Assembly (NCBI GenBank): GCA_944323615.1
Contig: CALUTG010000003.1
Span: 1 to 64,000, forward strand
Source of the DNA: Candidatus Gastranaerophilales bacterium
GTDB taxonomy: Bacteria; Cyanobacteriota; Vampirovibrionia; Gastranaerophilales; Gastranaerophilaceae
Reading direction: 5' to 3'
Length of the DNA stretch: 64,000 nt
Positions 1-64,000 of the stretch are shown one piece after another. Below the pieces are notes generated by a model. It did no database searches. It was not told the origin of the DNA and worked only from the letters and a program-made list of their open reading frames with translations. The position numbers and the translations under genes were made by a program. Within the stretch, counting starts at the first letter, position 1; each line of letters begins with the position of its first letter.

Positions 1-358
1 CAATGGTATCCTGCTCTTGCGGAATTACGACATTACCGTATTCATCATAGAGCCCGAAGCCTTTTCCGTTTCTAAATTTGGCGTACTTACCCAGAAGTCT
101 CGCTGCGTGGGAGTATTTAAAATTAACAAGAATAGTTCCGTCTTTTGAAACAATACCATACCTGCTTCCCTTAAGCGCTATAAAAGAATTATCCCCTAAG
201 CGTATTAGTTTTTTATAAACGGGTTTGGTTATAATATTATTGTTCTCATCTTGTAATCCAAATTTGCCGGAATCGCTGTAGACAGTAACCTCACCGGCAG
301 CAAAAACAGATGATGACAAAACAATCAGACTTATTAAAACGGAAATAAACTTTTTCAT
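1..358 (-). CDS. WG-repeat exported protein, 3' end outside window
   Basis: The reading frame is open from an ATG at 358 to the window edge, about 119 residues, so the C-terminus is missing. The first 21 residues (MKKFISVLISL..SSSVFAAG) form a typical Sec signal peptide. What follows has the rhythm of WG (KWG) repeats: KFGLQDENNN, RYGIVSKDG and GFGLYDEYGNVVIP, each a short beta hairpin about 30 residues apart. WG-repeat proteins are beta-propeller-like and usually exported; no enzymatic role is known. It is divergent from the AsmA gene across 56 bp. No strong ribosome site is visible. The signal and repeats are seen; function is not. Confidence 0.75.
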   Translation of the reverse strand, partial: MKKFISVLISLIVLSSSVFAAGEVTVYSDSGKFGLQDENNNIITKPVYKKLIRLGDNSFIALKGSRYGIVSKDGTILVNFKYSHAARLLGKYAKFRNGKGFGLYDEYGNVVIPQEQDTI

Positions 359-414
359 ACCGATATGATAACATAAAATGTTCTCTATGCTATAATTTTT
401 TTTGAGGATGGAAT

Positions 415-3219
415 ATGAAAAAAATAAGAATTGAGCATGCTGTATTATTTATAATTGTTGCACTAGTCCTTTTATGGATGGCATTTTACACAATATTGTT
501 ACCTAAAATTATAACAAGTGATTTTGCAATTAATAAAGCAAAAGAAATCGCCGCAAAAACTCTTGGTGTCGAACTTACGGTAGAAAAACCCGTTCTTGAA
601 ACAAGTATTCTTCCGAGATTAATTATCGGGTGCAAAAATTTATCTGTTAAGAAAGGGGACGAAAATCTGCTTGTTTTAAAAGATTTTAAAACAGATTTTA
701 CGTTCGGACTTATTTTTAACAGGAATATTACATTCAAAGAACTCGGTATCGATTCAGTTTTCGCGGACGTAGATAAAATTATGGCGCTTTTGCCTGCCAA
801 TAATGAAGAAAAGAAAGAAGAAGCTAAACCGCTTCCGTTTAAGTTAAAAATATTTGATTCAAAATTTTATATAAACAACTGTGAAATTACGGCATCTTTA
901 TCAGATGAAGTAAAATTAAAACTTCTTGGCAAGAAAATGTTGATAGAAGAAAAAAGAAATCCTAAGTATGTAAGGTTCATTGTAGATGCCATCCTTACTA
1001 AAGGCAGTCATACAACAAAGATTACAATTAACGACAACAACAGTTTTTATATTGATAAAAAGAGACTTATTATTAAAGATTGTCCTATAAATATTAATAA
1101 GTCTAAAATAACTCTAAAATCAATAGCCGGCAAAAAAGGATTTGCAGTAAAAGCAGAATCTAAGAACTTTAATGTTCAAGATGGAGCTGACCTTCTTGGA
1201 CTAAACTTAATTCTGGCCAACGGAAGTGATATCCTTGCTGAGACCCAAAATTTAAAGGGTTACGGGGATTTTGATATCTTAATGACTAAAAAAGGTCTGG
1301 AAGGTGATATTACTCTCCGCGACGGATTCTTTAATCTGCGTTCTTTGGCAGCTATGCCGGTAAATGTTGGAACCGGAAAAATTACTATGACTCCGGAAAA
1401 TATTACGCTTAAAGATTTTAACGGATATTACGGCGGGAAAAAGGAGAATAAACTCAAACTTTACGGAGAGGTAAAAGATTATTACAAATCCGTCGATACC
1501 AAAATTACGGTTGATACTGTTATGACTGATGATTTTACCAGAAATTATCTATCTAAACTTATTGGTATCAATGTAACAATGATTGGAGAAAAACCTGCAG
1601 GAACAAGAGTTGAAATACTTTCTAAATACAATAATATTGATGTTAATTATATGGCCCTTCTAACTAAAGGAAATGACATTTTATTGGAAGGATCTTCTCT
1701 AAGTCCTGCAAGCTACGATCGTGCAATTGTCTGCAATATGCACCTTCTCGGAAATATTTTAAATATTGAAAATATTAAATATTATATAGCATCCGAAATC
1801 AACAAAGACAGTAAGATAAAACCGATTCTAACACTTAGCGGCAATGTGGATCTGGCTCAAAATTCCAAGATTCTTGATTTTGGATTTGATATCCCAAAAC
1901 CGCTCCCGAGTGAATTTCTTAATGTATTTTTAGGTCAAAAAGTATTCAGAAAAGGTACAATTTCCGGCAATCTGGAATATATAGACAGGGGAAAACATCC
2001 TGTCTTAAAAGGAAATCTTAAAGCTGATAAAGTTATTATTCCTTCTGCAAGATTATTTATTAAAGAAGGTAATTTTAAAACCACCAAAAACCGTCTGCTG
2101 TTCTATTCAACAGGCAAATTCAGACGTTCAACTTACACCTTCGGCGGAAGCATACTAAACGAAATATCATTTCCGATTATAATAGAAGGGGTTAAGTTAA
2201 GTATTGATAAAATAGATTTGGGCAAGCTTCTTGAACCGCCTGCTGCGAAACCGACAGCTCAAACAGAAGTCGAAAAAGCCAAAGCTGAAGAAGAGTTTAT
2301 GAACGCCATGGAAAATAATACCGAAACCGCAGCAGGTGACGAAGCAATGCCTGCATTTGTTTTGGGGATTGTTGTACTTAATAAGGCCGTATTTACTCTT
2401 GACAGCGGTAAATTCAAGGAAATTAATTTTGGAAACCTAAAAGCAACAGCATCTTTAGATAAAGATGGCAATTTAAGCATAGATTCCAACAGATTTGACT
2501 TTGCTGACGGGCATTCTTCAGTTAAAGTCAGATGCGATCTGGTTAACAGCTTGTTCCATTTTACCCTCGGAGTTAAAGATGTTGATTCAGACAAAATTGC
2601 AACTGCACTATTAAGCCTGAAGAGGGAAATAACTGGTAAAGCCAGCGGTATAATTGATTTAACTGCCGACAAAGACTTTAAACTGGACGGGATGATGAAA
2701 TTTTCTATCAATAACGGTACAATCCAGAAAGTCGGGCTTGTAGAATATGCGCTTAACTTTGTTTCTTTGTTCAGAAATCCTATGGCTATGATTAGTCCGT
2801 CAACGTTGTTTGATTTGGTCAATATTCCGGAAGGAAGATTTGATAAAATATCAGGAACCCTTGATATTAAAGATAATGTAATTGAAAGAATGCAGATAAA
2901 ATCTTCTGCCGCTCAGCTTGCAACCTTAATAATGGGAAGATTTGACTTAGGAACAAGAGATGCTTCTTTGAGAATTTATACCAAATTTACAAGCAAAAAC
3001 AAAGGTCTTGAAGGATTTTTAAGAAACTTCTCTTTAAACAGACTTGCTAACAGAAGTTCTCTGGGGAATTCTAATGATGCTAATTATTACTCAGCAGAAT
3101 TAGAACTTATCCCGCCGCTTTCTTCCGGTGACGAGGAACACGCACAAGTCTTTTTAACCACCGTAGATGGTGATGTTGAACATTTCAATTTCATATCTGC
3201 TTTGAAAAAGATTAAATAG
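415..3219 (+). CDS. AsmA-family envelope protein (inner-membrane anchored)
   Basis: This 934-residue protein has one N-terminal membrane helix (about residues 10-30) followed by a long beta-rich periplasmic region. AsmA-like segments lie near the start and again in the last 250 residues. AsmA/YhdP/TamB-like proteins bridge inner and outer membranes and are implicated in phospholipid transport, so it argues for a diderm cell. A low-complexity Lys/Ala/Glu stretch lies near residues 615-645. A GAGG ribosome site precedes the ATG, and a TATAAT at 391-396 could be the -10 box. It stands alone, divergent from the WG-repeat gene. Family assignment is fairly firm; the exact substrate is unknown. Confidence 0.8.
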   Translation: MKKIRIEHAVLFIIVALVLLWMAFYTILLPKIITSDFAINKAKEIAAKTLGVELTVEKPVLETSILPRLIIGCKNLSVKKGDENLLVLKDFKTDFTFGLIFNRNITFKELGIDSVFADVDKIMALLPANNEEKKEEAKPLPFKLKIFDSKFYINNCEITASLSDEVKLKLLGKKMLIEEKRNPKYVRFIVDAILTKGSHTTKITINDNNSFYIDKKRLIIKDCPININKSKITLKSIAGKKGFAVKAESKNFNVQDGADLLGLNLILANGSDILAETQNLKGYGDFDILMTKKGLEGDITLRDGFFNLRSLAAMPVNVGTGKITMTPENITLKDFNGYYGGKKENKLKLYGEVKDYYKSVDTKITVDTVMTDDFTRNYLSKLIGINVTMIGEKPAGTRVEILSKYNNIDVNYMALLTKGNDILLEGSSLSPASYDRAIVCNMHLLGNILNIENIKYYIASEINKDSKIKPILTLSGNVDLAQNSKILDFGFDIPKPLPSEFLNVFLGQKVFRKGTISGNLEYIDRGKHPVLKGNLKADKVIIPSARLFIKEGNFKTTKNRLLFYSTGKFRRSTYTFGGSILNEISFPIIIEGVKLSIDKIDLGKLLEPPAAKPTAQTEVEKAKAEEEFMNAMENNTETAAGDEAMPAFVLGIVVLNKAVFTLDSGKFKEINFGNLKATASLDKDGNLSIDSNRFDFADGHSSVKVRCDLVNSLFHFTLGVKDVDSDKIATALLSLKREITGKASGIIDLTADKDFKLDGMMKFSINNGTIQKVGLVEYALNFVSLFRNPMAMISPSTLFDLVNIPEGRFDKISGTLDIKDNVIERMQIKSSAAQLATLIMGRFDLGTRDASLRIYTKFTSKNKGLEGFLRNFSLNRLANRSSLGNSNDANYYSAELELIPPLSSGDEEHAQVFLTTVDGDVEHFNFISALKKIK

Positions 3220-3295
3220 GGTTAGGGGTAAATAAATGGGTAGGAGTCGTGAATCATGAGTCGGAGGGAGTGACTAGTGACTAGTGAATAGGGAG

Positions 3296-3354
3296 GAGTG
3301 ACTGAGTGATTAAGACCAACCCCTCACCCCAGCCCTCTCCCTAAGGAGAGGGAG
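3296..3354. repeat. Dispersed palindromic repeat, copy R1
   Basis: The core reads CCTCACCCC, two bases, CCCTCTCC, four bases, GGAGAGGG (stem 3333-3340 with 3345-3352), preceded by a GAGTGACT/GAGTGATTAAG motif at 3296-3314. Related copies occur at 9557-9591 (reverse orientation), 20938-20989 and 35996-36072, two of them inside the prophage. It resembles REP/MITE-like intergenic palindromes. Confidence 0.7.
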
Positions 3355-3362
3355 TTTCTCAG

Positions 3363-3458
3363 GCATTTTTCGTCAGAAAAATGCAGCAGTGCGTGTTTTC
3401 TTTTTCTTTTCGTACTTTTCTTTTTCTTTGTCTCGCAAATAAAGAAAAAGAAAAGTAC
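3363..3458. repeat. Two perfect inverted repeats in the AsmA-ADH gap
   Basis: The first is an 8-bp stem, GCATTTTT (3363-3370) with AAAAATGC (3377-3384). The second is a perfect 18-bp stem, 3412-3429 with 3441-3458, built of T/C tracts on one arm and A/G tracts on the other around an 11-base loop. They fill most of the 330-bp gap between 3220 and 3549, which holds no gene. The long stem could terminate transcription from both sides, but the arms look more like a mobile palindromic element. Confidence 0.65.
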
Positions 3459-3549
3459 AAACTTATTTAATAACCATTATTCACTACTTACGAGTAAAAC
3501 AGATTCAGGCTCAGAGCCCGAAATAACAGGTCGACGCAAGAGTCGCAAA

Positions 3550-4596
3550 TTATGAGCCGCTATCAACTGCTATTTTGAGACAAAACTCAGGTTTGTTTTC
3601 AAATAGCTTATACCCTTCTTCAATCTTATCAAGAGTATAAGTATGAGTTATCAGGAAATCCGTATTTATTTTTCCTTCAGATATTAAATTGAGAAGCTTT
3701 GCGGAATGAACTCCGTCTACGCCTCCTGTTTTGAAGATAAGATTTTTACCGTACATTTGAGGCAAAGGAAGTGTTTGATTCTTTTCATACATCGCAACTA
3801 CACCAATAATTCCATTAGGACGAGCGATTTTCCAGCTCATTTCAAAAGTATTTTCTCCGCCTGCAGCTTCAATAACTTTATCTGCTCCGCGACCAAAGGT
3901 AAGAGTTTTAATCTCTTCTTCTATATCACACTCCAGCGGATTAAATATGTAATCGGCAAGACTTTGCTCCTTAGCAACTTTTAACCGTAAAGAATCTATA
4001 TCAATTCCTATAACAGTTTTTGCACCCATTATTTTAGCCGAAATCATGGCACAAAGCCCAACCGGACCAGAGCCTATTACCGCAACAGTATCTTCCGGTG
4101 AAACCTCGCAAAGTTCAGCTCCAAAATAACCGCTTGCCAGTATATCACCAACAAAAAGGGCGTTTTTATAACTCAAATTTTCAGGAATCTTAGTTAAACC
4201 CGTATCAGCATAAGGAACTCTTACATACTCCGCCTGGCAGCCATCGATTGAGCATCCCAGCTTCCAGCCACCGTTTTGGCAATTATTTATAAACCCTTCT
4301 TTACAAAAATAACACTCCCCGCAAAAAGTTTCACAGTTCGCGCTTACTCTGTCCCCAACTTTTAAATTGGTTATTCCGCTTCCTATCTCTACGACTTCTC
4401 CGACAAACTCATGCCCTAAAGTTACGCCCTCTTGAGCATTTGGAACGAAGCCGTTTTTTATATGCAAGTCACTTGTACAAATACTCGACATAGTAACTCT
4501 TACTATCGCATCTCTCGCTTCTAAAATTTTCGGGTAAGGTTTCTGTACAAGCTCAATAGTTTTGTCCGTTTTAGATTTCCAAATTAAAGATTTCAT
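3550..4596 (-). CDS. Zinc-dependent alcohol/threonine-type dehydrogenase (MDR family)
   Basis: This 348-residue medium-chain dehydrogenase probably oxidises an alcohol or polyol with NAD(P). Catalytic zinc ligands are visible as C40 (SSICTSDLH) and the GHE at 61-63. The structural zinc loop has C92, C95, C98 and C106. The Rossmann nucleotide motif GSGPVG lies at 175-180. Length and domain order are normal for the family. The substrate cannot be told from sequence; relatives include threonine and sorbitol dehydrogenases. It is a single leftward gene facing the SIMPL gene. Confidence 0.88.
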   Translation of the reverse strand: MKSLIWKSKTDKTIELVQKPYPKILEARDAIVRVTMSSICTSDLHIKNGFVPNAQEGVTLGHEFVGEVVEIGSGITNLKVGDRVSANCETFCGECYFCKEGFINNCQNGGWKLGCSIDGCQAEYVRVPYADTGLTKIPENLSYKNALFVGDILASGYFGAELCEVSPEDTVAVIGSGPVGLCAMISAKIMGAKTVIGIDIDSLRLKVAKEQSLADYIFNPLECDIEEEIKTLTFGRGADKVIEAAGGENTFEMSWKIARPNGIIGVVAMYEKNQTLPLPQMYGKNLIFKTGGVDGVHSAKLLNLISEGKINTDFLITHTYTLDKIEEGYKLFENKPEFCLKIAVDSGS

Positions 4597-4691
4597 AAAA
4601 TTATTATACCATTAATGAACTTTTTTTATTTTCTGTCGTTAATAATTTGTATGGTATGATTATATAGGTAGTGAGAAGGAGAATTTTATTT

Positions 4692-5441
4692 ATGAAAAAG
4701 ACATTAATTGCAATTACCGTATTAAGCTTATTTGCAGGCTGCACAACACTTTCCACCCAGGCAGTTTCATTAAACAATCCCGAAAGAGGATATGTTTCAG
4801 TAAACACAACTGCAAATACAGAAGTTGCTCCTGATGTTGCAGAAATTTCTTTTGCAGTACAAACATCAGATACAAAATCTATGCAAAAAGCTACAACTGA
4901 AAACAAGCAAATCTCAGATAAAGTATTTGCTCAATTAAAATCAATGATTGATACTAAAAATGGAGACTACATTAAGACTGCTGATTTTAGCGCTTCTCCA
5001 ATTTATACATATAACGGCTCTAAGAAAAATTTTGACAGATACGAAGTATCAAACAGAGTTATTGTACATACAAAATCTATTGATAAAGTAGGAAAAATGA
5101 TCGACAGTGCAATAGCTGCAGGTGCTACAAACGTTGATAATCTTACATTCTCTGTTTCTAATTACGAAGCACAGTGTAATGATTTAATTTCAATTGCATC
5201 AGAAAAAGCTCAAAAAAGAGCAGGCGTTATTGCAAAAACTCTTTCAACAACAGTTGACGGAGTAAGAACCTTTGATGTAAGCTGCAGTGCTAACAACTAC
5301 AACACACCAAGATTCTATATGGCAAAAAATATGCTCTCAGCAGTTGCTGACAGCGCAGGTGCAGCTGAAAGCGCAACTACTATCTCTAACGGAGTTGTAA
5401 AAATTAACGCAAATGTTAATGCTACATTCTTTGTAAAATAA
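4692..5441 (+). CDS. SIMPL (DUF541) domain lipoprotein
   Basis: This 249-residue exported protein has a lipoprotein signal (MKKTLIAITVLSLFAGC, lipobox LFAGC). The rest fits the SIMPL/DUF541 family: an early VxVxxTANTEVAPDVAEI motif and a C-terminal VVKINANVNATFFVK strand. The family folds as BON-like modules in the envelope of many bacteria; its role is unsettled (oxidative stress and uracil-utilisation contexts have been reported). The ATG at 4692 is preferred to an upstream GTG at 4671 because the signal peptide starts there and GGAG lies ten bases before it. A strong terminator follows directly. Confidence 0.85.
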   Translation: MKKTLIAITVLSLFAGCTTLSTQAVSLNNPERGYVSVNTTANTEVAPDVAEISFAVQTSDTKSMQKATTENKQISDKVFAQLKSMIDTKNGDYIKTADFSASPIYTYNGSKKNFDRYEVSNRVIVHTKSIDKVGKMIDSAIAAGATNVDNLTFSVSNYEAQCNDLISIASEKAQKRAGVIAKTLSTTVDGVRTFDVSCSANNYNTPRFYMAKNMLSAVADSAGAAESATTISNGVVKINANVNATFFVK

Positions 5442-5465
5442 AACCGGTTGACAGCTAAAATTATA

Positions 5466-5497
5466 AAGGGCGGGATCCGAAGAATCCCGCCCTTTTT
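5466..5497 (+). terminator. Intrinsic terminator after the SIMPL gene
   Basis: A perfect 9-bp stem GGGCGGGAT/ATCCCGCCC with a short loop is followed by five T. It ends the SIMPL transcript and may also serve the facing gene. Confidence 0.9.
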
Positions 5498-5518
5498 GGT
5501 TGAATCTAAAAAACATTC

Positions 5519-6445
5519 TTACTGAAGAATCTTTGCCTTAATTTCATCCGGTTCCATTGATGCACCTAAAAGAAGTTCAATCTCTTCCGGTTTTTCATGG
5601 TAAATCGGAGCAAGTTTTATAATATCATCCGGAGTAAATTCTTTGGTTTTATTATATCTGCATAATCGCTTAACTTCTTCAAGATATTTATCCGATACTT
5701 CGGCTAATTTTTTAATATCTTCAGCGTTATATTTATTCTTATATCTTGTTGTTTTTCCTGCCAGAAACTCGACAGCAGCAGGATATTTTTCATAACTTTC
5801 GGCAAGTTCAGCAATATCTTCTACACTAAGTGTTCCCAATCTTCCGCAGAAGTTTTTTCTGGTCTCATATAAATATTTAGTTGCATTCGGATAATTGTCA
5901 TAGGTTTTTAATAAAGTTACAGTTTCTTGAGGATAAGGAGTGCTGAAATATTCTGCGGTATTACTATCTTTTTTAACTTTTTCAATAAGATAATCAACCT
6001 GCTCATCGGATAAATTCATGCCCGGTCCATCATATTTATTTTCGACAAGTTTTGCAAGATTAAATGCTGTAATTGGATCATCTTCAAAAATCTTACATAT
6101 TTCAACTATCTCTTTTGGAGTAAAATTTTTGCTTTCAAAAGTATTATCTTCTCCCCAAGAATGTGTTTTTTCACTCAAAATTTTTACGAGTTCCGGATTT
6201 TTTTCTTTTGCTTTTGTATATTCAATAGTTATCGGAGATGTCTCCTTTATTTTATTTATTCCTAAAAATGCGGCTAATGAACCAATTAAAGAGGTTAAGC
6301 CTTTAATAACTTTGTTTGGTTCTTTGATTTTTTTGCTAAAGGTTAGATTTCCTCTAAAAGATAATCCAGAATTTGTTTTCTGTATTTTATTTGTTGTATA
6401 AGATGATGTTACATTATAAATATTAACTCGCTCAATCATGGTCAT
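5519..6445 (-). CDS. Uncharacterised helical-repeat protein with N-terminal F-R-G motif
   Basis: This 308-residue protein has no family I recognise. After an N-terminal unstructured stretch ending in LSFRGN comes a hydrophobic segment (about residues 44-62: LTSLIGSLAAFLGI). From about residue 107 there are six or seven degenerate helical repeats of 30-40 residues with the pattern (S/T/N)xEDIxxLAxxYxxYPxxxxFL, for example at VEDIAELAESYEKYP and PDDIIKLAPIYHEKP. The first ATG (6445) is used because AGGAG lies nine bases before it. It is divergent from another unknown gene sharing a similar N-terminal motif. Confidence 0.7.
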   Translation of the reverse strand: MTMIERVNIYNVTSSYTTNKIQKTNSGLSFRGNLTFSKKIKEPNKVIKGLTSLIGSLAAFLGINKIKETSPITIEYTKAKEKNPELVKILSEKTHSWGEDNTFESKNFTPKEIVEICKIFEDDPITAFNLAKLVENKYDGPGMNLSDEQVDYLIEKVKKDSNTAEYFSTPYPQETVTLLKTYDNYPNATKYLYETRKNFCGRLGTLSVEDIAELAESYEKYPAAVEFLAGKTTRYKNKYNAEDIKKLAEVSDKYLEEVKRLCRYNKTKEFTPDDIIKLAPIYHEKPEEIELLLGASMEPDEIKAKILQ

Positions 6446-6483
6446 GAAAAATTTCTCCTATAGTATTTTTAATATTTAATAAA

Positions 6484-6557
6484 GTAAAATTTTTTTTTGC
6501 TAATTTTAAGATAAATTGTAATAAAAATTTACAAATCTGGCAAAAAAAAAATTTTAC
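6484..6557. repeat. Near-perfect inverted repeat between two divergent unknown genes
   Basis: A 17-base arm at 6484-6500 (GTAAAAT, T tract, GC) is mirrored at 6540-6557 (GC, A tract, ATTTTAC) with one extra A. It sits in the shared promoter region of the genes starting at 6445 and 6574 and could be a regulator site or simply AT-rich structure. Confidence 0.55.
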
Positions 6558-6573
6558 AAGTTTTAATACGCAT

Positions 6574-6981
6574 ATGGACGTTAAAAATATAAATTTAAGT
6601 ACACCTTCTTTTCAAGCGCAATTCTTGCCGTGCAAGTCTCTGTCTAAAATAGTAGAATATGCTCAAGAAAAAGGTAAAATGGAAAAATTAATAGCTGCGG
6701 AGAAAAATATAGCAACCTGTTATAAAGATGTTTACTTAAAAGTGGGTATTTTTGTAAAGAAAGAAAAGCCCGGTATCATTTTTTACCGCTTTAAACCAAA
6801 AAATAATATTGCAACCCCAAAAGATATAAAAGATTTTGATTTATTCAATATAAAAGCTTATAAAAGTAAGAAGAAATGTAATCCCATGAAATATGCTTTG
6901 CATAAACTTATAAGACTGGGTTATGATGTTCCGAACTATAATTTATTTCAAGAAGTCGTGATTAAAGAAAAAAAGAAATAA
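6574..6981 (+). CDS. Uncharacterised basic protein with N-terminal SFQA motif
   Basis: This 135-residue, lysine-rich protein has no recognised domain. The N-terminus (NLSTPSFQAQF) resembles the short S-F-(K/R/Q)-G/A tag of the divergent neighbour. The body is a mix of helix and strand with no signal peptide or membrane segment. The ATG at 6574 lacks an obvious ribosome site. It probably folds and is real given its length in an AT-rich region, but no function can be given. Confidence 0.55.
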   Translation: MDVKNINLSTPSFQAQFLPCKSLSKIVEYAQEKGKMEKLIAAEKNIATCYKDVYLKVGIFVKKEKPGIIFYRFKPKNNIATPKDIKDFDLFNIKAYKSKKKCNPMKYALHKLIRLGYDVPNYNLFQEVVIKEKKK

Positions 6982-6986
6982 ATTTT

Positions 6987-7454
6987 TTATTTATGATAAG
7001 TTTCACCTTTTAAGATTTTAAATGCCCTGTAGATTTGTTCAACAAGAAGAAGTCTTGCAAACTGGTGCAAAAAAGTCATTTTTGAAAGACTTAGTTTAAA
7101 ATCAGCTCTTTTAGAAACAATTGGTGAGAGCCCGCAGGATGAACCGATTACAAAAACAAGTTCGGATTTTCCTAATATTGTTATTTCATTTATCTTATGT
7201 GCAAAATCTTCTGAAGATAGTTCTTTACCTTGTATTTCTAATGTTATTACGTACGAATCTTCTTTGATGTGTGAAAGAATTTTTTCACCCTCTTCGTCAA
7301 GAGCTTTTTCAATCTGATCATTTCTTATTTCGACAGGAGAAAGTTCAATGATTTCTAGCGCAGCATAGGGAGTAAGTCTTTTTAAGAATTCATCAATTCC
7401 GTCCTTTAAGAACTTTTCTTTAATTTTTCCTAATGCAATAATTTTAATTTTCAT
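6987..7454 (-). CDS. rlmH: 23S rRNA pseudouridine-1915 N3-methyltransferase
   Basis: This 155-residue SPOUT methyltransferase matches RlmH over its whole length (about 155-160 residues in the family). The C-terminal SAM knot is clear: FVIGSSCGLSP, then LSLSKMTFLHQFARLLLVEQIYRAFKI around residues 105-145, and the GETYHK end. It methylates the pseudouridine at position 1915 in helix 69 of 23S rRNA on assembled ribosomes. The ATG at 7454 is chosen because homology begins MKIKIIALGKI. It overlaps the end of the upstream mechanosensitive channel gene by 11 bp, so they are probably co-transcribed. Confidence 0.93.
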   Translation of the reverse strand: MKIKIIALGKIKEKFLKDGIDEFLKRLTPYAALEIIELSPVEIRNDQIEKALDEEGEKILSHIKEDSYVITLEIQGKELSSEDFAHKINEITILGKSELVFVIGSSCGLSPIVSKRADFKLSLSKMTFLHQFARLLLVEQIYRAFKILKGETYHK

Positions 7455-8289
7455 TTTTTGCCATATAAACACTTGTAGAAGGGAATGCAAATTCAATGCC
7501 TTCTTCGCGGTAGCGGTGAATAATTTCACGAATTACCCGGCTTTTTTCCAGAACAAAATCCCCCCAGGAAGCTTTTGAGGTGTAGCAAACAAGTCTGACA
7601 TCAATTGAACTCGCTGCCAAGTTTTCAATAAATGCGGTTGCGCCTTCCAAAATTGTCTCATCCCTTTGGGCAATTTCTTTCAAAATTTCCACAGCGCGGT
7701 CAATTTTTTCGTTGGATGTTCCGTATTCAATATTAACAGTAATATCAATTCTTCTTCGATCTGTTTGAGAAACATTTGTGATTTCTTCATTTGCAAGCAG
7801 GTTATTAGGTACATTAATTGCAAACCCTTCAAGACTTCTTACTGTAGTCGAACGAAGATTAATATTTTCAACAGTTCCTTCGTATCCATTAAATTTAATA
7901 TATTCTCCTATTTTGTAAACTCTGTCTGCTAATAGACCGAAAGACCCAAAGATATTTCCTATAGCTTCTTTAGCTGCAAAACCTACTGCCAAACCTGTAA
8001 TTCCGAATCCGGCAATGAGAGAAGCTACATTGTAGCCGAAGCTTTGTAAAAAACCGGCAAGTAAAATAAATATAACCAGTGCCTTTAAGATTTTTGTCAA
8101 AACAGGCATGAGATTTAAAAGCGGGGAATCAGAATTTCTTCTTAAAAGTTTTTTCTCCAAATTATGTTGAAATGCATCTATAATTTTGCAAAATCCCCAA
8201 ATAAGAAATATATTTATGATAACTCCTATAATAAATTTCATATGGGTTGCCGCAAATTTTCCAAGTTCTTCCAGCATTCTATCTATCAT
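7444..8289 (-). CDS. Small-conductance mechanosensitive channel, MscS family
   Basis: This 281-residue membrane protein has three N-terminal helices (about 15-40, 60-80 and 85-115). The pore helix motif VASLIAGFGITGLAVGFAAKEAIGNIFG is characteristic of MscS, followed by the beta and C-terminal domains. MscS channels open under membrane tension and release osmolytes on hypo-osmotic shock. Length matches the E. coli prototype (286). Either the first ATG (8289) or one four codons later could be the start. It lies three bases after the cysteine desulfurase gene and overlaps rlmH. Confidence 0.9.
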   Translation of the reverse strand: MIDRMLEELGKFAATHMKFIIGVIINIFLIWGFCKIIDAFQHNLEKKLLRRNSDSPLLNLMPVLTKILKALVIFILLAGFLQSFGYNVASLIAGFGITGLAVGFAAKEAIGNIFGSFGLLADRVYKIGEYIKFNGYEGTVENINLRSTTVRSLEGFAINVPNNLLANEEITNVSQTDRRRIDITVNIEYGTSNEKIDRAVEILKEIAQRDETILEGATAFIENLAASSIDVRLVCYTSKASWGDFVLEKSRVIREIIHRYREEGIEFAFPSTSVYMAKNEN

Positions 8290-8292
8290 TTT

Positions 8293-9480
8293 TTATCCTC
8301 TTCGTTGTTTAAGTTTCATTAATTCATCCTGATAAGGTGAAATAGATGTTAGTTTATCCATTATAGCAGGAAGTTTTTCTATAACGTAATCAACTTCTTT
8401 TTCTGTAGAAAATCTTGAAAGGCTGAATCTTATTGAACCGTGTAGAGCCGTAAACGGTATTCCCATAGCTCTTAATACATGGCTTGGTTCAAGCGAGCCG
8501 GAAGTACATGCGCTTCCGGAGCTTGCACAAACTCCAATATCGCTTAAGTGCAAAAGTATCAGTTCGCCTTCTACGTATTCAAATCCTATATTAGATGTAT
8601 TTGGAACTCTGTTTTTAATGGAAGAATTTAATCGTGCGTTAAATACATTCTTTAAAATACCTTCTTCCAGCTTATCGCGGAGTCTTTTAACTTCTTTCAT
8701 CTCATAATCCAGTGAATCCATTGCAAGTTCTGCGGCTTTTCCGATACCGACAATATACGGAACATTTTCCGTACCGGCTCTTAAGCCTCTTTCCTGATGC
8801 CCTCCGTTGATAAGCGGAGTCAGCCTGACGCTCGGTCTTACGTACAAAGCTCCTACACCTTTCGGTGCATGGAACTTGTGTCCAGAAATTCCCAGCATAT
8901 CGATTTGAGTATCTTTAATGTTGATAGGAATTTTACCTCCTGCTTGAACTGCATCAACAAAAAATATTGTTTCAGGAGATATTGTTTTTACAATATCTGC
9001 GATTTCTTCAACAGGGTTAATAACTCCTATTTCGTTATTGGCATACATTACAGATACAAGCGCCGTATCTTTTCTGATTTTGCTTTTTAATTCTTCTATA
9101 TCAAGTTCGCCTTCAGAGTTAACAGAGATATAGTCTGTTTCGTAGCCGTCTTTTTCCAGTGCTTTGTATAGATTTAAAACACAAGGGTGTTCAATTTTTG
9201 TTGTTATTATATGTTTTTTTTCTTTATTACAGCTTAAAGTCCCTTTGATTGCCATATTTGCAGATTCAGAGCCGCAGGATGTGAAGAAAATTTCTTTTTC
9301 ACTGTTTGCGCCGAGGAAATCTTTTATTTTCCCTCTGGCTTCTTTTATCGCGGCAGCGGGTTTCTTTGCAAAATCATACATGCTTGAAGGATTAGCGTAA
9401 TCTTCTTTTAAGTATGGAAGCATTGCTTCAAGTACTTTTTCATCAACTTTGGTTGTTGCGTTATTATCAAAATAAATCAT
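8293..9480 (-). CDS. iscS: Cysteine desulfurase (IscS/NifS type)
   Basis: This 395-residue PLP enzyme takes sulfur from cysteine for Fe-S cluster assembly. The PLP lysine is K202 in SGHKFHAPKG, and the persulfide cysteine is C325 in the flexible loop SSGSACTSGS, the short class I motif. The N-terminus YFDNNATT and RAGTENV are also diagnostic. The scaffold gene nifU lies just upstream, so the two form an Fe-S assembly unit. Gene names iscS and nifS are both defensible; the partnered NifU favours a NifS-like role. Confidence 0.93.
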   Translation of the reverse strand: MIYFDNNATTKVDEKVLEAMLPYLKEDYANPSSMYDFAKKPAAAIKEARGKIKDFLGANSEKEIFFTSCGSESANMAIKGTLSCNKEKKHIITTKIEHPCVLNLYKALEKDGYETDYISVNSEGELDIEELKSKIRKDTALVSVMYANNEIGVINPVEEIADIVKTISPETIFFVDAVQAGGKIPINIKDTQIDMLGISGHKFHAPKGVGALYVRPSVRLTPLINGGHQERGLRAGTENVPYIVGIGKAAELAMDSLDYEMKEVKRLRDKLEEGILKNVFNARLNSSIKNRVPNTSNIGFEYVEGELILLHLSDIGVCASSGSACTSGSLEPSHVLRAMGIPFTALHGSIRFSLSRFSTEKEVDYVIEKLPAIMDKLTSISPYQDELMKLKQRRG

Positions 9481-9556
9481 TTTCTGTCCTTTTAGTTCAA
9501 TTTTGTATTCCAGATTTTGTTGGTATAATGTCCTATCTGCTATTTTTTACTTTATA

Positions 9557-9591
9557 CCCTCGTCCGGCGGGAGAGGGCTAAGGTGAGGGGC
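9557..9591. repeat. Dispersed palindromic repeat, copy R2 (reverse orientation)
   Basis: Read on the minus strand it gives CCCCTCACC, TTAG, CCCTCTCC and then CGCCGGACGAGGGT. This is the same core as R1 at 3318-3352. It sits between the nifU and cysteine desulfurase genes in a 117-bp gap. Confidence 0.65.
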
Positions 9592-9596
9592 TTTCA

Positions 9597-10433
9597 TTAT
9601 ACCTGTTCTACTTCAAGTTTTGAATCGACTTTATCTTTTAAAACAGATTCAACAAAGTTTTTAATAGTCATAGATGCATTTTTACATCCGCTGCACATGC
9701 CTGTAAGTTTAACTTTTACGGTATTTCCTTCTACATCGACAAGCTCAATATCTCCGCCGTCTTTTTGAAGCTGCGGTGAAATCTGCTGATCAATAACCTT
9801 GCTTATTTTCAGAATTTTCTGGGTAGGTGTAAGCTCCGCCGGTGTTTCATTTTTCCAGTATTCATCAAGAATATTTTTAATAGCGCCTTTGCATCTTCCG
9901 CAGGCTCCGCCTGCTTTGGTATAGTTTGTAACCTCTTCAACGGTCTTTAGTCCGTTGATTTTAACAGCTTCAAGAATCTGTCCTTCTGTTACATTAAAGC
10001 AGGTGCAGATAACTTTATCCTGATGGTCAGAAGATCCTGTAATCTCAAGTTCTTCCCATCCGTCTTCTTCTTTATAATACTTTTTGAGTGCATCTTCCAG
10101 AGCTTCTTGTCCCATTACTGAGCAGTGCATTTTTTCCTGCGGAAGCCCGCCTAAAGCTTCTGCTATATCTTTGTTTGTAATTTTTTTGACTTCATCTAAT
10201 GTCTTTCCGATTATCATTTCGGTTAGAATGCTTGAGCTTGCAACGGCAGAGCCGCAGCCAAAAGTTTGGAATTTAGCATCTTTAATTATGTTTCCGTCAA
10301 GTTTTATATAAAGTTTTAATGAATCACCGCAGGCAAGAGAACCGGCTTCACCGACGATATCCGCATCATCGATTTTTCCGACATTTCTCGGGTTTCTGTA
10401 GTGATCAAGTACCTTCTCTGAATATTCCCACAT
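9597..10433 (-). CDS. nifU: NifU Fe-S cluster scaffold, three-domain form
   Basis: This 278-residue scaffold protein has the full NifU layout. The IscU-like N domain carries cluster cysteines C35, C60 and C104. A central BFD-like [2Fe-2S] domain has C143, C145, C178 and C181. The C-terminal NifU domain has GMCSGC (C247, C250). It assembles clusters from sulfur delivered by the adjacent cysteine desulfurase and passes them to apoproteins. Full-length NifU also occurs outside nitrogen fixers (for example epsilonproteobacteria), and no nif structural gene is visible here, so a housekeeping role is likely. Confidence 0.93.
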   Translation of the reverse strand: MWEYSEKVLDHYRNPRNVGKIDDADIVGEAGSLACGDSLKLYIKLDGNIIKDAKFQTFGCGSAVASSSILTEMIIGKTLDEVKKITNKDIAEALGGLPQEKMHCSVMGQEALEDALKKYYKEEDGWEELEITGSSDHQDKVICTCFNVTEGQILEAVKINGLKTVEEVTNYTKAGGACGRCKGAIKNILDEYWKNETPAELTPTQKILKISKVIDQQISPQLQKDGGDIELVDVEGNTVKVKLTGMCSGCKNASMTIKNFVESVLKDKVDSKLEVEQV

Positions 10434-10518
10434 TATATTTCACCTCGTGTAAGTTGAATTTTTCTCCCGACTGTATTTTATAACAAATAGGGGGAAATGT
10501 ATAGCTAAAGTCCAAGAC

Positions 10519-10836
10519 CTAATTTTCTATTCTTTTTTGTTCCATTTTTAAAAACTCACAGTCGGCTTCAAGCCTTTTATCTTCCATTGCATCAATGAGT
10601 TCTTTTATATCTTTAATCTGACCGAGTTCAAAACCTACTTCCGCAAATAAGACACAATCATTACACAGCCTGTATTCACCGTATTGTACGGAGCCCGCTA
10701 AATCTTTGGTTCCGCCGCAGGCATCGCAAACAAAAAACTCATGCTCACAATCCGGATTCTCTTCAATATCGTCAAGTCTCATCTGCTCAACGACAAGCTG
10801 CATTTCTTTTACAACTTCTTCTTTTGATTTAGACAT
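10519..10836 (-). CDS. Small Cys4 zinc-binding protein, unknown role
   Basis: This 105-residue protein has two CxxC-type knuckles: FVCDACGG and RLCNDCVLF, about 30 residues apart, the usual layout of a zinc ribbon. The flanks are acidic and helical. The ATG at 10836 is preferred over one at 10851 because GGAG lies six bases before it. It overlaps the end of pdxJ by eight bases, suggesting translational coupling. No function is recognised. Confidence 0.65.
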   Translation of the reverse strand: MSKSKEEVVKEMQLVVEQMRLDDIEENPDCEHEFFVCDACGGTKDLAGSVQYGEYRLCNDCVLFAEVGFELGQIKDIKELIDAMEDKRLEADCEFLKMEQKRIEN

Positions 10837-11554
10837 TCTGCACTCCTTCACATAAAGCTTTCATTTCTTTTACAGCTTGTTCAAGACCTACAAAAACAGC
10901 TCTTGCAATAATTGAATGCCCGATATTTAATTCCACAAGATTAGGAATCTCATGCATTCTGGAAACGTTCCTGTAATTAAGGCCGTGTCCTGCATTAACT
11001 TTCAGTCCGAAATTCTGGGCAAATATTGCAGCACCCTTAAGCTCTTCAAACACTTTTTCTTCTTCTCCTGTTCCGAAAGCTTCCGAGTATCTGCCTGTAT
11101 GGAGTTCTATAAATGGGGCTCCGGTTTTTGATACAGCAGAAATTTGGTGTACATCCGGATCAATAAAGAAACTTACTTCAATATTTTTTTCTAAAAGCGG
11201 TTTTGTAAACTCAATAGCACGCTTTAATTGCCCTTCTACGTCAAGTCCTCCTTCGGTTGTTAACTCCTGCCTTTTTTCCGGTACGATACAGACAGCATGC
11301 GGACGAAGTCTTAAAGCAATTTCCTGCATCTCATCTGTCATTGCCATCTCAAGATTTAAGCGTACACGAGGGAGCATCCTTATTTCTTCCACATCTTTAT
11401 CTTTAATATGCCGTCTGTCCTCGCGTAAATGGGTCGTAATTGATGCGACTTTGCAGTCTTTGCAGATTCTTGCTGCAGCAATTACATCAGGTTCAACCCC
11501 GCCTCTTGCATTTCTTAAAGTAGCTATATGATCTATGTTTACGCCAAGTAACAT
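10829..11554 (-). CDS. pdxJ: Pyridoxine 5'-phosphate synthase
   Basis: This 241-residue TIM-barrel enzyme condenses 1-deoxy-D-xylulose 5-phosphate with 3-amino-2-oxopropyl phosphate in the DXP-dependent vitamin B6 pathway. Clear family marks are GVNIDHIATLRNARG at the N-terminus, the HLREDRRHI loop, IELHTGRYSEAF, and VNAGHGLNYRNV near the C-terminus. Length is typical (about 240). DXP also feeds the MEP pathway, whose ispG and ispH are at the other end of the window. It directly follows murT and couples to the small Cys4 gene. Confidence 0.95.
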   Translation of the reverse strand: MLLGVNIDHIATLRNARGGVEPDVIAAARICKDCKVASITTHLREDRRHIKDKDVEEIRMLPRVRLNLEMAMTDEMQEIALRLRPHAVCIVPEKRQELTTEGGLDVEGQLKRAIEFTKPLLEKNIEVSFFIDPDVHQISAVSKTGAPFIELHTGRYSEAFGTGEEEKVFEELKGAAIFAQNFGLKVNAGHGLNYRNVSRMHEIPNLVELNIGHSIIARAVFVGLEQAVKEMKALCEGVQNV

Positions 11555-12874
11555 TTATTTACTCCTTAATTTTCTTATTTTATTGATTTTTAATAAAGCT
11601 GTATAAGTCGGTAAAATTGTAATATTATTATCCGCCGTTTTGCCTGCATAATCAATAGCCTTTTTTATTTTAGGAATAATTTTGATATTTTCTACTCCGG
11701 CATATTTTAGCCTTAATGCCATATCATAAGCGCGGATTCCGGATACAATAATTTCTCTTTTAGCGCCTTTTAAGAATTCAAACTCCGCATCCCAGAGCCA
11801 TGAGACATCACGACCGTCGGCGTAATTATCGTTAATAACTATCAAAATCTGTGAATCTAAATCCACGGTTTTTAGAACTTCATTTGCACCTATAGGATTT
11901 TTGATTAACTGTATAAGTGTCCTTTTACCGTTTAAATATTTAATTTCGCTTCTTCCGAATGCGACTTTAAAAGAAGAAAGATTGTTTTCGATTCCCTTTA
12001 TGCCGAGCTTTTCACATAAAGCAATTGCCGCGAGTGCATTATAGGCATTAAAAAGTCCTACAAGCGGAATTGTATACTCTCTTTCGTTCATTTTTATAAC
12101 AGAATGGGTTTTGTGCAAAACAACTTCCGCAGAATATTCAGGTTCAGGTCTTTTATATCCGCAATCGCAGTAATAATGCCCCTGCTGCGCGAAGAACTTT
12201 TTCTTATATTGAAGCGGTTTCCCGCAGAGCGGGCAGTTAAAGACTTCTTCCGTAGAAGAAGCTTGTTTTAGGCTTTCTTCTGTGTAAATAACATCTTTTA
12301 TCCCGTAAAAAATCGGATTTATGCCGGATTTAAAAGTGGATACAAGAGGATCATCCGCGTTTAAAAATAATTGTAACCCGTTTTTTTTATCAATGCCGTT
12401 TTGGATGAGTTTTTTTGTTGTGGCAAGCTCGCCGTATCTGTCCAGCTGATCTCTGAATAGGTTTGTAACTACGAGATAATTTGCGTCAAACTTGTCGTAA
12501 ATTTTCTCCAAATAAGCTTCATCCGATTCTATAACAGAATAGTCCGCTTTTTGGAAAGGGTTAATTTGAAGGGCCAGAGCATTAACTACTCCCGTCAGCA
12601 TATTTGCGCCCATAGAGTTGTTTATTACGAAATTCCCGCTTTTTCTGAGTAAATGTGTAATAAGTCCGGATGTCGTTGTTTTTCCGTTTGTTCCGGTTAC
12701 ATTAATCTTTGAGTTTTGAATGTAGTTATTAGCATAAGTTAAAAAATCCGGACAAATCTTTAAAACCAGCATTCCTATAAAAGAGGTGCCAGAAGAAAGC
12801 TTTGTTATTTTTAGCCCCAGATATAAAAATTTAGCGATAATTAGTGATAAAAAGAATTTGAACCTGTTTTTCAA
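11555..12874 (-). CDS. murT: MurT-type Mur ligase (lipid II amidation subunit), TTG start
   Basis: This 439-residue Mur ligase has the ATP motif GTNGKTT (61-67) and a Cys4 zinc ribbon insertion (C214, C217, C236, C238). The DUF1727 C-terminal domain includes YADGRDVSWLWD, containing the aspartate conserved in MurT. In Gram-positives MurT pairs with the glutaminase GatD to amidate lipid II D-glutamate. No gatD lies beside it here, which is unusual. The start is TTG at 12874 with GAGG ten bases upstream; no in-frame ATG is closer. MurT-like ligases also occur in Cyanobacteria. Family assignment is firm, reaction inferred. Confidence 0.85.
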   Translation of the reverse strand: MKNRFKFFLSLIIAKFLYLGLKITKLSSGTSFIGMLVLKICPDFLTYANNYIQNSKINVTGTNGKTTTSGLITHLLRKSGNFVINNSMGANMLTGVVNALALQINPFQKADYSVIESDEAYLEKIYDKFDANYLVVTNLFRDQLDRYGELATTKKLIQNGIDKKNGLQLFLNADDPLVSTFKSGINPIFYGIKDVIYTEESLKQASSTEEVFNCPLCGKPLQYKKKFFAQQGHYYCDCGYKRPEPEYSAEVVLHKTHSVIKMNEREYTIPLVGLFNAYNALAAIALCEKLGIKGIENNLSSFKVAFGRSEIKYLNGKRTLIQLIKNPIGANEVLKTVDLDSQILIVINDNYADGRDVSWLWDAEFEFLKGAKREIIVSGIRAYDMALRLKYAGVENIKIIPKIKKAIDYAGKTADNNITILPTYTALLKINKIRKLRSK

Positions 12875-12971
12875 CTCTCATATTCCTCAAATAAATAATA
12901 CTCCAAGCGTATTTTATTTTTTCAGCTTATAAAATATAATCTTATAATAATACAAATACAAACGGAAACAT

Positions 12972-13343
12972 ATGATTTTTAAGTTTTTAACAGCAATAGT
13001 CTTTATCGCGGAAATTATAATCGGGTTCGCGCTTATAATAAATCTTGTAAAACTGGATAGAAAAATTTTGGCGCTTAATGAGACTGTTATTCAGATTAAG
13101 CCTGGTATAAAAGATATCTGCTCATTAATAAAAGCTATTTCTTTTCAGATAAAGGAATTGGTTTTAGACTATAGTGAACGTCTAATAAAAAAACGTGAAG
13201 ATATGGCTTTAAGAATTACAATGAAATTACTTGCCGGAATTTTGTTGTGGAAAGTAAACTTAAAAATAATCAAAAAACTAAGAAAATCCAAAGCAATAAA
13301 AACTATCGCAAAGGGTTTAACACTCTTGCAGATTGTGGTATAA
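12972..13343 (+). CDS. Small single-pass membrane protein, unknown
   Basis: This 123-residue protein has one N-terminal membrane helix (about residues 3-27), a helical amphipathic middle and a very basic C-terminus. No family is recognised. It begins a rightward set with two YtxH-like proteins and a DUF948-like protein, so a part in an envelope or stress complex is plausible but not shown. The start lacks a strong ribosome site. Confidence 0.6.
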   Translation: MIFKFLTAIVFIAEIIIGFALIINLVKLDRKILALNETVIQIKPGIKDICSLIKAISFQIKELVLDYSERLIKKREDMALRITMKLLAGILLWKVNLKIIKKLRKSKAIKTIAKGLTLLQIVV

Positions 13344-13378
13344 TGGGTTAGCACAATAACTAAGGAAAGAGGTATATT

Positions 13379-13693
13379 ATGAGCAAAGATAAATCATCAA
13401 TAGGCTTCGGTCTCGGACTTTTAGCGGGTATGGTAGGCGGATTGGTTGCAGGAATCTTATATGCGCCGTGTCCGGGTTCCGAGATGCGCGAAAAGGTTAA
13501 AGAAACTGTATGCGATTTGGCAGAAAAACATTCCCCTGCCGTAAATGAAGCAAAAAAACAAGCTCTTGAATCAATTGACCTTTTAAAATATAAGCTTGAA
13601 AGGCAATATAAAAAATTCGGGAACATGTTAAAATCATCAAAGATGAGAAAAGCAAAAGAATTAGAAGAAATCAATGACTACGATTTCAACTAA
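13379..13693 (+). CDS. YtxH-like membrane protein
   Basis: This 104-residue protein has a glycine-rich membrane helix at the start (GLGLLAGMVGGLVAGILYAP) followed by a charged amphipathic helix, the layout of YtxH/GvpP-like general-stress proteins. GGLVAGILYAPCPGSEMREK matches the family's GxLAGLLFAPKSGEETR-like junction. A ribosome site AGGAAAGAGG precedes the ATG. A second YtxH-like gene lies two genes on. Function in this group is unknown. Confidence 0.75.
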   Translation: MSKDKSSIGFGLGLLAGMVGGLVAGILYAPCPGSEMREKVKETVCDLAEKHSPAVNEAKKQALESIDLLKYKLERQYKKFGNMLKSSKMRKAKELEEINDYDFN

Positions 13694-13707
13694 AGAAGGG
13701 ATTCTAA

Positions 13708-14079
13708 ATGGAAATTGAACAATTGTATCAAGGTTTAACTTTTTTGTCATATGCCACGGGGATTATCGTAATCCTTGTAGGTGCAATGCTGGTAAAAGTT
13801 TTGTTTGACTTATCAAAACTTACTAAAAATATTGATGAGACAACAACTATTGTAAAAACAGAGTTAGAGCCGACGCTGAAAAATGTTAATAAATCCGTAG
13901 AAATAATAAGCGGGTTTATTATTAAAACCGATGAAGGTATCAACAAAGTAAAAGAATTTGTTTCAAAAACACCTTTAAAATTTGTCGGCAAGCTTACTTC
14001 TCTGACCGGAAAAGCAACCAGAGGTTTTTTCTCCGGTTTATGCACGGCATTTAATATGTTTTCTAAAAAGAAAAAGTAA
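13708..14079 (+). CDS. DUF948-like membrane protein
   Basis: This 123-residue protein has one N-terminal membrane helix (about 10-33) followed by a coiled-coil stretch (VKVLFDLSKLTKNIDETTTI and on) and a basic tail. This fits the DUF948 family of small general-stress membrane proteins that often lie beside YtxH genes, as here. AAAGAAGGG precedes the ATG. Assignment rests on layout and context. Confidence 0.6.
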   Translation: MEIEQLYQGLTFLSYATGIIVILVGAMLVKVLFDLSKLTKNIDETTTIVKTELEPTLKNVNKSVEIISGFIIKTDEGINKVKEFVSKTPLKFVGKLTSLTGKATRGFFSGLCTAFNMFSKKKK

Positions 14080-14154
14080 GCATACAATCTAGCCCTGTTT
14101 ACCGATAAAAATTTTTATAACAAAAGTTAAACTACGAAAGAAGGAGAAAATATT

Positions 14155-14424
14155 ATGTCAGTAATGAGATTTTTTGCAGGTTTTGCTGTAGGTGCCGCAT
14201 TAGGCGCAGTAGCAGGTATTCTTTTAGCACCAAAATCAGGGGAAGAAACAAGAGAAATGCTTGGAGATATGGCTTCTGATATGGCAAAGAAAACCGATGC
14301 AACAGTAAAAGATATCCAAAAAAGAGCTGATGATATAGTTTCAGACGTTCAAGAAAAGAGCGAAGAAATTATGTCAAAACTCCAGGACATGTTGAATAAA
14401 CAAAAAGAAGGAGCAGAAGCTTAG
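14155..14424 (+). CDS. YtxH domain membrane protein
   Basis: This 89-residue protein has a small-residue membrane helix (FFAGFAVGAALGAVAGILLAP) and then the diagnostic KSGEETREML of YtxH proteins, followed by an amphipathic helix of 11-residue periodicity (DIQKRADDIVSDVQEKSEEI). The GAAGGAG site is strong. It is the last gene of the 12972-14424 set and ends at an intrinsic terminator. YtxH proteins are stress-induced in Bacillus; the biochemical role is not known. Confidence 0.85.
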   Translation: MSVMRFFAGFAVGAALGAVAGILLAPKSGEETREMLGDMASDMAKKTDATVKDIQKRADDIVSDVQEKSEEIMSKLQDMLNKQKEGAEA

Positions 14425-14445
14425 AATATCTTTAAAAAGCTTAAA

Positions 14446-14475
14446 AAGAGGGATGAAACCTAATCCCTCTTTTTT
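14446..14475 (+). terminator. Intrinsic terminator after the YtxH set
   Basis: A 9-bp stem AAGAGGGAT/ATCCCTCTT runs into six T. It closes the 12972-14424 transcript. Confidence 0.9.
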
Positions 14476-14574
14476 ATTTGACTTATTATCAGGTTTATAT
14501 TACCATAAGGAATGTCAACAAGGGAGATACTTATAGAAAAGTCTCCGGATTGATTGAGTGTTGCAGCTTCATTA

Positions 14575-14868
14575 GCTAAGCAGTGGAAGATTGAAAACTG
14601 AATACTATGTCATCCCGAACCTGATTCGGGATCTTATAAGTAAACAACGCTGACTTGGAGCTTACAATGTTTCGGATTTGTTTACAAGGATTCAAAGCCG
14701 GTAAGATGTTGAAACAAGTTCAGCATGACATAAAAACTGCAAGCCCTTGTGGCACTCTGCCGACGAGGAGGTGACTAAATGTCACGTCCGCGGAGAGGGG
14801 AGGTAGACGCCTCCACCGGCTAGGCAGCAGAAGATTGAAAATAGAATAAATTTGCAAGCCCTTGTGGC
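14575..14868. repeat. Duplicated 5' flank of the tRNA-Leu gene
   Basis: A 30-base stretch at 14575-14604 recurs at 14819-14848 with 25 identities. The 15 bases at 14739-14753, which include the first 11 bases of the tRNA, recur at 14854-14868. The 430-bp gap between 14425 and 14857 therefore looks like layered partial duplications around the tRNA, with no gene. Confidence 0.6.
14606..14732. repeat. Imperfect long inverted repeat with TCATCCCGAAC ends
   Basis: The arms are TATGTCATCCCGAAC (14606-14620) and GTTCAGCATGACATA (14718-14732), 13 of 15 complementary. A short stem TCCCGAA/TTCGGGA lies inside the left arm region. This type of GTCAT-ended palindrome is common as an intergenic mobile repeat in diverse bacteria. 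Confidence 0.6.
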
Positions 14869-14944
14869 GGAATCGGTAGACGCGTTGGACTTAAAATCCA
14901 ATCGGGGTTCACCCTCGGTGCCAGTTCAAGTCTGGCCAAGGGCA
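14858..14944 (+). tRNA. tRNA-Leu (anticodon UAA)
   Basis: An 87-base class II tRNA. The acceptor GCCCTTG pairs with CAAGGGC plus discriminator A. The anticodon stem TTGGA/TCCAA holds the loop CTTAAAA (anticodon TAA). A variable arm follows and the T arm contains GTTCAAGTC. CCA is not encoded. The 3' part of the gene is the prophage attachment core, so this copy is a host/phage hybrid restored to full sequence. Confidence 0.97.
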
Positions 14945-14947
14945 AAT
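14888..14947. other. attL, 60-bp attachment core
   Basis: These 60 bases, from the anticodon stem to just past the tRNA 3' end, are identical to 49856-49915. Sequences diverge immediately on both sides (G versus A before, A versus T after). They mark the left end of the prophage. Confidence 0.93.
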
Positions 14948-14952
14948 ATTTC

Positions 14953-14979
14953 AGGAGGTTTAGAAAAACCTCCTTTTTT
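14953..14979 (+). terminator. Phage-supplied terminator behind tRNA-Leu
   Basis: A stem AGGAGGTTT/AAACCTCCT is followed by six T, directly after attL. It lies in phage DNA and replaces the tRNA's original terminator, which now sits beyond attR at 49924-49951. Confidence 0.88.
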
Positions 14980-14986
14980 AATGTCA

Positions 14987-15028
14987 TGTGTAATCTGTGG
15001 GTAATTTTTCATTTGAATAAAATACTAA
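14987..15028. other. Candidate integrase arm sites, left
   Basis: A 23-base motif at 14987-15009 recurs in the same orientation at 49744-49766 with one mismatch. The 16 bases TTGAATAAAATACTAA at 15013-15028 recur exactly inverted at 49783-49798. Both pairs lie just inside the att cores, where integrase arm-binding sites are expected. Confidence 0.6.
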
Positions 15029-16029
15029 CAGTATGAATTTAATACTTCAATTGCTTCAAGTTTTCGTTTTGGTGTCGGATGCATGTATCTTTGAGTTGTT
15101 ACAATAGAGCTATGTGCTAATATCTCTTGCACTGTCCTTATATCAACCCCCTTTTCTACCAGTCTTGTTGCAACAGTATGTCTTAAATCGTGAAATCTGA
15201 AATTGTCTATCCCTGCTTTATTACAAGCATTGTTAAACCCCTCTGATATATCCCGATATGGTAAGCCAGTTTCTGGATTGGCAAAAACATACTCACTTAT
15301 TTTGGGTAATGAAATTAAAAGTTCCATTAACTTATCACTTATTGGAATCTTAATTACTTTATGCCCTTTATTTTGCTGTGCTAAAATTTCTATAAACCTA
15401 AAATCTAAATCTACTAACTCCCATCTTAGATTTAGTATATTAGATTTCCTTAAGCCTGTTTGTAATGCACAAATAACAATAGGCTTAAGATGTTCCGGTA
15501 AATATTTAAAAAGTTCTGCTTCTTCTTCTATTGTTAAATAGCGTATTTTATAATTATTTTCCTTTAACATTTTGACTGATTTCATAGGATTATAGCTTAC
15601 CAGCTGATTCTTTACTGCTAAATTAAAAATTGTTTTCAGACAAGCAAGATAACGATTAACATAAGCATTAGAATAATGTTCCAACATTTTTGCTTTGAAT
15701 TTCTCTATCCTATCAGGGGTTATTTTACTTACCGGAATATCCTTTCCCCATTCTTTGTAAAACAGATTAACTTTTGCTTCATCTCTTTTATAGTCCTTTT
15801 TGTTTGTTTTTGAATAATTAAGAAATATATTAGCAAGCTTTTTAAATAAAATAGTATCCTCAGATACCGTTAACCCGTTTTGCCTTTGTCGCGCCTTATA
15901 TCTTTCAGCATCTTCAAGTTCTTTTGCTTCCTGTTTGTTTTTTGCCCCATCTAACAGCTTATGAATACGCTCGCCCTTTACCATAAACTGGCAGTACCAT
16001 TTGCCGTTTGGTTTCTTATATACACTCAT
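15025..16029 (-). CDS. int: Tyrosine-family site-specific integrase
   Basis: This 334-residue phage integrase has an N-terminal arm-binding domain (MSVYKKPNGKWYCQF), a SAM-like core-binding domain (about 60-160) and a C-terminal catalytic domain. The catalytic residues are visible: Arg in ALQTGLRKSNIL, the HDLRHTVATRL box, His in LAHSSIVTTQRY and the nucleophile Tyr just after. It integrates and excises the prophage at tRNA-Leu. The ATG at 16029 is chosen because homology begins at MSVYKK; a longer frame to 16170 would run through the excisionase gene. It overlaps that gene by 14 bp. Confidence 0.93.
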   Translation of the reverse strand: MSVYKKPNGKWYCQFMVKGERIHKLLDGAKNKQEAKELEDAERYKARQRQNGLTVSEDTILFKKLANIFLNYSKTNKKDYKRDEAKVNLFYKEWGKDIPVSKITPDRIEKFKAKMLEHYSNAYVNRYLACLKTIFNLAVKNQLVSYNPMKSVKMLKENNYKIRYLTIEEEAELFKYLPEHLKPIVICALQTGLRKSNILNLRWELVDLDFRFIEILAQQNKGHKVIKIPISDKLMELLISLPKISEYVFANPETGLPYRDISEGFNNACNKAGIDNFRFHDLRHTVATRLVEKGVDIRTVQEILAHSSIVTTQRYMHPTPKRKLEAIEVLNSYC

Positions 16030-16192
16030 CACCACTAACCCATCTATCAAATTTATCAAGGCGGATTCTAACAGTATGCCCAATTCTGAATATAAGTTCA
16101 GATGGAATCTGCCCTCTATTAATCCATGTTCTAACAGTACTTTCCTTTGTCTGCAATAAATTTGCAGCATCCTTTATCGATATTAACTGCAT
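16016..16192 (-). CDS. xis: Excisionase-like HTH protein
   Basis: This 58-residue protein has a MerR/HTH_17-type winged helix: LISIKDAANLL, TKESTVRTWINRGQIPS, then VRIRLDKFDRWV. Such small proteins next to integrases act as excisionases, bending DNA to direct excision. It has a strong GGAGGT site eight bases before the ATG. Its stop lies inside the integrase start, so the two are coupled. The role is inferred from fold and position. Confidence 0.75.
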   Translation of the reverse strand: MQLISIKDAANLLQTKESTVRTWINRGQIPSELIFRIGHTVRIRLDKFDRWVSGDECI

Positions 16193-16231
16193 TTTGTTTT
16201 TACCTCCAAATACTTAATAAAAATTCATGAA

Positions 16232-16256
16232 GCAAAAAGCCCTAAAAATAGGGCTT
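16232..16256 (-). terminator. Terminator at the end of the leftward early operon
   Basis: The stem AAGCCCT/AGGGCTT is followed on the minus strand by five T. It separates the early genes from xis-int, so these need read-through or their own promoter. Confidence 0.8.
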
Positions 16257-16293
16257 AAAGCTAATCTATATCATGCGTTTAGGAATTGTTAAG

Positions 16294-16497
16294 TTATTTT
16301 TTATTCATATTTTTAATAAAAACTTCTGACGCATTTTCATTTTTCTTTAAAAGTTCCTGTATAAAAAGCCCTATATTGTATTCACCAACTCCACACTTTA
16401 AAAAAGCATCAATTATTTCTTTTATTGAAATACCTTTAAGTAATATATGGCTTAAAATAAGTTGTTTTATATCTTCCTTATTAATATTTAAATCCAT
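16294..16497 (-). CDS. Small phage protein, unknown
   Basis: This 67-residue helical protein has no recognised domain. AAAGGAG lies ten bases before the ATG. It is the last gene of the leftward early operon, ahead of a terminator. Confidence 0.55.
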   Translation of the reverse strand: MDLNINKEDIKQLILSHILLKGISIKEIIDAFLKCGVGEYNIGLFIQELLKKNENASEVFIKNMNKK

Positions 16498-16522
16498 TAG
16501 ATTTTAACTCCTTTCTTCTGTG

Positions 16523-16699
16523 CTATTCATCTCCTTCACTATCAAAATCAAAAGGTGTATCTGTTTCCAACACCCAGTTGAGAGCGTTGATTATTCCGCT
16601 AGCTACTGTTTCCAGATAGCGACGTTTCATTTTCTTGCAATTTCGCCACTCTGCTTTAACCTCTTCTAAATATTTTTCTATTTCTTGCTGTGTTTTCAT
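16523..16699 (-). CDS. Small acidic phage protein, unknown
   Basis: This 58-residue frame begins MKTQQEIEKYLEEV and ends in an acidic tail (TPFDFDSEGDE). GAGGAG lies just before the ATG. Largely helical and cytoplasmic; no family recognised. It is supported by position, ribosome site and lack of any competing frame. Confidence 0.55.
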   Translation of the reverse strand: MKTQQEIEKYLEEVKAEWRNCKKMKRRYLETVASGIINALNWVLETDTPFDFDSEGDE

Positions 16700-16737
16700 T
16701 TCATCTCCTCACAAAAAATCCCCCGGATCCGAGGGAG

Positions 16738-16956
16738 TTAGATTATTTTCTCTTCTTTTGCAATATTACAAATAGCCTGTATGCAATTAAAACAAATATG
16801 ATGACTGCAATCATATACAGCTTTCTTAATCCAACGGTTTTTTCCATCGGAGTAATAAAGCCCATAAAGTTTTACATTTGTCGATTTCCCGCTAATTATT
16901 TCATTAGTCGTTATTTTATCCCCACAAATGTCACATATATATTCACTATTCCGCAT
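16738..16956 (-). CDS. Small zinc-finger phage protein
   Basis: This 72-residue protein has two pairs of metal ligands: YICDICGDK near the N-terminus and HHICFNCIQAIC near the C-terminus, a treble-clef or ribbon-like layout. The ATG at 16956 is preferred over a GTG two codons earlier because GGAG would overlap the latter. Part of a run of tiny zinc-binding genes; role unknown. Confidence 0.6.
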   Translation of the reverse strand: MRNSEYICDICGDKITTNEIISGKSTNVKLYGLYYSDGKNRWIKKAVYDCSHHICFNCIQAICNIAKEEKII

Positions 16957-16958
16957 AT

Positions 16959-17114
16959 TCACTCCTTTATCAATTCAAATTCAATGTCAAAAACAAGTTT
17001 ATTAACTTTTAAATCTGTATCTCTTCCATCAACATTATATTTAATATTTGTTACTAAAGCCATTAATCTTTTTTCTTTATTTTTTTCACTTGGGTATCCA
17101 TTAGTAAAAAACAA
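16959..17114 (-). CDS. Very small phage ORF with probable TTG start
   Basis: A 51-residue frame fills the gap between its neighbours, starting at TTG 17114 with AGGTGA five bases before it, or at an internal ATG giving 34 residues. The end IEFELIKE overlaps the ribosome site of the next gene. No similarity recognised. Included because it tiles exactly between two real genes. Confidence 0.4.
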   Translation of the reverse strand: MFFTNGYPSEKNKEKRLMALVTNIKYNVDGRDTDLKVNKLVFDIEFELIKE

Positions 17115-17307
17115 TTGAATCACCTACTTTTAATCCTCTATTTGTAAATCTATATAATGGAAGTTCAAATCTCATTTTTTCAAAATTAAAATTTAATTCA
17201 GGCATTATTCTTGCTATCCAATAATCACTCATAACCCTATATTCATGAGTTTTCTCACCTGATTTTATTTTTTCAAACCATTCTTTTTTTAAGTTAAATG
17301 TTAGCAT
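17101..17307 (-). CDS. Short ASCH-domain-like protein
   Basis: This 68-residue protein starts with LKKEWFEKIKSGEKTHEYR, the usual first motif of ASCH domains, and ends RGLKVGDSIVFY, the motif that closes the strand core (GDxIxF). ASCH domains resemble PUA folds and are thought to bind RNA; phage copies are common and mostly uncharacterised. It is shorter than the usual 100-120 residues, so loops are reduced. Confidence 0.7.
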   Translation of the reverse strand: MLTFNLKKEWFEKIKSGEKTHEYRVMSDYWIARIMPELNFNFEKMRFELPLYRFTNRGLKVGDSIVFY

Positions 17308-17561
17308 TTGTTTTCCTCCAATAGCCCTGATAACAACGTTTTAAAAGCAGTTAAACTATTTAATTTTGCCTGCTTCCAATCTTCACTATGTGCTTGACGG
17401 CGTTCAATCGGCATTGCTGGCATTGCTGTTTTTCTAGCCACAAGACAGCAATTAAAACCATCCGCCCATTCTTCACTTTCACGCTCTCGTTCCATCAGTA
17501 ATTGACCGTAGTCAACTCCGTAGTTAAATATCCGTAAAGCTGTAACTGCATCTAGTTGCAT
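17301..17561 (-). CDS. Small phage protein, unknown
   Basis: This 86-residue protein is mostly helical with an internal AMPAMPIERR turn. No domain recognised. It overlaps the ASCH gene by seven bases and is itself overlapped by the next small gene, consistent with a translationally coupled cassette. Confidence 0.5.
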   Translation of the reverse strand: MQLDAVTALRIFNYGVDYGQLLMERERESEEWADGFNCCLVARKTAMPAMPIERRQAHSEDWKQAKLNSLTAFKTLLSGLLEENKC

Positions 17562-17668
17562 TGTTTTTCCTCCAATAACTCCGGATTTTTACATTCCAAA
17601 AAGCAATATTTATCCTCATGCGGTTCAATCCCGCAAATCTCGCATAGTTCTTTTGATAGGTTAGTCAT
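17552..17668 (-). CDS. Tiny Cys-rich phage protein
   Basis: This 38-residue frame reads LCEICGIEPHEDKYCFLEC near the start, a compact CxxC...CxxxC zinc knuckle. GAGGT lies seven bases before the ATG. It ends ten bases inside its downstream neighbour. Confidence 0.55.
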   Translation of the reverse strand: MTNLSKELCEICGIEPHEDKYCFLECKNPELLEEKQCN

Positions 17669-17677
17669 TTTATTACC

Positions 17678-17899
17678 TCAATTCTTTCTTAATTCAACTA
17701 TTCCTCTGCTTATATCTTTAAGCAAATTATCAATTTCATAATAGGCGTCCTTATATGTTTCATACAGGGCTTTATAGCGCCTGTACTCTCGTTCTTTCAT
17801 TGGTTTGTTACTTCTAAATTTGTCAAGGTAAATACTTATTTTATATGAATAATCTGACCTTAAAGTATCAAGGTCACTAATTAAACAACCTTTACTCAT
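17678..17899 (-). CDS. Small helical phage protein, unknown
   Basis: This 73-residue protein is highly charged and Tyr-rich (EREYRRYKALYETYKDAYYE), likely a helical hairpin. No family recognised. It overlaps the following zinc-finger gene by eight bases. Confidence 0.5.
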   Translation of the reverse strand: MSKGCLISDLDTLRSDYSYKISIYLDKFRSNKPMKEREYRRYKALYETYKDAYYEIDNLLKDISRGIVELRKN

Positions 17900-18080
17900 T
17901 GTCTTGCTCCTTTAATTGTTTTTGTCTGTCCATCCTATTGAACACCCACAACATACAGTCGTGACATATTTCATAATTCAGTGTGGCAGTAGAACTTAGG
18001 CAGTTCTCTTTAATACTTACTTTATGCTCTCGATACTCTGGAATTTCCTTGCCGCATAAATCACAGTAGTATTTAATCAT
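17892..18080 (-). CDS. Small zinc-finger phage protein
   Basis: This 62-residue protein has YYCDLCGKEIPE and YEICHDCMLWV, two CxxC pairs about 33 residues apart, similar in plan to the 16738 and 24449 proteins. The tail is charged and helical. Overlaps both neighbours by eight bases. Role unknown. Confidence 0.6.
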   Translation of the reverse strand: MIKYYCDLCGKEIPEYREHKVSIKENCLSSTATLNYEICHDCMLWVFNRMDRQKQLKEQDNE

Positions 18081-18558
18081 TCCCTTCTCCTTTCGCTTTG
18101 TTTATGATGTCGAGGATTTGAGTTTTCACGCAATTTAAACATTCTTCAAAATCATCACACCCACACTCTTGACTTTCACAGTAAATATCTTCTTTTAATT
18201 CTTGCTCAATCTCCTCAAGAGCCTTGCGGTAGCGGTCATTTTCTTCAATTTCCTTTTGCAGCCCATAGTCTAAATCTCTAATCATTTTGCAAGGAATATT
18301 ATAATCATCCCTTTCACCGCAATCATTACATAATTGCATTTCCAATTTTTGATTTTTCTCTTTCAGCTCCTCGCACTCCTGCGTCTTGCGGGCGAGCTGC
18401 TTGAATAAACAGTTAGGGTAGTCTTTACAATAAGTACATTGACTATAAACATCTTTATTCATAATGCACCTCGATTTATAGTTTTTATCAGTATTTACCC
18501 AAAGCCAAAAACATTCACTTACATCAACCTTATCAATCATTATCTGTTTATCCGTCAT
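18073..18558 (-). CDS. Cys-rich coiled-coil phage protein, paralogue A
   Basis: This 161-residue protein has three parts: an N-terminal IDKVDVSECFWLW and cysteine cluster (residues 1-52), the phrase FKQLARKTQECEELKEKNQKL starting a coiled coil (52-125), and an end with more cysteines and ILDIINKAKGEGND. The same plan occurs in the gene at 18870-19412. I associate this family with Gastranaerophilales genomes and their gut phages; its function is unknown. The Cys clusters suggest bound zinc. Confidence 0.65.
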   Translation of the reverse strand: MTDKQIMIDKVDVSECFWLWVNTDKNYKSRCIMNKDVYSQCTYCKDYPNCLFKQLARKTQECEELKEKNQKLEMQLCNDCGERDDYNIPCKMIRDLDYGLQKEIEENDRYRKALEEIEQELKEDIYCESQECGCDDFEECLNCVKTQILDIINKAKGEGND

Positions 18559-18576
18559 TCGTTACCGTCCTTTGCT

Positions 18577-18873
18577 TTATTCTTTTAAAGTTTTTACTTC
18601 TTTAAGAATATTTTCTAATATTTTTATTAATTGCTCTTTATTTTTTGCTTTACCACCAATAAAGAAGCTCCAATCTTCAATAACATATAGCTGTCTTGTT
18701 CCGTTTTTAAAATGGTTAAAATATTGTATTATAGCACTTTCCCATTCTTCTTTAGGAATGTCTTTGTATTTTTCAGAAAAATTAGTTTTATTTGTATCAA
18801 TATTCACAATTCTCGGAGTTCCTGTTATTGTTGAAATCATCAAATGTAAATTTTTAAAATATTTTGGTATCAT
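18577..18873 (-). CDS. Small phage protein, unknown
   Basis: This 98-residue protein begins MIPKYFKNLHLMISTITGTP and has a mixed strand/helix pattern with a lysine-rich helical end. No domain recognised. It lies between the two Cys-rich coiled-coil paralogues and overlaps the upstream one by four bases. Confidence 0.55.
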   Translation of the reverse strand: MIPKYFKNLHLMISTITGTPRIVNIDTNKTNFSEKYKDIPKEEWESAIIQYFNHFKNGTRQLYVIEDWSFFIGGKAKNKEQLIKILENILKEVKTLKE

Positions 18874-19412
18874 TGCTTACCGTCCTTTGCTTTGTTGATG
18901 ATGTCTTTTAAATTTGGAATAAGTGAATAATAGCAGCCTTCTTTCTCCCAATTACAATCTTCATAATCGTCGCAATCTTTACAAAAGTTCTTAACTAATC
19001 CCTCAATCTCCTCAAGAGCCTTGCGGTAGCAGGTGTTTCTCAATTCAAGTTTTTCATTTAAACTTTCTGCTTTAATCCGCCATTCTTCAGAGGTTTCAAG
19101 CTGCTTTTTCAACTCCTCGCATTCCTGTTTGAGTTCTTCTATAAGCTCATTACAATCTCGTGTAGCAGTATCAAAGTTATCTTTTAAAACTTCTATTTCT
19201 TCTTTTAGGCTCTCGCATTCCGCAGTCTTGCGGGCAAGCTGCTTAAAATAACAATCTTTACAACAATCTGCAATATCGCAGCAAACAGGTAATCCAAACA
19301 TATCTTTATGCAGACTACATCCATGTGAAAACTTGCCGTAATCATAATGCATATAAAATTCGCATTTGCTAACATCCACACCGTCAATTATTATCTGTTC
19401 TATTGGGTTCAT
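18870..19412 (-). CDS. Cys-rich coiled-coil phage protein, paralogue B
   Basis: This 180-residue protein shares the plan of the 18073 gene: IIIDGVDVSKCEFYM, a run of eight or so cysteines to residue 57, YFKQLARKTAECESLKEEIE opening a long coiled coil, YRKALEEIEGL, a CKDCxxxxDC cluster, and IINKAKDGKQ at the end. The ATG at 19412 is chosen (GGAG eight bases before, ATGA overlap with the upstream stop) rather than the longer frame from 19457. Function unknown. Confidence 0.65.
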   Translation of the reverse strand: MNPIEQIIIDGVDVSKCEFYMHYDYGKFSHGCSLHKDMFGLPVCCDIADCCKDCYFKQLARKTAECESLKEEIEVLKDNFDTATRDCNELIEELKQECEELKKQLETSEEWRIKAESLNEKLELRNTCYRKALEEIEGLVKNFCKDCDDYEDCNWEKEGCYYSLIPNLKDIINKAKDGKQ

Positions 19413-19717
19413 TGTGTCTGCTCCTTTCTTGTTTGGCTTCGTTTGTTGCCATAGCATTTTTTACAAAGTGCCATATTTTTATAAAACTCAGATATGTTTA
19501 AAACTCTTCCGCACACACGACAACGCTTTAAACCTTGTTTGAAAAGAAGTTTATTTATCTTTTTGAAATCTCTCGTGTAGTGTATCTCTTGAGGTAACGA
19601 AAGCAGTCTTTTTAAGTTTTGTTCTTCTTCCCAAGTTATTACGAGTGATCTTATAAACTCTAAAATATGTGCCATTGCCTGAGCTGATGGCAAATTCTTA
19701 TCATAAAATCCGGACAT
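19409..19717 (-). CDS. Zinc-finger phage protein
   Basis: This 102-residue protein has a C-terminal zinc motif, RCRVCGRVLNISEFYKN followed by LCKKCYGNK, with basic residues around it. This is the plan of small HNH-like or recombination-associated zinc fingers, but no His-Asn catalytic pair is visible, so DNA or RNA binding is more likely. It lies just downstream of the DUF1492-like regulator. Confidence 0.6.
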   Translation of the reverse strand: MSGFYDKNLPSAQAMAHILEFIRSLVITWEEEQNLKRLLSLPQEIHYTRDFKKINKLLFKQGLKRCRVCGRVLNISEFYKNMALCKKCYGNKRSQTRKEQTQ

Positions 19718-19719
19718 AT

Positions 19720-20232
19720 TTAATCCTCCAGATTGAAAGCAAGCTGATGTTCTCTTCTTATGTATGGTTTTGAGCTAACTTTGTCTAATTCCTCCAGCGC
19801 TCTTTTATTCCAGTACATAATAGTATCCTTGTATTTCTCGTATTTTTGCTCCTCAAAATCAGGTTCAAAGCCGAAAAACTCCTCCGTTATTTCAGACCAT
19901 TTCCACTTTTCTAAATAACGTAGAATCAGAACTTTTCTATAATTCCATTTCTTGACACGTGCGATTTGAGTCTTAATTATTTCGTGTTCAGGGATAACCA
20001 AGGCTCTTATTTCATCAATGCTGGTATTAATTTTCTGTAAAGCCATAACATAGCGCTCCTGTTCGCTAACTTTATTTCCGTTTCCGGAACTGACTTTAAT
20101 TTTTGAATAATCTATGCCGCTTAAACTGCCTATTCTTTCTTTTATTGCTTCTTTTTGTCTGAGGAGATAATCAAGCTCCCTGACTTTATCAATGTAATTA
20201 TCCAGCCTCTCTTGTGTAATTGGTTCATACAT
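19720..20232 (-). CDS. DUF1492/ArpU-like phage transcription regulator
   Basis: This 170-residue protein has an N-terminal coiled coil (about 10-85) and a C-terminal sigma-70 region-4-like HTH: KWNYRKVLILRYLEKWKWSEI then a variant recognition helix. DUF1492/ArpU proteins occur at the end of early operons of many phages and switch on late genes. The same job is plausible here for the late promoter region before terS. Assignment rests on layout and the Y-L-RYLE-W-W-EI pattern. Confidence 0.65.
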   Translation of the reverse strand: MYEPITQERLDNYIDKVRELDYLLRQKEAIKERIGSLSGIDYSKIKVSSGNGNKVSEQERYVMALQKINTSIDEIRALVIPEHEIIKTQIARVKKWNYRKVLILRYLEKWKWSEITEEFFGFEPDFEEQKYEKYKDTIMYWNKRALEELDKVSSKPYIRREHQLAFNLED

Positions 20233-20247
20233 TTAATAAGCTCCTTT

Positions 20248-20463
20248 TTACTGAATTATTCCTCTTCTCAAAGCCCAACAGGCTAAATGTTGTCTATTGA
20301 CAGTTCCCGTTTTGTTATAAAGGTAAGTTATTGCCCCTCTCAGGGTTGATATATTCATATTTAGGGCTTGTGTAATTTCTGAGTCGGTATATCCTATAGA
20401 AACAAGTTCAATAATCCGTTTTTCCCTGTCTGTAATCTTTATTTCTCTTGTTTTTTCTTTCAT
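20248..20463 (-). CDS. LuxR-type HTH protein
   Basis: This 71-residue protein is essentially one GerE/LuxR-type DNA-binding domain: ITDREKRIIELVSIGYTDSEI, then ALNMNISTLRGAITYLYNKT, ending in RQHLACWALRRGII. There is no receiver or sensor domain. It likely binds phage DNA as a regulator with its DUF1492-like neighbour. GGA precedes the ATG at a suitable distance. Confidence 0.8.
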   Translation of the reverse strand: MKEKTREIKITDREKRIIELVSIGYTDSEITQALNMNISTLRGAITYLYNKTGTVNRQHLACWALRRGIIQ

Positions 20464-20474
20464 TTTATTTATCC

Positions 20475-20909
20475 TTAATCTTCTTTAAATAAATTTCTCT
20501 GTATATTCTTTGAATCTTTCCACTGTTCGTAATTTTTAAGTTCTGTTATCCTAACCTCAATTCTGGGGTTGTACTTATCGTGATAAACTCTGGATCCGTC
20601 ATGTGCCGCTATAATATCCTTGTTATCATCAAGAACAAGTCCTGACTTGACCATAGCATCATCTATGGCATTGAGGAGGTTTGCCAAATCAACCCGCCTC
20701 CTCGCATCCATAAAAAAGAGACATTCAATATTAACCGGATAGGTTATAATTCCGGCGTGCAGCTTAACCATATTCAGGTAAGGCAGACAATCCTTTTCAA
20801 AGAATCTGTACTGCTTTGAAGGGAGAAGTCTCGGATACCCTCCCATCATAATAATTTGTCCATGATTTTTCTTTGATACCGGCTTTACCGGAATTACAAA
20901 CTCTATCAT
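20475..20909 (-). CDS. rusA: RusA-family Holliday-junction resolvase
   Basis: This 144-residue endonuclease cuts Holliday junctions in replicating phage DNA. The hallmark is RRRVDLANLLNAIDDAM (about residues 70-86) followed by GLVLDDNKDI, giving the cluster of acidic catalytic residues; the end PRIEVRITEL is also typical. GGAG precedes the ATG. It lies in the replication/recombination block with the exonuclease and annealing protein. Confidence 0.9.
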   Translation of the reverse strand: MIEFVIPVKPVSKKNHGQIIMMGGYPRLLPSKQYRFFEKDCLPYLNMVKLHAGIITYPVNIECLFFMDARRRVDLANLLNAIDDAMVKSGLVLDDNKDIIAAHDGSRVYHDKYNPRIEVRITELKNYEQWKDSKNIQRNLFKED

Positions 20910-20937
20910 CTTATTAGCTCCATTCTGTAATTATTTT

Positions 20938-20989
20938 CCCTCCCCTACCCCTCCCCATTGGGGGGGGATAAAAGAGTGATTAAGTCACT
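20938..20989. repeat. Dispersed palindromic repeat, divergent copy R4
   Basis: TCCCCTACCCCTCCCC, ATTG and a run of eight G form a C/G-tract palindrome, followed by GAGTGATTAAGTCACT, the same flank motif as R1 and R3. It lies between rusA and the next early gene, and the motif runs into that gene's last codons. Confidence 0.5.
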
Positions 20990-21456
20990 GTTAACTTCAT
21001 ATGTTTAGTTCTGGTATCTCCGTTCAAATACTTTTGAGCAAGCTCTAAAATCTCATACAAAAGCTTTTCATCCTTCCCGGAAACAGAGAAGGTCTTTTCT
21101 GAAAATTCTTCTTTGTAGATAGGTATTGAATTTACCGGAATATTGGTTAAAACATTCTTCTGCGGCTCATATTTAACTGCATAAGATACTTTCTCAAGCT
21201 TATCGCCTGAACCGTAAACAAACCTTAAAGCGTTCATTTTGATTTTACTCACATCATTTTTGAGCGCCGGAATAATTTCCACAAAGCTATTTACTGTTTC
21301 TTGAAACTTTTTTGAAAACTCTTCTGTAACCTTTTCTTTTCCTGTGAATGTTACGCTTGAAGCGTTCATATCAGTATTTTCTGAATACTCAATAATTGCA
21401 GTCTGGTCATTCTCAATTTTGATTTTTGAAATTAAAGCTTTTCTTTCTTCTGTCAT
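20980..21456 (-). CDS. Phage early protein, unknown
   Basis: This 158-residue protein is strand-rich at first, with a helical middle and end. No domain recognised. AGGAAAGGA precedes the ATG. It overlaps the replisome organiser by 44 bases and precedes rusA, so it is probably part of replication or recombination. It may be an accessory single-strand-binding or modifying factor, but nothing in the sequence proves it. Confidence 0.6.
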   Translation of the reverse strand: MTEERKALISKIKIENDQTAIIEYSENTDMNASSVTFTGKEKVTEEFSKKFQETVNSFVEIIPALKNDVSKIKMNALRFVYGSGDKLEKVSYAVKYEPQKNVLTNIPVNSIPIYKEEFSEKTFSVSGKDEKLLYEILELAQKYLNGDTRTKHMKLTVT

Positions 21457-22156
21457 TTTTAATCCTTTCCTGAATCTGTTTTATTTTCTCTTTTTCTTCC
21501 GGAGTTTCTACGCACTCCTCTTCTTTCTGTTTAGCTTTATTCTTGCTTTCCTCCTCCTTTTTCTTTTGTCTTTCCTGCCATTGTTTAGCTTTGTTCAGCT
21601 TGTTCTCTAAATCCCCGTTTTTAGATAGCGTGCTTATATAAGCATCAATATCCTCAATTGGGGTTTTTCGTTTTTGCTTTAAAAGATATTTTTCTAAAAT
21701 TTCTCTCTCGCTTATAGAGAGAGATAATTTATTATCTCTCTCTTTCTTTATATTCTTTATAGTGTTGTTGTTTGACCCCCCTATTTGTTTGTTGCAACCC
21801 CCTGGGGTTGGTTTGTTGTTTGGGGGAGTTTTTTGCTTGTTGTTTGTTTGGTATAAATCGTAGTTTTTTACTGTTATTATTGAATATCGGTTTGTTGTTT
21901 GTATGTTGATTTCGTTTGTTGTTTGTAATTTCTTTAGTGCGTTTCTCGTTTGTTGCAAGGTCAATCCGTTAAGCATAGCAAGCTTTTCAATGCTAGTCGG
22001 AAATTGTCCGCGCTTTAGTAATTGCCCTTGCCAGTTTTCATCTTTAAAATTCGCTTCCAGCAGACAATGTAAAAAAATAATTTTTACAGTAGGATAGTCG
22101 TACCATTCCCATTCTTGAAACTTCTTGTAAAGTAAAATCCAGCCGTCTTTACGCAT
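21413..22156 (-). CDS. Phage replisome organiser / replication initiation protein
   Basis: This 247-residue protein has an N-terminal winged helix of the phage replisome-organiser (DnaD-like) type: GWILLYKKFQEWEWYDYP, then LKRGQFPTSIEKLAMLNGLTLQQTRNALKKL. A low-complexity Asn/Gln linker (about 115-150) and a lysine/glutamate-rich C-terminal coil follow. Such proteins bind the phage origin and recruit host DnaB. The linker-coding DNA holds a cluster of direct repeats that may be the origin. GGAGG lies four bases before the ATG. Confidence 0.8.
   Translation of the reverse strand: MRKDGWILLYKKFQEWEWYDYPTVKIIFLHCLLEANFKDENWQGQLLKRGQFPTSIEKLAMLNGLTLQQTRNALKKLQTTNEINIQTTNRYSIITVKNYDLYQTNNKQKTPPNNKPTPGGCNKQIGGSNNNTIKNIKKERDNKLSLSISEREILEKYLLKQKRKTPIEDIDAYISTLSKNGDLENKLNKAKQWQERQKKKEEESKNKAKQKEEECVETPEEKEKIKQIQERIKNDRRKKSFNFKNQN
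21716..21958. other. Candidate phage replication origin: iteron cluster and inverted repeats
   Basis: Seven copies of GTTTGTTGTTTG or GTTTGTTGCAA-like units lie near 21762, 21785, 21811, 21835, 21890, 21914 and 21947. A 12-bp perfect inverted repeat (21716-21727 with 21732-21743) and a 7-bp one, CAACCCC/GGGGTTG, at 21795-21810 sit among them. All are within the initiator gene, as in lambda O. Confidence 0.6.
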
Positions 22157-22197
22157 TATTCCTCCACTAAAAGCAACTCTGTTAAGGGTGGCTTTTA

Positions 22198-23007
22198 TTA
22201 ATTAAAAACAATCAAATCATCAGGCAAAATCAATTTCTCAAGCTTCTTAGTTGCCCTGCAGTAATCACATACTCCGCAGCGGCGGGGTTCTTCGTTGTAA
22301 TTCTTGACATCAATTATTCTTTGCATTTTGAATAATAGCTGATTTCTTTGGAATTCAAGCTGTTCATTCGGAATCAAAATACAATCAATGTCCGGATAAT
22401 CCTGTTTATCTACAGCAGCTATTATACAGTCCAGAACCTCACCTGTATTTTGTCTTACAATTTCCTGATATATTCCAAGCTGCAGATCATAGCCCCATTT
22501 TTCTATAAAACTCTGCCTGAATCCGTTTTTATAAGATATATCCCGAAGTTTTTGCACTACTTTCAAATCTACAATGGCTTGGTGCGGTATGTAGCTGTCC
22601 ATTTTTATTTTCCACTGGACTCCCAGAAATTCACCTGTCATAATGACTTGCTTTTCTCCGGACATGCAGTTCATAAACAGCTCTTCATTTTCTACTCTCC
22701 GGATTATGCTTTCAGCTTTTACATAATCAGATTTTAAACTGCCGTCTTTTTTAAAGAGTTCAGGAGTTTTTGATTTGAACTCCTCAAGAGTTCCTTCAAA
22801 ATAGCTGTCAACGTATGAACCGATTAACATCGGGGTAGTAGGTTCTTCAACCCACTCCCCGTTAATCTTTGCCATTGCGTAAGCTTCGCATTTAAGGAAG
22901 TCTTTAACCTGACTTACGCTAAAATAACGCTGATTGGCTTCTTTTGAGTAGTAATTCTCATTTGTTAACTTAAACCGTTTCTTCTTCGATGTTTTCGTAG
23001 TACTCAT
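22198..23007 (-). CDS. PD-(D/E)XK exonuclease, RecE/DUF3799-like
   Basis: This 269-residue nuclease is likely the 5'-3' exonuclease that feeds phage recombination. The core is visible as MTGEFLGVQWKIKMDSYIP with AIVDLKVV (the D..(E/D)xK metal site at about residues 135-152), an upstream SVSQVKDFLKCE helix, and a C-terminal CGVCDYCR cluster, like the Cys motif of Cas4/AddB-type nucleases. It overlaps the annealing-protein candidate by 38 bp, the usual exonuclease/annealase pairing. Confidence 0.8.
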   Translation of the reverse strand: MSTTKTSKKKRFKLTNENYYSKEANQRYFSVSQVKDFLKCEAYAMAKINGEWVEEPTTPMLIGSYVDSYFEGTLEEFKSKTPELFKKDGSLKSDYVKAESIIRRVENEELFMNCMSGEKQVIMTGEFLGVQWKIKMDSYIPHQAIVDLKVVQKLRDISYKNGFRQSFIEKWGYDLQLGIYQEIVRQNTGEVLDCIIAAVDKQDYPDIDCILIPNEQLEFQRNQLLFKMQRIIDVKNYNEEPRRCGVCDYCRATKKLEKLILPDDLIVFN

Positions 23008-23884
23008 TTGCCATTGCCTCTAATTCCGGAGATACTTCCATCTCATCATCTTTTTTAATATTCTTTTTGGTTGTAAGCTTTTTCTCTGCGTTGTCTTTTT
23101 GCTGTTCAGCTGCGGAAGGTATATCAAAGTATTGTTCTATCGGTGCAAAATTATTCTTGATAGAGTTGTAAATACTGCCCAAATCAACAATATTTTTAGG
23201 TATGAAATTGTCACATTTAGTACCTACACGCTTTTCAATCATTTCTTTGGTTACCCCTAAGGATTCAAACTTATCCAGCATGTCTGCTACTCGTTCTTTA
23301 AGCGGTTTATCATTTGAACCTATTAATGTTTTTTCACAGGCATTAAGGAAATCTTCCACAACATCACCCGGAAGGATTTCAAGAAGTACGGCTCTTTTTC
23401 TTCTTGCCCCGTCGTTAGCGATTCTTTCGTATATATCCCTCGGGTCAGTTAAAAGAGTGTTTCCGCCGTTCTTTGTATACCTTGTATGCGGAACTTTGAA
23501 AATTCTTTCCGCTCTTACGTTGCTTTCTAAATCCCAGGCATAAGCCATAACTTCGGAAGTGTGTTCAATAGGGTTTGAGCTTAGTTCTTTTACACCATAA
23601 GAAATATTTCCCCAATATTTAGCTATGGTTTCGGCAGCTCTTACGGAAGGCCCTTTGATTTGCTGTCCGCCTCTCGGGTAACAATATGTAGCCTTTTCGG
23701 CCAAGGTCATTCTTTTGGCTGCTTCCATAATCTTTTTAAAACTTTGCTGTTCATCTCTCGGAAACTGTCGAGCCATAAAGATAGCTCCCTGAACCTCTTG
23801 AACAGCTCTTGTTTTTTCAATCTCCTGTCCGACATTAGGGAAGCTTGTAACATTTGCTCTGTCCTGTTCTGCTAAATAGTTCAT
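22970..23884 (-). CDS. Probable phage recombination (ssDNA-annealing) protein
   Basis: This 304-residue protein belongs to a family I know only as conserved phage proteins: GAIFMARQFPRDEQQSFKKI, then ATYCYPRGGQQIKGPSVRAAE, AYAWDLESNVRAER, LTDPRDIYERIANDGARRKR, and LEILPGDVVE. It does not look like RecT, Erf, Rad52 or Sak4. Its direct coupling to an exonuclease, in the slot held by annealases in other phages, is the evidence for role. The C-terminus is a charged linker with an acidic tail, as in proteins that bind SSB partners. Confidence 0.6.
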   Translation of the reverse strand: MNYLAEQDRANVTSFPNVGQEIEKTRAVQEVQGAIFMARQFPRDEQQSFKKIMEAAKRMTLAEKATYCYPRGGQQIKGPSVRAAETIAKYWGNISYGVKELSSNPIEHTSEVMAYAWDLESNVRAERIFKVPHTRYTKNGGNTLLTDPRDIYERIANDGARRKRAVLLEILPGDVVEDFLNACEKTLIGSNDKPLKERVADMLDKFESLGVTKEMIEKRVGTKCDNFIPKNIVDLGSIYNSIKNNFAPIEQYFDIPSAAEQQKDNAEKKLTTKKNIKKDDEMEVSPELEAMANEYYENIEEETV

Positions 23885-23887
23885 TTT

Positions 23888-24070
23888 CTAAACCTCACTT
23901 TCTAAATAGTTAAGGGCATAATCTAGCTCTTGTTTATTGATTCGCCCCTCGCTAAACAACTCTTTTACTTCTTCTATGCTGAAAAATCCGCACTCTACTG
24001 CATACTCCCACTCGCTTGAGAATGAGTCAGAACCCTGCATCGGGTCATGGTTGATTAGTGCTGATTTCAT
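23888..24070 (-). CDS. Small phage protein, unknown
   Basis: This 60-residue acidic protein has a two-helix look (SIEEVKELFSEGRINKQELDYALNYLE), resembling small EF-hand-like or SHOCT-like units (FxxGxIxxxEF). It overlaps the upstream tiny membrane gene by ATGA and precedes the annealing-protein gene by three bases. Confidence 0.55.
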   Translation of the reverse strand: MKSALINHDPMQGSDSFSSEWEYAVECGFFSIEEVKELFSEGRINKQELDYALNYLESEV

Positions 24071-24192
24071 ATATTTTCTTCTCCATACATTAATTTCTTT
24101 AACCTGCGCATTGCTTTCGGATGATGTTCACCCCAAATAATAAGGGCGCACCAAAAGCCTACGATTATATAAAACAAAATTGCTTCTACCAT
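24067..24192 (-). CDS. Tiny membrane protein
   Basis: This 41-residue frame encodes one membrane helix (ILFYIIVGFWCALIIW) and a basic tail (HHPKAMRRLKKLMYG). GAGGT lies six bases before the ATG. The ribosome site starts within a few bases of the U-tract of a strong terminator, so its expression implies read-through. Confidence 0.6.
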   Translation of the reverse strand: MVEAILFYIIVGFWCALIIWGEHHPKAMRRLKKLMYGEENI

Positions 24193-24208
24193 TTTGTAAC
24201 CTCGCTTT

Positions 24209-24251
24209 CAAAAAAAAGAGGGCTTTTCACTTCCTTCACCTCAAGCCCTCT
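24209..24251 (-). terminator. Strong intrinsic terminator inside the early operon
   Basis: On the minus strand the stem AGAGGGCTT/AAGCCCTCT (9 bp, 17-base loop) is followed by eight T. It lies between the first two early genes and the recombination/replication block. Confidence 0.88.
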
Positions 24252-24281
24252 GCAACTATCACAAATCAATAAGATTGAATT

Positions 24282-24400
24282 AAAAAAAGGGCGGAATAGT
24301 TGAAAATTATTAGTGTTCGTAATCAATTCAGTTTATACTAGGAGCTCCGCCCAAATATGGAAAAACTTTTCTGGAATAAAACCCGTTTTAAGGCGGGTTA
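24282..24400 (-). terminator. Second hairpin-T element and a further hairpin in the early operon
   Basis: On the minus strand GGGCGGA (24346-24352) pairs with TCCGCCC (24289-24295) across a 50-base AT-rich loop and runs into seven T. Upstream, AACCCG/CGGGTT (24381-24400) forms another hairpin. The 24193-24448 gap therefore holds stacked structures and no gene; the long loop could be a small terminated RNA. Confidence 0.65.
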
Positions 24401-24448
24401 ATTTCTTCGGATGATAAATTACATTACCCCGAGGGTAAACTCTTGAAA

Positions 24449-24718
24449 TCACCCCCTTACTGTGGACGCAGATTTAATTTTCTGTTGTCTCGTCTTGGAT
24501 GCCAATAAGGCACGTTCTACAATTTTATTTCTATGTTCCAATTCTGCAGGGGTTAAATTGCTTGTGGGTGTTTGTTTATCATAATCAATACCAAGTTTTT
24601 CTGCGCACTCACGACAGTATTTCCAATCCGGCGGATTAACTTTTGCATTGGTTAAGTCTTTATCAATCCATCCATTGTTACATTTCTTGTTTCTGCAAAA
24701 GTGCATTACATAGTTCAT
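24449..24718 (-). CDS. Zinc-finger early phage protein
   Basis: This 89-residue protein has HFCRNKKCNNGWIDKDL and WKYCRECAEKLG, giving a four-Cys zinc site, and a basic helical C-terminus (RALLASKTRQQKIK). It is the second gene after the early promoter, upstream of two terminators, where an antitermination factor might be expected. That role is inference only. Confidence 0.6.
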   Translation of the reverse strand: MNYVMHFCRNKKCNNGWIDKDLTNAKVNPPDWKYCRECAEKLGIDYDKQTPTSNLTPAELEHRNKIVERALLASKTRQQKIKSASTVRG

Positions 24719-24769
24719 AATAAAGTCTCCTTTCGGGTGCTAAAAAAGCACCCTTAGGAGGTGCTTTAA

Positions 24770-25096
24770 TTAGTTTCTATATTTTTTATTATTCTTTATC
24801 TTTTTTCTTTCTTTAAGACTGTCGTCTATGTATTTTTTGATATAGAACTTTATAAGTTCGATATCACTTTCTTCTTTTGATTCCTTTAAAATACGATATA
24901 ATTTTAAAGCTTGTATAAAAGCAGTATTTAATGTCTCTTGCAACAAATTACAACGATTTTTATATTTATTTAATGGAATTAACATTATTACATAAGTTAT
25001 TAAAATAGCCATGATAATTAGCATTGTTTCCATTCTCCAATGTTCTAAAAAATATTTAAAAGTTTCAGTCATTAATAATTGTGATAAAATATCCAT
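24770..25096 (-). CDS. First early gene: membrane protein with charged tail
   Basis: This 108-residue protein has one membrane helix (about residues 24-44, MLIIMAILITYVIMLIPL) followed by a long helical tail with charged, lysine-rich end. The second ATG (25096) is used because AGGGGA is correctly spaced for it but overlaps the first. It is the first gene behind the leftward early promoter, with an unusually long leader of about 400 bases. Function unknown. Confidence 0.55.
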   Translation of the reverse strand: MDILSQLLMTETFKYFLEHWRMETMLIIMAILITYVIMLIPLNKYKNRCNLLQETLNTAFIQALKLYRILKESKEESDIELIKFYIKKYIDDSLKERKKIKNNKKYRN

Positions 25097-25177
25097 ATTC
25101 ATCCCCTTGTAGTTAATTCATAATTCGCAAAATCATGATACCACAAGGGGTTTGCTTTCTTTAAGTCCTTAAGGCAA

Positions 25178-25198
25178 CTATCCGGAAATTCCGGATAG
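25178..25198. promoter_or_regulatory. Perfect 21-bp palindrome in the early leader
   Basis: CTATCCGGAA, A, TTCCGGATAG form a perfect 10-bp inverted repeat, the form of a dimeric regulator's operator. It lies about 80 bases before the first early gene. Confidence 0.6.
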
Positions 25199-25472
25199 CT
25201 GATATTAAAAACTTGTTTAAGTTCTTTTCTTCTGCGCCGATATGTCATCTGTAGCGACTTACATTATTAACCTGTCAATGTTCAATTTTTCCACAGCCAA
25301 GCCAGGGGTAAGAAGTAAATAATTTTACTCTCCCGCCTGAATAAATTTCCCGGACTGCTGATGTATTTGAAAACCTAATGTAATTATGTGTTTAGCTTCT
25401 TTTTTCTTCCCTTTGGTCAGCGGGTTGTTCCGCTCCGCTTCACACAACTTTACAAAGATTGTATTTTTTGCC

Positions 25473-25551
25473 AGGTTTAATTTATAGTATATTTACCAAG
25501 TGAAATTTAACCTAACAAAATTATTGTAATAGATTTTTAATCAAAAGTCAA
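25473..25551 (-). promoter_or_regulatory. Leftward early promoter with flanking operator-like repeat
   Basis: On the minus strand TTGACT (25546-25551), 17 bases and TACAAT (25523-25528) make a good sigma-70 promoter. Just downstream, 11-base arms at 25473-25483 and 25503-25513 are inverted with ten matches. This is the likely site of repression by the XRE protein encoded next door. The rest of the 25103-25577 gap holds the early leader and no gene. Confidence 0.7.
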
Positions 25552-25577
25552 GTATTTATATTTTAAGAATAAAAATT

Positions 25578-25871
25578 ATGGACACAGTTGGAGAAAAAAT
25601 TAAATATATAAGAAACGAAAAAAGGCTTACCCAAGAGGCTTTAGGGGCTCTTCTTGGCTTTTCAAAACAGATTGTCTCAAGTTATGAAAACAATATCTCA
25701 AAACCTAACTATGACTTCTTAGTAAAATTACACAACTTATGCGGTGTAAACTTAAACTGGTTTATTGCAAACGCAGGTCAACCTTTTAACCCTCCACAAT
25801 TTGAGGAAGTTCAGGACGAACTAACTCAAAAAGTAGAAGGATTATTGAGAAAACATAAGCTTATACCTTAA
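25578..25871 (+). CDS. XRE-family prophage repressor
   Basis: This 97-residue protein is an N-terminal HTH_3 domain (GEKIKYIRNEKRLTQEALGALL, then FSKQIVSSYENNISKPNYDFL) with a short helical C-terminus. It lacks a LexA-like peptidase domain, so induction would not be by RecA-driven self-cleavage. Divergent from the early operon and next to operator-like repeats, it is the best candidate for the lysogeny repressor. Confidence 0.85.
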   Translation: MDTVGEKIKYIRNEKRLTQEALGALLGFSKQIVSSYENNISKPNYDFLVKLHNLCGVNLNWFIANAGQPFNPPQFEEVQDELTQKVEGLLRKHKLIP

Positions 25872-25968
25872 TATTTTTTAATATTTTCTCAAAAAGATTA
25901 AGACCATAAGTAAAGCCATAGGTGATAATCAATGCATAAAAAATTTTTACAAAATCTAATATTGTCAT
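25861..25968 (-). CDS. Tiny hydrophobic protein overlapping the repressor 3' end
   Basis: This 35-residue frame (MTILDFVKIFYALIITYGFTYG...) is a single membrane helix with a basic end. A perfect GGAGG lies six bases before the ATG, so it is probably translated. Its last 11 bases overlap the repressor gene tail to tail. Size and composition recall hydrophobic peptides of type I toxin systems, but no antisense RNA is evident. Confidence 0.6.
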   Translation of the reverse strand: MTILDFVKIFYALIITYGFTYGLNLFEKILKNIKV

Positions 25969-26102
25969 TCTTGCCTCCTTTCTTAAAATATAAAGATTTT
26001 TAAGAAACAAGAATTTATATATAATAAGAAATTATATTAAATTTGTATAAAAAATTTACAAACAATATGTTTTATAAATTTATAATATCAAGGGTGAGAA
26101 TT

Positions 26103-26309
26103 ATGGAAGAATTTTTTAAAAAATATAATATTAAAGAAGGTGTTCGTAGATTGTTTGTATGTTTAAGCATATTCTATTTGGTTGTTGCCATAATATGCTT
26201 TTTCCCGGCTCCAGGTTTTGCTTTTATGTTTATTTTTCTTTCAATTGTTAATTATGGATTTTTCTACCTTTTAGTTTGGATGGTCAAAGGTTTTAAAAAG
26301 GATGTGTAA
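26103..26309 (+). CDS. Small two-helix membrane protein (moron)
   Basis: This 68-residue protein has two membrane helices (LFVCLSIFYLVVAIICFF and FMFIFLSIVNYGFFYLLVW). The ATG at 26103 follows AAGGGTGA; the longer frame from 26043 has no ribosome site. It sits in the lysogenic control region, so it may be expressed in the lysogen, perhaps acting in superinfection exclusion. That role is a guess. Confidence 0.6.
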   Translation: MEEFFKKYNIKEGVRRLFVCLSIFYLVVAIICFFPAPGFAFMFIFLSIVNYGFFYLLVWMVKGFKKDV

Positions 26310-26310
26310 T

Positions 26311-27000
26311 ATGAAAAGAACTTTAACTTTGTTGTTTATTTTTGTACTGTGCACAAGCTGTGTAATCGCAAAAGAAAAATTAACTCCAGAAGAAAAAATT
26401 CAGCAAAAATGTGGAGCTCTTATTAATACAGCATTACAGAATAACGATACAGATTCAACGATAAGCGCCTATGAATGTTTGTATAAACAATATCGTAAAT
26501 ATCATTATGATAATATGAAAAATGCTAAAAATCTTCACACTCTTTATGCTGAAAAATATGCTAATAGTCTTGAGTCCCCATACTATTTTGGAAAAATGAA
26601 AAAATATGCTTTTGATGCCTTGAGAAAGGGAAGTAAAGATCCATATATAGCTGATTGTGCTTTATTATATGCCATAAAATCTAGTAATACTTATGAAATT
26701 GATGAAGCATTTCAATATTTAGTAAATATCTCACCCCAAAAAGCTGCTGATATTAAAAATGATGTTTTAAAGGTTAAACAAATTATAAAACAGCAAGAGA
26801 CCGCTGAGGCAGCTCGGCAAGCAGAAATTCGCAGGCAGCAAGAAGAGCAAAAAGCCATAAGAGAACAAGCTCAAAGAGATGAAGAATATAGACAAGACTA
26901 TCTTAATGAAATAAGGAATTTGAATTGGAATATGCAGCAAATTGATTCTAATTTGAATAGTATTGACTCCAATCTTGATGGATTACGTTGGGGATATTAA
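26311..27000 (+). CDS. Exported coiled-coil protein (possible lysogenic-conversion gene)
   Basis: This 229-residue protein has a signal peptide (MKRTLTLLFIFVLCTSCVIA) that may be a lipoprotein signal (CTSC is a weak lipobox) or an ordinary one. A helical TPR-like middle (about 40-150), a Gln/Glu/Arg coiled coil (about 150-195) and a polar end with IDSNLNSIDSNLDGLRWGY follow. The ATG at 26311 follows AGGA. Lying between repressor and late genes, it is a candidate for expression during lysogeny and display on the host envelope. Confidence 0.65.
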   Translation: MKRTLTLLFIFVLCTSCVIAKEKLTPEEKIQQKCGALINTALQNNDTDSTISAYECLYKQYRKYHYDNMKNAKNLHTLYAEKYANSLESPYYFGKMKKYAFDALRKGSKDPYIADCALLYAIKSSNTYEIDEAFQYLVNISPQKAADIKNDVLKVKQIIKQQETAEAARQAEIRRQQEEQKAIREQAQRDEEYRQDYLNEIRNLNWNMQQIDSNLNSIDSNLDGLRWGY

Positions 27001-27013
27001 CTATAGCTGAGGA

Positions 27014-27041
27014 TTGAAAATTAACTGAAATAGATTATAAT
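27014..27041 (+). promoter_or_regulatory. Promoter of the candidate small RNA
   Basis: TTGAAA (27014-27019), 16 bases, TATAAT (27036-27041). Transcription would start near 27048. Confidence 0.7.
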
Positions 27042-27047
27042 AAAGAT

Positions 27048-27162
27048 GTAACTATGTAGCTTGACTACGGGGTAACCGGATGTATGTCCTAAGTGTTATC
27101 TGTTACCAAATCGATAGCGAGAAGACCGGGTTTATCCCAAAAAAGGTTTTTCTCGCTTTTTT
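27048..27162 (+). ncRNA. Candidate small RNA, about 115 nt
   Basis: Between a good promoter and an intrinsic terminator there is no credible reading frame. GGTAAC and GTTACC (about 27071 and 27102) can pair to form a first stem-loop. AGCGAGAA (27116) pairs with TTCTCGCT (27150) to form the terminator stem, followed by six T. It lies just upstream of the Panacea antitoxin gene. I do not recognise the RNA family. Confidence 0.6.
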
Positions 27163-27267
27163 AAATTTGTGTTAAAATAATTTTATGAGAGATATGTGAG
27201 GGTAGAAAAAGACATGAAAAGATGTTATAATGATTCATGCAATGTAAATAATATGAGGTGTAATATT

Positions 27268-27723
27268 ATGTACAAAGCAACTGAAATCGCTGATTATATT
27301 TTATGCATTGCCCAAGAAAACGGCGACTTAATCACAAATCTTAAATTACAAAAGCTTCTTTATTATGCACAAGCCTGGTTTTTGGTAAATAACAATAACG
27401 AACGGCTTTTTAGCGATGAAATAGAAGCTTGGCAATATGGTCCGGTTATACCTGCAGTTTATAATAAATATCAAAAATTCGGACGTAGCCCCATTGTTAT
27501 TGACTGTGATATAGAGAATGATTTTAATAATATAAATGATTGTACAAAAGAATATCTAAGAGAATTTTGTCAATACTTTTTCAGATTTTCTGCAACAGAT
27601 TTAGTAAGTATGACACACCAAGAAAAACCTTGGCTGGAGGCTGTAGAACAAGGACTAAATACTCCTATTAATACAGATACAATGTACAATTTTTATTCAG
27701 AAATGTTAGAAGATGAAAAATAA
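27268..27723 (+). CDS. Panacea (DUF4065, SocA-like) antitoxin
   Basis: This 151-residue protein matches the Panacea domain: ATEIADYILCIAQENGD, LTNLKLQKLLYYAQAWFL, FSDEIEAWQYGPVIPAVYNKY and a DLVSMTHQEKPWLEA end. Panacea proteins are antitoxins that pair with many unrelated toxins, often on phages. The ATG at 27268 follows GAGGTG; the longer frame from 27196 is not supported. Its stop overlaps the next gene by 11 bases, so the two are translationally coupled, as in toxin-antitoxin pairs. Confidence 0.88.
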   Translation: MYKATEIADYILCIAQENGDLITNLKLQKLLYYAQAWFLVNNNNERLFSDEIEAWQYGPVIPAVYNKYQKFGRSPIVIDCDIENDFNNINDCTKEYLREFCQYFFRFSATDLVSMTHQEKPWLEAVEQGLNTPINTDTMYNFYSEMLEDEK

Positions 27724-28132
27724 ATTTTCTTTTAGTACTAATTCTGCGCCAATGCAAGTTAGTATTAAAGCTGGTAAACCTCAATATTATAAATTGAAAC
27801 CTATATTTTCTTTTGAATACTATATCTGTTCAGATAGGTATTTTTCAAGAGAGCATTCAAATGAAAGGAGAAATTCTCTCTATAATTTCTTGCAAAATAT
27901 AAAGAATTTTTCTGCTATAACGTGGGGAGAAATGAAGGAAAACCCCAAAGTATATCATTTCCATGAATTTATAGAAAATGTATCTGTATTAAATTCATAT
28001 ACAGATAGGGATATGGTACAATTTAAAATTCCTGGGCAAAAGCAAGGTCGTTTTATTGGCTTTTTTGATAATAATAACGTGTTTAATGTCTTGCTATATG
28101 ATTCACAACATCAAGCAGACCCAAGAAAATGA
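27713..28132 (+). CDS. Putative toxin partner of the Panacea protein
   Basis: This 139-residue protein directly follows and overlaps the Panacea antitoxin. It is rich in aromatic and basic residues, with a helical middle (RRNSLYNFLQNIKNF) and a strand-rich end (GRFIGFFDNNNVFNVLLYDSQHQ). The last part resembles the closing strands of RelE-type ribonucleases, but no catalytic set can be confirmed. No recognised family. Toxin role is inferred from position alone. Confidence 0.55.
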   Translation: MKNKFSFSTNSAPMQVSIKAGKPQYYKLKPIFSFEYYICSDRYFSREHSNERRNSLYNFLQNIKNFSAITWGEMKENPKVYHFHEFIENVSVLNSYTDRDMVQFKIPGQKQGRFIGFFDNNNVFNVLLYDSQHQADPRK

Positions 28133-28232
28133 TAATCATAAAGATTTCAAATTATTTGTCCTATTTATTAGTTTGTGTAAAAAAATATCCCACTTTCTCA
28201 CACTTGTTTACACTGGCTAAATGCTGTAAGGT

Positions 28233-28275
28233 TATAATGTAATAGTTTCGTAAGTCCGGATTTACCGGGCTTTTT
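28233..28275 (+). promoter_or_regulatory. Promoter-like box directly followed by a terminator
   Basis: TATAAT at 28233-28238 has no well-spaced -35 box. Fifteen bases on, AGTCCGG (28253-28259) pairs with CCGGGCT (28265-28271) and five T follow. This arrangement just before the late operon is typical of attenuated late promoters needing an activator or antiterminator. Confidence 0.5.
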
Positions 28276-28325
28276 GATTAGAAAACACACATTATCTCAT
28301 AATCTCTATTTATTTAAACGGACAA

Positions 28326-28380
28326 AAGCCCGCTCGTCCTTCACTTACGATCTTGGCTTACACGCGGGCTTGTTTTTTTT
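28326..28380 (+). terminator. Intrinsic terminator just before the late operon
   Basis: AAGCCCGC (28326-28333) pairs with GCGGGCTT (28364-28371) and eight T follow. It ends 14 bases before the start of the terminase small subunit gene. Confidence 0.85.
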
Positions 28381-28394
28381 GAGGTTAAATTTGT

Positions 28395-28703
28395 ATGCCT
28401 AATGAAAAGAATCTAAAAAAAGACTTTACTCCAAAAGAGCGACAGGAAAACGGCAGGAAAGGTGCCGCAATAACTAATAAAAAAATTGCCGCAAGAAAAT
28501 CCCTAAGAGAAGAGCTCCTTGCGCTTTTAAAAACAGGCGACACTCAAAATAGAATGAGTCTTGCACTAATAGAAAAAGCTATCTCGGGTGACACAAAAGC
28601 ATTTGAAATTATACGGGATACCATTGGAGAAAAGCCAAAAGACACTTGTCTTCTGGATACAGGAAGCGCTCTTACGATTAATGTTATAACCGGAGGTAAA
28701 TAA
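28395..28703 (+). CDS. terS: Probable terminase small subunit
   Basis: This 102-residue basic protein has the pattern seen upstream of many large terminases: FTPKERQENGRKGAAITNKK, a helical middle, and GDTKAFEIIRDTIGEKP followed by ALTINVITGGK. The position two genes before terL supports a DNA-recognition role in packaging. The family is weakly conserved, so this rests on pattern and position. Confidence 0.65.
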   Translation: MPNEKNLKKDFTPKERQENGRKGAAITNKKIAARKSLREELLALLKTGDTQNRMSLALIEKAISGDTKAFEIIRDTIGEKPKDTCLLDTGSALTINVITGGK

Positions 28704-28909
28704 TGCCATCTTGTCTAAGTATTTGTATTTGTATATTTTGTGCAACCCTCTGTTTCTGTGCCGGGTTTTTATTCTGCCACAGAGTTATTTACCTCCACAG
28801 GGTTGAAAAAATAGATCCGATTAATACCTTTAAATCATCAAAAAATGTTACGGCGCTCTCTACAGCCATTAGAGAAGAAAGGATTAACAGGCTGCTTGAT
28901 ATGGGGTAG
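28703..28909 (+). CDS. Small Cys-rich membrane protein
   Basis: This 68-residue protein has an N-terminal membrane helix with six cysteines (CLSICICIFCATLCFCAGFLFC) and a charged cytoplasmic tail. It overlaps the stop of the previous gene by one base and ends two bases before terL. Possibly a lipoprotein-like or moron gene; no family recognised. Confidence 0.55.
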   Translation: MPSCLSICICIFCATLCFCAGFLFCHRVIYLHRVEKIDPINTFKSSKNVTALSTAIREERINRLLDMG

Positions 28910-28911
28910 GT

Positions 28912-30276
28912 ATGCTTAAAGAAATTACACTCAACGGTAACAGAATTATCTTTAACCCTGCTCAAAAAGAAATGATTAATGAAATTCTTAATCCGGACCT
29001 TACAGTCAAAGACAATGATATAAAAGTTTTTGCTTTTTTTGGAGGGTTCAGGAGTGGAAAATCTTTCTTGTTTCAACTGGTTACATTCCTATTATGCTGC
29101 GCTTACCCTGGTTTGAGAGTCGTTTATGTCAGAAGGACTTATGACCAGCTCAAAGACTCCGTTATAAAACAATTCAGAAAAGATTTTGAAAAATACGGAC
29201 AGTTTGTTTACGTTGAAACTTCCAAAGAAGGTTCAAGAATAGCACGTTTTAACAATGGTTCTACAATAGTTTTCAGAGCTTTTGACAAAGACACCAACAT
29301 ACTATCTGCAGAGTACGATCTCGCTTGTGCCTGCCAGGTGGAAGAAATTCAAGAAGCCCTATACAAGCAGCTTTTTGGAAGACTTTCCGGAAACATAATG
29401 CCAAAAACATTTATGTTAGTTGAAGGAAACCCTAAGGGAAACTGGGTCAAAAAAGCTTTCTATGACCCGACAGAGGAAGAACGCAAAGAGAAAAAATTGT
29501 TTTTCCTGAACTCGCCTACAACTGCAAATATAGAAAATCTTCCGAAAGATTATATTGAAACACTGAAAGGACAGTATTCAGAGCGGGATTTCAAAAGGTG
29601 GGCTCTCGGAGATTGGCAAAATTTATACGGGCTTGTGTTTAGTGAGTTTGACGAAAAAGAACACGTTATTCCGCCGATTAATTTTAAAGATATCGGAAAA
29701 GGAGAAAAAATCCTCATAGGAGGTGACTACGGCTGGAGAAACCCTTCCTCCTTCCTCTGGGGGGTGAAAACTTATGATGAGGACATAATAATTTTTGATG
29801 AGTTCTATGAATCAGAAAAGCTCCCGGAAGAACTTGCAAAAGAGAATCTTAGATATGGCCAGTTCGGAACAGTTATGGACTATGCTATAAAACGTCCGGA
29901 CAGAGATGGTAAATGTCTCTGGGATACTCTAGTCAAGCTTGGAATGAGGCTTATTGAATCAAACAAAGATGAGTTTAACAACATAATAACAGTGAATTCA
30001 TTGTTTAAGCAAAAAAGGCTTCATATCTGCTCAAACTGTGTGAATCTTATCTGGGAAATTAAAAACTATAAATTCAAAGAACCTAAGCTCGGGGCTGAAA
30101 AGAATCTTGATGAAACCCCTGTAGATAAAGATAACCACGCCATTGATGCACTTTTATATCTGATTGAAAAACTTATCGGACGGGCCGTTGTCACAGAATT
30201 TGAAAAAGCTGAAAGACACAGTCTGCGAGCTGCAACCGTAAAACATAACAGAGGAGCATTATACAACTATGGATAA
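28912..30276 (+). CDS. terL: Terminase large subunit
   Basis: This 454-residue protein is the ATPase/nuclease motor that packages phage DNA. The Walker A-like loop GGFRSGKS is at 44-51, and VVYVRRTYDQLKDSV follows. The acidic ATPase motif lies in CACQVEEI (about 140-147). The nuclease half has GGDYGWRNPSS and ends with DKDNHAIDALLYL, holding the metal-binding acids. Length is normal. It overlaps the next gene by eight bases. Confidence 0.95.
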   Translation: MLKEITLNGNRIIFNPAQKEMINEILNPDLTVKDNDIKVFAFFGGFRSGKSFLFQLVTFLLCCAYPGLRVVYVRRTYDQLKDSVIKQFRKDFEKYGQFVYVETSKEGSRIARFNNGSTIVFRAFDKDTNILSAEYDLACACQVEEIQEALYKQLFGRLSGNIMPKTFMLVEGNPKGNWVKKAFYDPTEEERKEKKLFFLNSPTTANIENLPKDYIETLKGQYSERDFKRWALGDWQNLYGLVFSEFDEKEHVIPPINFKDIGKGEKILIGGDYGWRNPSSFLWGVKTYDEDIIIFDEFYESEKLPEELAKENLRYGQFGTVMDYAIKRPDRDGKCLWDTLVKLGMRLIESNKDEFNNIITVNSLFKQKRLHICSNCVNLIWEIKNYKFKEPKLGAEKNLDETPVDKDNHAIDALLYLIEKLIGRAVVTEFEKAERHSLRAATVKHNRGALYNYG

Positions 30277-30583
30277 TGAATGCGGAGAGGACTGCAGAAT
30301 TTGCGCGCAGTCCTGTTTGAATTGCGACGGACATTTTAAGCTCTGGGAAAAACAGGCAAAAAGTATTTATATCAGCACGTTTAAGCCGTATTTTGATGTA
30401 ACTATGGGTAAAGAAGTTTCTTCAAAAAAAGAAATTAAAGAATACTGCAAGCGCAATAATATGGTCTATGCGGGAGACAAAGAGCTTACGCAGCAATGCG
30501 CACAAAATAAAGCCGAAAATGAAAGACGGTTTTATGACAGATTTGAAAACGGTTTAAAAGAAAAATTGTTAAAAAGGTTGTAA
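30269..30583 (+). CDS. Small Cys-rich phage protein between terminase and portal
   Basis: This 104-residue protein has four pairs of Cys near the start (CGEDCRICAQSCLNC), then a helical part with YISTFKPYFDVTMGKEV and YCKRNNMVYAGDKEL. Similar short proteins occur between terL and portal in other podophage-like elements. A metal-binding accessory packaging factor is plausible, not shown. Confidence 0.6.
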   Translation: MDNECGEDCRICAQSCLNCDGHFKLWEKQAKSIYISTFKPYFDVTMGKEVSSKKEIKEYCKRNNMVYAGDKELTQQCAQNKAENERRFYDRFENGLKEKLLKRL

Positions 30584-30587
30584 GAAA

Positions 30588-32453
30588 ATGATTTTACCAA
30601 TTTTAAAACATCTGGAAGAATTAAAAAATCAAGCTGTTAACGAAAACAAAAAGAGACACGATGATTTTAAAAAATACCAAAAATACTATGATGGCGATTA
30701 TAACTCAGCACAGGACAGCAACCAGCTGAATATTATTAAAGGAATTATTGACACAAAAACTACACTTGTACTTGATTTTGAAGCCGTTTCAAGTGTTACT
30801 CCAAAAACTAAAGCCTTTGCACATTTGGACCAAATAGGGTTAATGAACTCAATCGCTGATATATTAAATGATTGCAACAAGCACGTACTAAAAATAAATG
30901 ATTTCGATACTGTTAAGCGCGAAGTCGTAGATAATTTTAACAAATTTGGGTTAGGAATTATTCAAACAAGCTGGCGGCAAACAGATGAAGAAGAGCTCGG
31001 CGATGTAGAAATAATATCTGTCGATCCTCTAAATTATTTTCCGGATACTACTGCTAAAAAGGTGAACGATTGTAACTATATATTCAAAAAAGAGATAATT
31101 TCATCTATTACCCTTAAAAAGGATTACCCGCAGTATGCGGATAAAATAGAAGCTGCCAAAGGTGCGGAAGAAAAAAAAGAAAATAAGACTCCTTCTACAG
31201 GAGCCGTTAATACCGTAGGAAATGAGATTAATACTACGCAGATTTATGCCGATGGAAAGAGTCCTTCTACGAGTTCTATTGCACAGAGTAAAAATATCGT
31301 TGTCTGGAATGCTTACCTAAAAGATGACAGTACTTTTATTGATACAAAAGATACCGAAAAACAGGCTCTTATGTTCAATTACCCTAACGGCAGATACTTA
31401 AGGTGGGTAGATGGTGCGACCGATTATCTGCTTGAGGATAAACCGATAGATGTGCCGTCAGGTTATCCTTTTGATGTCATTCAGGGATCCAGTCTTGTTA
31501 AATACCTTATGGAAACACAAAACCGTATTGACAAGGCTTATCGTAAAATAAGGGTTCTTATAGGCGGTTATGTGTCGTTTCTTGCACATACTCCGGATTG
31601 TGATCTGTCCGATCAGGAAATTATCGACCAACTAACCGTAGAAGTTGACCAGCTCGGGCAAATGGAAGTTATAACAAACAACACTCTGGACAGGCTTAAA
31701 ACTCTTATTGAGTATATTCAAACTCTTAAAGATCAAGCTTATGAAATAGCAAGGGTTAATCCTTCCCTTATTTCAGGTAAAAAAGAAGACGGGGTAGATA
31801 GCGGCAGAATGGTAGCTATGCTGAATGAAAGCCCGATGACCGCCATTAACGAGACCCAAAAACTTGTTAAAAATCTGATTGTTCAACAGGGCGAAAAAAA
31901 CATTATACTTATTCAGATGTTTTATAACGTACCAAGAATAATTAGATTAACAGGAGGTGACCTTGCAAGAATCCAACCTCAAATTAACCAAACGGGGCCG
32001 GACGGACTGCCCGTCCAAATTCCGCCAATGATTGAAATCTACAGAGAAAATGCGGAAAAAGAGCTGCAAGCTATTCAAACTATTAAAGCCGATTTGAGTC
32101 TTGGTGAGTATGAAATAGATGTTATTGCCGGTGCTCAAATGCCGAGAAGCAGAGCCGAAAAAGCTCAAATCTACATGCAGCTTTCTCAGATGGGTAAAAT
32201 TCCGGACACTCCAGCAGGTACGGAATTATTACTAAACGCGCTCGATATTCCGGATAAAACCGGAATTATGGAGGCAATCAAAGAAGCACAGAGCAATCAG
32301 CCAAAGATAAATATGGATCCTGAAACTATTCAAAAAATATTTAAAGATATGCCGCTTGATTGTCAGTTACAAATGCTTGCTCAATATGGTTTTCAGGTAC
32401 CGGAAGTCGGACAAGCTATTGAGACTGAACAATTGCAGAATGCAAAAATTTAA
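30588..32453 (+). CDS. Portal protein
   Basis: This 621-residue protein follows terL and precedes scaffold and capsid genes. It has the portal features: an N-terminal helical wing (KYQKYYDGDYNSAQ), a strand-rich part with EIISVDPLNYFPDTTA, RVLIGGYVSF, and the long stem/crown helices (RVNPSLISGKKEDGVDSGRM). Length fits P22-like portals without the barrel. The portal forms the dodecameric DNA gate at one capsid vertex. No sequence motif is decisive, but position and size are. Confidence 0.85.
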   Translation: MILPILKHLEELKNQAVNENKKRHDDFKKYQKYYDGDYNSAQDSNQLNIIKGIIDTKTTLVLDFEAVSSVTPKTKAFAHLDQIGLMNSIADILNDCNKHVLKINDFDTVKREVVDNFNKFGLGIIQTSWRQTDEEELGDVEIISVDPLNYFPDTTAKKVNDCNYIFKKEIISSITLKKDYPQYADKIEAAKGAEEKKENKTPSTGAVNTVGNEINTTQIYADGKSPSTSSIAQSKNIVVWNAYLKDDSTFIDTKDTEKQALMFNYPNGRYLRWVDGATDYLLEDKPIDVPSGYPFDVIQGSSLVKYLMETQNRIDKAYRKIRVLIGGYVSFLAHTPDCDLSDQEIIDQLTVEVDQLGQMEVITNNTLDRLKTLIEYIQTLKDQAYEIARVNPSLISGKKEDGVDSGRMVAMLNESPMTAINETQKLVKNLIVQQGEKNIILIQMFYNVPRIIRLTGGDLARIQPQINQTGPDGLPVQIPPMIEIYRENAEKELQAIQTIKADLSLGEYEIDVIAGAQMPRSRAEKAQIYMQLSQMGKIPDTPAGTELLLNALDIPDKTGIMEAIKEAQSNQPKINMDPETIQKIFKDMPLDCQLQMLAQYGFQVPEVGQAIETEQLQNAKI

Positions 32454-32722
32454 AACAACAAAACAGCAGCCAAAATATATCCGATAACTTGAATTATAAC
32501 AAAAAATGTAATTAATAGTAGGAATCCTTTTAAAAACGTTTTGGGGTTAAGTTTTATAACAATGAATTCATAAAGTAAAAAAATAGCACAATTTATCGCT
32601 ATCATTGGGACATTCAGCTCAAAAACTCTATAGAATAATTGCCAAACTTTAAGAGTCAAAGCATAGCTTATTAGTATTCCGAAAAATGACAATATTGCGA
32701 GTATTAAAATATGTTTAACCAT
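32450..32722 (-). CDS. Counter-oriented membrane protein inside the late operon
   Basis: This 90-residue protein has three probable membrane helices (about 3-25, 38-58 and 65-88) and few charged residues. It is the only leftward gene in the late region. Its stop overlaps the portal stop by four bases and its start overlaps the next gene's start by 12. AAGG lies eight bases before its ATG. It may be a moron expressed from its own promoter, for example in superinfection exclusion. The 257-bp gap would otherwise be empty. Confidence 0.5.
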   Translation of the reverse strand: MVKHILILAILSFFGILISYALTLKVWQLFYRVFELNVPMIAINCAIFLLYEFIVIKLNPKTFLKGFLLLITFFVIIQVIGYILAAVLLF

Positions 32723-33088
32723 TTAAAAAACCTTATTGGTAATATTAAGTACTACTATAATATACCAAAAATTGGAGAAAATGAAGTCGGGGCTTTTTTA
32801 ACACCTAAAAGAGCACACTTCCCCAAAAAATTTTATAACGATATGTCAAACGACCTGAGACATGCATACACCAGCGCCATTTTAACAAGGGACAAGGGAG
32901 CCGGAATGGCAAATACTCTCGGAGTATTAAATGAAATTGTTGATTACGGTGCAAGCGGGCGAGAAGATACTAAACGTGATCTCAATGCAAATCAATGGGG
33001 GCGAGATTATGGAATAAAATACCCGAATGAAACGAATCAAGAACTTTTAAATAGAATCTATCAGGATTATTTAAAGAAATATTATTAA
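32711..33088 (+). CDS. DUF6973-like phage protein
   Basis: This 125-residue protein has the pattern NDLRHAYTSAILTRDKGAG, LGVLNEIVDYG and DLNANQWGRDYGI, a set of conserved His, Glu, Asp and Asn residues that I associate with DUF6973-type domains. Such domains also occur in toxin-like proteins. In this position, between portal and scaffold, it is more likely a virion or lysis accessory. The ribosome site is weak. Assignment is tentative. Confidence 0.5.
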   Translation: MFNHLKNLIGNIKYYYNIPKIGENEVGAFLTPKRAHFPKKFYNDMSNDLRHAYTSAILTRDKGAGMANTLGVLNEIVDYGASGREDTKRDLNANQWGRDYGIKYPNETNQELLNRIYQDYLKKYY

Positions 33089-33108
33089 ACCGGAAAGGAA
33101 AAAGTTTT

Positions 33109-33546
33109 ATGAAACAACTAATCGTAAAAGCCGATGGCACACCTATGAAATCAAAGGTGCACGCCATTAATTTTTTGAAAGAAAAAGGTCTGCCTCAAGA
33201 TTGTCTGATTGAAGAAAACGGACAATTTTTTTATGAGGGGGTAAATGAAGAGGGGGTAAATGGGGATAGTAGGCCTGACGAACAAGCTACTCCGCCCGAT
33301 GTAAAAGGAGAGAATGAAAGGGAAGAAGTAAAAAGCCTTGATTGGTCAACCCCTGTTTATCTCGCCGACGGAAAAACTAATACTCCGCTTAAAATTAAAG
33401 AGGCCGATGTAACCGTTTTATTAAAAGCCAAACATCCGGCAGGGCAAACTCTCAAAAGGCCTTTTAATGCTATGGAAATAAAAATAGATAGTGAAACCTT
33501 TATTATCTCTCTTGAACTATGTAAAAAACTTTTTGAACTCGCATAA
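33109..33546 (+). CDS. Phage morphogenesis protein, unknown
   Basis: This 145-residue protein has an N-terminal small domain (KQLIVKADGTPMKSKVHAIN), an acidic proline-rich linker (about 45-75), and a strand-rich C-terminal domain ending ETFIISLELCKKLFELA. GGAAAGG precedes the ATG. Between portal and scaffold; may be a head accessory protein. No family recognised. Confidence 0.6.
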   Translation: MKQLIVKADGTPMKSKVHAINFLKEKGLPQDCLIEENGQFFYEGVNEEGVNGDSRPDEQATPPDVKGENEREEVKSLDWSTPVYLADGKTNTPLKIKEADVTVLLKAKHPAGQTLKRPFNAMEIKIDSETFIISLELCKKLFELA

Positions 33547-33584
33547 AACACTACAAGACTACATGAACCGAAAGGAATGTAAAA

Positions 33585-34448
33585 ATGGATGAATTAGAAA
33601 CACAATTAAACAATATTGGAGAGGCGGCTGTTGAAGGTGAAAACCAGACAGAACCAACTACTCAAGATATAGAGCCTCAGGCTGATACACAGCCTGAAAT
33701 TGAAGCTCAGGAACAGTGGAAGCTTTCTAAGCAGTTTGAGCAAGGCTTATGGAAAACTCCGGATGATGTTTACAATTCTGTAAAATATTATGAACAGAAA
33801 TTCCAGCCACTCGAGCAATCCATACAAAAAATGGGCTTCAAAGATCCGGCTGAGCTGGAGCAAGCATTCAAAGAATACCAGAAGAAGCTGCCTATTTATC
33901 AAGAGAATGAGCAGGCAGTCAATCTCATTAATGCACTCTTGCAGGATGAAACGTTCGGACCAAAACTTAAAAGCACGTTTGACGAAATCAGAAGAGCTCA
34001 AGAAATGGCAAAATGGGGAATGTCTTTTGACCAACTTCCCGCAGCCATCAGAGACCGAGTTGAAAAAGGCGAACGCGCTTTCAAAGAACTGGAAGAAATG
34101 AAACAACAGCAAGCTTATGAATCAAGTTTAAACACAATTAATGAACAGGTTAAACAGATTGAAGAAATAGCCCAAGAATACGGGTATGACGTAAACATTC
34201 AAGAGATTCTTGAATATTGCAGGGATAACAATATCAATCCTTCTAATATTTACGGAGAGTTTCTCAAAAACTCGTTTACTCAGCTTGTAGAAAAAGCTAA
34301 ACAAAATGCAAGTTTTGCCACTGTTAACCAAAACAAGCAAAACAAAGCAAGCGCTGTAAATTCTTCCACCAAAAAAGGCGGGGATATTCCGCCAAAAACT
34401 CTAAACTCAATCAAAGATTTAGAGGACGAAATATTATCTAAATTGTAA
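33585..34448 (+). CDS. Probable scaffolding protein
   Basis: This 287-residue protein is acidic, Gln/Glu-rich and almost wholly helical, with no globular domain. The C-terminus is basic and short (the last 30 residues end in LNSIKDLEDEILSKL). It lies immediately before the major capsid gene, where capsid scaffolds are encoded. Scaffolds guide procapsid assembly and leave before packaging. Assignment is by composition and position. Confidence 0.8.
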   Translation: MDELETQLNNIGEAAVEGENQTEPTTQDIEPQADTQPEIEAQEQWKLSKQFEQGLWKTPDDVYNSVKYYEQKFQPLEQSIQKMGFKDPAELEQAFKEYQKKLPIYQENEQAVNLINALLQDETFGPKLKSTFDEIRRAQEMAKWGMSFDQLPAAIRDRVEKGERAFKELEEMKQQQAYESSLNTINEQVKQIEEIAQEYGYDVNIQEILEYCRDNNINPSNIYGEFLKNSFTQLVEKAKQNASFATVNQNKQNKASAVNSSTKKGGDIPPKTLNSIKDLEDEILSKL

Positions 34449-34462
34449 AGGAGAATTGACAA

Positions 34463-35476
34463 ATGGCAACTTATAATTGGGATGAAATTTTTGCTGTCAC
34501 AACTAAATACCTTGACGATAAAATCCCTGAAATTTTCACTCAAACTACACCACTCATGAATGAAATCATGAAGAATAAGCAATATGTAGATGGCGGTAAC
34601 AGACTCGCTGTAGCACTTGATTTTAAACCTATGGGCAACATAGGATATATTACGGGCACATCAGCTGACCTTATCGATATTTCTACTCAACAAAACTTGA
34701 CACCTGCAGAATTAGACTGGAAGTATATTCAGACAGGTTTTTCTGTAACATTACAAGATTTGAACACGACTGCCGACTCTAAGCACGCTATTGCAAGTTT
34801 AGTATCTCAAAAAGCTAAAAACTCCCTGGCTTCTACTAAACAATTTATTGCAGCAGCTCTTTACGGTTCTGCCGTAGATAATCCAAAAGCCTTAAACGGT
34901 TTTGGAGATATCTTTGCTGCTTCCGGAGTGTCTTATGCCGGTCTTTTGGATACTGATCTGGGAGAAGATGCTTCAGGGGATAGTGTTTGGTTACCGCAAT
35001 ACAACACAACTGATACAGTTGTTGATTACAAAACAATTGAACCTATGATAACCAAACTTAAGACTAAAGCTAACTTTTCGGGAGTAGGTAACAAACTCGA
35101 CTTTATGGTCTCTAAAGCTGCTGTACTTTCAGCATTTAAGCAAGCACAACAGACTCAGCAAAGATTCCTTGCCGCTAAAAACTTACAAGCCGGGTTTGAT
35201 GGTTTAGAAGTTGATGGTATAACCTGGTATGCTGATGAATTTTGCGGCGGGGCCGGTTCTACCTACGATTTGTACTTAATTTCTTCTAATTCAATCAAAT
35301 TTATGTACAAATACGGTTTTGACGGTAAAAACTCTCCGCAGGATGTTTCAGGGCTCAGAATCCCTAATCAGCCGATTATGACCCATCAGAGATTTATTAC
35401 AGGCAACCTCTTCTGTGTTGACAGACGTGTAAACGGTAAATTCTCTGCTTTAAATCCGACAGCGGTTAGATCTTAG
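34463..35476 (+). CDS. Major capsid protein
   Basis: This 337-residue protein follows the scaffold gene with an AAGGAG site. It shows an N-terminal arm, IFTQTTPLMNEIMKNK, a long strand-rich body with VSQKAKNSLASTKQFIAAAL (a spine-helix-like segment), and GLRIPNQPIMTHQRF near the end. Size, place and the HK97-like order of arm, spine helix and beta sheet support a HK97-fold capsid subunit. Confidence 0.88.
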   Translation: MATYNWDEIFAVTTKYLDDKIPEIFTQTTPLMNEIMKNKQYVDGGNRLAVALDFKPMGNIGYITGTSADLIDISTQQNLTPAELDWKYIQTGFSVTLQDLNTTADSKHAIASLVSQKAKNSLASTKQFIAAALYGSAVDNPKALNGFGDIFAASGVSYAGLLDTDLGEDASGDSVWLPQYNTTDTVVDYKTIEPMITKLKTKANFSGVGNKLDFMVSKAAVLSAFKQAQQTQQRFLAAKNLQAGFDGLEVDGITWYADEFCGGAGSTYDLYLISSNSIKFMYKYGFDGKNSPQDVSGLRIPNQPIMTHQRFITGNLFCVDRRVNGKFSALNPTAVRS

Positions 35477-35492
35477 GAAAGGAGTAATCAAA

Positions 35493-35993
35493 ATGAATTT
35501 AGTGCAAAATAGACTTACTATTGATGCGGAAGCAATTAAGACAGTGGATCCGGCACCGAAATATAATATCGGGGCAGAAATCGCGGTCGCTGTTGACGGG
35601 GTATCTCAAGCAACTGTTTACAAATATGTGAAAGCAGCGGCAAAGCTTACTCAGTATGCACCTTGTGTATTAGAACAAAAAGCCGCAGGTATTGAAACCG
35701 CTGCTCCTGCAACTTCAACCGTTGCAAAGCTCGTTGGCATACCTCAGGTTGAAATCCCTGCAGGTTATTATGGGTTTGTAGCTGTTGAAGGGCCTTGTAC
35801 GGCAGCTGCAGGAACTGTTGCCGCAGGAGATACGCTTGAAGTTCTTAACAGAGGAACGACTCTTACTGTAGACGGTTCAACAGGTTCTCCTGCTGAAACC
35901 GCTGCCACTGTTGCTGTAGCCGTAGAAGCTCCGCAGGGCGGAAATGCTCCTGTTGTTCTTTTAGGGAAAAGAGTTACAATAGCGGCATCGTAG
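35493..35993 (+). CDS. Capsid decoration/stabilisation protein
   Basis: This 166-residue protein is Ala/Val/Gly-rich and strand-rich (VAVDGVSQATVYKYVKAAAK, AGDTLEVLNRGTTLTVDGS), the composition of head decoration proteins (DUF2190-like). It directly follows the capsid gene. It probably binds the capsid exterior and strengthens it. No exact family can be claimed. Confidence 0.65.
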   Translation: MNLVQNRLTIDAEAIKTVDPAPKYNIGAEIAVAVDGVSQATVYKYVKAAAKLTQYAPCVLEQKAAGIETAAPATSTVAKLVGIPQVEIPAGYYGFVAVEGPCTAAAGTVAAGDTLEVLNRGTTLTVDGSTGSPAETAATVAVAVEAPQGGNAPVVLLGKRVTIAAS

Positions 35994-35995
35994 GT

Positions 35996-36072
35996 TAGGT
36001 GATTGAGTGACTTTTTGGGGATGGTTAACGCCTCACCCCGCCCCTCTCCTTTTAGGAGAGGGAGAAGTCACT
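35996..36072. repeat. Dispersed palindromic repeat, copy R3, inside the late operon
   Basis: GTGATTGAGTGACT, then CCTCACCCC, CCCTCTCC, TTTTA, GGAGAGGG and AAGTCACTG. The core matches chromosomal R1 at 3318-3352, and the GAGTGACT flank matches too. It fills most of the 101-bp gap after the decoration gene. Confidence 0.7.
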
Positions 36073-36094
36073 GCCACAAAAAAGGAATATAAGA

Positions 36095-36442
36095 ATGAAT
36101 ACTTTAAAACTCGATATATCAGAGCTTGAAATAGGTGAAAACCAGGTCGAAATTTCTCAAAGGAACTACGACAGATACTTTGACTATAACGAAACCTGCA
36201 AAACCTCTGTTATACTACAGCCTAATTCAAATTATAAAAATATTGCTTTCTCTGAGGTTACAAGCCCGTTTGCGCTCATTGTTACATCTGACAAGCTTAT
36301 CAATACAAGAATTAACGGTTTTGAGATTACTAATACCCAAATCGTAGTTTTAAATACCGCAATTCAAACGGTTGAAGTTGCAAATGTTGACCTCGAAGAG
36401 GCAAATGTTAATATCTTTATTTGGGGAAATGAGAGGGGGTAA
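36095..36442 (+). CDS. Small phage head-tail region protein, unknown
   Basis: This 115-residue protein is strand-rich throughout (for example VILQPNSNYKNIAFSEV and NTQIVVLNTAIQTVEVANV), probably a beta-sandwich. It sits between the decoration protein and the connector, and ends one base before the latter. A minor capsid or closure protein is plausible. No family recognised. Confidence 0.55.
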   Translation: MNTLKLDISELEIGENQVEISQRNYDRYFDYNETCKTSVILQPNSNYKNIAFSEVTSPFALIVTSDKLINTRINGFEITNTQIVVLNTAIQTVEVANVDLEEANVNIFIWGNERG

Positions 36443-37375
36443 ATGTCATATACTGTAAGAGACGTTATAGAGCGTATTAGGTTTAATACAGCTACTGAAA
36501 ATCAGCTTATTGGCAAAAGTTCTAATGAGCTTTTTTCTAATAAAAATATTGTTGCTCAACTTAAATTTGCACTCGATGATTACGCTAAATATACCAAGGC
36601 TCTACAGGCCATTTACTCACTTCCTGTAGATTCAGAGGTGTCCGCTATTGATGAGCCGCCGGGAATCCTCAGAAGCGAGGGGATAAGATTTCTGGTTTGG
36701 TTTATCAACGGGTACGCTTATCCTTTAAATGAACAAAACTTAAATAATACTTACGGTAACTTTCCGACTCCGATTCAAGGGCTGCCTAAATGGTACAATT
36801 ACTGGAACGATACAATTACTTTTTATCCCCAAAACGGAAACGGGTTTAATACTACCTGTCTAAAAAACGACCTAAACCTTGATGACACTGTGGTTTGTGT
36901 TCAAAATACAAACGGTTTTCCGCCAAAAAACGGCAGGATAACGGTAGGAAAAGAAAAGATTAAGTACGAGTATAAAGATGGTAATCATTTTTACAATTGT
37001 ACAAGAGGTATTGAGAATACAATTGTGGATGTGCACAATTACGGAGAATGTGTTTTAGAAAACAATGTGTGGATATATTATCACACTCTGCATTTTGATA
37101 TTCCGGTTAATCCTGACGACACGATAAAAGATTCTGATCTTAATAAAAAATTACTTGTGGTGGATGAACACATTGAAATTATTTGCGATTACGCAAGCTA
37201 CAAGCTTTTATCTAAAGTTGATGCGGAAAGAGCCGCTCATTACAAGGTTAATTTCTCTGACTGGTTGAAAGAAGCTAAGCGCGACATCATTAAGGGAAGA
37301 AGCAGAGTCACTAAAACAAGCTTTATAAGACAAGCCTTTGAATTTGAAAAGGAGAGTGCATATTGGGGAATGTAG
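36443..37375 (+). CDS. Head-tail connector (adaptor) protein
   Basis: This 310-residue protein begins with a helical part (SYTVRDVIERIRFNTATENQ) and ends in a long helical, basic tail (SDWLKEAKRDIIKGRSRVTK), with a strand-rich insert of about 100 residues around CTRGIENTIVDVHNYGE, a motif frequent in phage adaptor proteins. It lies between the capsid and tail-hub genes, where podophages encode the gp4/gp11-like connector. It overlaps the next gene by 13 bases. Confidence 0.7.
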   Translation: MSYTVRDVIERIRFNTATENQLIGKSSNELFSNKNIVAQLKFALDDYAKYTKALQAIYSLPVDSEVSAIDEPPGILRSEGIRFLVWFINGYAYPLNEQNLNNTYGNFPTPIQGLPKWYNYWNDTITFYPQNGNGFNTTCLKNDLNLDDTVVCVQNTNGFPPKNGRITVGKEKIKYEYKDGNHFYNCTRGIENTIVDVHNYGECVLENNVWIYYHTLHFDIPVNPDDTIKDSDLNKKLLVVDEHIEIICDYASYKLLSKVDAERAAHYKVNFSDWLKEAKRDIIKGRSRVTKTSFIRQAFEFEKESAYWGM

Positions 37376-39228
37376 ATTCTATACAGTCATTTGAATTTAA
37401 AGGAATGAGAACCGACCTCGGCGATAAACTCCTCCCTGTGCAGTATTTTAGGGATGTAGTTAATTTTAACGAGGATGATATTATCGGAGCAAACAAGGTT
37501 CTTGCGCCTATTGCTATCAACAGCGCTCAGTATGTCGAAGGAAAATCCATTGACGGAATATACGGGTTTTCTTATCTTAACTCTGAAAATAAGCTCCAAA
37601 ATGAGCGTGTTATAGTAACCGGCGGCTGCATATTTTCTCAAGTCGGCTCTAAAACCAGGCAGATTTATGAGGGATTTGAAGAGGGAATCTGCGACTTTGC
37701 TTTCCTTAATGACAAGCTGTTTATTACTAACGGAAAGCATTATCCGCTTGTTTACAATGGAGTTAATGTCTGGGAAATGGGTGCGCCTGAGGCAACTATC
37801 ACAGACCAGAACGGAGGTCTAAACGGTACTTATCACTGGGAAGTTACCTATGTTACAGCAGGTGGAGAAGAAAGGATCGGGACCAGTTCAAATATACTTC
37901 AGGTTCAAGGGAAAAGTGTTCTCCTCTCACTGCCTATTGGATACGAAGGAGTAACTGCCCGTAAAATCTACAGAACAAACGGCGAAAATGAAGAATTAAG
38001 GCTTGTCGCGGAAATAGACGATAACGAAACCTTAACTTATACTGACAATTTAGATGATGAGTCAAGAACTAACGCTATAATCGATATTAACAACGAGTGC
38101 CCTAAGCCGTATTTTCTTGAAACTACAAACTTCCGCCTTGTCGGATGTGTGGCCGACAAATATCCAACTCAAGCATGGGTAGGAGACCCAAATGTAGAAA
38201 TGTTTGACGGAGCTAATTTTACTGACGTGTCAAACAGAACAAAAGACAATTCCAGGCTCACAGGCATGAAAAGGGATTACGATAAAATAATTATCGCTTC
38301 TCAAAAACAAGTCTATATTCTTGATGTTTCTAACGCTGATATGACCACTGTAACAGAAACAAGAGCCAATGTCGGATGTCTGAACGGACATTCAATGGTT
38401 AGAATTCCTTCTGATGTCGGCTTCGATGGAGGAATTATGTTTCTTGCTTCCGACAAAACAATAAGGCTTTTTAACGGTAATTTCGCTCAGCCTGTCGCTA
38501 CATCTCTGGACAACCTCAGGACAGACAACTTTGGACAGCCTATCAAAACTTTGCTTGAAAAATCAACAACCGATCAAACCGTTATGTTCGGTGAATACTA
38601 TAATTTCAAGTACCATTTGATTTTTGGCTCTATTATCCTTGTATATGATATTAGAACGGGCTCCTGGTTTACTTATGATTTTCTTGAATCAACTCTGAGC
38701 GGTGATTTTTCTCCGGAATCTTATAATCCGGATTATTTCCTTGCAGGTTATGACACAAACGCTTTCTTTAACGTATTTTCTGTTATCGATAACCTGTTTT
38801 ACGTTGGAAGAAGAGACTGCAGTTTTATTGAAAAGATGTACTCTTCCAATGAATATCGCGGGAAAAAGGTTAAATCTAAGTTGGAATTCCCTTTTTGGGG
38901 AACAAGCGAAGAGCTCAAATATTTTAAAGAAATTCACATCTACTATCAAAGAAATTCAGATGTAGATTTTACTGTTTCTATTAACCTTGATAACGGCACA
39001 ACATTAAAAGATGTTTGGGTACAGGATGATTCCGGAGGAGATTACGACAGTAGATATTTTGGTAAATATTACTACGAATCTCAAAACGATAGCGAAGATT
39101 ATAGGGTTATTTACGTTAACAAGTACGCAAACTGGCTCAAGGTTACTATTGAGTCAAACGACAAGCCCCTGAATTTTAGGGGAATGAGAATTTTGTACCA
39201 AAAAGTATCTAATAAGGAGGTAGCATAA
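37363..39228 (+). CDS. Tail hub/stabilisation protein (P22 gp10-like), TTG start
   Basis: This 621-residue protein is strand-rich and repetitive, with beta-propeller-like blades (DFAFLNDKLFITNGKHYPLV, VGDPNVEMFDGANF, GIMFLASDKTIRLFNGNF, YDIRTGSWFTYDF). This is the layout of large podophage tail-hub or nozzle proteins. The start is TTG at 37363: GGAG lies eight bases before it, and the first ATG is 15 codons on without a site. It follows the connector and precedes the ejection-type genes. Confidence 0.72.
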   Translation: MGNVDSIQSFEFKGMRTDLGDKLLPVQYFRDVVNFNEDDIIGANKVLAPIAINSAQYVEGKSIDGIYGFSYLNSENKLQNERVIVTGGCIFSQVGSKTRQIYEGFEEGICDFAFLNDKLFITNGKHYPLVYNGVNVWEMGAPEATITDQNGGLNGTYHWEVTYVTAGGEERIGTSSNILQVQGKSVLLSLPIGYEGVTARKIYRTNGENEELRLVAEIDDNETLTYTDNLDDESRTNAIIDINNECPKPYFLETTNFRLVGCVADKYPTQAWVGDPNVEMFDGANFTDVSNRTKDNSRLTGMKRDYDKIIIASQKQVYILDVSNADMTTVTETRANVGCLNGHSMVRIPSDVGFDGGIMFLASDKTIRLFNGNFAQPVATSLDNLRTDNFGQPIKTLLEKSTTDQTVMFGEYYNFKYHLIFGSIILVYDIRTGSWFTYDFLESTLSGDFSPESYNPDYFLAGYDTNAFFNVFSVIDNLFYVGRRDCSFIEKMYSSNEYRGKKVKSKLEFPFWGTSEELKYFKEIHIYYQRNSDVDFTVSINLDNGTTLKDVWVQDDSGGDYDSRYFGKYYYESQNDSEDYRVIYVNKYANWLKVTIESNDKPLNFRGMRILYQKVSNKEVA

Positions 39229-39858
39229 ATGGTAGCGCCAGCATTAGTAGGAGCAATTGCTGACAAAGGAGTCCAAGCAATAAAAACTGGTTTAAAAAAC
39301 TGGCAAGACTCCCAAATAGCAAAAGCGTATCAGCAATATTTAAATGGAATCATAAACAATATGGGGTCTGCTCTTGAAGGTAGAGCTGAGAAGTATGATA
39401 CTAAGCTGCAGAATATGTTCAATGAGGCTGAACCGCAATTCTTAACAGAAGCCAATACTCAGCTTCCTGAACTTGGGCAACTTGTTCAAGACATTTCAGA
39501 CGAAGCGGCAGAATCTCAAAGACAGAACCGTAAACAGGTTCAAGCAGAACTAGCTCAACAAGGGGTAAGAGGCGGTCAGGCTGCCATTCTTGCCAATAGA
39601 GCTACAGGAGAACTTAACAGAGACTTACAGAGAGATATTAATAAAAGCGTTTATGATGAAGCTCTCAATAGACAAAATTCAAGGCTTAATTATTATAATC
39701 AAAAATCCTTAACTCCTTGGACAAGTATGTCAGGTGCCTATTCCAGCTCTTTAACAGGGGCTAATAATGCTCTCTCTTATGCTCAGGGAAATGTTTATCA
39801 AAATGCGTATAATAATGCAATGAACAATTATGGAAGAACGAAATTTAAAATATTTTAA
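39229..39858 (+). CDS. Ejection/internal virion protein 1
   Basis: This 209-residue protein is Ala/Gln/Asn-rich, with a short apolar start (PALVGAIADKGVQAI) and a helical body (AELAQQGVRGGQAAILANRAT). It resembles podophage DNA-ejection proteins such as P22 gp7 or T7 gp14 in size, composition and position. GGAGG precedes the ATG. Together with the next two genes it probably forms the trans-envelope ejection channel. Confidence 0.65.
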   Translation: MVAPALVGAIADKGVQAIKTGLKNWQDSQIAKAYQQYLNGIINNMGSALEGRAEKYDTKLQNMFNEAEPQFLTEANTQLPELGQLVQDISDEAAESQRQNRKQVQAELAQQGVRGGQAAILANRATGELNRDLQRDINKSVYDEALNRQNSRLNYYNQKSLTPWTSMSGAYSSSLTGANNALSYAQGNVYQNAYNNAMNNYGRTKFKIF

Positions 39859-39874
39859 TTAGAGGATAGCAGCA

Positions 39875-40948
39875 ATGAATTTTTTACAACCGAAAGGATC
39901 AGTACAAAAAAATGACAACAAGGCTTTGATTGATGCTCTTGCAAAGCAAAATACTATAGCCGCACTAGACGCAGATACGCAAAAAAATGATATAAAAGAG
40001 GCTTTAAAAAATGCAACAACACAAGCTTTGCTAGAAAATATAGAGTCTCCTGTTGCAGTGCCAAAGATAACAACTCTAAAAGATGTTTTAACTTCGGATA
40101 ACAGGATGGGATCTCTGGCCGATTACATTTCTACCAACCCTGATTTTGCAGGGCTTGTTGGCGGTTTAATTGGCGGTTCAACCTGGGATAATAAAGGGGA
40201 TCAGGTATATGGCGGGGATATAATGTCACGTGAAACGGAATCCAGATTTAATAGAGACAGAGATGTTGCTCTTGCTCAACAAAAACAGCAAAACGACCTT
40301 GCCGACGGAATTTATAAAGAGTTTAATGATATGGATGTCGCACAACTGCAAAATGACTTAGCAAGAGAGAAGATGGCTCAAGATGCCGAACAGTTTAATC
40401 AGAGACTAGCCTTGGATAGGGAAAGCATGAGAATGGGGAATGCTCTTGCACAGCAGAGATTAAATGAAGCAATAAGACATAACAGAGCTATGGAGTCAGG
40501 CAACACCACTAACGGAACAAACTCTACACGAGATTTGCAAGAACTCAAAAATCAATTAGATAGTTTTTCTTCAAGTTTCGATAAAGTCGACAATCCTTAT
40601 AGATATCGTATAGCAGGAGGAGTAAGCAATAAATTAAATACTCTTAGCAATGAAGAAGCAAATTTTAATGCACAACGGACACTATTATTTAATCAAGTTG
40701 CAAGAAAATTAGGCGGTGAAAAGGGTGTTTTATCAGATCAGGATATTAAAAGAATAGATGACTCTTTGCCTAAGTTATCAGACACAAAAGCTCAAAAAAT
40801 GGCAAAAATGGAATCCATTTATAATCTTCTTGACATAAGGGCCGGTAATTCTATCGGCACATCATATAATTCAGCCAAACAAAATTCAGGCCTAAAAGTT
40901 GACAAATCAGCAATACAAGCAGAAATGAAGCGTAGAGGTTTAAAATAA
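39875..40948 (+). CDS. Ejection/internal virion protein 2
   Basis: This 357-residue protein is polar and helical, Gln/Asp/Asn-rich (RDVALAQQKQQNDLADGIYK), with a short glycine-rich part (FAGLVGGLIGGSTWDNKGD) that might insert in a membrane. It is the second of three consecutive ejection-type genes. No enzyme motif is visible. Confidence 0.6.
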   Translation: MNFLQPKGSVQKNDNKALIDALAKQNTIAALDADTQKNDIKEALKNATTQALLENIESPVAVPKITTLKDVLTSDNRMGSLADYISTNPDFAGLVGGLIGGSTWDNKGDQVYGGDIMSRETESRFNRDRDVALAQQKQQNDLADGIYKEFNDMDVAQLQNDLAREKMAQDAEQFNQRLALDRESMRMGNALAQQRLNEAIRHNRAMESGNTTNGTNSTRDLQELKNQLDSFSSSFDKVDNPYRYRIAGGVSNKLNTLSNEEANFNAQRTLLFNQVARKLGGEKGVLSDQDIKRIDDSLPKLSDTKAQKMAKMESIYNLLDIRAGNSIGTSYNSAKQNSGLKVDKSAIQAEMKRRGLK

Positions 40949-40949
40949 T

Positions 40950-42491
40950 ATGGTAGATTATTCTAAATTATCCAACAATGATTTGATAGCGTTAAGCAAT
41001 GGCGATTATAAAGCTCTTTCTGATGAGGGGTTGAAATTACTGGCTGGGAATACAGTTTTGAATAAAAAAGGCATAAATTTAACACCAAGCGGAATTGCTA
41101 ATAATATTGGAGCTACTATTGGTGCTGGATTAGCAGCCCCCATAGTCGCAGCCAAAGAAGGTAAAACTCTGAAAGAAAGTTACGATACCGCAAATAAAAG
41201 AGCTTCTCAAGCAAGGGAAAATGACAAAATCGGAAAAGTCCAAGATTTTCTAACCGATTTAGCCGTCTATGGAACTATCCCACAAATAAGAGGAACGAGT
41301 ACTCTCGGAAAAGCCGGAGCCTTTGCTGGTAATGCTGCAATTCAGGGAGGCTTGCCCGGTCTACTTGAGGGAATTAAAGCCGGAGAAAATCCACTTGCGG
41401 GTGCTGGCATGGGTACTAGTGTTGCAGCAGGTTTACAGGCAATCCCAATTATAGGAAAAGGTTTGGGAAAGGCTGCGCAGCTGGCTCCAATTGCTACAAA
41501 AACTATTGGAAGAATTAAACCGGAAACACTTAAACAGGTCGTAAAACCTAACAGTAAAGCTCTGGACTTAACGGAAGACGAAGCCCAAAGATTACTAATG
41601 AATACCACCGAGCGGGTTCAACATGATTATCAAAACTTATTAGATAAAGCCGGTGAAAAGGTTCAAGAAGCTACGTTAAGATTACCGGAAAATAGAGGAG
41701 TGCCCGCATCTACTCTTAAAAATATATTAAATGATATTTATGAGGGTTACTCCACAAGCGGAGACAAAGCTCTTAATGTTGCTTATAACAAAGCCGGTAA
41801 AATATATAATCAGATAACAGATCTTATCGATAAAGCCTCTGACCTCCAAGAGGTGGGAAACGTTAGCGCTCCAAAGCTCAATGATCTTATTAAAAATGTT
41901 AAATCTTTCAATATTAAATGGGATGACCCTAACGCCCAAACAGTAAACACAATTCTTAAACAGATTTACGGAAATTATACAAGAAGATTAAGTAATCTCT
42001 CACCGGAACTTAAAGCTGCTAATAAAGAGTTTTCAAAATTAGCAAACTTTGAAGACAACGAAGGAGTAAGAAGAATTCTACAGCCAGCCAAAGAAGGAGA
42101 TTTGGATATACCTTCCAGTGCGCTTAGAAATTACAATTCAACCATCACCAAAGGTAATTCAAACAGAAACATACAAGACCTTGAAAATATACTTGTGGAA
42201 AATGGAAGTCAGCCTTTTCTTAATGATATAGATGATGTTAACGCAGCAATGGATTTATTGAATATTAAATCAACAGGGGATTCCGCTAAAGCTAATATAT
42301 TAACAGAACTTACAAAACCTGTTTTAAAAGCAGCAAGATGGGTAAATCAAAAAGGAATTCCAGAAAAAGTTAAACAACTTAATAACAATGCTGCAGGTTT
42401 AAGAGAATTACTTTCAAGAATTACAATCCCGACTGCTTCTATGGGGGCTGCAAAAACTCTTTATGGCGGGATTAGTTATGATGAATACTAA
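40950..42491 (+). CDS. Ejection/internal virion protein 3 with hydrophobic segments
   Basis: This 513-residue protein has a small-residue hydrophobic region (about 45-80 and 105-180: IGATIGAGLAAPIVA, LAGAGMGTSVAAGLQAIPII) followed by long helices to the end. This recalls the membrane-inserting ejection proteins of podophages (P22 gp16/20, T7 gp15/16). No lytic transglycosylase motif is seen. It starts one base after the previous stop. Confidence 0.62.
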   Translation: MVDYSKLSNNDLIALSNGDYKALSDEGLKLLAGNTVLNKKGINLTPSGIANNIGATIGAGLAAPIVAAKEGKTLKESYDTANKRASQARENDKIGKVQDFLTDLAVYGTIPQIRGTSTLGKAGAFAGNAAIQGGLPGLLEGIKAGENPLAGAGMGTSVAAGLQAIPIIGKGLGKAAQLAPIATKTIGRIKPETLKQVVKPNSKALDLTEDEAQRLLMNTTERVQHDYQNLLDKAGEKVQEATLRLPENRGVPASTLKNILNDIYEGYSTSGDKALNVAYNKAGKIYNQITDLIDKASDLQEVGNVSAPKLNDLIKNVKSFNIKWDDPNAQTVNTILKQIYGNYTRRLSNLSPELKAANKEFSKLANFEDNEGVRRILQPAKEGDLDIPSSALRNYNSTITKGNSNRNIQDLENILVENGSQPFLNDIDDVNAAMDLLNIKSTGDSAKANILTELTKPVLKAARWVNQKGIPEKVKQLNNNAAGLRELLSRITIPTASMGAAKTLYGGISYDEY

Positions 42492-42509
42492 TAAATAGGA
42501 GGATATAAT

Positions 42510-43499
42510 ATGGCATTGCCTAGTATTTCTGACCTTAAATTATGGGTCGGGACTTTGTTTACCAAAGATGATTGGGATTTTAATTTTACGAAAATAGTAT
42601 CTTGGTTTTCGGATGGAAGCGCCGATTTGGTCGTAAATTCAATAAGGGCAACAAACGGTATTGATCTTGACGGCTCTCAATTAACCAATATTGGAACGGC
42701 AACCAGCGGTTCTTCCGCGATTAATCTTGACCAAGCTCAAACCCTTTTGAATAGAACAAGTTACTATTATCCGTTTTCTGTTGCATCAGGAAGGGTTAAC
42801 AGCAGCGGTAACAGTGCTTTCTTACAGAAAGATTCCGATACACAAGTTACGGTGCTTGCAGGGAATACTAATCCTGACTTAGTAGTGATTCAGTCTGATG
42901 GAACCGTAGAAAGTATTACATCTAATTATATTCTCACTGTTGAAACTGCAGATGGAACATATAATATTGTTAAGGAAAAAGAAGGCAGCCCGATTATTAC
43001 ATCTGGGGAGGTTACAATAGGAAAAACGTTTCCTGATTCGCCTAATGCGGGTGATTATTTCCTTGATAATTCAATTGTTCCATTTGTCGGGTATAAATAC
43101 AATGCCGAAGGCGGTTGGGTAAATACTCCTTTTTGTCACCTTGGCTATGTTACTAAAACTTCTGGCAATGCTACAGTATATCCATTTGATTATAATAATA
43201 ACCGCTTTGATTTAAATGTTTATAATTCAGGAATCATGCTTCCTGATTGGAATAGTTGTATAGCAATAGCAAGACCCTCAGATTACACAGTTCCAAGTGA
43301 GGGGTATATTTTAATGTGTCCACAAGCTCAAGGTTCAGGTAATTTGATAGTTAATGGAATAACACTTACTTTCAAATACAGAGGTCATGAAAATGACAAT
43401 GCTTCTCAATTAGTACCATTCCCTATGAAAAAAGGAGACATTGTAACTTGTACATGCAATATAAATCAAACTTATTTTTTACCTGCAGTAAGAATATAG
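42510..43499 (+). CDS. Tail fibre/appendage protein
   Basis: This 329-residue protein has an N-terminal part typical of fibre anchors (LKLWVGTLFTKDDWDFNFTK, ATNGIDLDGSQLTNIGTATS) and a strand-rich body; its last 100 residues resemble a jelly-roll (GYILMCPQAQGSGNLIVNG...). It starts the fibre cassette, before a putative chaperone gene. The receptor is unknown. Confidence 0.7.
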   Translation: MALPSISDLKLWVGTLFTKDDWDFNFTKIVSWFSDGSADLVVNSIRATNGIDLDGSQLTNIGTATSGSSAINLDQAQTLLNRTSYYYPFSVASGRVNSSGNSAFLQKDSDTQVTVLAGNTNPDLVVIQSDGTVESITSNYILTVETADGTYNIVKEKEGSPIITSGEVTIGKTFPDSPNAGDYFLDNSIVPFVGYKYNAEGGWVNTPFCHLGYVTKTSGNATVYPFDYNNNRFDLNVYNSGIMLPDWNSCIAIARPSDYTVPSEGYILMCPQAQGSGNLIVNGITLTFKYRGHENDNASQLVPFPMKKGDIVTCTCNINQTYFLPAVRI

Positions 43500-43521
43500 A
43501 TTTTTTAGAATAGGAGTTTTT

Positions 43522-43995
43522 ATGATTAAATACGCAAAAATTGTTGATGAAATAACTGGGCTATGTGAAGTTGGGCTAGGAACTAATAACAAGTTTTACC
43601 AGTCAGTAGGGATGACCCAAATGGATGTACAACAATCAGATATAGATGAGAATTGGTACTTAACCGTTAAATGCCCTATGAAAACAGATGAACAGAAGGC
43701 ACAAGAAGAAGCTCAAAGGATAGCTATGCTTTCTCTAACCAGAGGTGATGTGTTTAGAGCTGTTGTAAAATCCAAAGGTGTTACTAAGGCTGAAATTAAA
43801 ACTTTAATTGAAGCTATGCCGACTACTACTGATGAAGAAAAACTCGCTAAGGAGCTTGCATTAATTGATTTTGAAGATTCTTTAAACTTCTATAGAGGGA
43901 ATCCTCTTATTGACACTATCGGCGCTGCTCTTGGATACACAAAAGAAGAGTTAGATTATTTATTTGAACATGGAGAATTTGCAAATGACCTGTAA
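43522..43995 (+). CDS. Tail-fibre-associated protein, paralogue 1
   Basis: This 157-residue protein has a strand-rich start and a helical end. The phrases RIAMLSLTRGDVFRAVVKSKG and NFYRGNPLIDTIGAALGYT reappear with changes in the gene at 46860. Short proteins with this end follow fibre genes in many gut phages and are often called fibre assembly proteins. Role inferred. Confidence 0.6.
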   Translation: MIKYAKIVDEITGLCEVGLGTNNKFYQSVGMTQMDVQQSDIDENWYLTVKCPMKTDEQKAQEEAQRIAMLSLTRGDVFRAVVKSKGVTKAEIKTLIEAMPTTTDEEKLAKELALIDFEDSLNFYRGNPLIDTIGAALGYTKEELDYLFEHGEFANDL

Positions 43996-44359
43996 CTGTC
44001 TTTGCCCTGAATCTACAATCCTTTGTACGCAGGGTACATCACTGAGTATAACATTTAATTTCGATACAGATATCAGCACTTTTAAAAGTGCTGATTTTGT
44101 TATACGCAAAAATTTTACACAAGAGCCGGTAATTATAAAAACGGTTGAAAATGTAGGAACCTCTTCAATTACAATAAATTTAACCCCTGAAGATACACGC
44201 CTTTTGAACGACTTTAAAAATGGAGAAAATCAAGCTTCCTATATTTGGGGATTTGATTTGGTTGATGAGGGGGCTAATGTGCGAATTAATGTCTTTCCAC
44301 AAACAGGTGCTCCTGCACCTCTTTTTATTGTCTACAGACACGTTGCGGAGGTTCAATAA
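43985..44359 (+). CDS. Small strand-rich phage protein
   Basis: This 124-residue protein begins [17 protein letters not shown], then has an immunoglobulin-like strand pattern ([20 protein letters not shown] and so on). The ATG at 43985 is preferred because GGAG lies nine bases before it; a longer frame opens at 43964. It overlaps paralogue 1 by 11 bases and the tail spike start by one. Possibly a fibre adaptor or head fibre. No family recognised. Confidence 0.6.
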
Positions 44360-46860
44360 TGAGCGAAAATAGAGTTATCAATTGCAGACTTAATGAAAAT
44401 AAGAATCTTTCCGCCAGCATCAGTTATTCAAATAGTATAACAGGTTCTTTGGCTGAGCGGGGACCTCAAGGTCCTAAAGGAGACCCCGGAAAAGATGCCG
44501 ATATCATTTCTGTTACAGCTACGGTTGATAATACGGTCGGAACCCCTTCTGTTATCGCGACATTAGGTGGGATACCAACAGAGCGCACGATAGATTTTGC
44601 TTTTTCTAATCTTAAGGGCGAAAAGGGAGATAAAGGGGATACGGGAAATAATGAATGGGGAAGTATAACTGGCAACATTGAAAATCAAACAGATTTAATA
44701 AACTTGTTAGATAACATTGAAGGTTCTCTTAGTGCGATGATAGGGGGTAAACTTGATACTGACCTCTCCAACATTACCGAAGCAGGGAAAGAGGTTATTA
44801 AGGAAAATTCCGGCGGCTCCGGTCTTGAAGTAGGCGACGTTGCTTTCACGCAGGGAACAATAGATGAATCTAAAGGGTTACGCAGGGTATTAAATGGTTC
44901 TGTAGTTACCCAAAATTCAAATACTCAAGGATTTTTTAATTGGTTCACAACTTCTGTTGCCCAGAACCCTGATATGGCAACCACAGAATCTGGATGGCAG
45001 TCAGAAAATACTGCAAACGGAATGTGCGGTAAGTTTGTTTACACAGCCGGTACGGATTCAGAGGCAGCAACTTTAAGGATTCCGAATTATCCTAAGTATT
45101 TTATAGGGAATATAGCTGCTACTGCTCCGGTTGTGGGTAATGGAATTGCTATAGGGTTGACTGATGGAACAAGCAACGCATCTTTGGTTGAATATAATGA
45201 AACAATTTGTACTAGAAATGCTTATGGTTCAAATGTTGGTACTGTTACCTCACAAACTACTTTATTAGTTAATAATGCTACGGTAGGTTTAACAACCGAC
45301 CCTGAAAAATCAGGACTTGAAGCAAACATCCCGGCTCCTTATAAAATTGCAGGAACATACTTTATCCAGATAGCAACAGGTCAGGAGACAGAGGTAAATA
45401 TTACAAATGAAATTGAATTGAATAATCCATATACTTTATTTGATTCTAAGTACACAGAAGCACCTTTGTATAATATTAGTTGGGCAAGAGGAGGAAGGAT
45501 ATATCCTAAGAGTGTATATACTTCAGCTTATGAGGCTTTAGTAATTGAGAATAATCCAGAGATTGAAGCAGGTATGAGTATTACCTTACCGTCCGGCGGA
45601 AGTTATGTAAAAAGAGGTTTGTCTGTCAAATCTATCGGAGAATCTATTACCCCTGCTATAACCGCTACATCCGGTTGGAGTAATGTTAATAATGCATTTG
45701 ATAATAATATGGAAACATATGCTTCATGTGGTACTGCTACAGATTATATTGAAGTAACTTATTCTCAACCTGTAATAGTTAATGGATTCACTGCTTATGG
45801 ACAGTGGATTTCAAATATTGCAAGAAGCTGTAACCTTGCTGTATTTTCAGTGGACGAAGAAGGAACAGAAACACTACTGGGTAACGGTACGGGGGCAGAT
45901 GGTTCTTCAAAATATATTACAGGTGCGACATTTACCCCTGTGCAGGTGAACAGGCTGCGATTCAAGCTTATAGATGGAGATGTAGAAAATCGCCCGCCAA
46001 CAACTGAGTACCCAACAAGAATTCTGGAACTTTATATCCAGCTGACTGATGAGGATATAACTGACTACGACTTTGTAATCAATACTACAGAAGAAACATT
46101 CAGGCTGCCGTTGCTGGACGGGAGTGAAAATCTACCTGGTGACAAATATGACAATATATCATTCCCAGCAAATGAGTCTATTTACACTGCACCGGCAAAT
46201 GGATGGTTAAATTTAGGAAGATATTCCACAGCAAATAACCAATATATACAACTAAATGCTACAGGAGTAGATTTAACTGAGAAAAATATGCTTTTTGTAG
46301 ATAATAATGCTCCAAATACAATGGTTGCTGCAAGTGATCTTTTTTTGTTAAGAGGGCAACAAGTTATTGTTTATTACAATGCTGCTGGGGATATAGTAGC
46401 CTCCCGTTTTGTATACGCAAAAGGTAACGGCTCACTCTATTTTTACGTAGGCGAAACGGTTCAGAACGCAAACCTTATTAATGCAGGAAGGATTGCGGAA
46501 CAGATAAGTAATTGTTATCAAAGAACAGATTCAGATAATTCTTTATTAGCCGGTTTGGGTATGCCGTCAAATAACTGTATAAACCTAAGTTTAGGAGAAA
46601 GTCAAACAGAATATACTGCTCCTGGTGCTGGATGGGTTAATGTTCTTATGTCTGCCACAAGTACAAGAGCTTTTCTTTCAGGTGGTTCATATGTTGCAGA
46701 TGATAAATACGTAAGTTGGCACAGTAATACAAATGGAGGCAGACCTAATATGGCAATAAGTTTTCCTGTTAGAAAGGGGCAAAAATTTACCCTAACCTAT
46801 AGTGCCGCAACTTTAATACGGTTTATTTTCGTCTATGCACAGGGAGAGGAGGTAATATAA
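44359..46860 (+). CDS. Tail spike/fibre with collagen-like and discoidin-like parts
   Basis: This 833-residue fibre protein is probably the main receptor-binding protein. Two collagen-like stretches ([13 protein letters not shown] near residue 35 and [10 protein letters not shown] near 92) flank a strand domain. The middle (about 430-560) fits an F5/8-type-C (discoidin) fold: [20 protein letters not shown] to [11 protein letters not shown] and [10 protein letters not shown]. The C-terminal 200 residues contain two similar jelly-roll-like units, [15 protein letters not shown] and [15 protein letters not shown]. These mark carbohydrate or surface-protein binding. Confidence 0.78.
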
Positions 46861-47576
46861 TGTTTTATATAGAAAAAGAAAATCAAATAGTTTTGTTTGA
46901 CGAGGATAAACAGAAGTTACAAGACACGTTACTTTTTATGCCTCAATATCAGGGTTTGGAAATAAAAGAGACTGAAAGACCTATCATTGATTTTCAGTTT
47001 GCGGATACGGAAGAATACCAACAGGAGCAAGCACAGAAGGAAGCGGAGCGGATTGCAATGCTTAATCTGACAGCAGCAGACGTTGAGCGAGCTATCTACA
47101 AGGCTAAAGGAATAGACTTTGAAGACATTGTAGCGACTCTTGAATCAACACAGCCTGCGGGATTGGATATCAAAGCTTTAAAGATTGAACTCAAAGCAAA
47201 TAACTTCTACAGAGGAAATCCATACATAGATGCAGTGGGAACAATCTTGGGGTTAACCACGGAACAGCTAAACAGATTCTTTGATACCAACGATTACAGG
47301 TACTTGACCACAGTAACCTTAACGATTAACCCGACCCCTGCGGATGCCGTTGTTTTAATCAACGGAAAGGCGCAGGAAAGCGTTACAGTGCCTTACGGAG
47401 ATACGGTGAATTACTCGGTAGCTAAAAAAGGCTATTTAACTCACTTAGGTGGCGGCATACTCACAGAGGATAAAACGATTGATGTTGAGCTGGTGGAGGA
47501 GGTTGTTGAACCGGAGCCGCCGATTGAGGAAACAGACGAGGTAGAAAATGCGGATACAACCGACACTGAATCTTAA
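46860..47576 (+). CDS. Tail-fibre-associated protein with PEGA domain, paralogue 2
   Basis: This 238-residue protein has the same core as the 43522 gene (RIAMLNLTAADVERAIYKAKG and NFYRGNPYIDAVGTILGLT) but adds a C-terminal PEGA-type domain (TLTINPTPADAVVLINGKAQ, YGDTVNYSVAKKGYLTHLGG) and an acidic, proline-rich end. PEGA domains bind surface structures. It overlaps the spike by one base and the HNH gene by 29. Confidence 0.65.
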   Translation: MFYIEKENQIVLFDEDKQKLQDTLLFMPQYQGLEIKETERPIIDFQFADTEEYQQEQAQKEAERIAMLNLTAADVERAIYKAKGIDFEDIVATLESTQPAGLDIKALKIELKANNFYRGNPYIDAVGTILGLTTEQLNRFFDTNDYRYLTTVTLTINPTPADAVVLINGKAQESVTVPYGDTVNYSVAKKGYLTHLGGGILTEDKTIDVELVEEVVEPEPPIEETDEVENADTTDTES

Positions 47577-47913
47577 CTTTGGCTACAAATGGAATGTTAA
47601 AAGCGCATTCAAAAAAGGGAAGCTTCCCTCTGTAAAAGTAGACGCTTCGGAGAGGAAACTCACCGCAGATAATGCAACGGTAGACCACATAATCCCGCAC
47701 AGCAAGGGAGGAAGAACCCGCGCAGAAAACCTTATGATTGCCACAAAAGAGTTCAATAACCTTCGGGGGGATAAACCGCTTACGGACTTTGTGACGGCAA
47801 AGGGGCTTGCAAGATACTTAAAACAGTTTGCAGACGTGATTCTGCCAGATTTTAACGGGAATGAGTATATAAAAGCAGTACTAAAAACAATAGGAGGATT
47901 ACAGAATGGATGA
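47548..47913 (+). CDS. HNH endonuclease
   Basis: This 121-residue nuclease has the HNH core VDHIIPHSKGGRTRAENLMI (His-His pair and the Asn) and FNNLRGDKPLTDF. The usual Cys2-Cys2 zinc pairs are missing, so it is a compact variant. In many phages an HNH near terminase helps packaging; here it lies far downstream, beyond the fibre genes. GAGG lies six bases before the ATG. Confidence 0.82.
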   Translation: MRIQPTLNLNFGYKWNVKSAFKKGKLPSVKVDASERKLTADNATVDHIIPHSKGGRTRAENLMIATKEFNNLRGDKPLTDFVTAKGLARYLKQFADVILPDFNGNEYIKAVLKTIGGLQNG

Positions 47914-48130
47914 AACAAAAAAAGATGAAATCTTAGAAGATTTGAAAACAGAAGGCTTAGAGCTTGCAGAGGATGTGACCATAGAAGCAATTGAACATGT
48001 TTTCAGCTTTGCTAACAAGGCAATTAACAAATGCGGTAATGCCTGGTTAATAATGACATTGCCTATCTTAGACAAAGTAAAAGAATTCTTGTTAGAATCA
48101 GCAGACAAAATCGACGGGGTAACTGAATAA
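47906..48130 (+). CDS. Small acidic phage protein, unknown
   Basis: This 74-residue protein has an acidic helical start and a hydrophobic middle (HVFSFANKAINKCGNAWLIMTLPIL) long enough for one membrane helix. It belongs to the lysis cassette by position and might be a small holin or antiholin. No family recognised. Confidence 0.5.
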   Translation: MDETKKDEILEDLKTEGLELAEDVTIEAIEHVFSFANKAINKCGNAWLIMTLPILDKVKEFLLESADKIDGVTE

Positions 48131-48378
48131 TGCCGTTTGATGTTGCAGCGGCAATTGAAAAGCTTGCGGAAGCTGTTAATAGCGGCTTCCGCTATGCCGA
48201 AGAATCAAGAGAAAGACAGTCGGAGTCGGAAGTAATCAAAACAAACAAGCGCTACCGTAAAGCAATTGACGCGGCGGAAAGATTAATAATTATGATGTAT
48301 CCGACCTTTAAACCTGATGATGAAAAGCTTGAAAAACGTTTTGCTAAAGCTCTTAAAGAATTTCTGGAGAATAATTAA
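48130..48378 (+). CDS. Small charged phage protein, unknown
   Basis: This 82-residue protein is helical and basic/acidic in alternation (RQSESEVIKTNKRYRKAIDA), starting MPFDVAAAIEKLAEAVNSG. Similar short proteins lie before lysis genes in other phages. One-base overlap with the previous gene. Confidence 0.5.
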   Translation: MPFDVAAAIEKLAEAVNSGFRYAEESRERQSESEVIKTNKRYRKAIDAAERLIIMMYPTFKPDDEKLEKRFAKALKEFLENN

Positions 48379-48783
48379 ATGGAACTCGGATACAACTTTG
48401 ACCACGAAATAGAATACAACTACAAGGACAGGAAAAAGCCTTTCAGAATCAGACAGGGTGTTGTTGTGTCGTTTAAGCAAGGGGTGAAATCCCGCCCGTT
48501 TATGATTCCTAAGGGGTTTACGTCTGACGGGTGCTCGATTCCTAAAGGGCTCCGTTTCTTGCTGGGATGTCCGCATACACCTGAATACGTACCGGCTTCC
48601 ATTATTCACGATTATTTACTTGAGAATCCAGACATCGTACGCTATGACAGAAAAACAGCGAGTACAATATTTTTCCACGCTCTGTTAAAAGAGGGTGTAT
48701 GTCCGGTTACTGCGGTAATAATGTTTCTTGCGGTGGATATCTGGCAGTGGGTTAAGAATCTCTGGACGAGGGTTTGGGTATGA
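48379..48783 (+). CDS. DUF1353-family phage protein
   Basis: This 134-residue protein fits DUF1353: IPKGFTSDGCSIPKGLRFLLG, then IIHDYLLENP and FFHALLKEGVCPVTAVIMFLAV. The family is common next to phage lysis genes and has conserved Asp, Cys and His, suggesting a peptidase-like or amidase-like site that has never been tested. It may help breach the wall or the outer membrane. Confidence 0.8.
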   Translation: MELGYNFDHEIEYNYKDRKKPFRIRQGVVVSFKQGVKSRPFMIPKGFTSDGCSIPKGLRFLLGCPHTPEYVPASIIHDYLLENPDIVRYDRKTASTIFFHALLKEGVCPVTAVIMFLAVDIWQWVKNLWTRVWV

Positions 48784-49136
48784 CAGAAGAAAGACCGGTA
48801 CAAGCAAAAGAATGCTTTGAACATCATATGCTGCTTAAAGGACAGCTTGACAGGATTAATAAGTTTCTTTTCGGCGACCCTGACCATCCGGATGATTTAT
48901 CGGTGACGGCTAAGGTTAACTTGATGTTCAACGTCCTGCTGGAGATTAAACGCTGGGCTATTGGTGCGGTATTCACCTTTGCCGGATGTCTTATTTTCTT
49001 AGGTTCGCATTTCGCCAAAATGGATAACATCGCTGAAAAACTTGATACTCACATAAGGCAGACAGATGCAGCAATCCAGAATCTTGAACAACGACTTTTG
49101 AACGTGGAAGAAATTGTATACAAAAGGGGTAAATGA
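48780..49136 (+). CDS. Holin-like membrane protein
   Basis: This 118-residue protein has one central membrane helix (WAIGAVFTFAGCLIFLGSHF, about 60-80), a long cytoplasmic start with ECFEHHMLLKGQLDRINK, and a coiled-coil end. This is the layout of phage holins or spanin-like proteins next to an endolysin. The ATG at 48780 overlaps the previous stop by ATGA and has GAGGG at the right distance. Confidence 0.6.
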   Translation: MTEERPVQAKECFEHHMLLKGQLDRINKFLFGDPDHPDDLSVTAKVNLMFNVLLEIKRWAIGAVFTFAGCLIFLGSHFAKMDNIAEKLDTHIRQTDAAIQNLEQRLLNVEEIVYKRGK

Positions 49137-49189
49137 AAACTTGAAAGCTTACGTACCACTAGTCCGCATGTTGAAAAAGGGGGTAAACT

Positions 49190-49582
49190 ATGCTTAATTT
49201 CACAATATCAGAACTTGTTAAATCAGACACGGCAGAAAAACAGGGAATAAACAACACCCCGGATATTAACTCACTGGATAACCTCCTTGAGCTTATATTC
49301 TACGTTTTGCAGCCTTTAAGAGATAAACTCGGTAAACCGATGATTATAACCTCCGGATTCCGATCAAAGAAAGTCAATGAACTTGTGGGAGGGGTGGATC
49401 CCTCCCAGCACCTTTACGGTCAAGCTTGTGACTTTGTAGTCAATGGAATGACTCCGGCGCAGGTCGTTGAGTTTGTGAAGAATTCCGGTATAGAATTTGA
49501 TCAGCTAATCAATGAATACAACCAATGGACTCACATCTCTTTCAACAAAGGACATAACAGAAAGCAAGTATTAAAGTATTAA
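49190..49582 (+). CDS. Endolysin: M15-family D,D-peptidase
   Basis: This 130-residue peptidase cuts peptidoglycan cross-bridges at the end of infection. It matches M15A: MIITSGFRSKKVNELVGG, the zinc ligands in SQHLYGQACDF (His and Asp), the catalytic Glu/Asp in FDQLINEYNQW, and the second zinc His in WTHISF. Length is typical for phage M15 enzymes. It is the last gene of the late operon. No signal peptide, so a holin is needed. Confidence 0.88.
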   Translation: MLNFTISELVKSDTAEKQGINNTPDINSLDNLLELIFYVLQPLRDKLGKPMIITSGFRSKKVNELVGGVDPSQHLYGQACDFVVNGMTPAQVVEFVKNSGIEFDQLINEYNQWTHISFNKGHNRKQVLKY

Positions 49583-49620
49583 ATCTCTTTTCATACTCTC
49601 TCTTAATAACACACTATCAG

Positions 49621-49670
49621 CCCTCGCTTCGTAGTAGACCTTACACTGCTACGGGGCGGGGGTTTTGTTT
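49621..49670 (+). terminator. Late operon terminator
   Basis: CCCTCGCTTCGTAG pairs with CTACGGGGCGGGGG using several G-T pairs, and four T, then GTTTTG follow. It ends the late transcript before attR. Confidence 0.8.
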
Positions 49671-49743
49671 TGTTAAAAAAATTACACAAAAAAATCCCCC
49701 TCCGGCTTGGAGGAGATAGTATTAGGAAAGTATGAAAAATCTG

Positions 49744-49798
49744 TGTGTAATCTGTGTGTAATTTTTATACTTTTTCACACAATTAGTATTTTATTCAA
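49744..49798. other. Candidate integrase arm sites, right
   Basis: 49744-49766 matches 14987-15009 (22 of 23, same orientation), and TTAGTATTTTATTCAA at 49783-49798 is the exact inverse of 15013-15028. These lie just inside attR. Confidence 0.6.
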
Positions 49799-49855
49799 GA
49801 TGTCAAAAATCCCAATAAATCAAGGTTTTTTAGTTATATAAAATGCATTAATTAA

Positions 49856-49915
49856 GACTTAAAATCCAATCGGGGTTCACCCTCGGTGCCAGTTCAAGTC
49901 TGGCCAAGGGCAAAT
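49856..49915. other. attR, 60-bp attachment core
   Basis: Identical to 14888-14947. This is the residual 3' part of the original host tRNA-Leu gene. The bases before it (ATTA) are phage DNA and do not continue the tRNA. Confidence 0.93.
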
Positions 49916-50206
49916 TTAAGAAAAGACTTACAGAGATGTAGGTCTTTTTTTGTGCCCTTGTTTGTTCGGGCAAAGCCCTCACAAAGCCAGACAGCGGCTG
50001 GAAAATCAAAGATTTTAAACGCCGCTGACGTAGTGTTTCGGACTCAGTTTGGCGGCGGTCTATTTACCCCCGCTGCCAAATTCGTCCTTCACACCGAGCT
50101 TGTACTGTCTTAAGTCTGGCCAAGGGCAAATTTAAGAAAAGACTTACAGAGATGTAGGTCTTTTTTTGTGCCCTTGTTTGTTCGGGCAAAGCCCTCACAA
50201 AGCCAG
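49896..50206. repeat. Duplication beside attR (95-bp units, 216-bp period)
   Basis: 49896-49990 and 50112-50206 are identical over 95 bases. Each unit holds the last 20 bases of the att core, a tRNA terminator hairpin (AGACTTACA/TGTAGGTCT plus T tract, 49924-49951 in the first), and a GGGCAAAGCCC palindrome. The spacer between has no gene. The gap from 49583 to 50310 is therefore terminator, arm sites, attR and this duplication. Confidence 0.85.
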
Positions 50207-50310
50207 GCAGTGCAAAGGAAATAACATTGTCTCTTAATTTTTATTAACAACCTCTTGTCACAAATACATTTTGCTGTCAAAATTATATAACATGGAAAAG
50301 GGGTGATTTT

Positions 50311-51711
50311 ATGCCGGCAGCTTACGCAAGCAGACAGAGAAAATCTAATAAACAAGAAGAGCTATCACAGCTTATGCCGCAGAATATTGATGCGGAAGAA
50401 GCAATTCTCGGTGCAATTCTCGTCAGCCCCGCTTGCATGAACAGAGTTGTAGAACACTTAAAGCCGGAGTCTTTTTACAAACCGGCTCACAGGTATGTCT
50501 ACGAAGCTATGCTTCAGCTCTACAACGGTGAAGACAAGATTGATATTGTCTCTGTATCTGATGTCTTAAACGTTAATCAAAAACTTGAACTTATTGGCGG
50601 CCGTGCGTTTATTAACGATTTGAGCTATAAAACAATTACCACAACCAATGTTGAGTATTATGCAAAAATTGTTCAGGAAAAAGCCATAAAACGAGCTTTA
50701 ATAGATGCCGGTTCAGAAATCGTAAATACAGGCTATGACCTTAATCCAATTGAAGAATCGCTTGAAGTTGCAGAAAAACTTATATTTGATATAGCTTCCC
50801 AAAAAGCATCTAAAGCTCTGAGCCCGATTAAGGATCTTGTTTATGATACTTACGCTAAGATTGAAGAACGATATAATAATAAAGATACATTAACAGGTGT
50901 TCCGACTGCGTTTTATGATTTGGATACCATAACAAACGGGCTTCAAAAATCAGACTTAATCATCCTTGCGGCACGTCCTGCCATGGGAAAAACCTCCTTT
51001 GCGCTGAATATTGCGCAAAATGTGGCCTTAAAAGCAAATGTTCCTGTTGCTATATTTTCTCTTGAAATGTCAAAAGAACAGCTTGTTCAAAGGTTGTTAT
51101 GTTCTGAAGCCGAAGTTGATACCCAGAGATTAAAAACAGGCAATATGCAGTCAAAAGACTGGGAAAAGCTAGCAGTTGCGATGGATAAATTTTCGCAGGC
51201 GCCTATCTATATTGATGATACAGCAGGTGTAACAATAACAGATCTCAGAGCAAAATGCAGACGGCTTGCTATGGCGGAAAAGAAGCTCGGCTTAATCGTA
51301 ATCGATTATCTTCAGCTGATTGAAGGGACTGGAAGAGAAGATCGTATGCAGCAAATTTCAAGTATCTCAAGAGGTTTGAAAATACTTGCTAAAGAGTTAA
51401 ATGTGCCGATTATAGCTCTTTCTCAGCTTTCACGCGCCGTAGAAGGCAGAACAGACAAGCGTCCTATGCTTTCAGATTTGAGAGAATCGGGTTCTATCGA
51501 ACAAGATGCCGATATTGTAGTATTTATTTACCGTGATGAGTATTACAAAAATAACAATGATGATGAAGAAATGTCCGAAAAAGCAGCTAACAAGGGAGAG
51601 GCAGAAATTATTATTGCAAAACACAGAAACGGCCCTGTCGGTACGGTTAAACTTCTGTTCCAGAGCAATATTACCAAGTTTAAAAACCCTATTAAAACTG
51701 ATGTATTCTAG
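50311..51711 (+). CDS. dnaB: Replicative DNA helicase
   Basis: This 466-residue hexameric helicase unwinds DNA at the replication fork. The N-terminal DnaB domain starts at PQNIDAEEAILGAIL (about 23-37). The RecA-like domain has Walker A ARPAMGKTS (221-229), Walker B IVIDYLQLI, and LSQLSRAVEGR with DLRESGSIEQDADIV. No intein is present. AAGGGG lies eight bases before the ATG. It is the first chromosomal gene after the prophage; it is also the likely target of the phage replisome organiser. Confidence 0.96.
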   Translation: MPAAYASRQRKSNKQEELSQLMPQNIDAEEAILGAILVSPACMNRVVEHLKPESFYKPAHRYVYEAMLQLYNGEDKIDIVSVSDVLNVNQKLELIGGRAFINDLSYKTITTTNVEYYAKIVQEKAIKRALIDAGSEIVNTGYDLNPIEESLEVAEKLIFDIASQKASKALSPIKDLVYDTYAKIEERYNNKDTLTGVPTAFYDLDTITNGLQKSDLIILAARPAMGKTSFALNIAQNVALKANVPVAIFSLEMSKEQLVQRLLCSEAEVDTQRLKTGNMQSKDWEKLAVAMDKFSQAPIYIDDTAGVTITDLRAKCRRLAMAEKKLGLIVIDYLQLIEGTGREDRMQQISSISRGLKILAKELNVPIIALSQLSRAVEGRTDKRPMLSDLRESGSIEQDADIVVFIYRDEYYKNNNDDEEMSEKAANKGEAEIIIAKHRNGPVGTVKLLFQSNITKFKNPIKTDVF

Positions 51712-51719
51712 AGGATAAA

Positions 51720-52262
51720 ATGTCGTATTTAGAGATATTTCTTTTAGCTTTAGCCTTATCGGTAGATGCCTGTGTTTTGTCATTCTCATACGGGCTGGTT
51801 TTTCGTCATATGAGAAAGAAAAATTCAATGCTGCTGGCGTCATTTACCGGAATTTTTCAAGGTATTATGCCAGTTATAGGATATTTTTTGACCTCTCTGG
51901 TTAAAAATTATATTATGCCGTATGCGGAAGTATTGATTCTGGTTATATTTTGTTTTCTGGGACTTAAGTTTATTAAGGAAGCTTTTGACAAAAAGCAGGA
52001 GCCTTCGCAAATGTGTCTCGGGGTCGGGTGTTTGTTTTTAGCTGGTGTTGCAACAAGTATTGACGCTTTTTCTGCAGGAATTTCTCTTTCTCTGTTTGGA
52101 AACAAAATACTAAAACCGGCTGTTTTAATAGCTTTTATTACTTTTATAAACTCTCATCTGGGTTTCTGGCTCGGGGGTAAATTAAAGAACTTGCCGACAA
52201 AGCGGCTTGAAATAATGGCCGGATTGATTCTTATCTTTTTGGGGATTAAAGCTGTATTATGA
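51720..52262 (+). CDS. mntP: MntP-type manganese efflux pump
   Basis: This 180-residue membrane protein has six helices and two repeats of the MntP/YtaF signature: LALALSVDACVLSFSYG and GVATSIDAFSAGISL, each with the aspartate used in metal transport. MntP exports Mn2+. The gene starts nine bases after dnaB and overlaps purL by four bases. Mn-responsive yybP-ykoY riboswitches often precede it, but none is visible here, as it is inside an operon. Confidence 0.88.
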   Translation: MSYLEIFLLALALSVDACVLSFSYGLVFRHMRKKNSMLLASFTGIFQGIMPVIGYFLTSLVKNYIMPYAEVLILVIFCFLGLKFIKEAFDKKQEPSQMCLGVGCLFLAGVATSIDAFSAGISLSLFGNKILKPAVLIAFITFINSHLGFWLGGKLKNLPTKRLEIMAGLILIFLGIKAVL

Positions 52263-53767
52263 TAGATTATGTAGAAAAATCTTTAAACAGAAAGCTTAAT
52301 GAGTTTGAAAAATCTCTTTTTAGCGCTACATACTCGGAACACTGCGGATACCTTCATTCAAAAAAGCTTCTTTCAAAACTTTATAGAAAAGGGGCAATTT
52401 ATTATAAAGAAAATGCCGGAGGGTTCAGAATAGGAAAGCATGCCATACTGTTTAAGATGGAATCCCATAACCATCCTTGTGCAGTTGAACCCTTTAACGG
52501 TGCTGCAACAGGAATCGGAGGAATTATAAGGGATGTTCTTGCGATGAATGCCGAGCCGATTGCTTTATGCAATTCTTTAAAATTCGGAGATAATGAAAGG
52601 GTTAAAAATGGAGTAGTCGAAGGGATTTCTTTTTACGGAAACTGTATTGGAGTGCCTACAGTTTCTACGGAAGTTCTTTATGATAAATCCTATACATTTA
52701 ACCCTTTGGTTAATGTTACGGCAATAGGATTAGCAAAGTACGACGATATAGTAACATCTTCATGCGCAAAACCAGGTCAGAAACTTCTTCTTGCGGGTTC
52801 TGCGACAATGAAAGACGGACTCGGCGGAGCGGCTTTTGCTTCTAAGACATTGAAAAACCGGAAAGAAGATAAACTATCTATCCAGATTGCGAATCCTTTT
52901 ATGAAAAAGAAGCTTATTGAAGCCACGCTTGAGATTTTTAGAAGGAAACTTGTGTTATGTGCTCAGGATTGCGGGGCAGCGGGAATTCTTTCATCCACAA
53001 GCGAAGCCGCGTTTAAAAGCGGACTCGGTGTGAAGCTGGAGCTTGAAAGAGTGCATACTGCGGATTCTTCAATAACTCCTGAAGAGATTATGCTCTCGGA
53101 AACTCAGGAAAGAATGCTTTTTGTAATTGATGAAGATAATATTACGGAGGCGGCAAAAATCCTTGATAAATACAGAATAGAGTATTCTCTGATCGGGGAG
53201 GTAATTCCGCAAAAAGTTTATGAAGTCTTTTATCAGGGAAAACTTATCGGGTCAATCCCGACAGAAATTCTTGTGACTCCTCCGGAAGTAAAACTGGATT
53301 TTTCAGGTGATTTGAGTGATTTTACGGGAGAAAAAATTAAAGATATAAATTCCAAAGATATCTTTGAGCAGTACGATTCAACAGTCGGCGCAAGAACAAT
53401 GCTTGAACCGTATGAAAATCCAGCTTACAACGAGTTATTGATAAGAGAGGAAAATACTTCGATTTGTATTTATACATTATCTGCCATAAATGGAGGTACG
53501 TATGAAACTTTACGTGATGGAGTAAACTATATAAGCCAAAGGGGTTATATTCCGATGGGGATTACAAATTGCCTTAATTTCCCTAATCCTGAACATGCAC
53601 CCGTGATGCTTCAGTTTAAAAAAACAATTGACGATATGAATAAGGCATGTGAAGAATTTAAATTTCCTGTCTGTTCGGGAAATGTATCTTTTTATAACGA
53701 AGCGGAGAATTACAAAATTAAACCGTCAGCCTCTTTTACCCTTATTGGAATAAAAAATAAAATCTAA
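52259..53767 (+). CDS. purL: PurL-type FGAM synthase lacking the last domain
   Basis: This 502-residue protein matches the small PurL that makes formylglycinamidine ribonucleotide in purine synthesis. The catalytic SEHCGY, MESHNHPCAVEPFNGAATGIGG and LCAQDCGAAGILSS are present. Small PurL is usually 720-750 residues (A1, B1, A2, B2). This one stops after PVCSGNVSFYNE...SFTLIGIKNKI, just at the A2/B2 border, so the last AIRS_C domain of about 230 residues is missing. No in-frame or shifted continuation follows. It may be a paralogue or need a partner. Four-base overlap with mntP. Confidence 0.82.
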   Translation: MIDYVEKSLNRKLNEFEKSLFSATYSEHCGYLHSKKLLSKLYRKGAIYYKENAGGFRIGKHAILFKMESHNHPCAVEPFNGAATGIGGIIRDVLAMNAEPIALCNSLKFGDNERVKNGVVEGISFYGNCIGVPTVSTEVLYDKSYTFNPLVNVTAIGLAKYDDIVTSSCAKPGQKLLLAGSATMKDGLGGAAFASKTLKNRKEDKLSIQIANPFMKKKLIEATLEIFRRKLVLCAQDCGAAGILSSTSEAAFKSGLGVKLELERVHTADSSITPEEIMLSETQERMLFVIDEDNITEAAKILDKYRIEYSLIGEVIPQKVYEVFYQGKLIGSIPTEILVTPPEVKLDFSGDLSDFTGEKIKDINSKDIFEQYDSTVGARTMLEPYENPAYNELLIREENTSICIYTLSAINGGTYETLRDGVNYISQRGYIPMGITNCLNFPNPEHAPVMLQFKKTIDDMNKACEEFKFPVCSGNVSFYNEAENYKIKPSASFTLIGIKNKI

Positions 53768-53845
53768 AAAAATTCAAAATTCCCCAACAAACTTATTGCA
53801 AAAAAAATTTGAATGTGATAAAATTTTCACAAGAAAGGGGTGACT

Positions 53846-54064
53846 ATGCTAGTTTCTGCAATATCTGCTAACAGAGTTCAAGCAGTTAATTTAAACACTA
53901 AAGGTTCGGATAACGTTAGCGATACTGCATTTAATTTTTCAAATGCCTCTTTCAAGAAAGCATCTTTAAAAGATAACACTCAGGTGGTGTTTGATTCTAT
54001 TAACCAGTGGAAACACTTCTGCGAGCAGAAAGTTGTCGGTGAAAAGCTTAACGTTTTAGCATAG
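53846..54064 (+). CDS. Small protein of unknown role
   Basis: This 72-residue protein begins MLVSAISANRVQAVNLNTKG and contains FNFSNASFKKA, a short motif like the S-F-(K/R/Q) tag at the start of the 5519 and 6574 proteins. It is mostly polar with a helical end. The ATG at 53846 is preferred to a GTG six bases upstream, as AAGGGG is spaced for it. It lies eight bases before ribF. No family recognised. Confidence 0.6.
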   Translation: MLVSAISANRVQAVNLNTKGSDNVSDTAFNFSNASFKKASLKDNTQVVFDSINQWKHFCEQKVVGEKLNVLA

Positions 54065-54072
54065 TTTTTATT

Positions 54073-54927
54073 ATGGAGAGAGTTTGTTTAATACTTGGCT
54101 TTTTTGACGGTGTTCATAAAGGGCATAAAGCTGTTATTGATTCTGCCGTTAATTATGCAAAAGAAAACAATTCTCAAGCGGTTTTGATAACTTTTAAAAA
54201 CTCTCCGGCTGAGTATTTTAAAGGCTGCGGTGAATATATTTATCCCAGAGAACTTTCGTATGAGATTATACGCGGGCTAGGGGTAAATTCTATTGTAGAA
54301 AAGGATTTTTCTGCTCTTGTAAATATATCAGCAGAAAATTACCTTGAAAAACTGCTGGAAGATTATAGACCGCTCTCAATTTCTACAGGATTTAATCATA
54401 CTTTCGGTCACAACAGAGCCGGAAACGCGGAATTTTTGGAGAAAAAACAGGATGAATACGGATATAAGTATTTTTGCGCTCCGGCATGTTCTATAGATGA
54501 CGAAATTGTTTCATCTACTTTGATAAAAAAATATATTAAAGCGGGGTTCCTTGATAAAGTTAATAATATGCTGACAGAGCCTTATACTATTAAATCGGAA
54601 GTCGTACACGGAAAAGAGCTTGGCAGAAAGCTGGGATTCCCTACGGCTAATATGGTTTATCCGTCAAATTGTGTTAGATTCCCTTACGGGGTGTATGTTG
54701 CAGAGACTCCATACGGAAGAGGCGTTCTGAACTGGGGTGTAAAACCGACCGTGGACGGAAAATCGGAGTTGCTGGAAGTCCATATTCCGGGATTTAACCG
54801 TGATATTTACGGCGAGAGATTAAAAATACAAGTTTTAAGAAAAATACGTGATGAAATGAAGTTCGATTCTCTTGAAGAGTTAAAATCACAAATAGCAAAG
54901 GATACGGAAGAATGCTTAAAGTCGTAA
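54073..54927 (+). CDS. ribF: Bifunctional riboflavin kinase / FAD synthetase
   Basis: This 284-residue enzyme makes FMN and then FAD. The N-terminal nucleotidyltransferase has LGFFDGVHKGHKAVI (the HxGH-like site) and a terminal SSTLIKKYI motif. The C-terminal flavokinase has VVHGKELGRKLGFPTAN and YGVYVAE, GVLNWGVKPTV, LEVHI. Length is near normal (about 300). It overlaps the following formyltransferase gene by 16 bases. Confidence 0.93.
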   Translation: MERVCLILGFFDGVHKGHKAVIDSAVNYAKENNSQAVLITFKNSPAEYFKGCGEYIYPRELSYEIIRGLGVNSIVEKDFSALVNISAENYLEKLLEDYRPLSISTGFNHTFGHNRAGNAEFLEKKQDEYGYKYFCAPACSIDDEIVSSTLIKKYIKAGFLDKVNNMLTEPYTIKSEVVHGKELGRKLGFPTANMVYPSNCVRFPYGVYVAETPYGRGVLNWGVKPTVDGKSELLEVHIPGFNRDIYGERLKIQVLRKIRDEMKFDSLEELKSQIAKDTEECLKS

Positions 54928-55871
54928 TTATAGGCTACGGGGAAATGTTCACAAACCTGATTGCGGCGGCATTGGATGCCGAGTGTAAAATTGCCGGTGT
55001 ATTAAGGGGCGAAACTGTCAAGTATAAACCTTTTGTCAGAAAGGTAAAAGACGTAATATGTCCTTCTCTGGAATACAGCTATATTAAGAGTTATAACCTT
55101 CCGGAGCTGTATACGTATAAAGGTGTAAACAGCGAAGAGTTTAAAAAAGAGATGCTCCGGCTTAATCCGGATATAATTCTTGTAGGTTCCTGGGGCGAGA
55201 AGATAAAAAAAGAGATTTATGATATGCCGAAAATTGCGGCAATAAATGCGCATCCATCTCTGCTTCCAAAATACAGAGGTCCGAATCCTTATTTCTGGGT
55301 CATAAAGAATCAGGAACAAGTTACGGGAGTTACATTCCACCTTATTGACAGCGGATATGATACGGGGGCAATCTTAGCTCAGGAAGAAGTGAAAATTTAT
55401 TCGTCCGATACAGGAGAAAGCTTGAAAAAGAGAATAGTTCTGACAGCAAGGGGGGTATGCTGCGAGCTTCTGAAAGCCTTGAGTGAGGATATTATTATAC
55501 CGCTTCAGCAGAGAGAGGACAGGGCAAGTTATTATTCCCAGCCGGAGGGGCTTGAACTGGATTTCAGCAAATCTGCCGAGGAAAATGATGCCATAATAAG
55601 AGCGATTCATCCGTGGGACAGAGCTTATTTCTTTCATAAAACGATCCCTCTTGCCCCAAAGGCGGGTAGCACATTTATTGAAGAAAACACTACCTCTTAT
55701 ACAGAGGGCGGAACTGTTACGGAAGTTGATTCCAAAACCAGAACAATTTCGGTACTTTGCGGTAACAATAAGGTTCTAAAGATGACCAATATTGATTTAT
55801 ACAATACTCCCGACCGCCCGTTTACAAAAAATTATATAGAACTTGAGATTAAGCAGGGAGAGAAGATTTAA
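54912..55871 (+). CDS. Methionyl-tRNA formyltransferase-like formyltransferase
   Basis: This 319-residue protein has the formyltransferase catalytic set: INAHPSLLPKYRGPNPYFW (Asn and His) and HLIDSGYDTGAIL (Asp), followed by an Fmt C-terminal-like domain (about 205-319). This fits a transferase of formyl groups from 10-formyl-THF. The N-terminal Rossmann part (VVIIGYGEMFTNLI) departs from the usual MGTPEFA start of Fmt, so it could be a sugar or other formyltransferase instead. It is convergent with aroB, overlapping by four bases. Confidence 0.75.
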   Translation: MLKVVIIGYGEMFTNLIAAALDAECKIAGVLRGETVKYKPFVRKVKDVICPSLEYSYIKSYNLPELYTYKGVNSEEFKKEMLRLNPDIILVGSWGEKIKKEIYDMPKIAAINAHPSLLPKYRGPNPYFWVIKNQEQVTGVTFHLIDSGYDTGAILAQEEVKIYSSDTGESLKKRIVLTARGVCCELLKALSEDIIIPLQQREDRASYYSQPEGLELDFSKSAEENDAIIRAIHPWDRAYFFHKTIPLAPKAGSTFIEENTTSYTEGGTVTEVDSKTRTISVLCGNNKVLKMTNIDLYNTPDRPFTKNYIELEIKQGEKI

Positions 55872-56938
55872 AACATCTTAAATACGTCATCTTCTGTCAG
55901 TTTAACTTCTTTTACCCGCTTTTTATCGCAAGGAACAATAAACGTAATTTTTCCGTCAGCAGCTTTTTTATCCCGTCTCATAATAGAGATTAAATCTTCA
56001 GGCGTGTATTTAAAACTTTCTTCTTTAAATCCGTATTTGGTTAAGAGTTCGTGCGAGAGCCGGAAATATGAGTATGATATCATTTCCTGATTATATGCCC
56101 ATTTGAGCACAAAGAAAATTCCCTGAACAACGGCTTCTCCGTGGGTATATTTTTTGTATTTTGAAATGGTTTCAAGTGCGTGTGCCAAAGTATGCCCGAG
56201 ATTCAGAATCTTTCTTAACCCGGCTTCTTTTTCATCTTGAGTTACTACAGAAATTTTCAAATTCAGACAGTATTCAATAACCCTCATAATCGTTAAAGGT
56301 TCTTTATCAAAAACTTTTTCACAGCCGAGTGTAAGGTATTCAAATAAAAATAAAGAATGCTTATACTGACAGTTGTCTTCAATAAAGGCATATTTTAAAA
56401 TTTCACCCAACCCTGACTGGAATTGGTTTTTATCCAGAGTATTGAGGAAATTTATATTAATAAAAACGGCTTTTGGCTGGTAAAAAGTTCCTATTAGATT
56501 TTTTGCATTTCTTAAATCAATGGCGGTTTTTCCTCCCACGGAAGAGTCTACCATTGAAAGCAAAGTTGTAGGAATCTGGATGTAATCAATTCCTCTCATA
56601 TACGTTGATGCAGCAAAGCCGGTAATATCACCTACTACACCTCCGCCGAGAGCAATAAGAGCATCTTTTCTTGTAAGACCTATATTTTCCGCTTTTTCAA
56701 TAATTTTAATATAATTTTTAAAGTTTTTTTCTTTTTCACCGTCATTTAGAATTAGAACATTTTCATTTTCAAGTTCTAATTCTTCGGCATAAAGTTTATA
56801 AACCTTTTTTGATACAACAAAAAGTCTTTTCTGACCTTTTGTTTCGGAATCTATTAATTCTTTCAGGACGGAAAATTTTTCGTCTGAAATAGTAATATTG
56901 TATTCTTTATTTAGTTGGACTTTGAGTATTTGTCTCAT
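55868..56938 (-). CDS. aroB: 3-dehydroquinate synthase
   Basis: This 356-residue enzyme makes 3-dehydroquinate from DAHP in the shikimate pathway, using NAD and a metal. Family marks are ALGGGVVGDITGFAAST, TTLLSMVDSSVGGKTAIDL, KNLIGTFYQPKAV, and the metal-binding LNLGHTLAHALE and HGEAVVQGI. It is the last gene of the leftward aroC-aroK-aroB operon and overlaps aroK by 32 bases. Confidence 0.95.
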   Translation of the reverse strand: MRQILKVQLNKEYNITISDEKFSVLKELIDSETKGQKRLFVVSKKVYKLYAEELELENENVLILNDGEKEKNFKNYIKIIEKAENIGLTRKDALIALGGGVVGDITGFAASTYMRGIDYIQIPTTLLSMVDSSVGGKTAIDLRNAKNLIGTFYQPKAVFININFLNTLDKNQFQSGLGEILKYAFIEDNCQYKHSLFLFEYLTLGCEKVFDKEPLTIMRVIEYCLNLKISVVTQDEKEAGLRKILNLGHTLAHALETISKYKKYTHGEAVVQGIFFVLKWAYNQEMISYSYFRLSHELLTKYGFKEESFKYTPEDLISIMRRDKKAADGKITFIVPCDKKRVKEVKLTEDDVFKMF

Positions 56939-57440
56939 TAATACTTCCTAAAATAAATTTTACCGTATCTTCTTCGCTCAAACAACTTGTATCTACAATA
57001 AAATGAGCCTTTTGATAGTTTTCTTCACGTTTTTTAAGAAGATTATCCAGTACCTTCCGCGGATTATCCGTCTGCAGGAGCGGGCGTGTGGAATCTTGTG
57101 ATATTCTATAATATAATACATCAAGGTCAGATTTCAAATAAAAAACACATCCAAAATTCAGAAGTGTACTTCTGTTGTCAGGATTCTCAAATGCTCCGCC
57201 GCCGATAGATATAATCTTATTTTTTCCGTTGCAAACAAGTTTTATTGTATCGTATTCAAGTTTTCTGAAATAATCTTCCGAATATTTTGCAAAAATTTCA
57301 TAAATTTTTAAGCCGGAAGTTTTTTCAATAACAGCATCCGTATCGATTAAGGTATACTCGGGCAGTTTTTGTGAAAGCAATTCGCCTATGGTTGTTTTTC
57401 CACTGGCAGGCATTCCTACAAGAACGATATTAGGATTCAT
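56907..57440 (-). CDS. aroK: Shikimate kinase
   Basis: This 177-residue P-loop kinase phosphorylates shikimate. The Walker A is GMPASGKTTIGELL (about 8-21), IDTDAVIEK binds the substrate, and ISIGGGAFENP is the GGG shikimate-binding loop; DSTRPLLQTDNPRK forms the lid. Normal length. It overlaps aroC by 11 and aroB by 32 bases, so all three are co-translated. Confidence 0.95.
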   Translation of the reverse strand: MNPNIVLVGMPASGKTTIGELLSQKLPEYTLIDTDAVIEKTSGLKIYEIFAKYSEDYFRKLEYDTIKLVCNGKNKIISIGGGAFENPDNRSTLLNFGCVFYLKSDLDVLYYRISQDSTRPLLQTDNPRKVLDNLLKKREENYQKAHFIVDTSCLSEEDTVKFILGSINETNTQSPTK

Positions 57441-58599
57441 AATGTGCTTTCATCTCCACATAATTATCTCCGCCAAGTTTAGCGAGGAGTTCATCAACAA
57501 GAATTATTGCCACTCTTGCTTCCGCAACAACGGAACACGCAGGAACCGCACAAACATCCGAGCGTTCAAAATGAGCACTTGCAGGCTGCATGTCTTTTAA
57601 ATCAACAGTTGCAAGAGATTTTCTCATTGTAGGGATCGGCTTCATAGTTCCTTTAACTATAAGGGTTTCTCCGTTTGTCATACCGCCTTCAATGCCGCCT
57701 GCGTTATTGGTTTTGCGGTAAATTTCTTTATTTTTTACAAAGATTTCATCATGCATTCTTGAGCCGGGTAAAGATGCAGCCTCAACTCCTGCACCGATTT
57801 CAACGGCCTTAACTCCGGGAATACTCATTACAGCCTGCGCCAGCCTGCCGTCAAGGGTCATATCCCAGTGCACGTAAGAACCAAGTCCTACAGGTAAGTT
57901 GCCAAATATTACTTCAAACTTTCCGCCCAAAGTATCTCCAGCCTGAGCTGCTTCATCAATAGCGTTTCGCATTCTGTCTGCTGTTAAGTCATCAGCGCAT
58001 CTGACATCGGATTTTTCTGCTTTTTCCTTAATGAGGGTATAAGTTTTAGGATAAAAATCCAGTTTTACTCTTCCTATTTGAACAACATGGGAAAATCCCA
58101 TAATGCCGAAAGCTTTTAATATCTGTTTTGCAATTGAGCCGACGGCAACTTCTATAGCGGTTTTTCTTGCGCTGGAGCGCTCCAGAACATCTCTTAAATC
58201 TGAAAGATTATACTTAACTGAGCCGGCATAATCTGCGTGTCCAGGACGGACTTTAGTAAAAGATTTTTCTTCAATTTTTCTGAGCATATCTTCCGTTGGG
58301 TATTCATAACCTTCAACAGACATGACATCCTGCCAGTTTATATAGTCATTGTTTTTTATTTCCAGACAAATAGGTGCTCCGGTCGTTTTCCCGAAGCGGA
58401 TTCCTGATTTAATTTCAACGGTATCTTTTTCAATCTGCATTCTGCCGCCTCTTCCGTAACCGACCTGACGGCGCGCAAGATCTTCATTTATAATATCAGC
58501 TTTAATTCTTATTCCGGCAGGAACTCCTTCTATAATGGCATTTAAACATTTGCCATGACTCTCCCCGGAAGTTAAAAATCTAAATCTTTTCATTGCCAT
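57430..58599 (-). CDS. aroC: Chorismate synthase
   Basis: This 389-residue FMN enzyme makes chorismate, the branch point to aromatic amino acids. Marks are RFLTSGESHGKCL near the start, GRQ-like QVGYGRGGRMQIE, RPGHADYAGSVKY, ASARKTAIEVAVGSIAK, and GGIEGGMTNGE near the end. A TATAAT box lies six bases before the ATG, with no ribosome site, so the mRNA may be leaderless. The start is either 58599 (MAMKRF) or 58593 (MKRF). Confidence 0.95.
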   Translation of the reverse strand: MAMKRFRFLTSGESHGKCLNAIIEGVPAGIRIKADIINEDLARRQVGYGRGGRMQIEKDTVEIKSGIRFGKTTGAPICLEIKNNDYINWQDVMSVEGYEYPTEDMLRKIEEKSFTKVRPGHADYAGSVKYNLSDLRDVLERSSARKTAIEVAVGSIAKQILKAFGIMGFSHVVQIGRVKLDFYPKTYTLIKEKAEKSDVRCADDLTADRMRNAIDEAAQAGDTLGGKFEVIFGNLPVGLGSYVHWDMTLDGRLAQAVMSIPGVKAVEIGAGVEAASLPGSRMHDEIFVKNKEIYRKTNNAGGIEGGMTNGETLIVKGTMKPIPTMRKSLATVDLKDMQPASAHFERSDVCAVPACSVVAEARVAIILVDELLAKLGGDNYVEMKAHYES

Positions 58600-58605
58600 A
58601 ACAGT

Positions 58606-58634
58606 ATTATATAAAATAAAAAGTTTTTATACAA
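58606..58634 (-). promoter_or_regulatory. aro operon promoter, leaderless geometry
   Basis: On the minus strand TTGTAT (58629-58634), 17 bases and TATAAT (58606-58611). Only six bases separate the -10 from the aroC ATG at 58599. Confidence 0.7.
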
Positions 58635-58665
58635 CAAGGGCGCCGGCTATCAGCCGGCGCCCTTG
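58635..58665 (-). terminator. Strong hairpin between an exported-protein gene and aroC
   Basis: A perfect 14-bp stem (CAAGGGCGCCGGCT with AGCCGGCGCCCTTG) around a 3-base loop. It ends the 58676 gene's transcript just before the aroC promoter; the T-run is poor, but the stem is GC-rich. Confidence 0.75.
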
Positions 58666-58675
58666 TTTAAATTTA

Positions 58676-58990
58676 TTAAAGATCTGTTATTGATGGATTT
58701 GGATCTACATCATGGTGGATTCTGTCATACTCATCAACAGCAGGATCAATGTACGCATAAAACTTTCTGCAAAGTTTTACAAACTTGTTTTGATTTTTTT
58801 CATACAAAGGTTCTATAGGCTTACCATTCATCCTGTTTTTCAAAATAAAAACGTCTTCAGCTGTTAGTTGTGAATAACCGCTGTTTATTAAGAGTTCCGG
58901 ATCAGTTGTTTGTTCAGGAGTAACTGCAGCTATAGCTGAACCAGATAAAAAGGCAACGATTGCCAAACTAAATAATAAATTTCTTCTCAT
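58676..58990 (-). CDS. Small exported protein, unknown
   Basis: This 104-residue protein has a clear Sec signal (MRRNLLFSLAIVAFLSGSAIA) followed by a helical, polar part with SQLTAEDVFILKNRMNGKPI and an acidic end. No family recognised. Starts at 58990 or three codons earlier (58999) are both possible; neither has a strong ribosome site. It lies just behind ispG and ends at a strong hairpin. Confidence 0.65.
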   Translation of the reverse strand: MRRNLLFSLAIVAFLSGSAIAAVTPEQTTDPELLINSGYSQLTAEDVFILKNRMNGKPIEPLYEKNQNKFVKLCRKFYAYIDPAVDEYDRIHHDVDPNPSITDL

Positions 58991-59010
58991 AGCACCCATT
59001 CTTATTTAAC

Positions 59011-60075
59011 TTAATTAACTTTACTATATGATTCCATTATAATCTTTTCTAAATAATTAATCAAGTCCGTCTCTGGAACTCTTGCAATGATTTCACCTTT
59101 TTTAAAAATATAACCTTCTCCAATAGCTCCTGCAATTCCGAAATCAGCATGCTTAGCTTCTCCCGGACCGTTAACAGGGCAGCCCATGACGGCTATGGTT
59201 ATAGGTAAATTCAGGTTCTTGAATTTTGCTTCCACCTTTTTAGCAAGTCCTATTAAATCAATTTGGGTTCTTCCGCAGGTTGGACAAGAGATAAAGTTGA
59301 TTCCTTTTTTTCTGAGGTTTAGTGCTTTTAATATACCAAACCCAGCTTCTACTTCTTCAACCGGATTCTCCGTAAGAGAAACTCTTATTGTATCTCCTAT
59401 TCCTTCGCTTAAAAGAGTTCCTAAACCAACAGATGATTTAATCAAGCCGGATTTTAGGGTTCCGGCTTCGGTTACGCCTAAATGGAGCGGATAATCTATC
59501 ATTGTTGAAATTTTTCTGTATGCTTCAATCGTAGTCGGTACATCAGAAGACTTTAAAGACAGTTTAATATCATAGAAGTTTAAATCTTCAAGAATCTCAA
59601 TATGCCGCATTGCACTTTTAATCATTTTATCTTCAAGCGGAATATCAAGGGATGCAAATTCTTTTTCAAGAGAGCCGGCATTAATACCTATCCTTATCGG
59701 AATATTATGAGCTTTAGCCTCTTCGACTACTTTTTGAGTATGCTCTTTTTTGCCGATATTACCCGGATTAATTCTCAGCGCATGTATACCGTTTTCTATA
59801 CACTGTATTGCAAGTCTGTAGTCAAAATGAATATCTGCAACTAACGGAACTTGAGATTTTTTTACAATATCTTTTATTGCAGAAGCCGCATCCTTATTAA
59901 GGACTGCCAGTCTTACTATTTCACATCCGGCTGAAGCCAGTTCATTAATTTGGTTTAGAGTAGCTTCAACATCTCTTGTGTCTGTGTTACACATGGATTG
60001 AACGCTGATTGGAGCATCTCCGCCAATTTTTACATTACCTATAGAAATTTGTTTAGATTTTCTTCTGTTTATCAT
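59011..60075 (-). CDS. ispG: 4-hydroxy-3-methylbut-2-en-1-yl diphosphate synthase
   Basis: This 354-residue iron-sulfur enzyme forms HMBPP in the MEP isoprenoid pathway. The N-terminal TIM barrel has ISVQSMCNTDTRDVEATLNQI and ADIHFDYRLA. The cluster cysteines are in ISCPTCGRTQ and GCPVNGPGEAKHAD. Length is normal for the bacterial form. The last step enzyme, ispH, is at 61341, separated by two rightward genes. Confidence 0.95.
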   Translation of the reverse strand: MINRRKSKQISIGNVKIGGDAPISVQSMCNTDTRDVEATLNQINELASAGCEIVRLAVLNKDAASAIKDIVKKSQVPLVADIHFDYRLAIQCIENGIHALRINPGNIGKKEHTQKVVEEAKAHNIPIRIGINAGSLEKEFASLDIPLEDKMIKSAMRHIEILEDLNFYDIKLSLKSSDVPTTIEAYRKISTMIDYPLHLGVTEAGTLKSGLIKSSVGLGTLLSEGIGDTIRVSLTENPVEEVEAGFGILKALNLRKKGINFISCPTCGRTQIDLIGLAKKVEAKFKNLNLPITIAVMGCPVNGPGEAKHADFGIAGAIGEGYIFKKGEIIARVPETDLINYLEKIIMESYSKVN

Positions 60076-60116
60076 AAAATTATTGTACTACTAAAAAGTT
60101 TATTAAGGAGAAAAAT

Positions 60117-60860
60117 ATGAAAATTGCGGTAATTTCTGATATTCACGGTAATATGGATGCTCTTGAAGCTGTAATGAAGGATATTCAATCCAAAAACTGC
60201 GAGAAAATTTTTGTGCTCGGAGATTACGCAATGGCAGGACCTGAGCCGTATGCGGTTATAGATTATTTTGCAAAGCATCAGTTTGATTCGGAATATAAGA
60301 TGATTCAAGGGAACACTGATGCCATGTTGGCAAATTACACTGATGATGAATACGAATATTTAAAGAAAAAATCTCCGGTCATGGCTGAAGCATTGAAACA
60401 TGATTTTTTTGGTATAAACTACATTCAAAGAAGCTTTTTACAGAGTTTACCTATTCAGCTTGAAGTAGATGAAGAAGGCGTGAAAATTCTTCTTGTACAT
60501 GGATCTCCAAGAAAAAATAATGAAGATATCCTTCCGGATACTCCGATAGAAGAAGTAGAAAAGATGCTTGCGAACGTGGATGCAGATGTCGTTCTTTGCG
60601 GTCATACTCATATTCCTTGCGGTTTTCAGACAAGGAACAAAAAAACTGTCGTAAATGCCGGCAGTGTAGGCAGACCGTTTACCCCTGATCCAAAATCCTG
60701 TTATCTTATTATGGATATTGAACACGGCAGATATGCATTTGAACACCGTTTTGTAGCTTATAATAAAGAACGTGCCGCACAAAAACTTAGAGACAGAGGA
60801 TTTGAGGGCGCGGATAAAATCGCAGCTATGCTTTTAAATCCTGAAGTAAGGCATTTTTGA
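60117..60860 (+). CDS. YfcE-type metallophosphoesterase
   Basis: This 247-residue protein has the calcineurin-like phosphoesterase motifs: ISDIHGNMDALEAV, VLGDYAMAGPEP, IQGNTDAML, VHGSPRK and CGHTHIPCGF, with the two-metal ligands in place, then NAGSVGRPF. It probably hydrolyses a phosphodiester or phosphomonoester; the substrate is not evident (many relatives act on cyclic nucleotides in vitro). AAGGAG precedes the ATG. It is divergent from ispG. Confidence 0.88.
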   Translation: MKIAVISDIHGNMDALEAVMKDIQSKNCEKIFVLGDYAMAGPEPYAVIDYFAKHQFDSEYKMIQGNTDAMLANYTDDEYEYLKKKSPVMAEALKHDFFGINYIQRSFLQSLPIQLEVDEEGVKILLVHGSPRKNNEDILPDTPIEEVEKMLANVDADVVLCGHTHIPCGFQTRNKKTVVNAGSVGRPFTPDPKSCYLIMDIEHGRYAFEHRFVAYNKERAAQKLRDRGFEGADKIAAMLLNPEVRHF

Positions 60861-60889
60861 GAAATACGGAATTTTGATTAAGCTTATAA

Positions 60890-60944
60890 AGCAAAAAAAA
60901 GGGTAAGAAATATAGGAAAACTTACCCTTACAATTTGCTTTTTT
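60890..60944 (+). terminator. Intrinsic terminator after the phosphoesterase gene
   Basis: AAGGGTAAG/CTTACCCTT lies inside a weaker outer stem AGCAAA/TTTGCT and six T follow. Confidence 0.85.
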
Positions 60945-60988
60945 AATGCGCTATTATAAATTTTGAGAGCTTTTATATTAGTAAATTG

Positions 60989-61055
60989 TCGTGCTATTTG
61001 CCTGTTACATAACAGGAATTATACCATTAAAATCTAACTATGGCAAATAGCACGA
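60989..61055 (+). promoter_or_regulatory. Inverted repeat spanning the start of the XRE gene
   Basis: TCGTGCTATTTGCC (60989-61002) is exactly inverted at 61042-61055, whose first G is the third base of the ATG (61040-61042). A nested CCTGTT/AACAGG lies at 61001-61016. It could be an autoregulatory operator or an mRNA stem that masks the start. Confidence 0.65.
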
Positions 61056-61252
61056 TTGAACTGGTGAAATTTAATATTAAAAAGTATCGTACGGCAAAGA
61101 ATCTTACTCAGGATAAATTGAGTGAGCTCACAGGTATATCGTCCGATTATTTGTCGGAAATTGAACGCGGCAAGCGGGTGCCAAGTCTTAAAAGATTAAT
61201 TATGATTGCTGATGCATTGCAGATTCCGGCTTATAAATTTTTAATGAAATAG
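61040..61252 (+). CDS. XRE-family transcription regulator
   Basis: This 70-residue protein is a single HTH_3 domain: IKKYRTAKNLTQDKLSELTG, then SDYLSEIERGKRVPSLKRLI and ALQIPAYKFLMK. There is no effector domain. No ribosome site precedes the ATG. The surrounding inverted repeat suggests self-control. It lies 88 bp before ispH. Confidence 0.85.
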   Translation: MANSTIELVKFNIKKYRTAKNLTQDKLSELTGISSDYLSEIERGKRVPSLKRLIMIADALQIPAYKFLMK

Positions 61253-61340
61253 ATTTTTCTTTACTTTTTTTCGTGTTTCCTATTTAATATTCTTACGGAG
61301 GGAAATCCTCTAGTCCACTTAAGAAAGTGATTTAGAATTT

Positions 61341-62213
61341 TTGAATAATCCAAATATTAAACTAGCCAAATTTGCAGGGTTTTGTTACGGAGTTAAAAGA
61401 GCCGTAGAAACTGCTAAAAAATTAAAAGATGAAAATCCGGATAAGAATATCTATATTTTGGGTGAGCTTATTCATAATACTGATGTTATTCATGAGCTTG
61501 AAAATCTTGGCATTAAAACAATTTATGAAATTCCGGAAAAAGGAAACGGAATTTGTATAGTAAGAAGCCACGGAGAATCACCGGAGGTTTTTGAAAGAAT
61601 TAAAAATGCCGGATTTGAAGTGGTGGATTTAACCTGTCCTGACGTTAAAAAGGTTCAGCAAAGAGCAATTGAGCTTGCTCAAAATGATTATTTTGTAGTT
61701 ATTGTAGGCAAACCTAATCACCCGGAAGTTATGGCAATTAAAGCAAATGCGGATTTATATTCAAAAAATGTTGTTGTTGCAACCACAATAGAGGAACTAA
61801 ACGAATATGAAACTGCAATAAAGTCACACCGAAAGGTCGGTGTAGTGGTTCAGACAACTCAGATGGTATCTTCGCTTAATCTTATTGTAAATTATCTCAA
61901 TACCATAGCTAAAGAAGTCTTGATTTATAATACAATCTGCCAGTCTACTTCAATGAGACAAAAAGAGGCTAAAGAACTAGCTAAAGAAAGTGATTTGATG
62001 GTGGTTGTCGGCTCTAAAAAGAGTGCAAATACAACTCATCTTGCTGAAATTTTAAAAGATTGCACCAAAACAATTCATATAGAAAATGATACCGAACTTG
62101 AAGAATACAAAGATTTATTTAAAAACGTAAACAATATAGGAATTACCGCAGGGGCTTCGACTCCGCAGGTAATTATTGATAAAGTCATAGAAAAAATAAA
62201 AGGAGGAATATAA
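61341..62213 (+). CDS. ispH: HMBPP reductase, TTG start
   Basis: This 290-residue [4Fe-4S] enzyme gives IPP and DMAPP in the last MEP step. Cluster cysteines are C15 (FAGFCYGVKRA), C99 (LTCPDVKK) and C200 (NTICQST); VRSHG, GKPNHPEV and GITAGASTP are also present. The start is TTG at 61341: the frame is closed a few codons upstream and no ATG precedes C15. The gene is two bases before rpsA, an arrangement seen in Clostridia where the two are sometimes fused. Confidence 0.94.
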   Translation: MNNPNIKLAKFAGFCYGVKRAVETAKKLKDENPDKNIYILGELIHNTDVIHELENLGIKTIYEIPEKGNGICIVRSHGESPEVFERIKNAGFEVVDLTCPDVKKVQQRAIELAQNDYFVVIVGKPNHPEVMAIKANADLYSKNVVVATTIEELNEYETAIKSHRKVGVVVQTTQMVSSLNLIVNYLNTIAKEVLIYNTICQSTSMRQKEAKELAKESDLMVVVGSKKSANTTHLAEILKDCTKTIHIENDTELEEYKDLFKNVNNIGITAGASTPQVIIDKVIEKIKGGI

Positions 62214-62214
62214 T

Positions 62215-63270
62215 ATGACAACAGCAGAAAAAACTCGTGATGAGTTTGAATTATTACTTGAAGAAAGTTTTGCTAAATCAAACAGCGTTGCTGATATCGT
62301 AGAAGGTACTGTTATTAAAAAAGAATCTGACGGATATCTCGTAAGCGTTAAAGGCGCTAAAATGGAAGCATACTTATCTAATAAAGAGCTCGCAAGCGAT
62401 GTAACAGAACTTGAAATTGGTGATACAAGAGAATTCTATGTATTAAAAGAAGAAAACAATGAAGATCCTATGCAGTTATCCCTTAAGAGAATTGCATTTG
62501 CTCAGGCATGGGCTCAATTAAATGATGCTAAAATTCAAGGCGATACAATCCTTGCAAAAGTCGTTTCAACTGTTAAAGGCGGTGTTTTAGTTGATGTTGC
62601 TGATCTTAAAGGTTTCATCCCGTCTTCTCAATTAAGAACAGGTACTCCGTTTGACGGTCTTATTGATCAGAAAATTGAAGTTAAAGTTCTTGAAGCGGAT
62701 CCTAAGAAAAACAAACTTATTCTTTCACAGCGCCAAGCAGTTGCTGAACAAAGAGATCAGGTTGTTGATAATGTTCTTTCTTCTCTTGAAGAAGATCAGG
62801 TTGTGTCAGGTAATGTCGTAAGAATTACGGATTTCGGTGCATTTGTTGATATCAATGGTATTGACGGTCTGCTTCCGATTTCTGAAATTTCTTGGCAGAG
62901 AATTAAACACCCTTCCGATGTTTTAACTCTAGGTGATACAATTGAAGTTAAAATTATCAAAATAGACAACGAACTTAAGAGAATCTCTTTATCACTTAAG
63001 AGAATGGGTGAAAACCCTTGGCAGCAGATTGAAGGACAGTTTGAAGAAGGTCAGGTTGTAAAAGGGACTGTAAATAAAGTTACTACTTTTGGTGCGTTTA
63101 TTAACATTTTCCCTGGCGTTGAAGCTCTTCTTCCTGTTTCAGAAATGTCTGATGAGAATGTTAATCCGTTCAATATGTTCAAAGTAGGTTCTGAAGTTGA
63201 TGTATTAATCAAAAAATTCACACCGAAAGAACACAGAATCGCATTATCTGTAAAAGATATTCAAAAATAG
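62215..63270 (+). CDS. rpsA: 30S ribosomal protein S1
   Basis: This 351-residue protein has four S1 RNA-binding motifs, near 27-90, 113-178, 198-265 and 283-349. The last two are best kept (VVRITDFGAFVDINGIDGLLP and VNKVTTFGAFINIFPGVEALLP). S1 helps the ribosome bind and unfold mRNA. The four-motif form is shorter than the six-motif form of E. coli and common in other phyla, including Cyanobacteria (three). GGAGG precedes the ATG. Confidence 0.93.
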   Translation: MTTAEKTRDEFELLLEESFAKSNSVADIVEGTVIKKESDGYLVSVKGAKMEAYLSNKELASDVTELEIGDTREFYVLKEENNEDPMQLSLKRIAFAQAWAQLNDAKIQGDTILAKVVSTVKGGVLVDVADLKGFIPSSQLRTGTPFDGLIDQKIEVKVLEADPKKNKLILSQRQAVAEQRDQVVDNVLSSLEEDQVVSGNVVRITDFGAFVDINGIDGLLPISEISWQRIKHPSDVLTLGDTIEVKIIKIDNELKRISLSLKRMGENPWQQIEGQFEEGQVVKGTVNKVTTFGAFINIFPGVEALLPVSEMSDENVNPFNMFKVGSEVDVLIKKFTPKEHRIALSVKDIQK

Positions 63271-63297
63271 GTTACCTATTAGGGGAGGTAAAACAAC

Positions 63298-63333
63298 TTG
63301 AGGGCGGGTTTTGATTTCAAAACCCGCCCTCAA
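63298..63333. terminator. Bidirectional terminator after rpsA
   Basis: A perfect 15-bp stem (63298-63312 with 63319-63333) with GGGCGGGTTTT/AAAACCCGCCC core serves rpsA and the facing gene. Confidence 0.88.
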
Positions 63334-63343
63334 GATTTAAAAC

Positions 63344-64000
63344 TTACCATAGAGCTTTTGGCATCATTCTGTCATAAACCCAGATATCAACTCCGTCATA
63401 TTGTTTTGAAAATTCTGATTCCAGTTTTTTGTCTATTCCGATTGCGATTATCGGAAGCTTTGCCTCTGCTGCGGCTTTCTTAAGTTTATTATACCCGTTT
63501 ATAACATCTTCTGCCGTTGTTTCATCTCCTAAATGCGTGTTGGAGATTATTCCGGAAAAATGTTTCCACTCTTTTTGAACACTGCCTTTAGAGAAATTCA
63601 GATATTCAAGAATACTTTCCTTATCAGAGGTTTCAAATTTTGCAGTGTTAATTACAATATAGATTTTTAAATTATTTTCTTTTTCAATTCCTGTTATAAT
63701 ATCAAGAATATCAAGCCCGCCGGCACCGTATCCGACATCAATAATAATATTTCCCTCAGAGGACAGACAGTTCATCTGCATAGGTGTAATGTAGCTTGCG
63801 GCTTCGCCTAATCCGAAACTGTCAGGCTGGGTTATAACATTCACGCTCTGTTTTTGAAGTTCAGCTGCAATTGGTCTTAATGTATAAGCCGGCTCTACTG
63901 TATCCAGATCAACAAGGGTAATTTTTTCTCCTTTTTTTGAAAACTGTAAAGCTCTGTTTAAGGCTGTTTCCGATTTTCCGCTGGCATAAGCACCTGCATA
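63344..64000 (-). CDS. P-loop NTPase, 5' end outside window
   Basis: The reading frame is open from the window edge to 63344, giving 218 residues without a start. The visible part holds a P-loop GAYASGKSETALN (an A-x5-GKS type motif), VDLDTVEPAYTLRP (deviant Walker A helper/B-like acids), VGYGAGGLDIL and YIVINTAKFETSDKES. This fits a MinD/CobQ/Mrp-like or nucleotide-binding ATPase acting on a protein or cofactor partner. An internal GTG at 63844 could be taken for a start, but homology-like features continue upstream. Confidence 0.75.
   Translation of the reverse strand, partial: YAGAYASGKSETALNRALQFSKKGEKITLVDLDTVEPAYTLRPIAAELQKQSVNVITQPDSFGLGEAASYITPMQMNCLSSEGNIIIDVGYGAGGLDILDIITGIEKENNLKIYIVINTAKFETSDKESILEYLNFSKGSVQKEWKHFSGIISNTHLGDETTAEDVINGYNKLKKAAAEAKLPIIAIGIDKKLESEFSKQYDGVDIWVYDRMMPKALW

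Follow-up and report, generated by a model that had tools for sequence, protein, structure and literature searches.

A putative single-strand annealing protein of the phrog_3657 family encoded beside a DUF3799 nuclease in a Gastranaerophilales prophage

According to the part of PMC8093625 consulted here, recombineering has to date relied only on RecT/Red beta proteins accompanied by an exonuclease of their own, YqaJ and DUF3799 nucleases often lie next to recT in phages of Firmicutes, and a C-terminal HTH is common to several families of single-strand annealing proteins (SSAPs). One such pair is described in the consulted text of PMC4595204, where the DUF3799 protein Lp_0642 and the RecT-type Lp_0641 support dsDNA recombineering; recombination there required the SSAP-exonuclease pair, lp_0642 overlaps lp_0641 by 77 nt, and the Gam-like lp_0640 adjoins lp_0641-42. 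The fold of the superfamily to which RecT, Rad52 and Erf belong is given in the available part of PMC9870868 as helix 1, a β-hairpin, helix 2, an antiparallel three-stranded sheet and helix 3 packed on the sheet.

The arrangement of lp_0641-42 recurs in the window, i.e. the whole stretch of 64,000 nucleotides that was analysed (contig CALUTG010000003.1 of Candidatus Gastranaerophilales bacterium), where the gene for a 304-aa protein overlaps the gene for a DUF3799 nuclease. The relevant features, in window coordinates, are the following:

22970..23884, minus strand: putative single-strand annealing protein of the phrog_3657 family, 304 aa (translation, PHROG profile, AF2 model, RAD52 Z 6.6)
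23309..23788, minus strand: predicted Rad52-type core, residues 33-192 (AF2 model and structural realignment; residues converted to window coordinates)
23123..23323, minus strand: C-terminal small helical (HTH-like) domain, residues 188-254 (separate model, pLDDT 75.7)
22973..23053, minus strand: C-terminal tail, residues 278-304, also present in the RecT-like protein that occupies this slot in the related genome G028
22198..23007, minus strand: DUF3799/PF12684 PD-(D/E)XK nuclease, 269 aa (Pfam, PHROG), with a 38-nt overlap with the putative annealase gene
21413..22156, minus strand: DnaD-like helicase loader/replisome organiser (phrog_2514, E 6e-23)
20983-21456, minus strand: 158-aa protein, its gene flanked by those of the DnaD-like protein and RusA (PHROG and Pfam at chance level at best, E 0.019)
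20475..20909, minus strand: RusA-like Holliday junction resolvase (PF05866, E 3.5e-6)
15025..16170, minus strand: tyrosine integrase (PF00589, E 1.5e-33)
14858..14944, plus strand: tRNA-Leu gene, the 3′ part of which (from 14888) is repeated at 49856

Transcription runs from the putative annealase gene through the DUF3799 nuclease, the DnaD-like protein and the 158-aa protein to RusA, the last of which had been rightly placed nearby in the sequence-only reading of this DNA. The repeated 3′ part of the tRNA-Leu gene suggests prophage attachment sites about 35 kb apart, and by this repeat the prophage would extend from 14858 to 49912, with a terminase and a P22-like portal further along. On the plus strand of the same prophage, a Panacea-domain (SocA-like) gene (PF13274, E 4e-20) is followed by a 139-aa gene (27196-28132), and the two probably form a Panacea-type toxin-antitoxin pair.

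The gene for the 304-aa protein starts with ATG, and the plus-strand frame across the same interval is riddled with stop codons; the coordinates and the length given in the sequence-only reading are correct, while the strand had to be corrected to minus. The PHROG profile search identified phrog_3657, a family that carries no functional label, over residues 16-278 (E 1.4e-94), and this match together with the many relatives led us to dismiss a chance open reading frame. No family in Pfam or NCBIfam covers the protein: its sole Pfam row at E <= 1 is at chance level (0.015), and RecT (PF03837), Erf (PF04404), Sak/DUF1071 (PF06378), Rad52_Rad22 (PF04098) and the Pfam families of Sak4 and gp2.5 gave no match at E <= 1. 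Pfam searches over the 125 aligned members described below returned chance-level families only among the 25 listed of 80, PF03837 not being among those 25, and sequence searches of the PDB yielded no match for the 125-member profile and three chance-level rows for the single protein. The hhalign comparison of phrog_3657 with alignments of RecT, RecT-like, Erf and Sak proteins from the fetched loci gave no signal, the control of RecT against RecT-like, which Pfam places in one family, being silent too. The earlier remark that the protein is unlike RecT, Erf, Rad52, Sak4 and gp2.5 thus holds for the sequence and fails for the predicted fold, which is Rad52/RecT-like. The strong internal motifs quoted at that time are all present, with YPRGGQQIKGPS at residues 69-80, TDPRDIYERIANDGARRKR at residues 146-164 and LPGDVVE at residues 171-177, and all three fall inside stretches conserved among the 125 aligned members.

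Relatives of the 304-aa protein were found in at least 80 phage records (hosts include Acinetobacter, Vibrio, Pseudomonas, Bordetella, Gordonia and Mycobacterium), in at least 515 of 600 candidate IMG/VR stretches and in 198 of 250 candidate genome stretches, which include many Firmicutes; the best among the genome stretches (L099) reaches 85% identity over its best segment. The alignment used throughout (A2) combines the protein with 124 relatives that are 32-78% identical to it, distant relatives being under-sampled because the best 80 per scan were taken. Fifteen columns of A2 are invariant, and six of them (R149, D150, E153, A156, R161 and R164) lie in the predicted helix 148-170, an enrichment with a hypergeometric value of 0.001 over residues 16-253.

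Many relatives are named 'hypothetical protein' in the phage records. The names 'RecT-like ssDNA binding', 'putative RecT' or 'ssDNA binding' are carried by 11 of 60 relatives listed (15 of 60 in a partly overlapping list) and are confined, among the relatives listed, to phages of Mycobacterium and Gordonia; the relative in Yersinia phage fHe-Yen8-01 is labelled 'particle associated protein'. The family had been called unassigned, which is right inasmuch as no curated family covers it and needs qualification inasmuch as actinobacteriophage records already name a part of it 'RecT-like'. No mention of 'phrog_3657' was found in the papers searched, nor was a study of this family found in the consulted parts of papers on new SSAP families, mycobacteriophage RecT-like proteins and DUF3799; the thousands of unannotated SSAP candidates reported by a structural screen (PMC11783212, consulted in part) could include it. 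The closest phage record among those listed is PP511318.1 (L382, 'Dulem virus 31', a 35.8-kb genome), which encodes CI, an exonuclease and a replisome organiser and yet is filed under Microviridae, a taxonomy that looks wrong.

The next gene downstream in the direction of transcription encodes the 269-aa nuclease, which matches PF12684/DUF3799 over the entire profile (1-233/233, E 2e-76, 257 bits with the cut-off at 26), as well as the PHROG families 1227, 'exonuclease' (E 3e-80), and, more weakly, 412, 'exonuclease VIII' (E 2.5e-18). The sequence-only reading had placed the 304-aa protein directly before, and overlapping, a RecE-like exonuclease; position and overlap are confirmed, and in view of these matches the term 'RecE-like' is fair in a loose sense, the family itself being DUF3799. 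Of 132 aligned members of this family, 127 keep an N-terminal Cys at residue 40, and 123 of 130 full-length proteins have a C-terminal C-x2-C-x2-C. Cas4 and AddB are iron-sulphur nucleases with a similar Cys pattern; lambda Exo and RecE are not known to have one.

The pairing with an exonuclease turned out to be general. In 79 of the 124 non-redundant relatives a DUF3799 gene follows directly downstream, overlapping or abutting in 72 of these 79 (median gap -35 nt); it lies at most two genes away in 88 and nine genes away in one. YqaJ, whose identification rests on Pfam counts (15 of 93 neighbours), occurs in none of the DUF3799 loci and is at most two genes away in 15 of the 34 relatives that lack DUF3799, 13 times immediately upstream. 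One or the other nuclease is thus found within two genes of 103 of the 124 relatives, while neither was found nearby in 19, where some contigs end close by. The last residues of one relative (L065:3044-3964) match the C terminus of the DUF3799 nuclease; a fusion of the two proteins was considered and rejected, the better explanation being an in-frame deletion that joined the gene to the last residues of the nuclease.

The AlphaFold2 (AF2) model of the 304-aa protein, obtained from A2 (125 sequences), has a pLDDT of 90.9 and a pTM of 0.79. It comprises helices 18-40 and 45-56, a β-hairpin (66-79), a helix (81-91), three strands (94-104, 109-118 and 123-132) and a helix (148-170), so that all five elements of the Rad52/RecT/Erf fold are found in order, packing and strand direction being judged by the order of elements and the short turns rather than by coordinates. 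The VIA realignment against the PDB has RAD52 on top (8rjw, Z 6.6, 140 aligned residues, rmsd 5.5, with 6-10% identity in the RAD52 rows), and 12 of the 50 rows are annealases of five kinds, the others being Mgm101 (Z 5.3), 80alpha Sak (5.2), Red beta (5.2) and RecT (7UB2, 4.3); every Z is below 8, a range that the tool terms common, LptE (Z 6.1) is tied with RAD52, and LptE and actin-capping rows interleave with the annealases. The Foldseek search of the PDB gave no match at E <= 0.001, the rows, at E >= 0.09, being those of porphobilinogen deaminase, relaxases and other proteins, with no annealase among the 50 listed. In BFVD the first five matches resemble the phrog_3657 family itself (20-34% identity), and all 17 functionally named rows among ranks 6-50 are Erf, Rad52, RecT or recombination/annealing proteins, these matches beyond the family having E-values of 0.003-0.06 and low TM. 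The LptE identity was set aside, as the N terminus of the translated protein has no hydrophobic or lipoprotein leader and the gene lies within a recombination operon. The structure comparison proposed earlier as a check points to a Rad52-superfamily annealase fold rather than an unrelated one, LptE being tied in Z. The predicted fold is suggestive of such an annealase, and by analogy with RAD52 the helix 148-170 would line the DNA groove; the tie with LptE and the lack of a Foldseek match in the PDB at E <= 0.001 keep the fold from being decisive by itself. For the C-terminal domain the best match of the separate model in the PDB is a POU domain (Z 5.2), followed by the C-terminal domain of 80alpha Sak (Z 4.3), which is suggestive at most because the POU domain scores higher.

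Could the 304-aa protein be a highly diverged member of the RecT family (PF03837)? Such a protein would still be an annealase, so that this explanation overlaps with the one preferred below, and it agrees with the slot and the exonucleases, which are those of RecT in Firmicutes (DUF3799 and YqaJ, as far as the consulted part of PMC8093625 goes), with the relatives named 'RecT-like' or 'putative RecT' and with the presence of 7UB2 in the VIA list. We consider it rather unlikely, given that PF03837 is not matched by the protein at E <= 1 and is not among the 25 families most matched by the 125 members, and that RAD52 outscores RecT in the structural list.

The slot beside DUF3799 in related genomes provides a further line of evidence. 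PF12684 was found at nine places in eight of 97 related genomes, and the counts below take eight of them, leaving out G066 (weak). A phrog_3657 gene adjoins PF12684 at four of the nine places (G000, G011 and G064 twice) and a RecT-type gene at three (G052, 96.9 bits; G028, 37.5 bits; G073, 16.4 bits, sub-threshold), while at one (G074) Mgm101 lies three open frames upstream of the nuclease (E 2.8e-43); in G073 and at one place in G064 (C140) the nuclease precedes its partner gene. Among G000 and the RecT-bearing genomes G052 and G028, nuclease identity is 51-55%. When the other G064 locus (C55) is set against G052, homology is seen upstream, in the SbcC-like proteins (46.6% over 204 aa), and downstream, in the nucleases (60.3% over 121 aa), and the genes between them, phrog_3657 and RecT respectively, show no significant similarity; in G052 the SbcC-like gene is separated from RecT by an extra gene for 206 aa. 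Within the host order, one phrog_3657 operon and one RecT operon each have an SbcC/SMC-like gene ahead of the slot (L196:205-1452, L184:2895-3506), 'SbcC-like' being our reading of the sequence, for which the Pfam row is at chance level. RecT, Erf and Sak had no match in the genomes with strong phrog_3657 matches (G000, G011, G064), which is weak evidence alone because these families are rare (8, 6 and 2 of 97 related genomes). Searches of the host genome for RecT, Erf, Sak and Rad52 were negative, the Sak4 family gave sub-threshold matches only, outside the window, and gp2.5 gave no match, with a control that was also silent. Of 50 viral contigs that carry phrog_3657, a single one (84 kb) also has RecT and none has Erf; phrog_3657 was found in 0 of 40 contigs with Erf, again with a silent control.

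The 304-aa protein and the RecT-like protein of G028 can be aligned over their last 21 residues only, with 57% identity (pairwise E 1.6e-5), and both tails end just over the start of their nuclease genes, which are homologous. The score of this tail match is 72, compared with a maximum of 41 among the 1995 other natural tails, and exceeds those of all 5000 shuffles. A tblastn search of phage records with the tail alone found nothing and nearer relatives in the host order carry a somewhat different tail, from which we conclude that only a few lineages have the shared tail. The simplest reading of these sequences is that the core was replaced while the tail and the nuclease were kept, in which case the tail may serve the nuclease.

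Predicted fold, exonuclease pairing, replacement in the slot by known annealases and the shared tail together uphold the annealase reading, with the gene context weighing more than the fold. Thus the 304-aa protein is very probably a phage SSAP of the Rad52/RecT/Erf superfamily, contained in phrog_3657 and not labelled as such by the curated libraries. The original proposal of an annealase paired with an exonuclease is supported by the predicted fold, by the generality of the pairing and by RecT and Mgm101 in the slot.

Alternatively, the protein might be a non-annealing accessory of the DUF3799 nuclease that binds ssDNA or loads ends (SSB-like or a processivity factor), as the tight gene overlap and the relatives annotated plainly as 'ssDNA binding protein' would allow; this is improbable, considering that the predicted fold is Rad52-like and not an OB fold, that RecT or Mgm101 replaces phrog_3657 in the slot and that recombination needed an SSAP-exonuclease pair in the system of PMC4595204 (as described in the consulted text). 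Still harder to accept is a virion protein, or another unrelated one, lying by chance in a recombination operon and sharing a common α/β arrangement with LptE: the LptE and actin-capping rows among the annealases and the one relative called 'particle associated' speak for it, while the conserved pairing with two alternative exonuclease families, the swap with RecT, the N terminus devoid of a hydrophobic leader and the functionally named BFVD ranks 6-50, all of them recombination proteins, speak against it. A Gam-like inhibitor of host nucleases, for which one can cite the occurrence of Gam-like genes in such operons (lp_0640 beside lp_0641-42 in the consulted part of PMC4595204), can practically be dismissed, as the predicted fold is that of annealases, RecT or Mgm101 stands in place of phrog_3657 and not beside it, and the host genome searches for RecT, Erf, Sak and Rad52 revealed no other candidate annealase.

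If the 304-aa protein is an annealase, the overlapping DUF3799 nuclease would resect the ends of phage DNA and the putative annealase would multimerise on the single strand so exposed and hold the strand by its backbone in a basic groove formed by the β-hairpin, the three-stranded sheet and the helix with invariant arginines (148-170), with the bases facing outward. A complementary strand would then be captured, so that phage genomes are repaired or circularised, and RusA could resolve the products of annealing. The C-terminal helical domain and the acidic tail would probably dock the exonuclease or SSB. DNA binding, annealing, multimerisation and docking are all activities that we infer for the phrog_3657 protein. 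A broader proposal, to which we give about an even chance, is that phrog_3657 constitutes a separate exonuclease-paired family of Rad52-superfamily annealases, carried by phages whose hosts are Gram-positive, Gram-negative or actinobacterial, and that SSAP surveys overlooked it for lack of a Pfam model. On this view the core is flanked by conserved recombination genes and can be exchanged for RecT or Mgm101, with a nuclease-docking tail that can outlast the swap. If true, a second exonuclease-paired family would offer many new native annealase-exonuclease pairs to test, a conserved phage gene of 'unknown function' would gain a name, and the tail and core swaps would make the docking of the exonuclease directly testable.

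Among the known systems, the mycobacteriophage and Gordonia phage proteins called 'RecT-like ssDNA binding protein' or 'putative RecT' (Sparky gp57, Mutzi gp54 and those of M. abscessus prophages) belong to the phrog_3657 family by tblastn (34-39% identity), the name being an annotation label only; in Sparky and Mutzi the gene annotated as 'RecE' and 'exonuclease VIII', respectively, lies directly upstream rather than downstream. The 80alpha Sak protein (PDB 8qe9) has the same two-domain plan, its chain residues 4-130 matching the core (Z 5.2) and 138-203 the C-terminal domain (Z 4.3), with Z-scores that are low and, for a small helical domain, commonly reached by chance. Rad52 and Mgm101 provide the best rows of the structural comparison (Z 6.6 over 140 residues for RAD52, 5.3 for Mgm101) and the same order of five elements, and a single related genome (G074) has Mgm101 upstream of its nuclease; Rad52 differs in sequence, with 6-10% identity in its rows and no PF04098 match. 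RecT/Red beta (PF03837; RecET, Red, Lp_0641-42) has no detectable similarity in the core sequence and its Pfam family is not matched by the 304-aa protein, yet it shares with the latter the slot beside, and overlapping, a PD-(D/E)XK exonuclease (DUF3799 or YqaJ), the predicted core fold and, in one related host, the C-terminal tail.

Follow-up and report, generated by a model that had tools for sequence, protein, structure and literature searches.

The window, by which we mean the whole analysed stretch of 64,000 nucleotides, includes a short unit on its forward strand (27045–27162) that is almost certainly a genuine RNA gene, and that belongs to a real structured RNA family missing from Rfam. 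In related genomes, members of this family lie beside genes of AbiF-like HEPN proteins, and the family very probably consists of AbiF-type (type III-like) antitoxins. The copy in the window lies in a prophage and is toxin-free. By analogy with known systems, an active counter-toxin role rather than that of a remnant may be proposed for such an orphan RNA, with a confidence standing about midway between doubt and acceptance.

The RNA gene and its structured family

The features of the RNA locus are listed below; the promoter and the U-tract are given from sequence reading.

27014–27041, forward strand: promoter, TTGAAA (27014–27019), 16 nt, TATAAT (27036–27041)
27045–27162, forward strand: window RNA, class A orphan, AbiF-type antitoxin-like (covariance-model relatives, 9 genomes)
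27048–27106, forward strand: three-way junction domain (10 of 17 pairs changed on both sides across 9 sequences)
27048–27052/27102–27106 and 27056–27059/27065–27068, forward strand: stems P1 and P2
27071–27076/27095–27100 and 27078–27079/27088–27089, forward strand: stems P3 and P3b
27075–27096, forward strand: P3 loop motif ACCGGAUGUAUGUCC-UAAGU-GU, where sequence conservation within the family is highest
27117–27156, forward strand: second hairpin and terminator stem, in which the P3 loop motif recurs in diverged form (ACCGGGUUUAUCCC..AAGGU)
27157–27162, forward strand: U-tract of the intrinsic terminator

The promoter matched 11 of the 12 consensus positions and ranked first among the 28 promoter-like sites within 25000–30000. 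With a predicted start at 27045–27048 and an end inside the U-tract, the RNA is about 115 nt long. The original prediction had described a promoter, about 115 bases with two stem-loops and an intrinsic terminator; the promoter, the length and the terminator were recovered, while in place of the two stem-loops there is a three-way junction of P1, P2 and P3 followed by the terminator hairpin. Also the absence of a credible open reading frame held: the open frame that begins at the loop ATG is probably non-coding, since it has no visible ribosome-binding site and reads through the terminator, and since the corresponding loop of G113 reads ATG-TAA. Folding of the single sequence gave −30.5 kcal/mol (z −1.67), and as 12 of 200 shuffles were as good, the advantage over shuffles was slight and by itself unconvincing.

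When 65 genomes of the genus were searched at the DNA level, one relative emerged, G087, with 78% identity over the 5' half, and the window sequence and G087 together already outlined the three-way junction with compensatory changes. The covariance model R1, covering the three-way junction domain, was built from these two sequences. In a search of 383 genomes of the taxonomic family it detected nine strong members, the window included (G087, window, G116, G228, G348, G428, G104, G113 and G155). In the alignment of the nine sequences 99.3% of the cells were standard pairs, 10 of the 17 pairs had changed on both sides, and the covariation score was 0.477 compared with 0.229 in shuffles (equalled by 0 of 500). 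As the alignment was fitted to the model, these counts are biased in its favour, but the margin is large. When the partners were slid by one to three columns, pairing fell to 59% or less. The window RNA forms all 17 consensus pairs, scores 90.5 bits with R1 and 80.8 bits with R2, and has the features of the class A RNAs, i.e. P1 of GUARC/GYUAC, the P3 loop CYGGAUGUA... and support from covariation. The conservation and covariation that the original prediction had left to be sought in relatives were thus present in nine homologues, adding to the support for a self-contained RNA gene.

The terminator hairpin of the relatives repeats the P3 loop motif as ACYGGAUGUAUGUCC..AAGGU, and canonical copies of this second motif were present in G087, G116, G228, G104, G113 and G155. 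In the window RNA the second copy has a diverged loop and retains its folding.

No Rfam match was obtained for the window RNA at the gathering score, nor for the element at E up to 10, and it fell below the gathering threshold of RF03085 (abiF RNA). Neither did 17 loci of relatives match Rfam at E up to 5, and none of the four RNA classes described below is included there. The earlier statement that no known family could be recognised therefore holds for Rfam, but not beyond it, because a previously unrecognised family does exist. The order-wide covariance search added no member outside the taxonomic family. Weak R1 matches in G279, G123:C119 and G016 were judged to be due to chance. The same-genus DNA matches L003, L006, L013 and L015 share only the promoter with the window RNA, and were rejected as other short RNAs that are not its relatives. 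Three of these, L003 1237–1540 (G000:C39) and L006 and L015 (G076) near 1501, are short RNAs with a near-identical TTGAAA..TATAAT promoter. Each lies antisense to a gene that encodes a small hydrophobic peptide and has a ribosome-binding site (MNDFNISLLLIFLILCMLKNGSHLKR; MENINLSLMILFLILFIIKNDTHQLREVSL), opposite the 3' part of that gene, and these look like type I toxin-antitoxin loci of Gastranaerophilales.

HEPN partner genes and RNA classes in related loci

In six of the nine class A loci (G087, G116, G348, G113, G155 and G104) a conserved protein of about 240 aa was encoded downstream of the RNA, within about 100 nt of the terminator. The same order of RNA and gene was found in the more divergent G123 and G278, with the RNA rearranged in the former and the gene frameshifted in the latter, and the gene of G104 contains an in-frame TAA. 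The RNA upstream of the HEPN gene in G123:C67 (L052/L101) looks as though the 5' half of the first hairpin had been fused to the 3' half of the second by recombination across the repeated loop motif.

The partner protein was present in 45 of the 383 genomes, and R131, N132 and H136 of its RNxxxH motif were invariant in 22 sequences. The commonest Pfam match was Abi_2, which was weak (5 of 22, best E 3.5e-5), and several HEPN models also matched weakly. The best match of the AlphaFold model (pLDDT 90.6) among solved structures was 8vz6_A, the PbAbiF dimer bound to its ncRNA, with Z 10.0 over 169 residues and the next entry at 5.2, although a Z near 10 can reflect an arrangement common among helical proteins. 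Foldseek alone gave no match of the model in the PDB (best E 1.5), PbAbiF being singled out only by re-alignment with VIA, and the sequence profile of the partner matched no PDB chains. Searches of IMG/VR with peptide patterns of the HEPN family gave no matches. The partner protein is predicted to have an AbiF-like fold with an R-N-x-x-x-H motif; the fold is made more credible by the fact that the sole standout match is a HEPN protein that has an ncRNA beside it, and by the agreement of the motif and the gene order.

When the 300 nt upstream of about 30 HEPN homologues were inspected, an RNA-like element was found in nearly all, and these elements fell into at least four sequence classes. Class A is that of the window RNA, and class B (GUACUCUAGCUC...) shares its layout. 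The class B model R3 matched 34 genomes, and a HEPN gene was present at 25 of the 30 loci inspected. The RNAs of classes C and D have consensus promoters (TTGACA, 11/12) that are directed away from the toxin gene, for which reason these RNAs cannot be leaders of the toxin mRNA; most simply, they would act in trans. A class B-like RNA in G073:C99 (L068/L128) lies on the strand opposite its HEPN gene, unlike at most class B loci. In IMG/VR the class C pattern had no match and the class B pattern was too unspecific to be used, the best R3 scores there reaching 21 bits, so that a match of 17 bits is not evidence alone.

At the toxin-linked loci, the RNA would act as antitoxin within an AbiF-type (type III-like) pair, bound to the toxin protein. 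Of the roles suggested in the original prediction, action on a host target comes closest, with the difference that the target is likely to be a toxin protein and not an mRNA. That the RNA is instead an unrelated phage sRNA base-pairing with host or phage mRNAs is extremely improbable: this reading fits only the promoter–terminator layout, whereas the family is defined by its protein-partner context and by a motif of loop plus internal loop, not by a free seed.

The closest likeness is to AbiF–RCd22 of the Clostridioides difficile prophage phi027, which has a promoter, an RNA of about 100–130 nt with two similar hairpin motifs, and a terminator (PMC12373285), and in which, as in the relatives of the window RNA, the RNA is followed by a HEPN toxin gene with R-N-x-x-x-H (PMC12373285). 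RCd22 binds C. difficile AbiF and neutralises it both in cis and in trans, and location in a prophage is common to both systems (PMC12373285). Unlike the window RNA, RCd22 matches Rfam RF03085; the window differs also in its absent toxin gene and in a first domain that is a three-way junction with the loop CYGGAUGUAUGUCC. PbAbiF with its AbiFr ncRNA (8vz6; PMC12373285, PMC12737573), the best structural match of the partner protein, likewise has an ncRNA beside the toxin, but protein identity is about 10%, the RNA sequence is another, and the window is without a toxin. With type III toxin-antitoxin systems (ToxIN, AvcID) the relatives share an RNA antitoxin gene placed just upstream of the gene of an RNase or other toxin. 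They differ from these in having no tandem 36-nt repeats, in a toxin that is a HEPN protein and not of the ToxN fold, and in the divergent transcription of some of the RNA classes. The window RNA itself has none of the tandem short repeats of the ToxIN type, but two imperfect hairpins instead.

The neighbouring Panacea pair

Downstream of the RNA the following features were present.

27203–27231, forward strand: promoter-like site of the Panacea gene (TAGAAA-17-TATAAT with TG), outside the RNA
27268–27723, forward strand: gene of a Panacea (SocA-like) antitoxin, the neighbour of the RNA (Pfam SocA_Panacea, E 3.9e-20)
27713–28132, forward strand: 139-aa partner gene of the Panacea pair, presumed toxin, overlapping the Panacea stop

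The Panacea gene matched also the NCBIfam model SocA_antitoxin (E 4.5e-25), yet below the cut-off of the model, and its 139-aa partner had no match in Pfam, NCBIfam or PADLOC. The original prediction correctly placed the RNA just upstream of the Panacea gene, and considered it a possible leader attenuator of the toxin-antitoxin operon or a silencer of phage early or toxin mRNA. A leader or partner of the Panacea pair, acting by attenuation at the terminator or by base-pairing with the mRNA of the pair, would be compatible with the RNA ending 105 nt before the Panacea ATG and with the orphan RNA of G228, which is also near a Panacea gene. It is nevertheless improbable. A promoter-like site of its own precedes the Panacea gene, in no other relative does a Panacea gene follow the RNA, that of G228 being upstream with another gene between, and the divergently transcribed classes C and D cannot be leaders. 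The best duplex between the RNA and the Panacea operon reached −46.6, compared with −38.9 (sd 3.4) in shuffles, but it lies inside the coding region, ignores the RNA's own fold and was equalled by 2 of 60 shuffles, and thus silencing of mRNA gained no real support. The adjacent Panacea pair is probably a mere neighbour of the RNA.

Two further elements were observed between the Panacea pair and the late genes. At 28190–28280 there is a second promoter-to-terminator unit, in which a promoter-like sequence ending in TATAAT near 28239 is followed by a hairpin and U-tract (AAGTCCGGATTTACCGGGCTT TTT, 28252–28272), ahead of the late genes. At 28308–28385 a long inverted repeat, AAGCCCGC...GCGGGCTT, and then a T run precede the first late gene at 28395; the repeat may be a strong terminator or a further RNA.

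RNAs without a toxin gene

The window contains a prophage, with an integrase beside tRNA-Leu, a CI-like repressor (25578–25871), a terminase (28912–30276) and a portal protein. No HEPN homologue was detected in the window, nor in the genome G000 (96% complete). An AbiF-type pair, in which a HEPN toxin gene is adjacent to the RNA, is thus not present at the locus, which instead has the arrangement of a phage mimic, an antitoxin-like RNA in a phage with the toxin absent. Neither was a HEPN homologue found in G228 or G428, two MAGs of 88% completeness in which the RNA is on a short contig. The class A orphans, three in number (window, G228 and G428), are all in prophages or among phage genes, the surroundings of the G228 RNA including an endolysin and those of the G428 RNA a terminase small subunit and a CI-like repressor. 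They form 17 of 17, 17 of 17 and 15 of 15 pairs, and of 18 bases without variation among the toxin-linked RNAs they keep 16, 17 and 18. The promoters are intact at the orphans, and promoter-like sites were present also before the RNAs of relatives (e.g. L035 with 11/12 and L037 with 10/12).

Single hairpins of the family occur on other phage contigs, from IMG/VR. A gut phage, L099/L100, with an integrase 70% identical to that of the window, has an intergenic bare hairpin, ACCGGATGTATTCCTTCAGTGT, which G104 has in identical form, and in L090 a hairpin UAGACUGGAUGUAUGUCCGUAAAGUCUA is located within a terminator. L017 is a weaker case. No HEPN gene was detected at E 0.01 in the records of L099, L100, L090 or L017, which may be fragments. 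Besides the class A hairpin, L100 includes at 2107–2190 a hairpin resembling P3 of class B (17.1 bits at 2107–2136) and, after it, AAAGCAAGTAA, which class B RNAs also have there; the score is not significant alone. The exact DNA pattern of the window RNA had no match in IMG/VR. Of the IMG/VR matches to the loop 16-mer, the majority are coincidences in protein-coding sequence, and the matches to known phage records were AT-rich fragments only.

Orphaning is not specific to phages, since the class B orphans (G262, G156/G218 and G113) sit outside phages, in chromosomal toxin-antitoxin or defence regions. The orphan of G262 is beside a RelE/HigA-like pair and that of G113 in a defence-like region. 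In G156/G218 (L150/L151; also L134, L135) class C and class B RNAs stand in tandem immediately ahead of a two-gene HEPN module, and an AbiF-like gene is absent. This conserved module (L037 2806–3485, L152–L157) encodes a protein of about 106 aa with no known domain and a HEPN protein of about 121 aa (PF05168), was found in 9 of 259 genomes, and is possibly an unrecognised toxin-antitoxin pair.

These surroundings would fit an RNA co-opted beside other toxin modules and helping to control them: a HEPN pair in G428 and G156/G218, the RelE/HigA-like pair in G262 and the Panacea pair in the window. The class A RNA of G428 and the class B RNAs of G156 and G218 precede the same two-gene HEPN module. 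However, at least six other copies of the module are without an RNA, which argues that the RNA is a unit separate from it, and in G262 a promoter-like sequence with an inverted repeat belongs to the RelE-type gene itself. Co-option is accordingly very improbable.

Another possibility, doubtful on balance but a serious one, is that the window RNA is a remnant of a former RNA–HEPN pair whose toxin gene has been lost or replaced by the Panacea pair, the RNA surviving without a present role or because its loss was once lethal. Toxin decay with the RNA still in place occurs elsewhere (the in-frame TAA of G104 and the frameshift of G278, together with the rearranged RNA of G123), which makes a remnant plausible. 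Furthermore, a prophage of G116, with its integrase present, holds a complete class A pair, class B orphans too lie beside unrelated toxin-antitoxin genes, and the window RNA has a diverged second hairpin. Against this, the HEPN gene has left no trace at the window locus, where the promoter, all 17 pairs and 16 of the 18 invariant bases are retained, as in two further independent prophage orphans. The side-by-side orphans of two classes in G156/G218 would also need more than one accident.

As for the active role, we infer a trans-acting, toxin-free antitoxin from the precedents of RCd22 and the phage PhiTE and from the anatomy of the window RNA. PhiTE carries antitoxin-like RNA repeats and no toxin, and its pseudo-ToxI defeats ToxIN by RNA mimicry (PMC3475682). 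Like pseudo-ToxI, the window RNA is a phage-borne, toxin-free RNA resembling a bacterial RNA antitoxin (PMC3475682), and the 1.5 repeats of wild-type PhiTE (PMC3475682) resemble the single hairpins on the phage contigs. ToxI, however, is a 36-nt pseudoknot repeat for ToxN. In addition, PMC12737573 cites a study on a DNA region of phage sk1 that, as cited there, protects phage 712 from AbiF. The prophage would carry the RNA alone and express it from its own promoter, and in trans the RNA could serve as a decoy, so that AbiF-like toxins, whether of the host or of a rival element, would stay neutralised at infection. With the toxins neutralised, abortive infection would fail. The diverged loop of the second hairpin counts against a decoy, because stem-breaking mutations in both motifs of RCd22 abolished its neutralisation (PMC12373285).

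More tentatively, the phages and defence loci of Gastranaerophilales might gather several toxin-free AbiF-type RNA classes as an anti-abortive-infection repertoire, which is rather unlikely at present. The candidates for it are the full RNAs in three prophages, the single hairpins in other phages and the tandem of classes C and B in G156/G218.

Among the papers listed in searches of the open-access literature, none described AbiF-type RNAs without a toxin in phages, or the window RNA family in Gastranaerophilales. By analogy, the window RNA appears to resemble the AbiF-associated antitoxins and pseudo-ToxI, yet it is outside the abiF family of Rfam and toxin-free. AbiF RNA–HEPN pairs are regarded as ancestors of Cas13. 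The results add new AbiF-type RNA classes, outside Rfam, from an uncultured gut lineage, and copies in prophages that lack the toxin. Should the orphan RNAs neutralise the toxins, AbiF systems would have natural inhibitors made of RNA, a counterpart of pseudo-ToxI and the RNA anti-CRISPRs.
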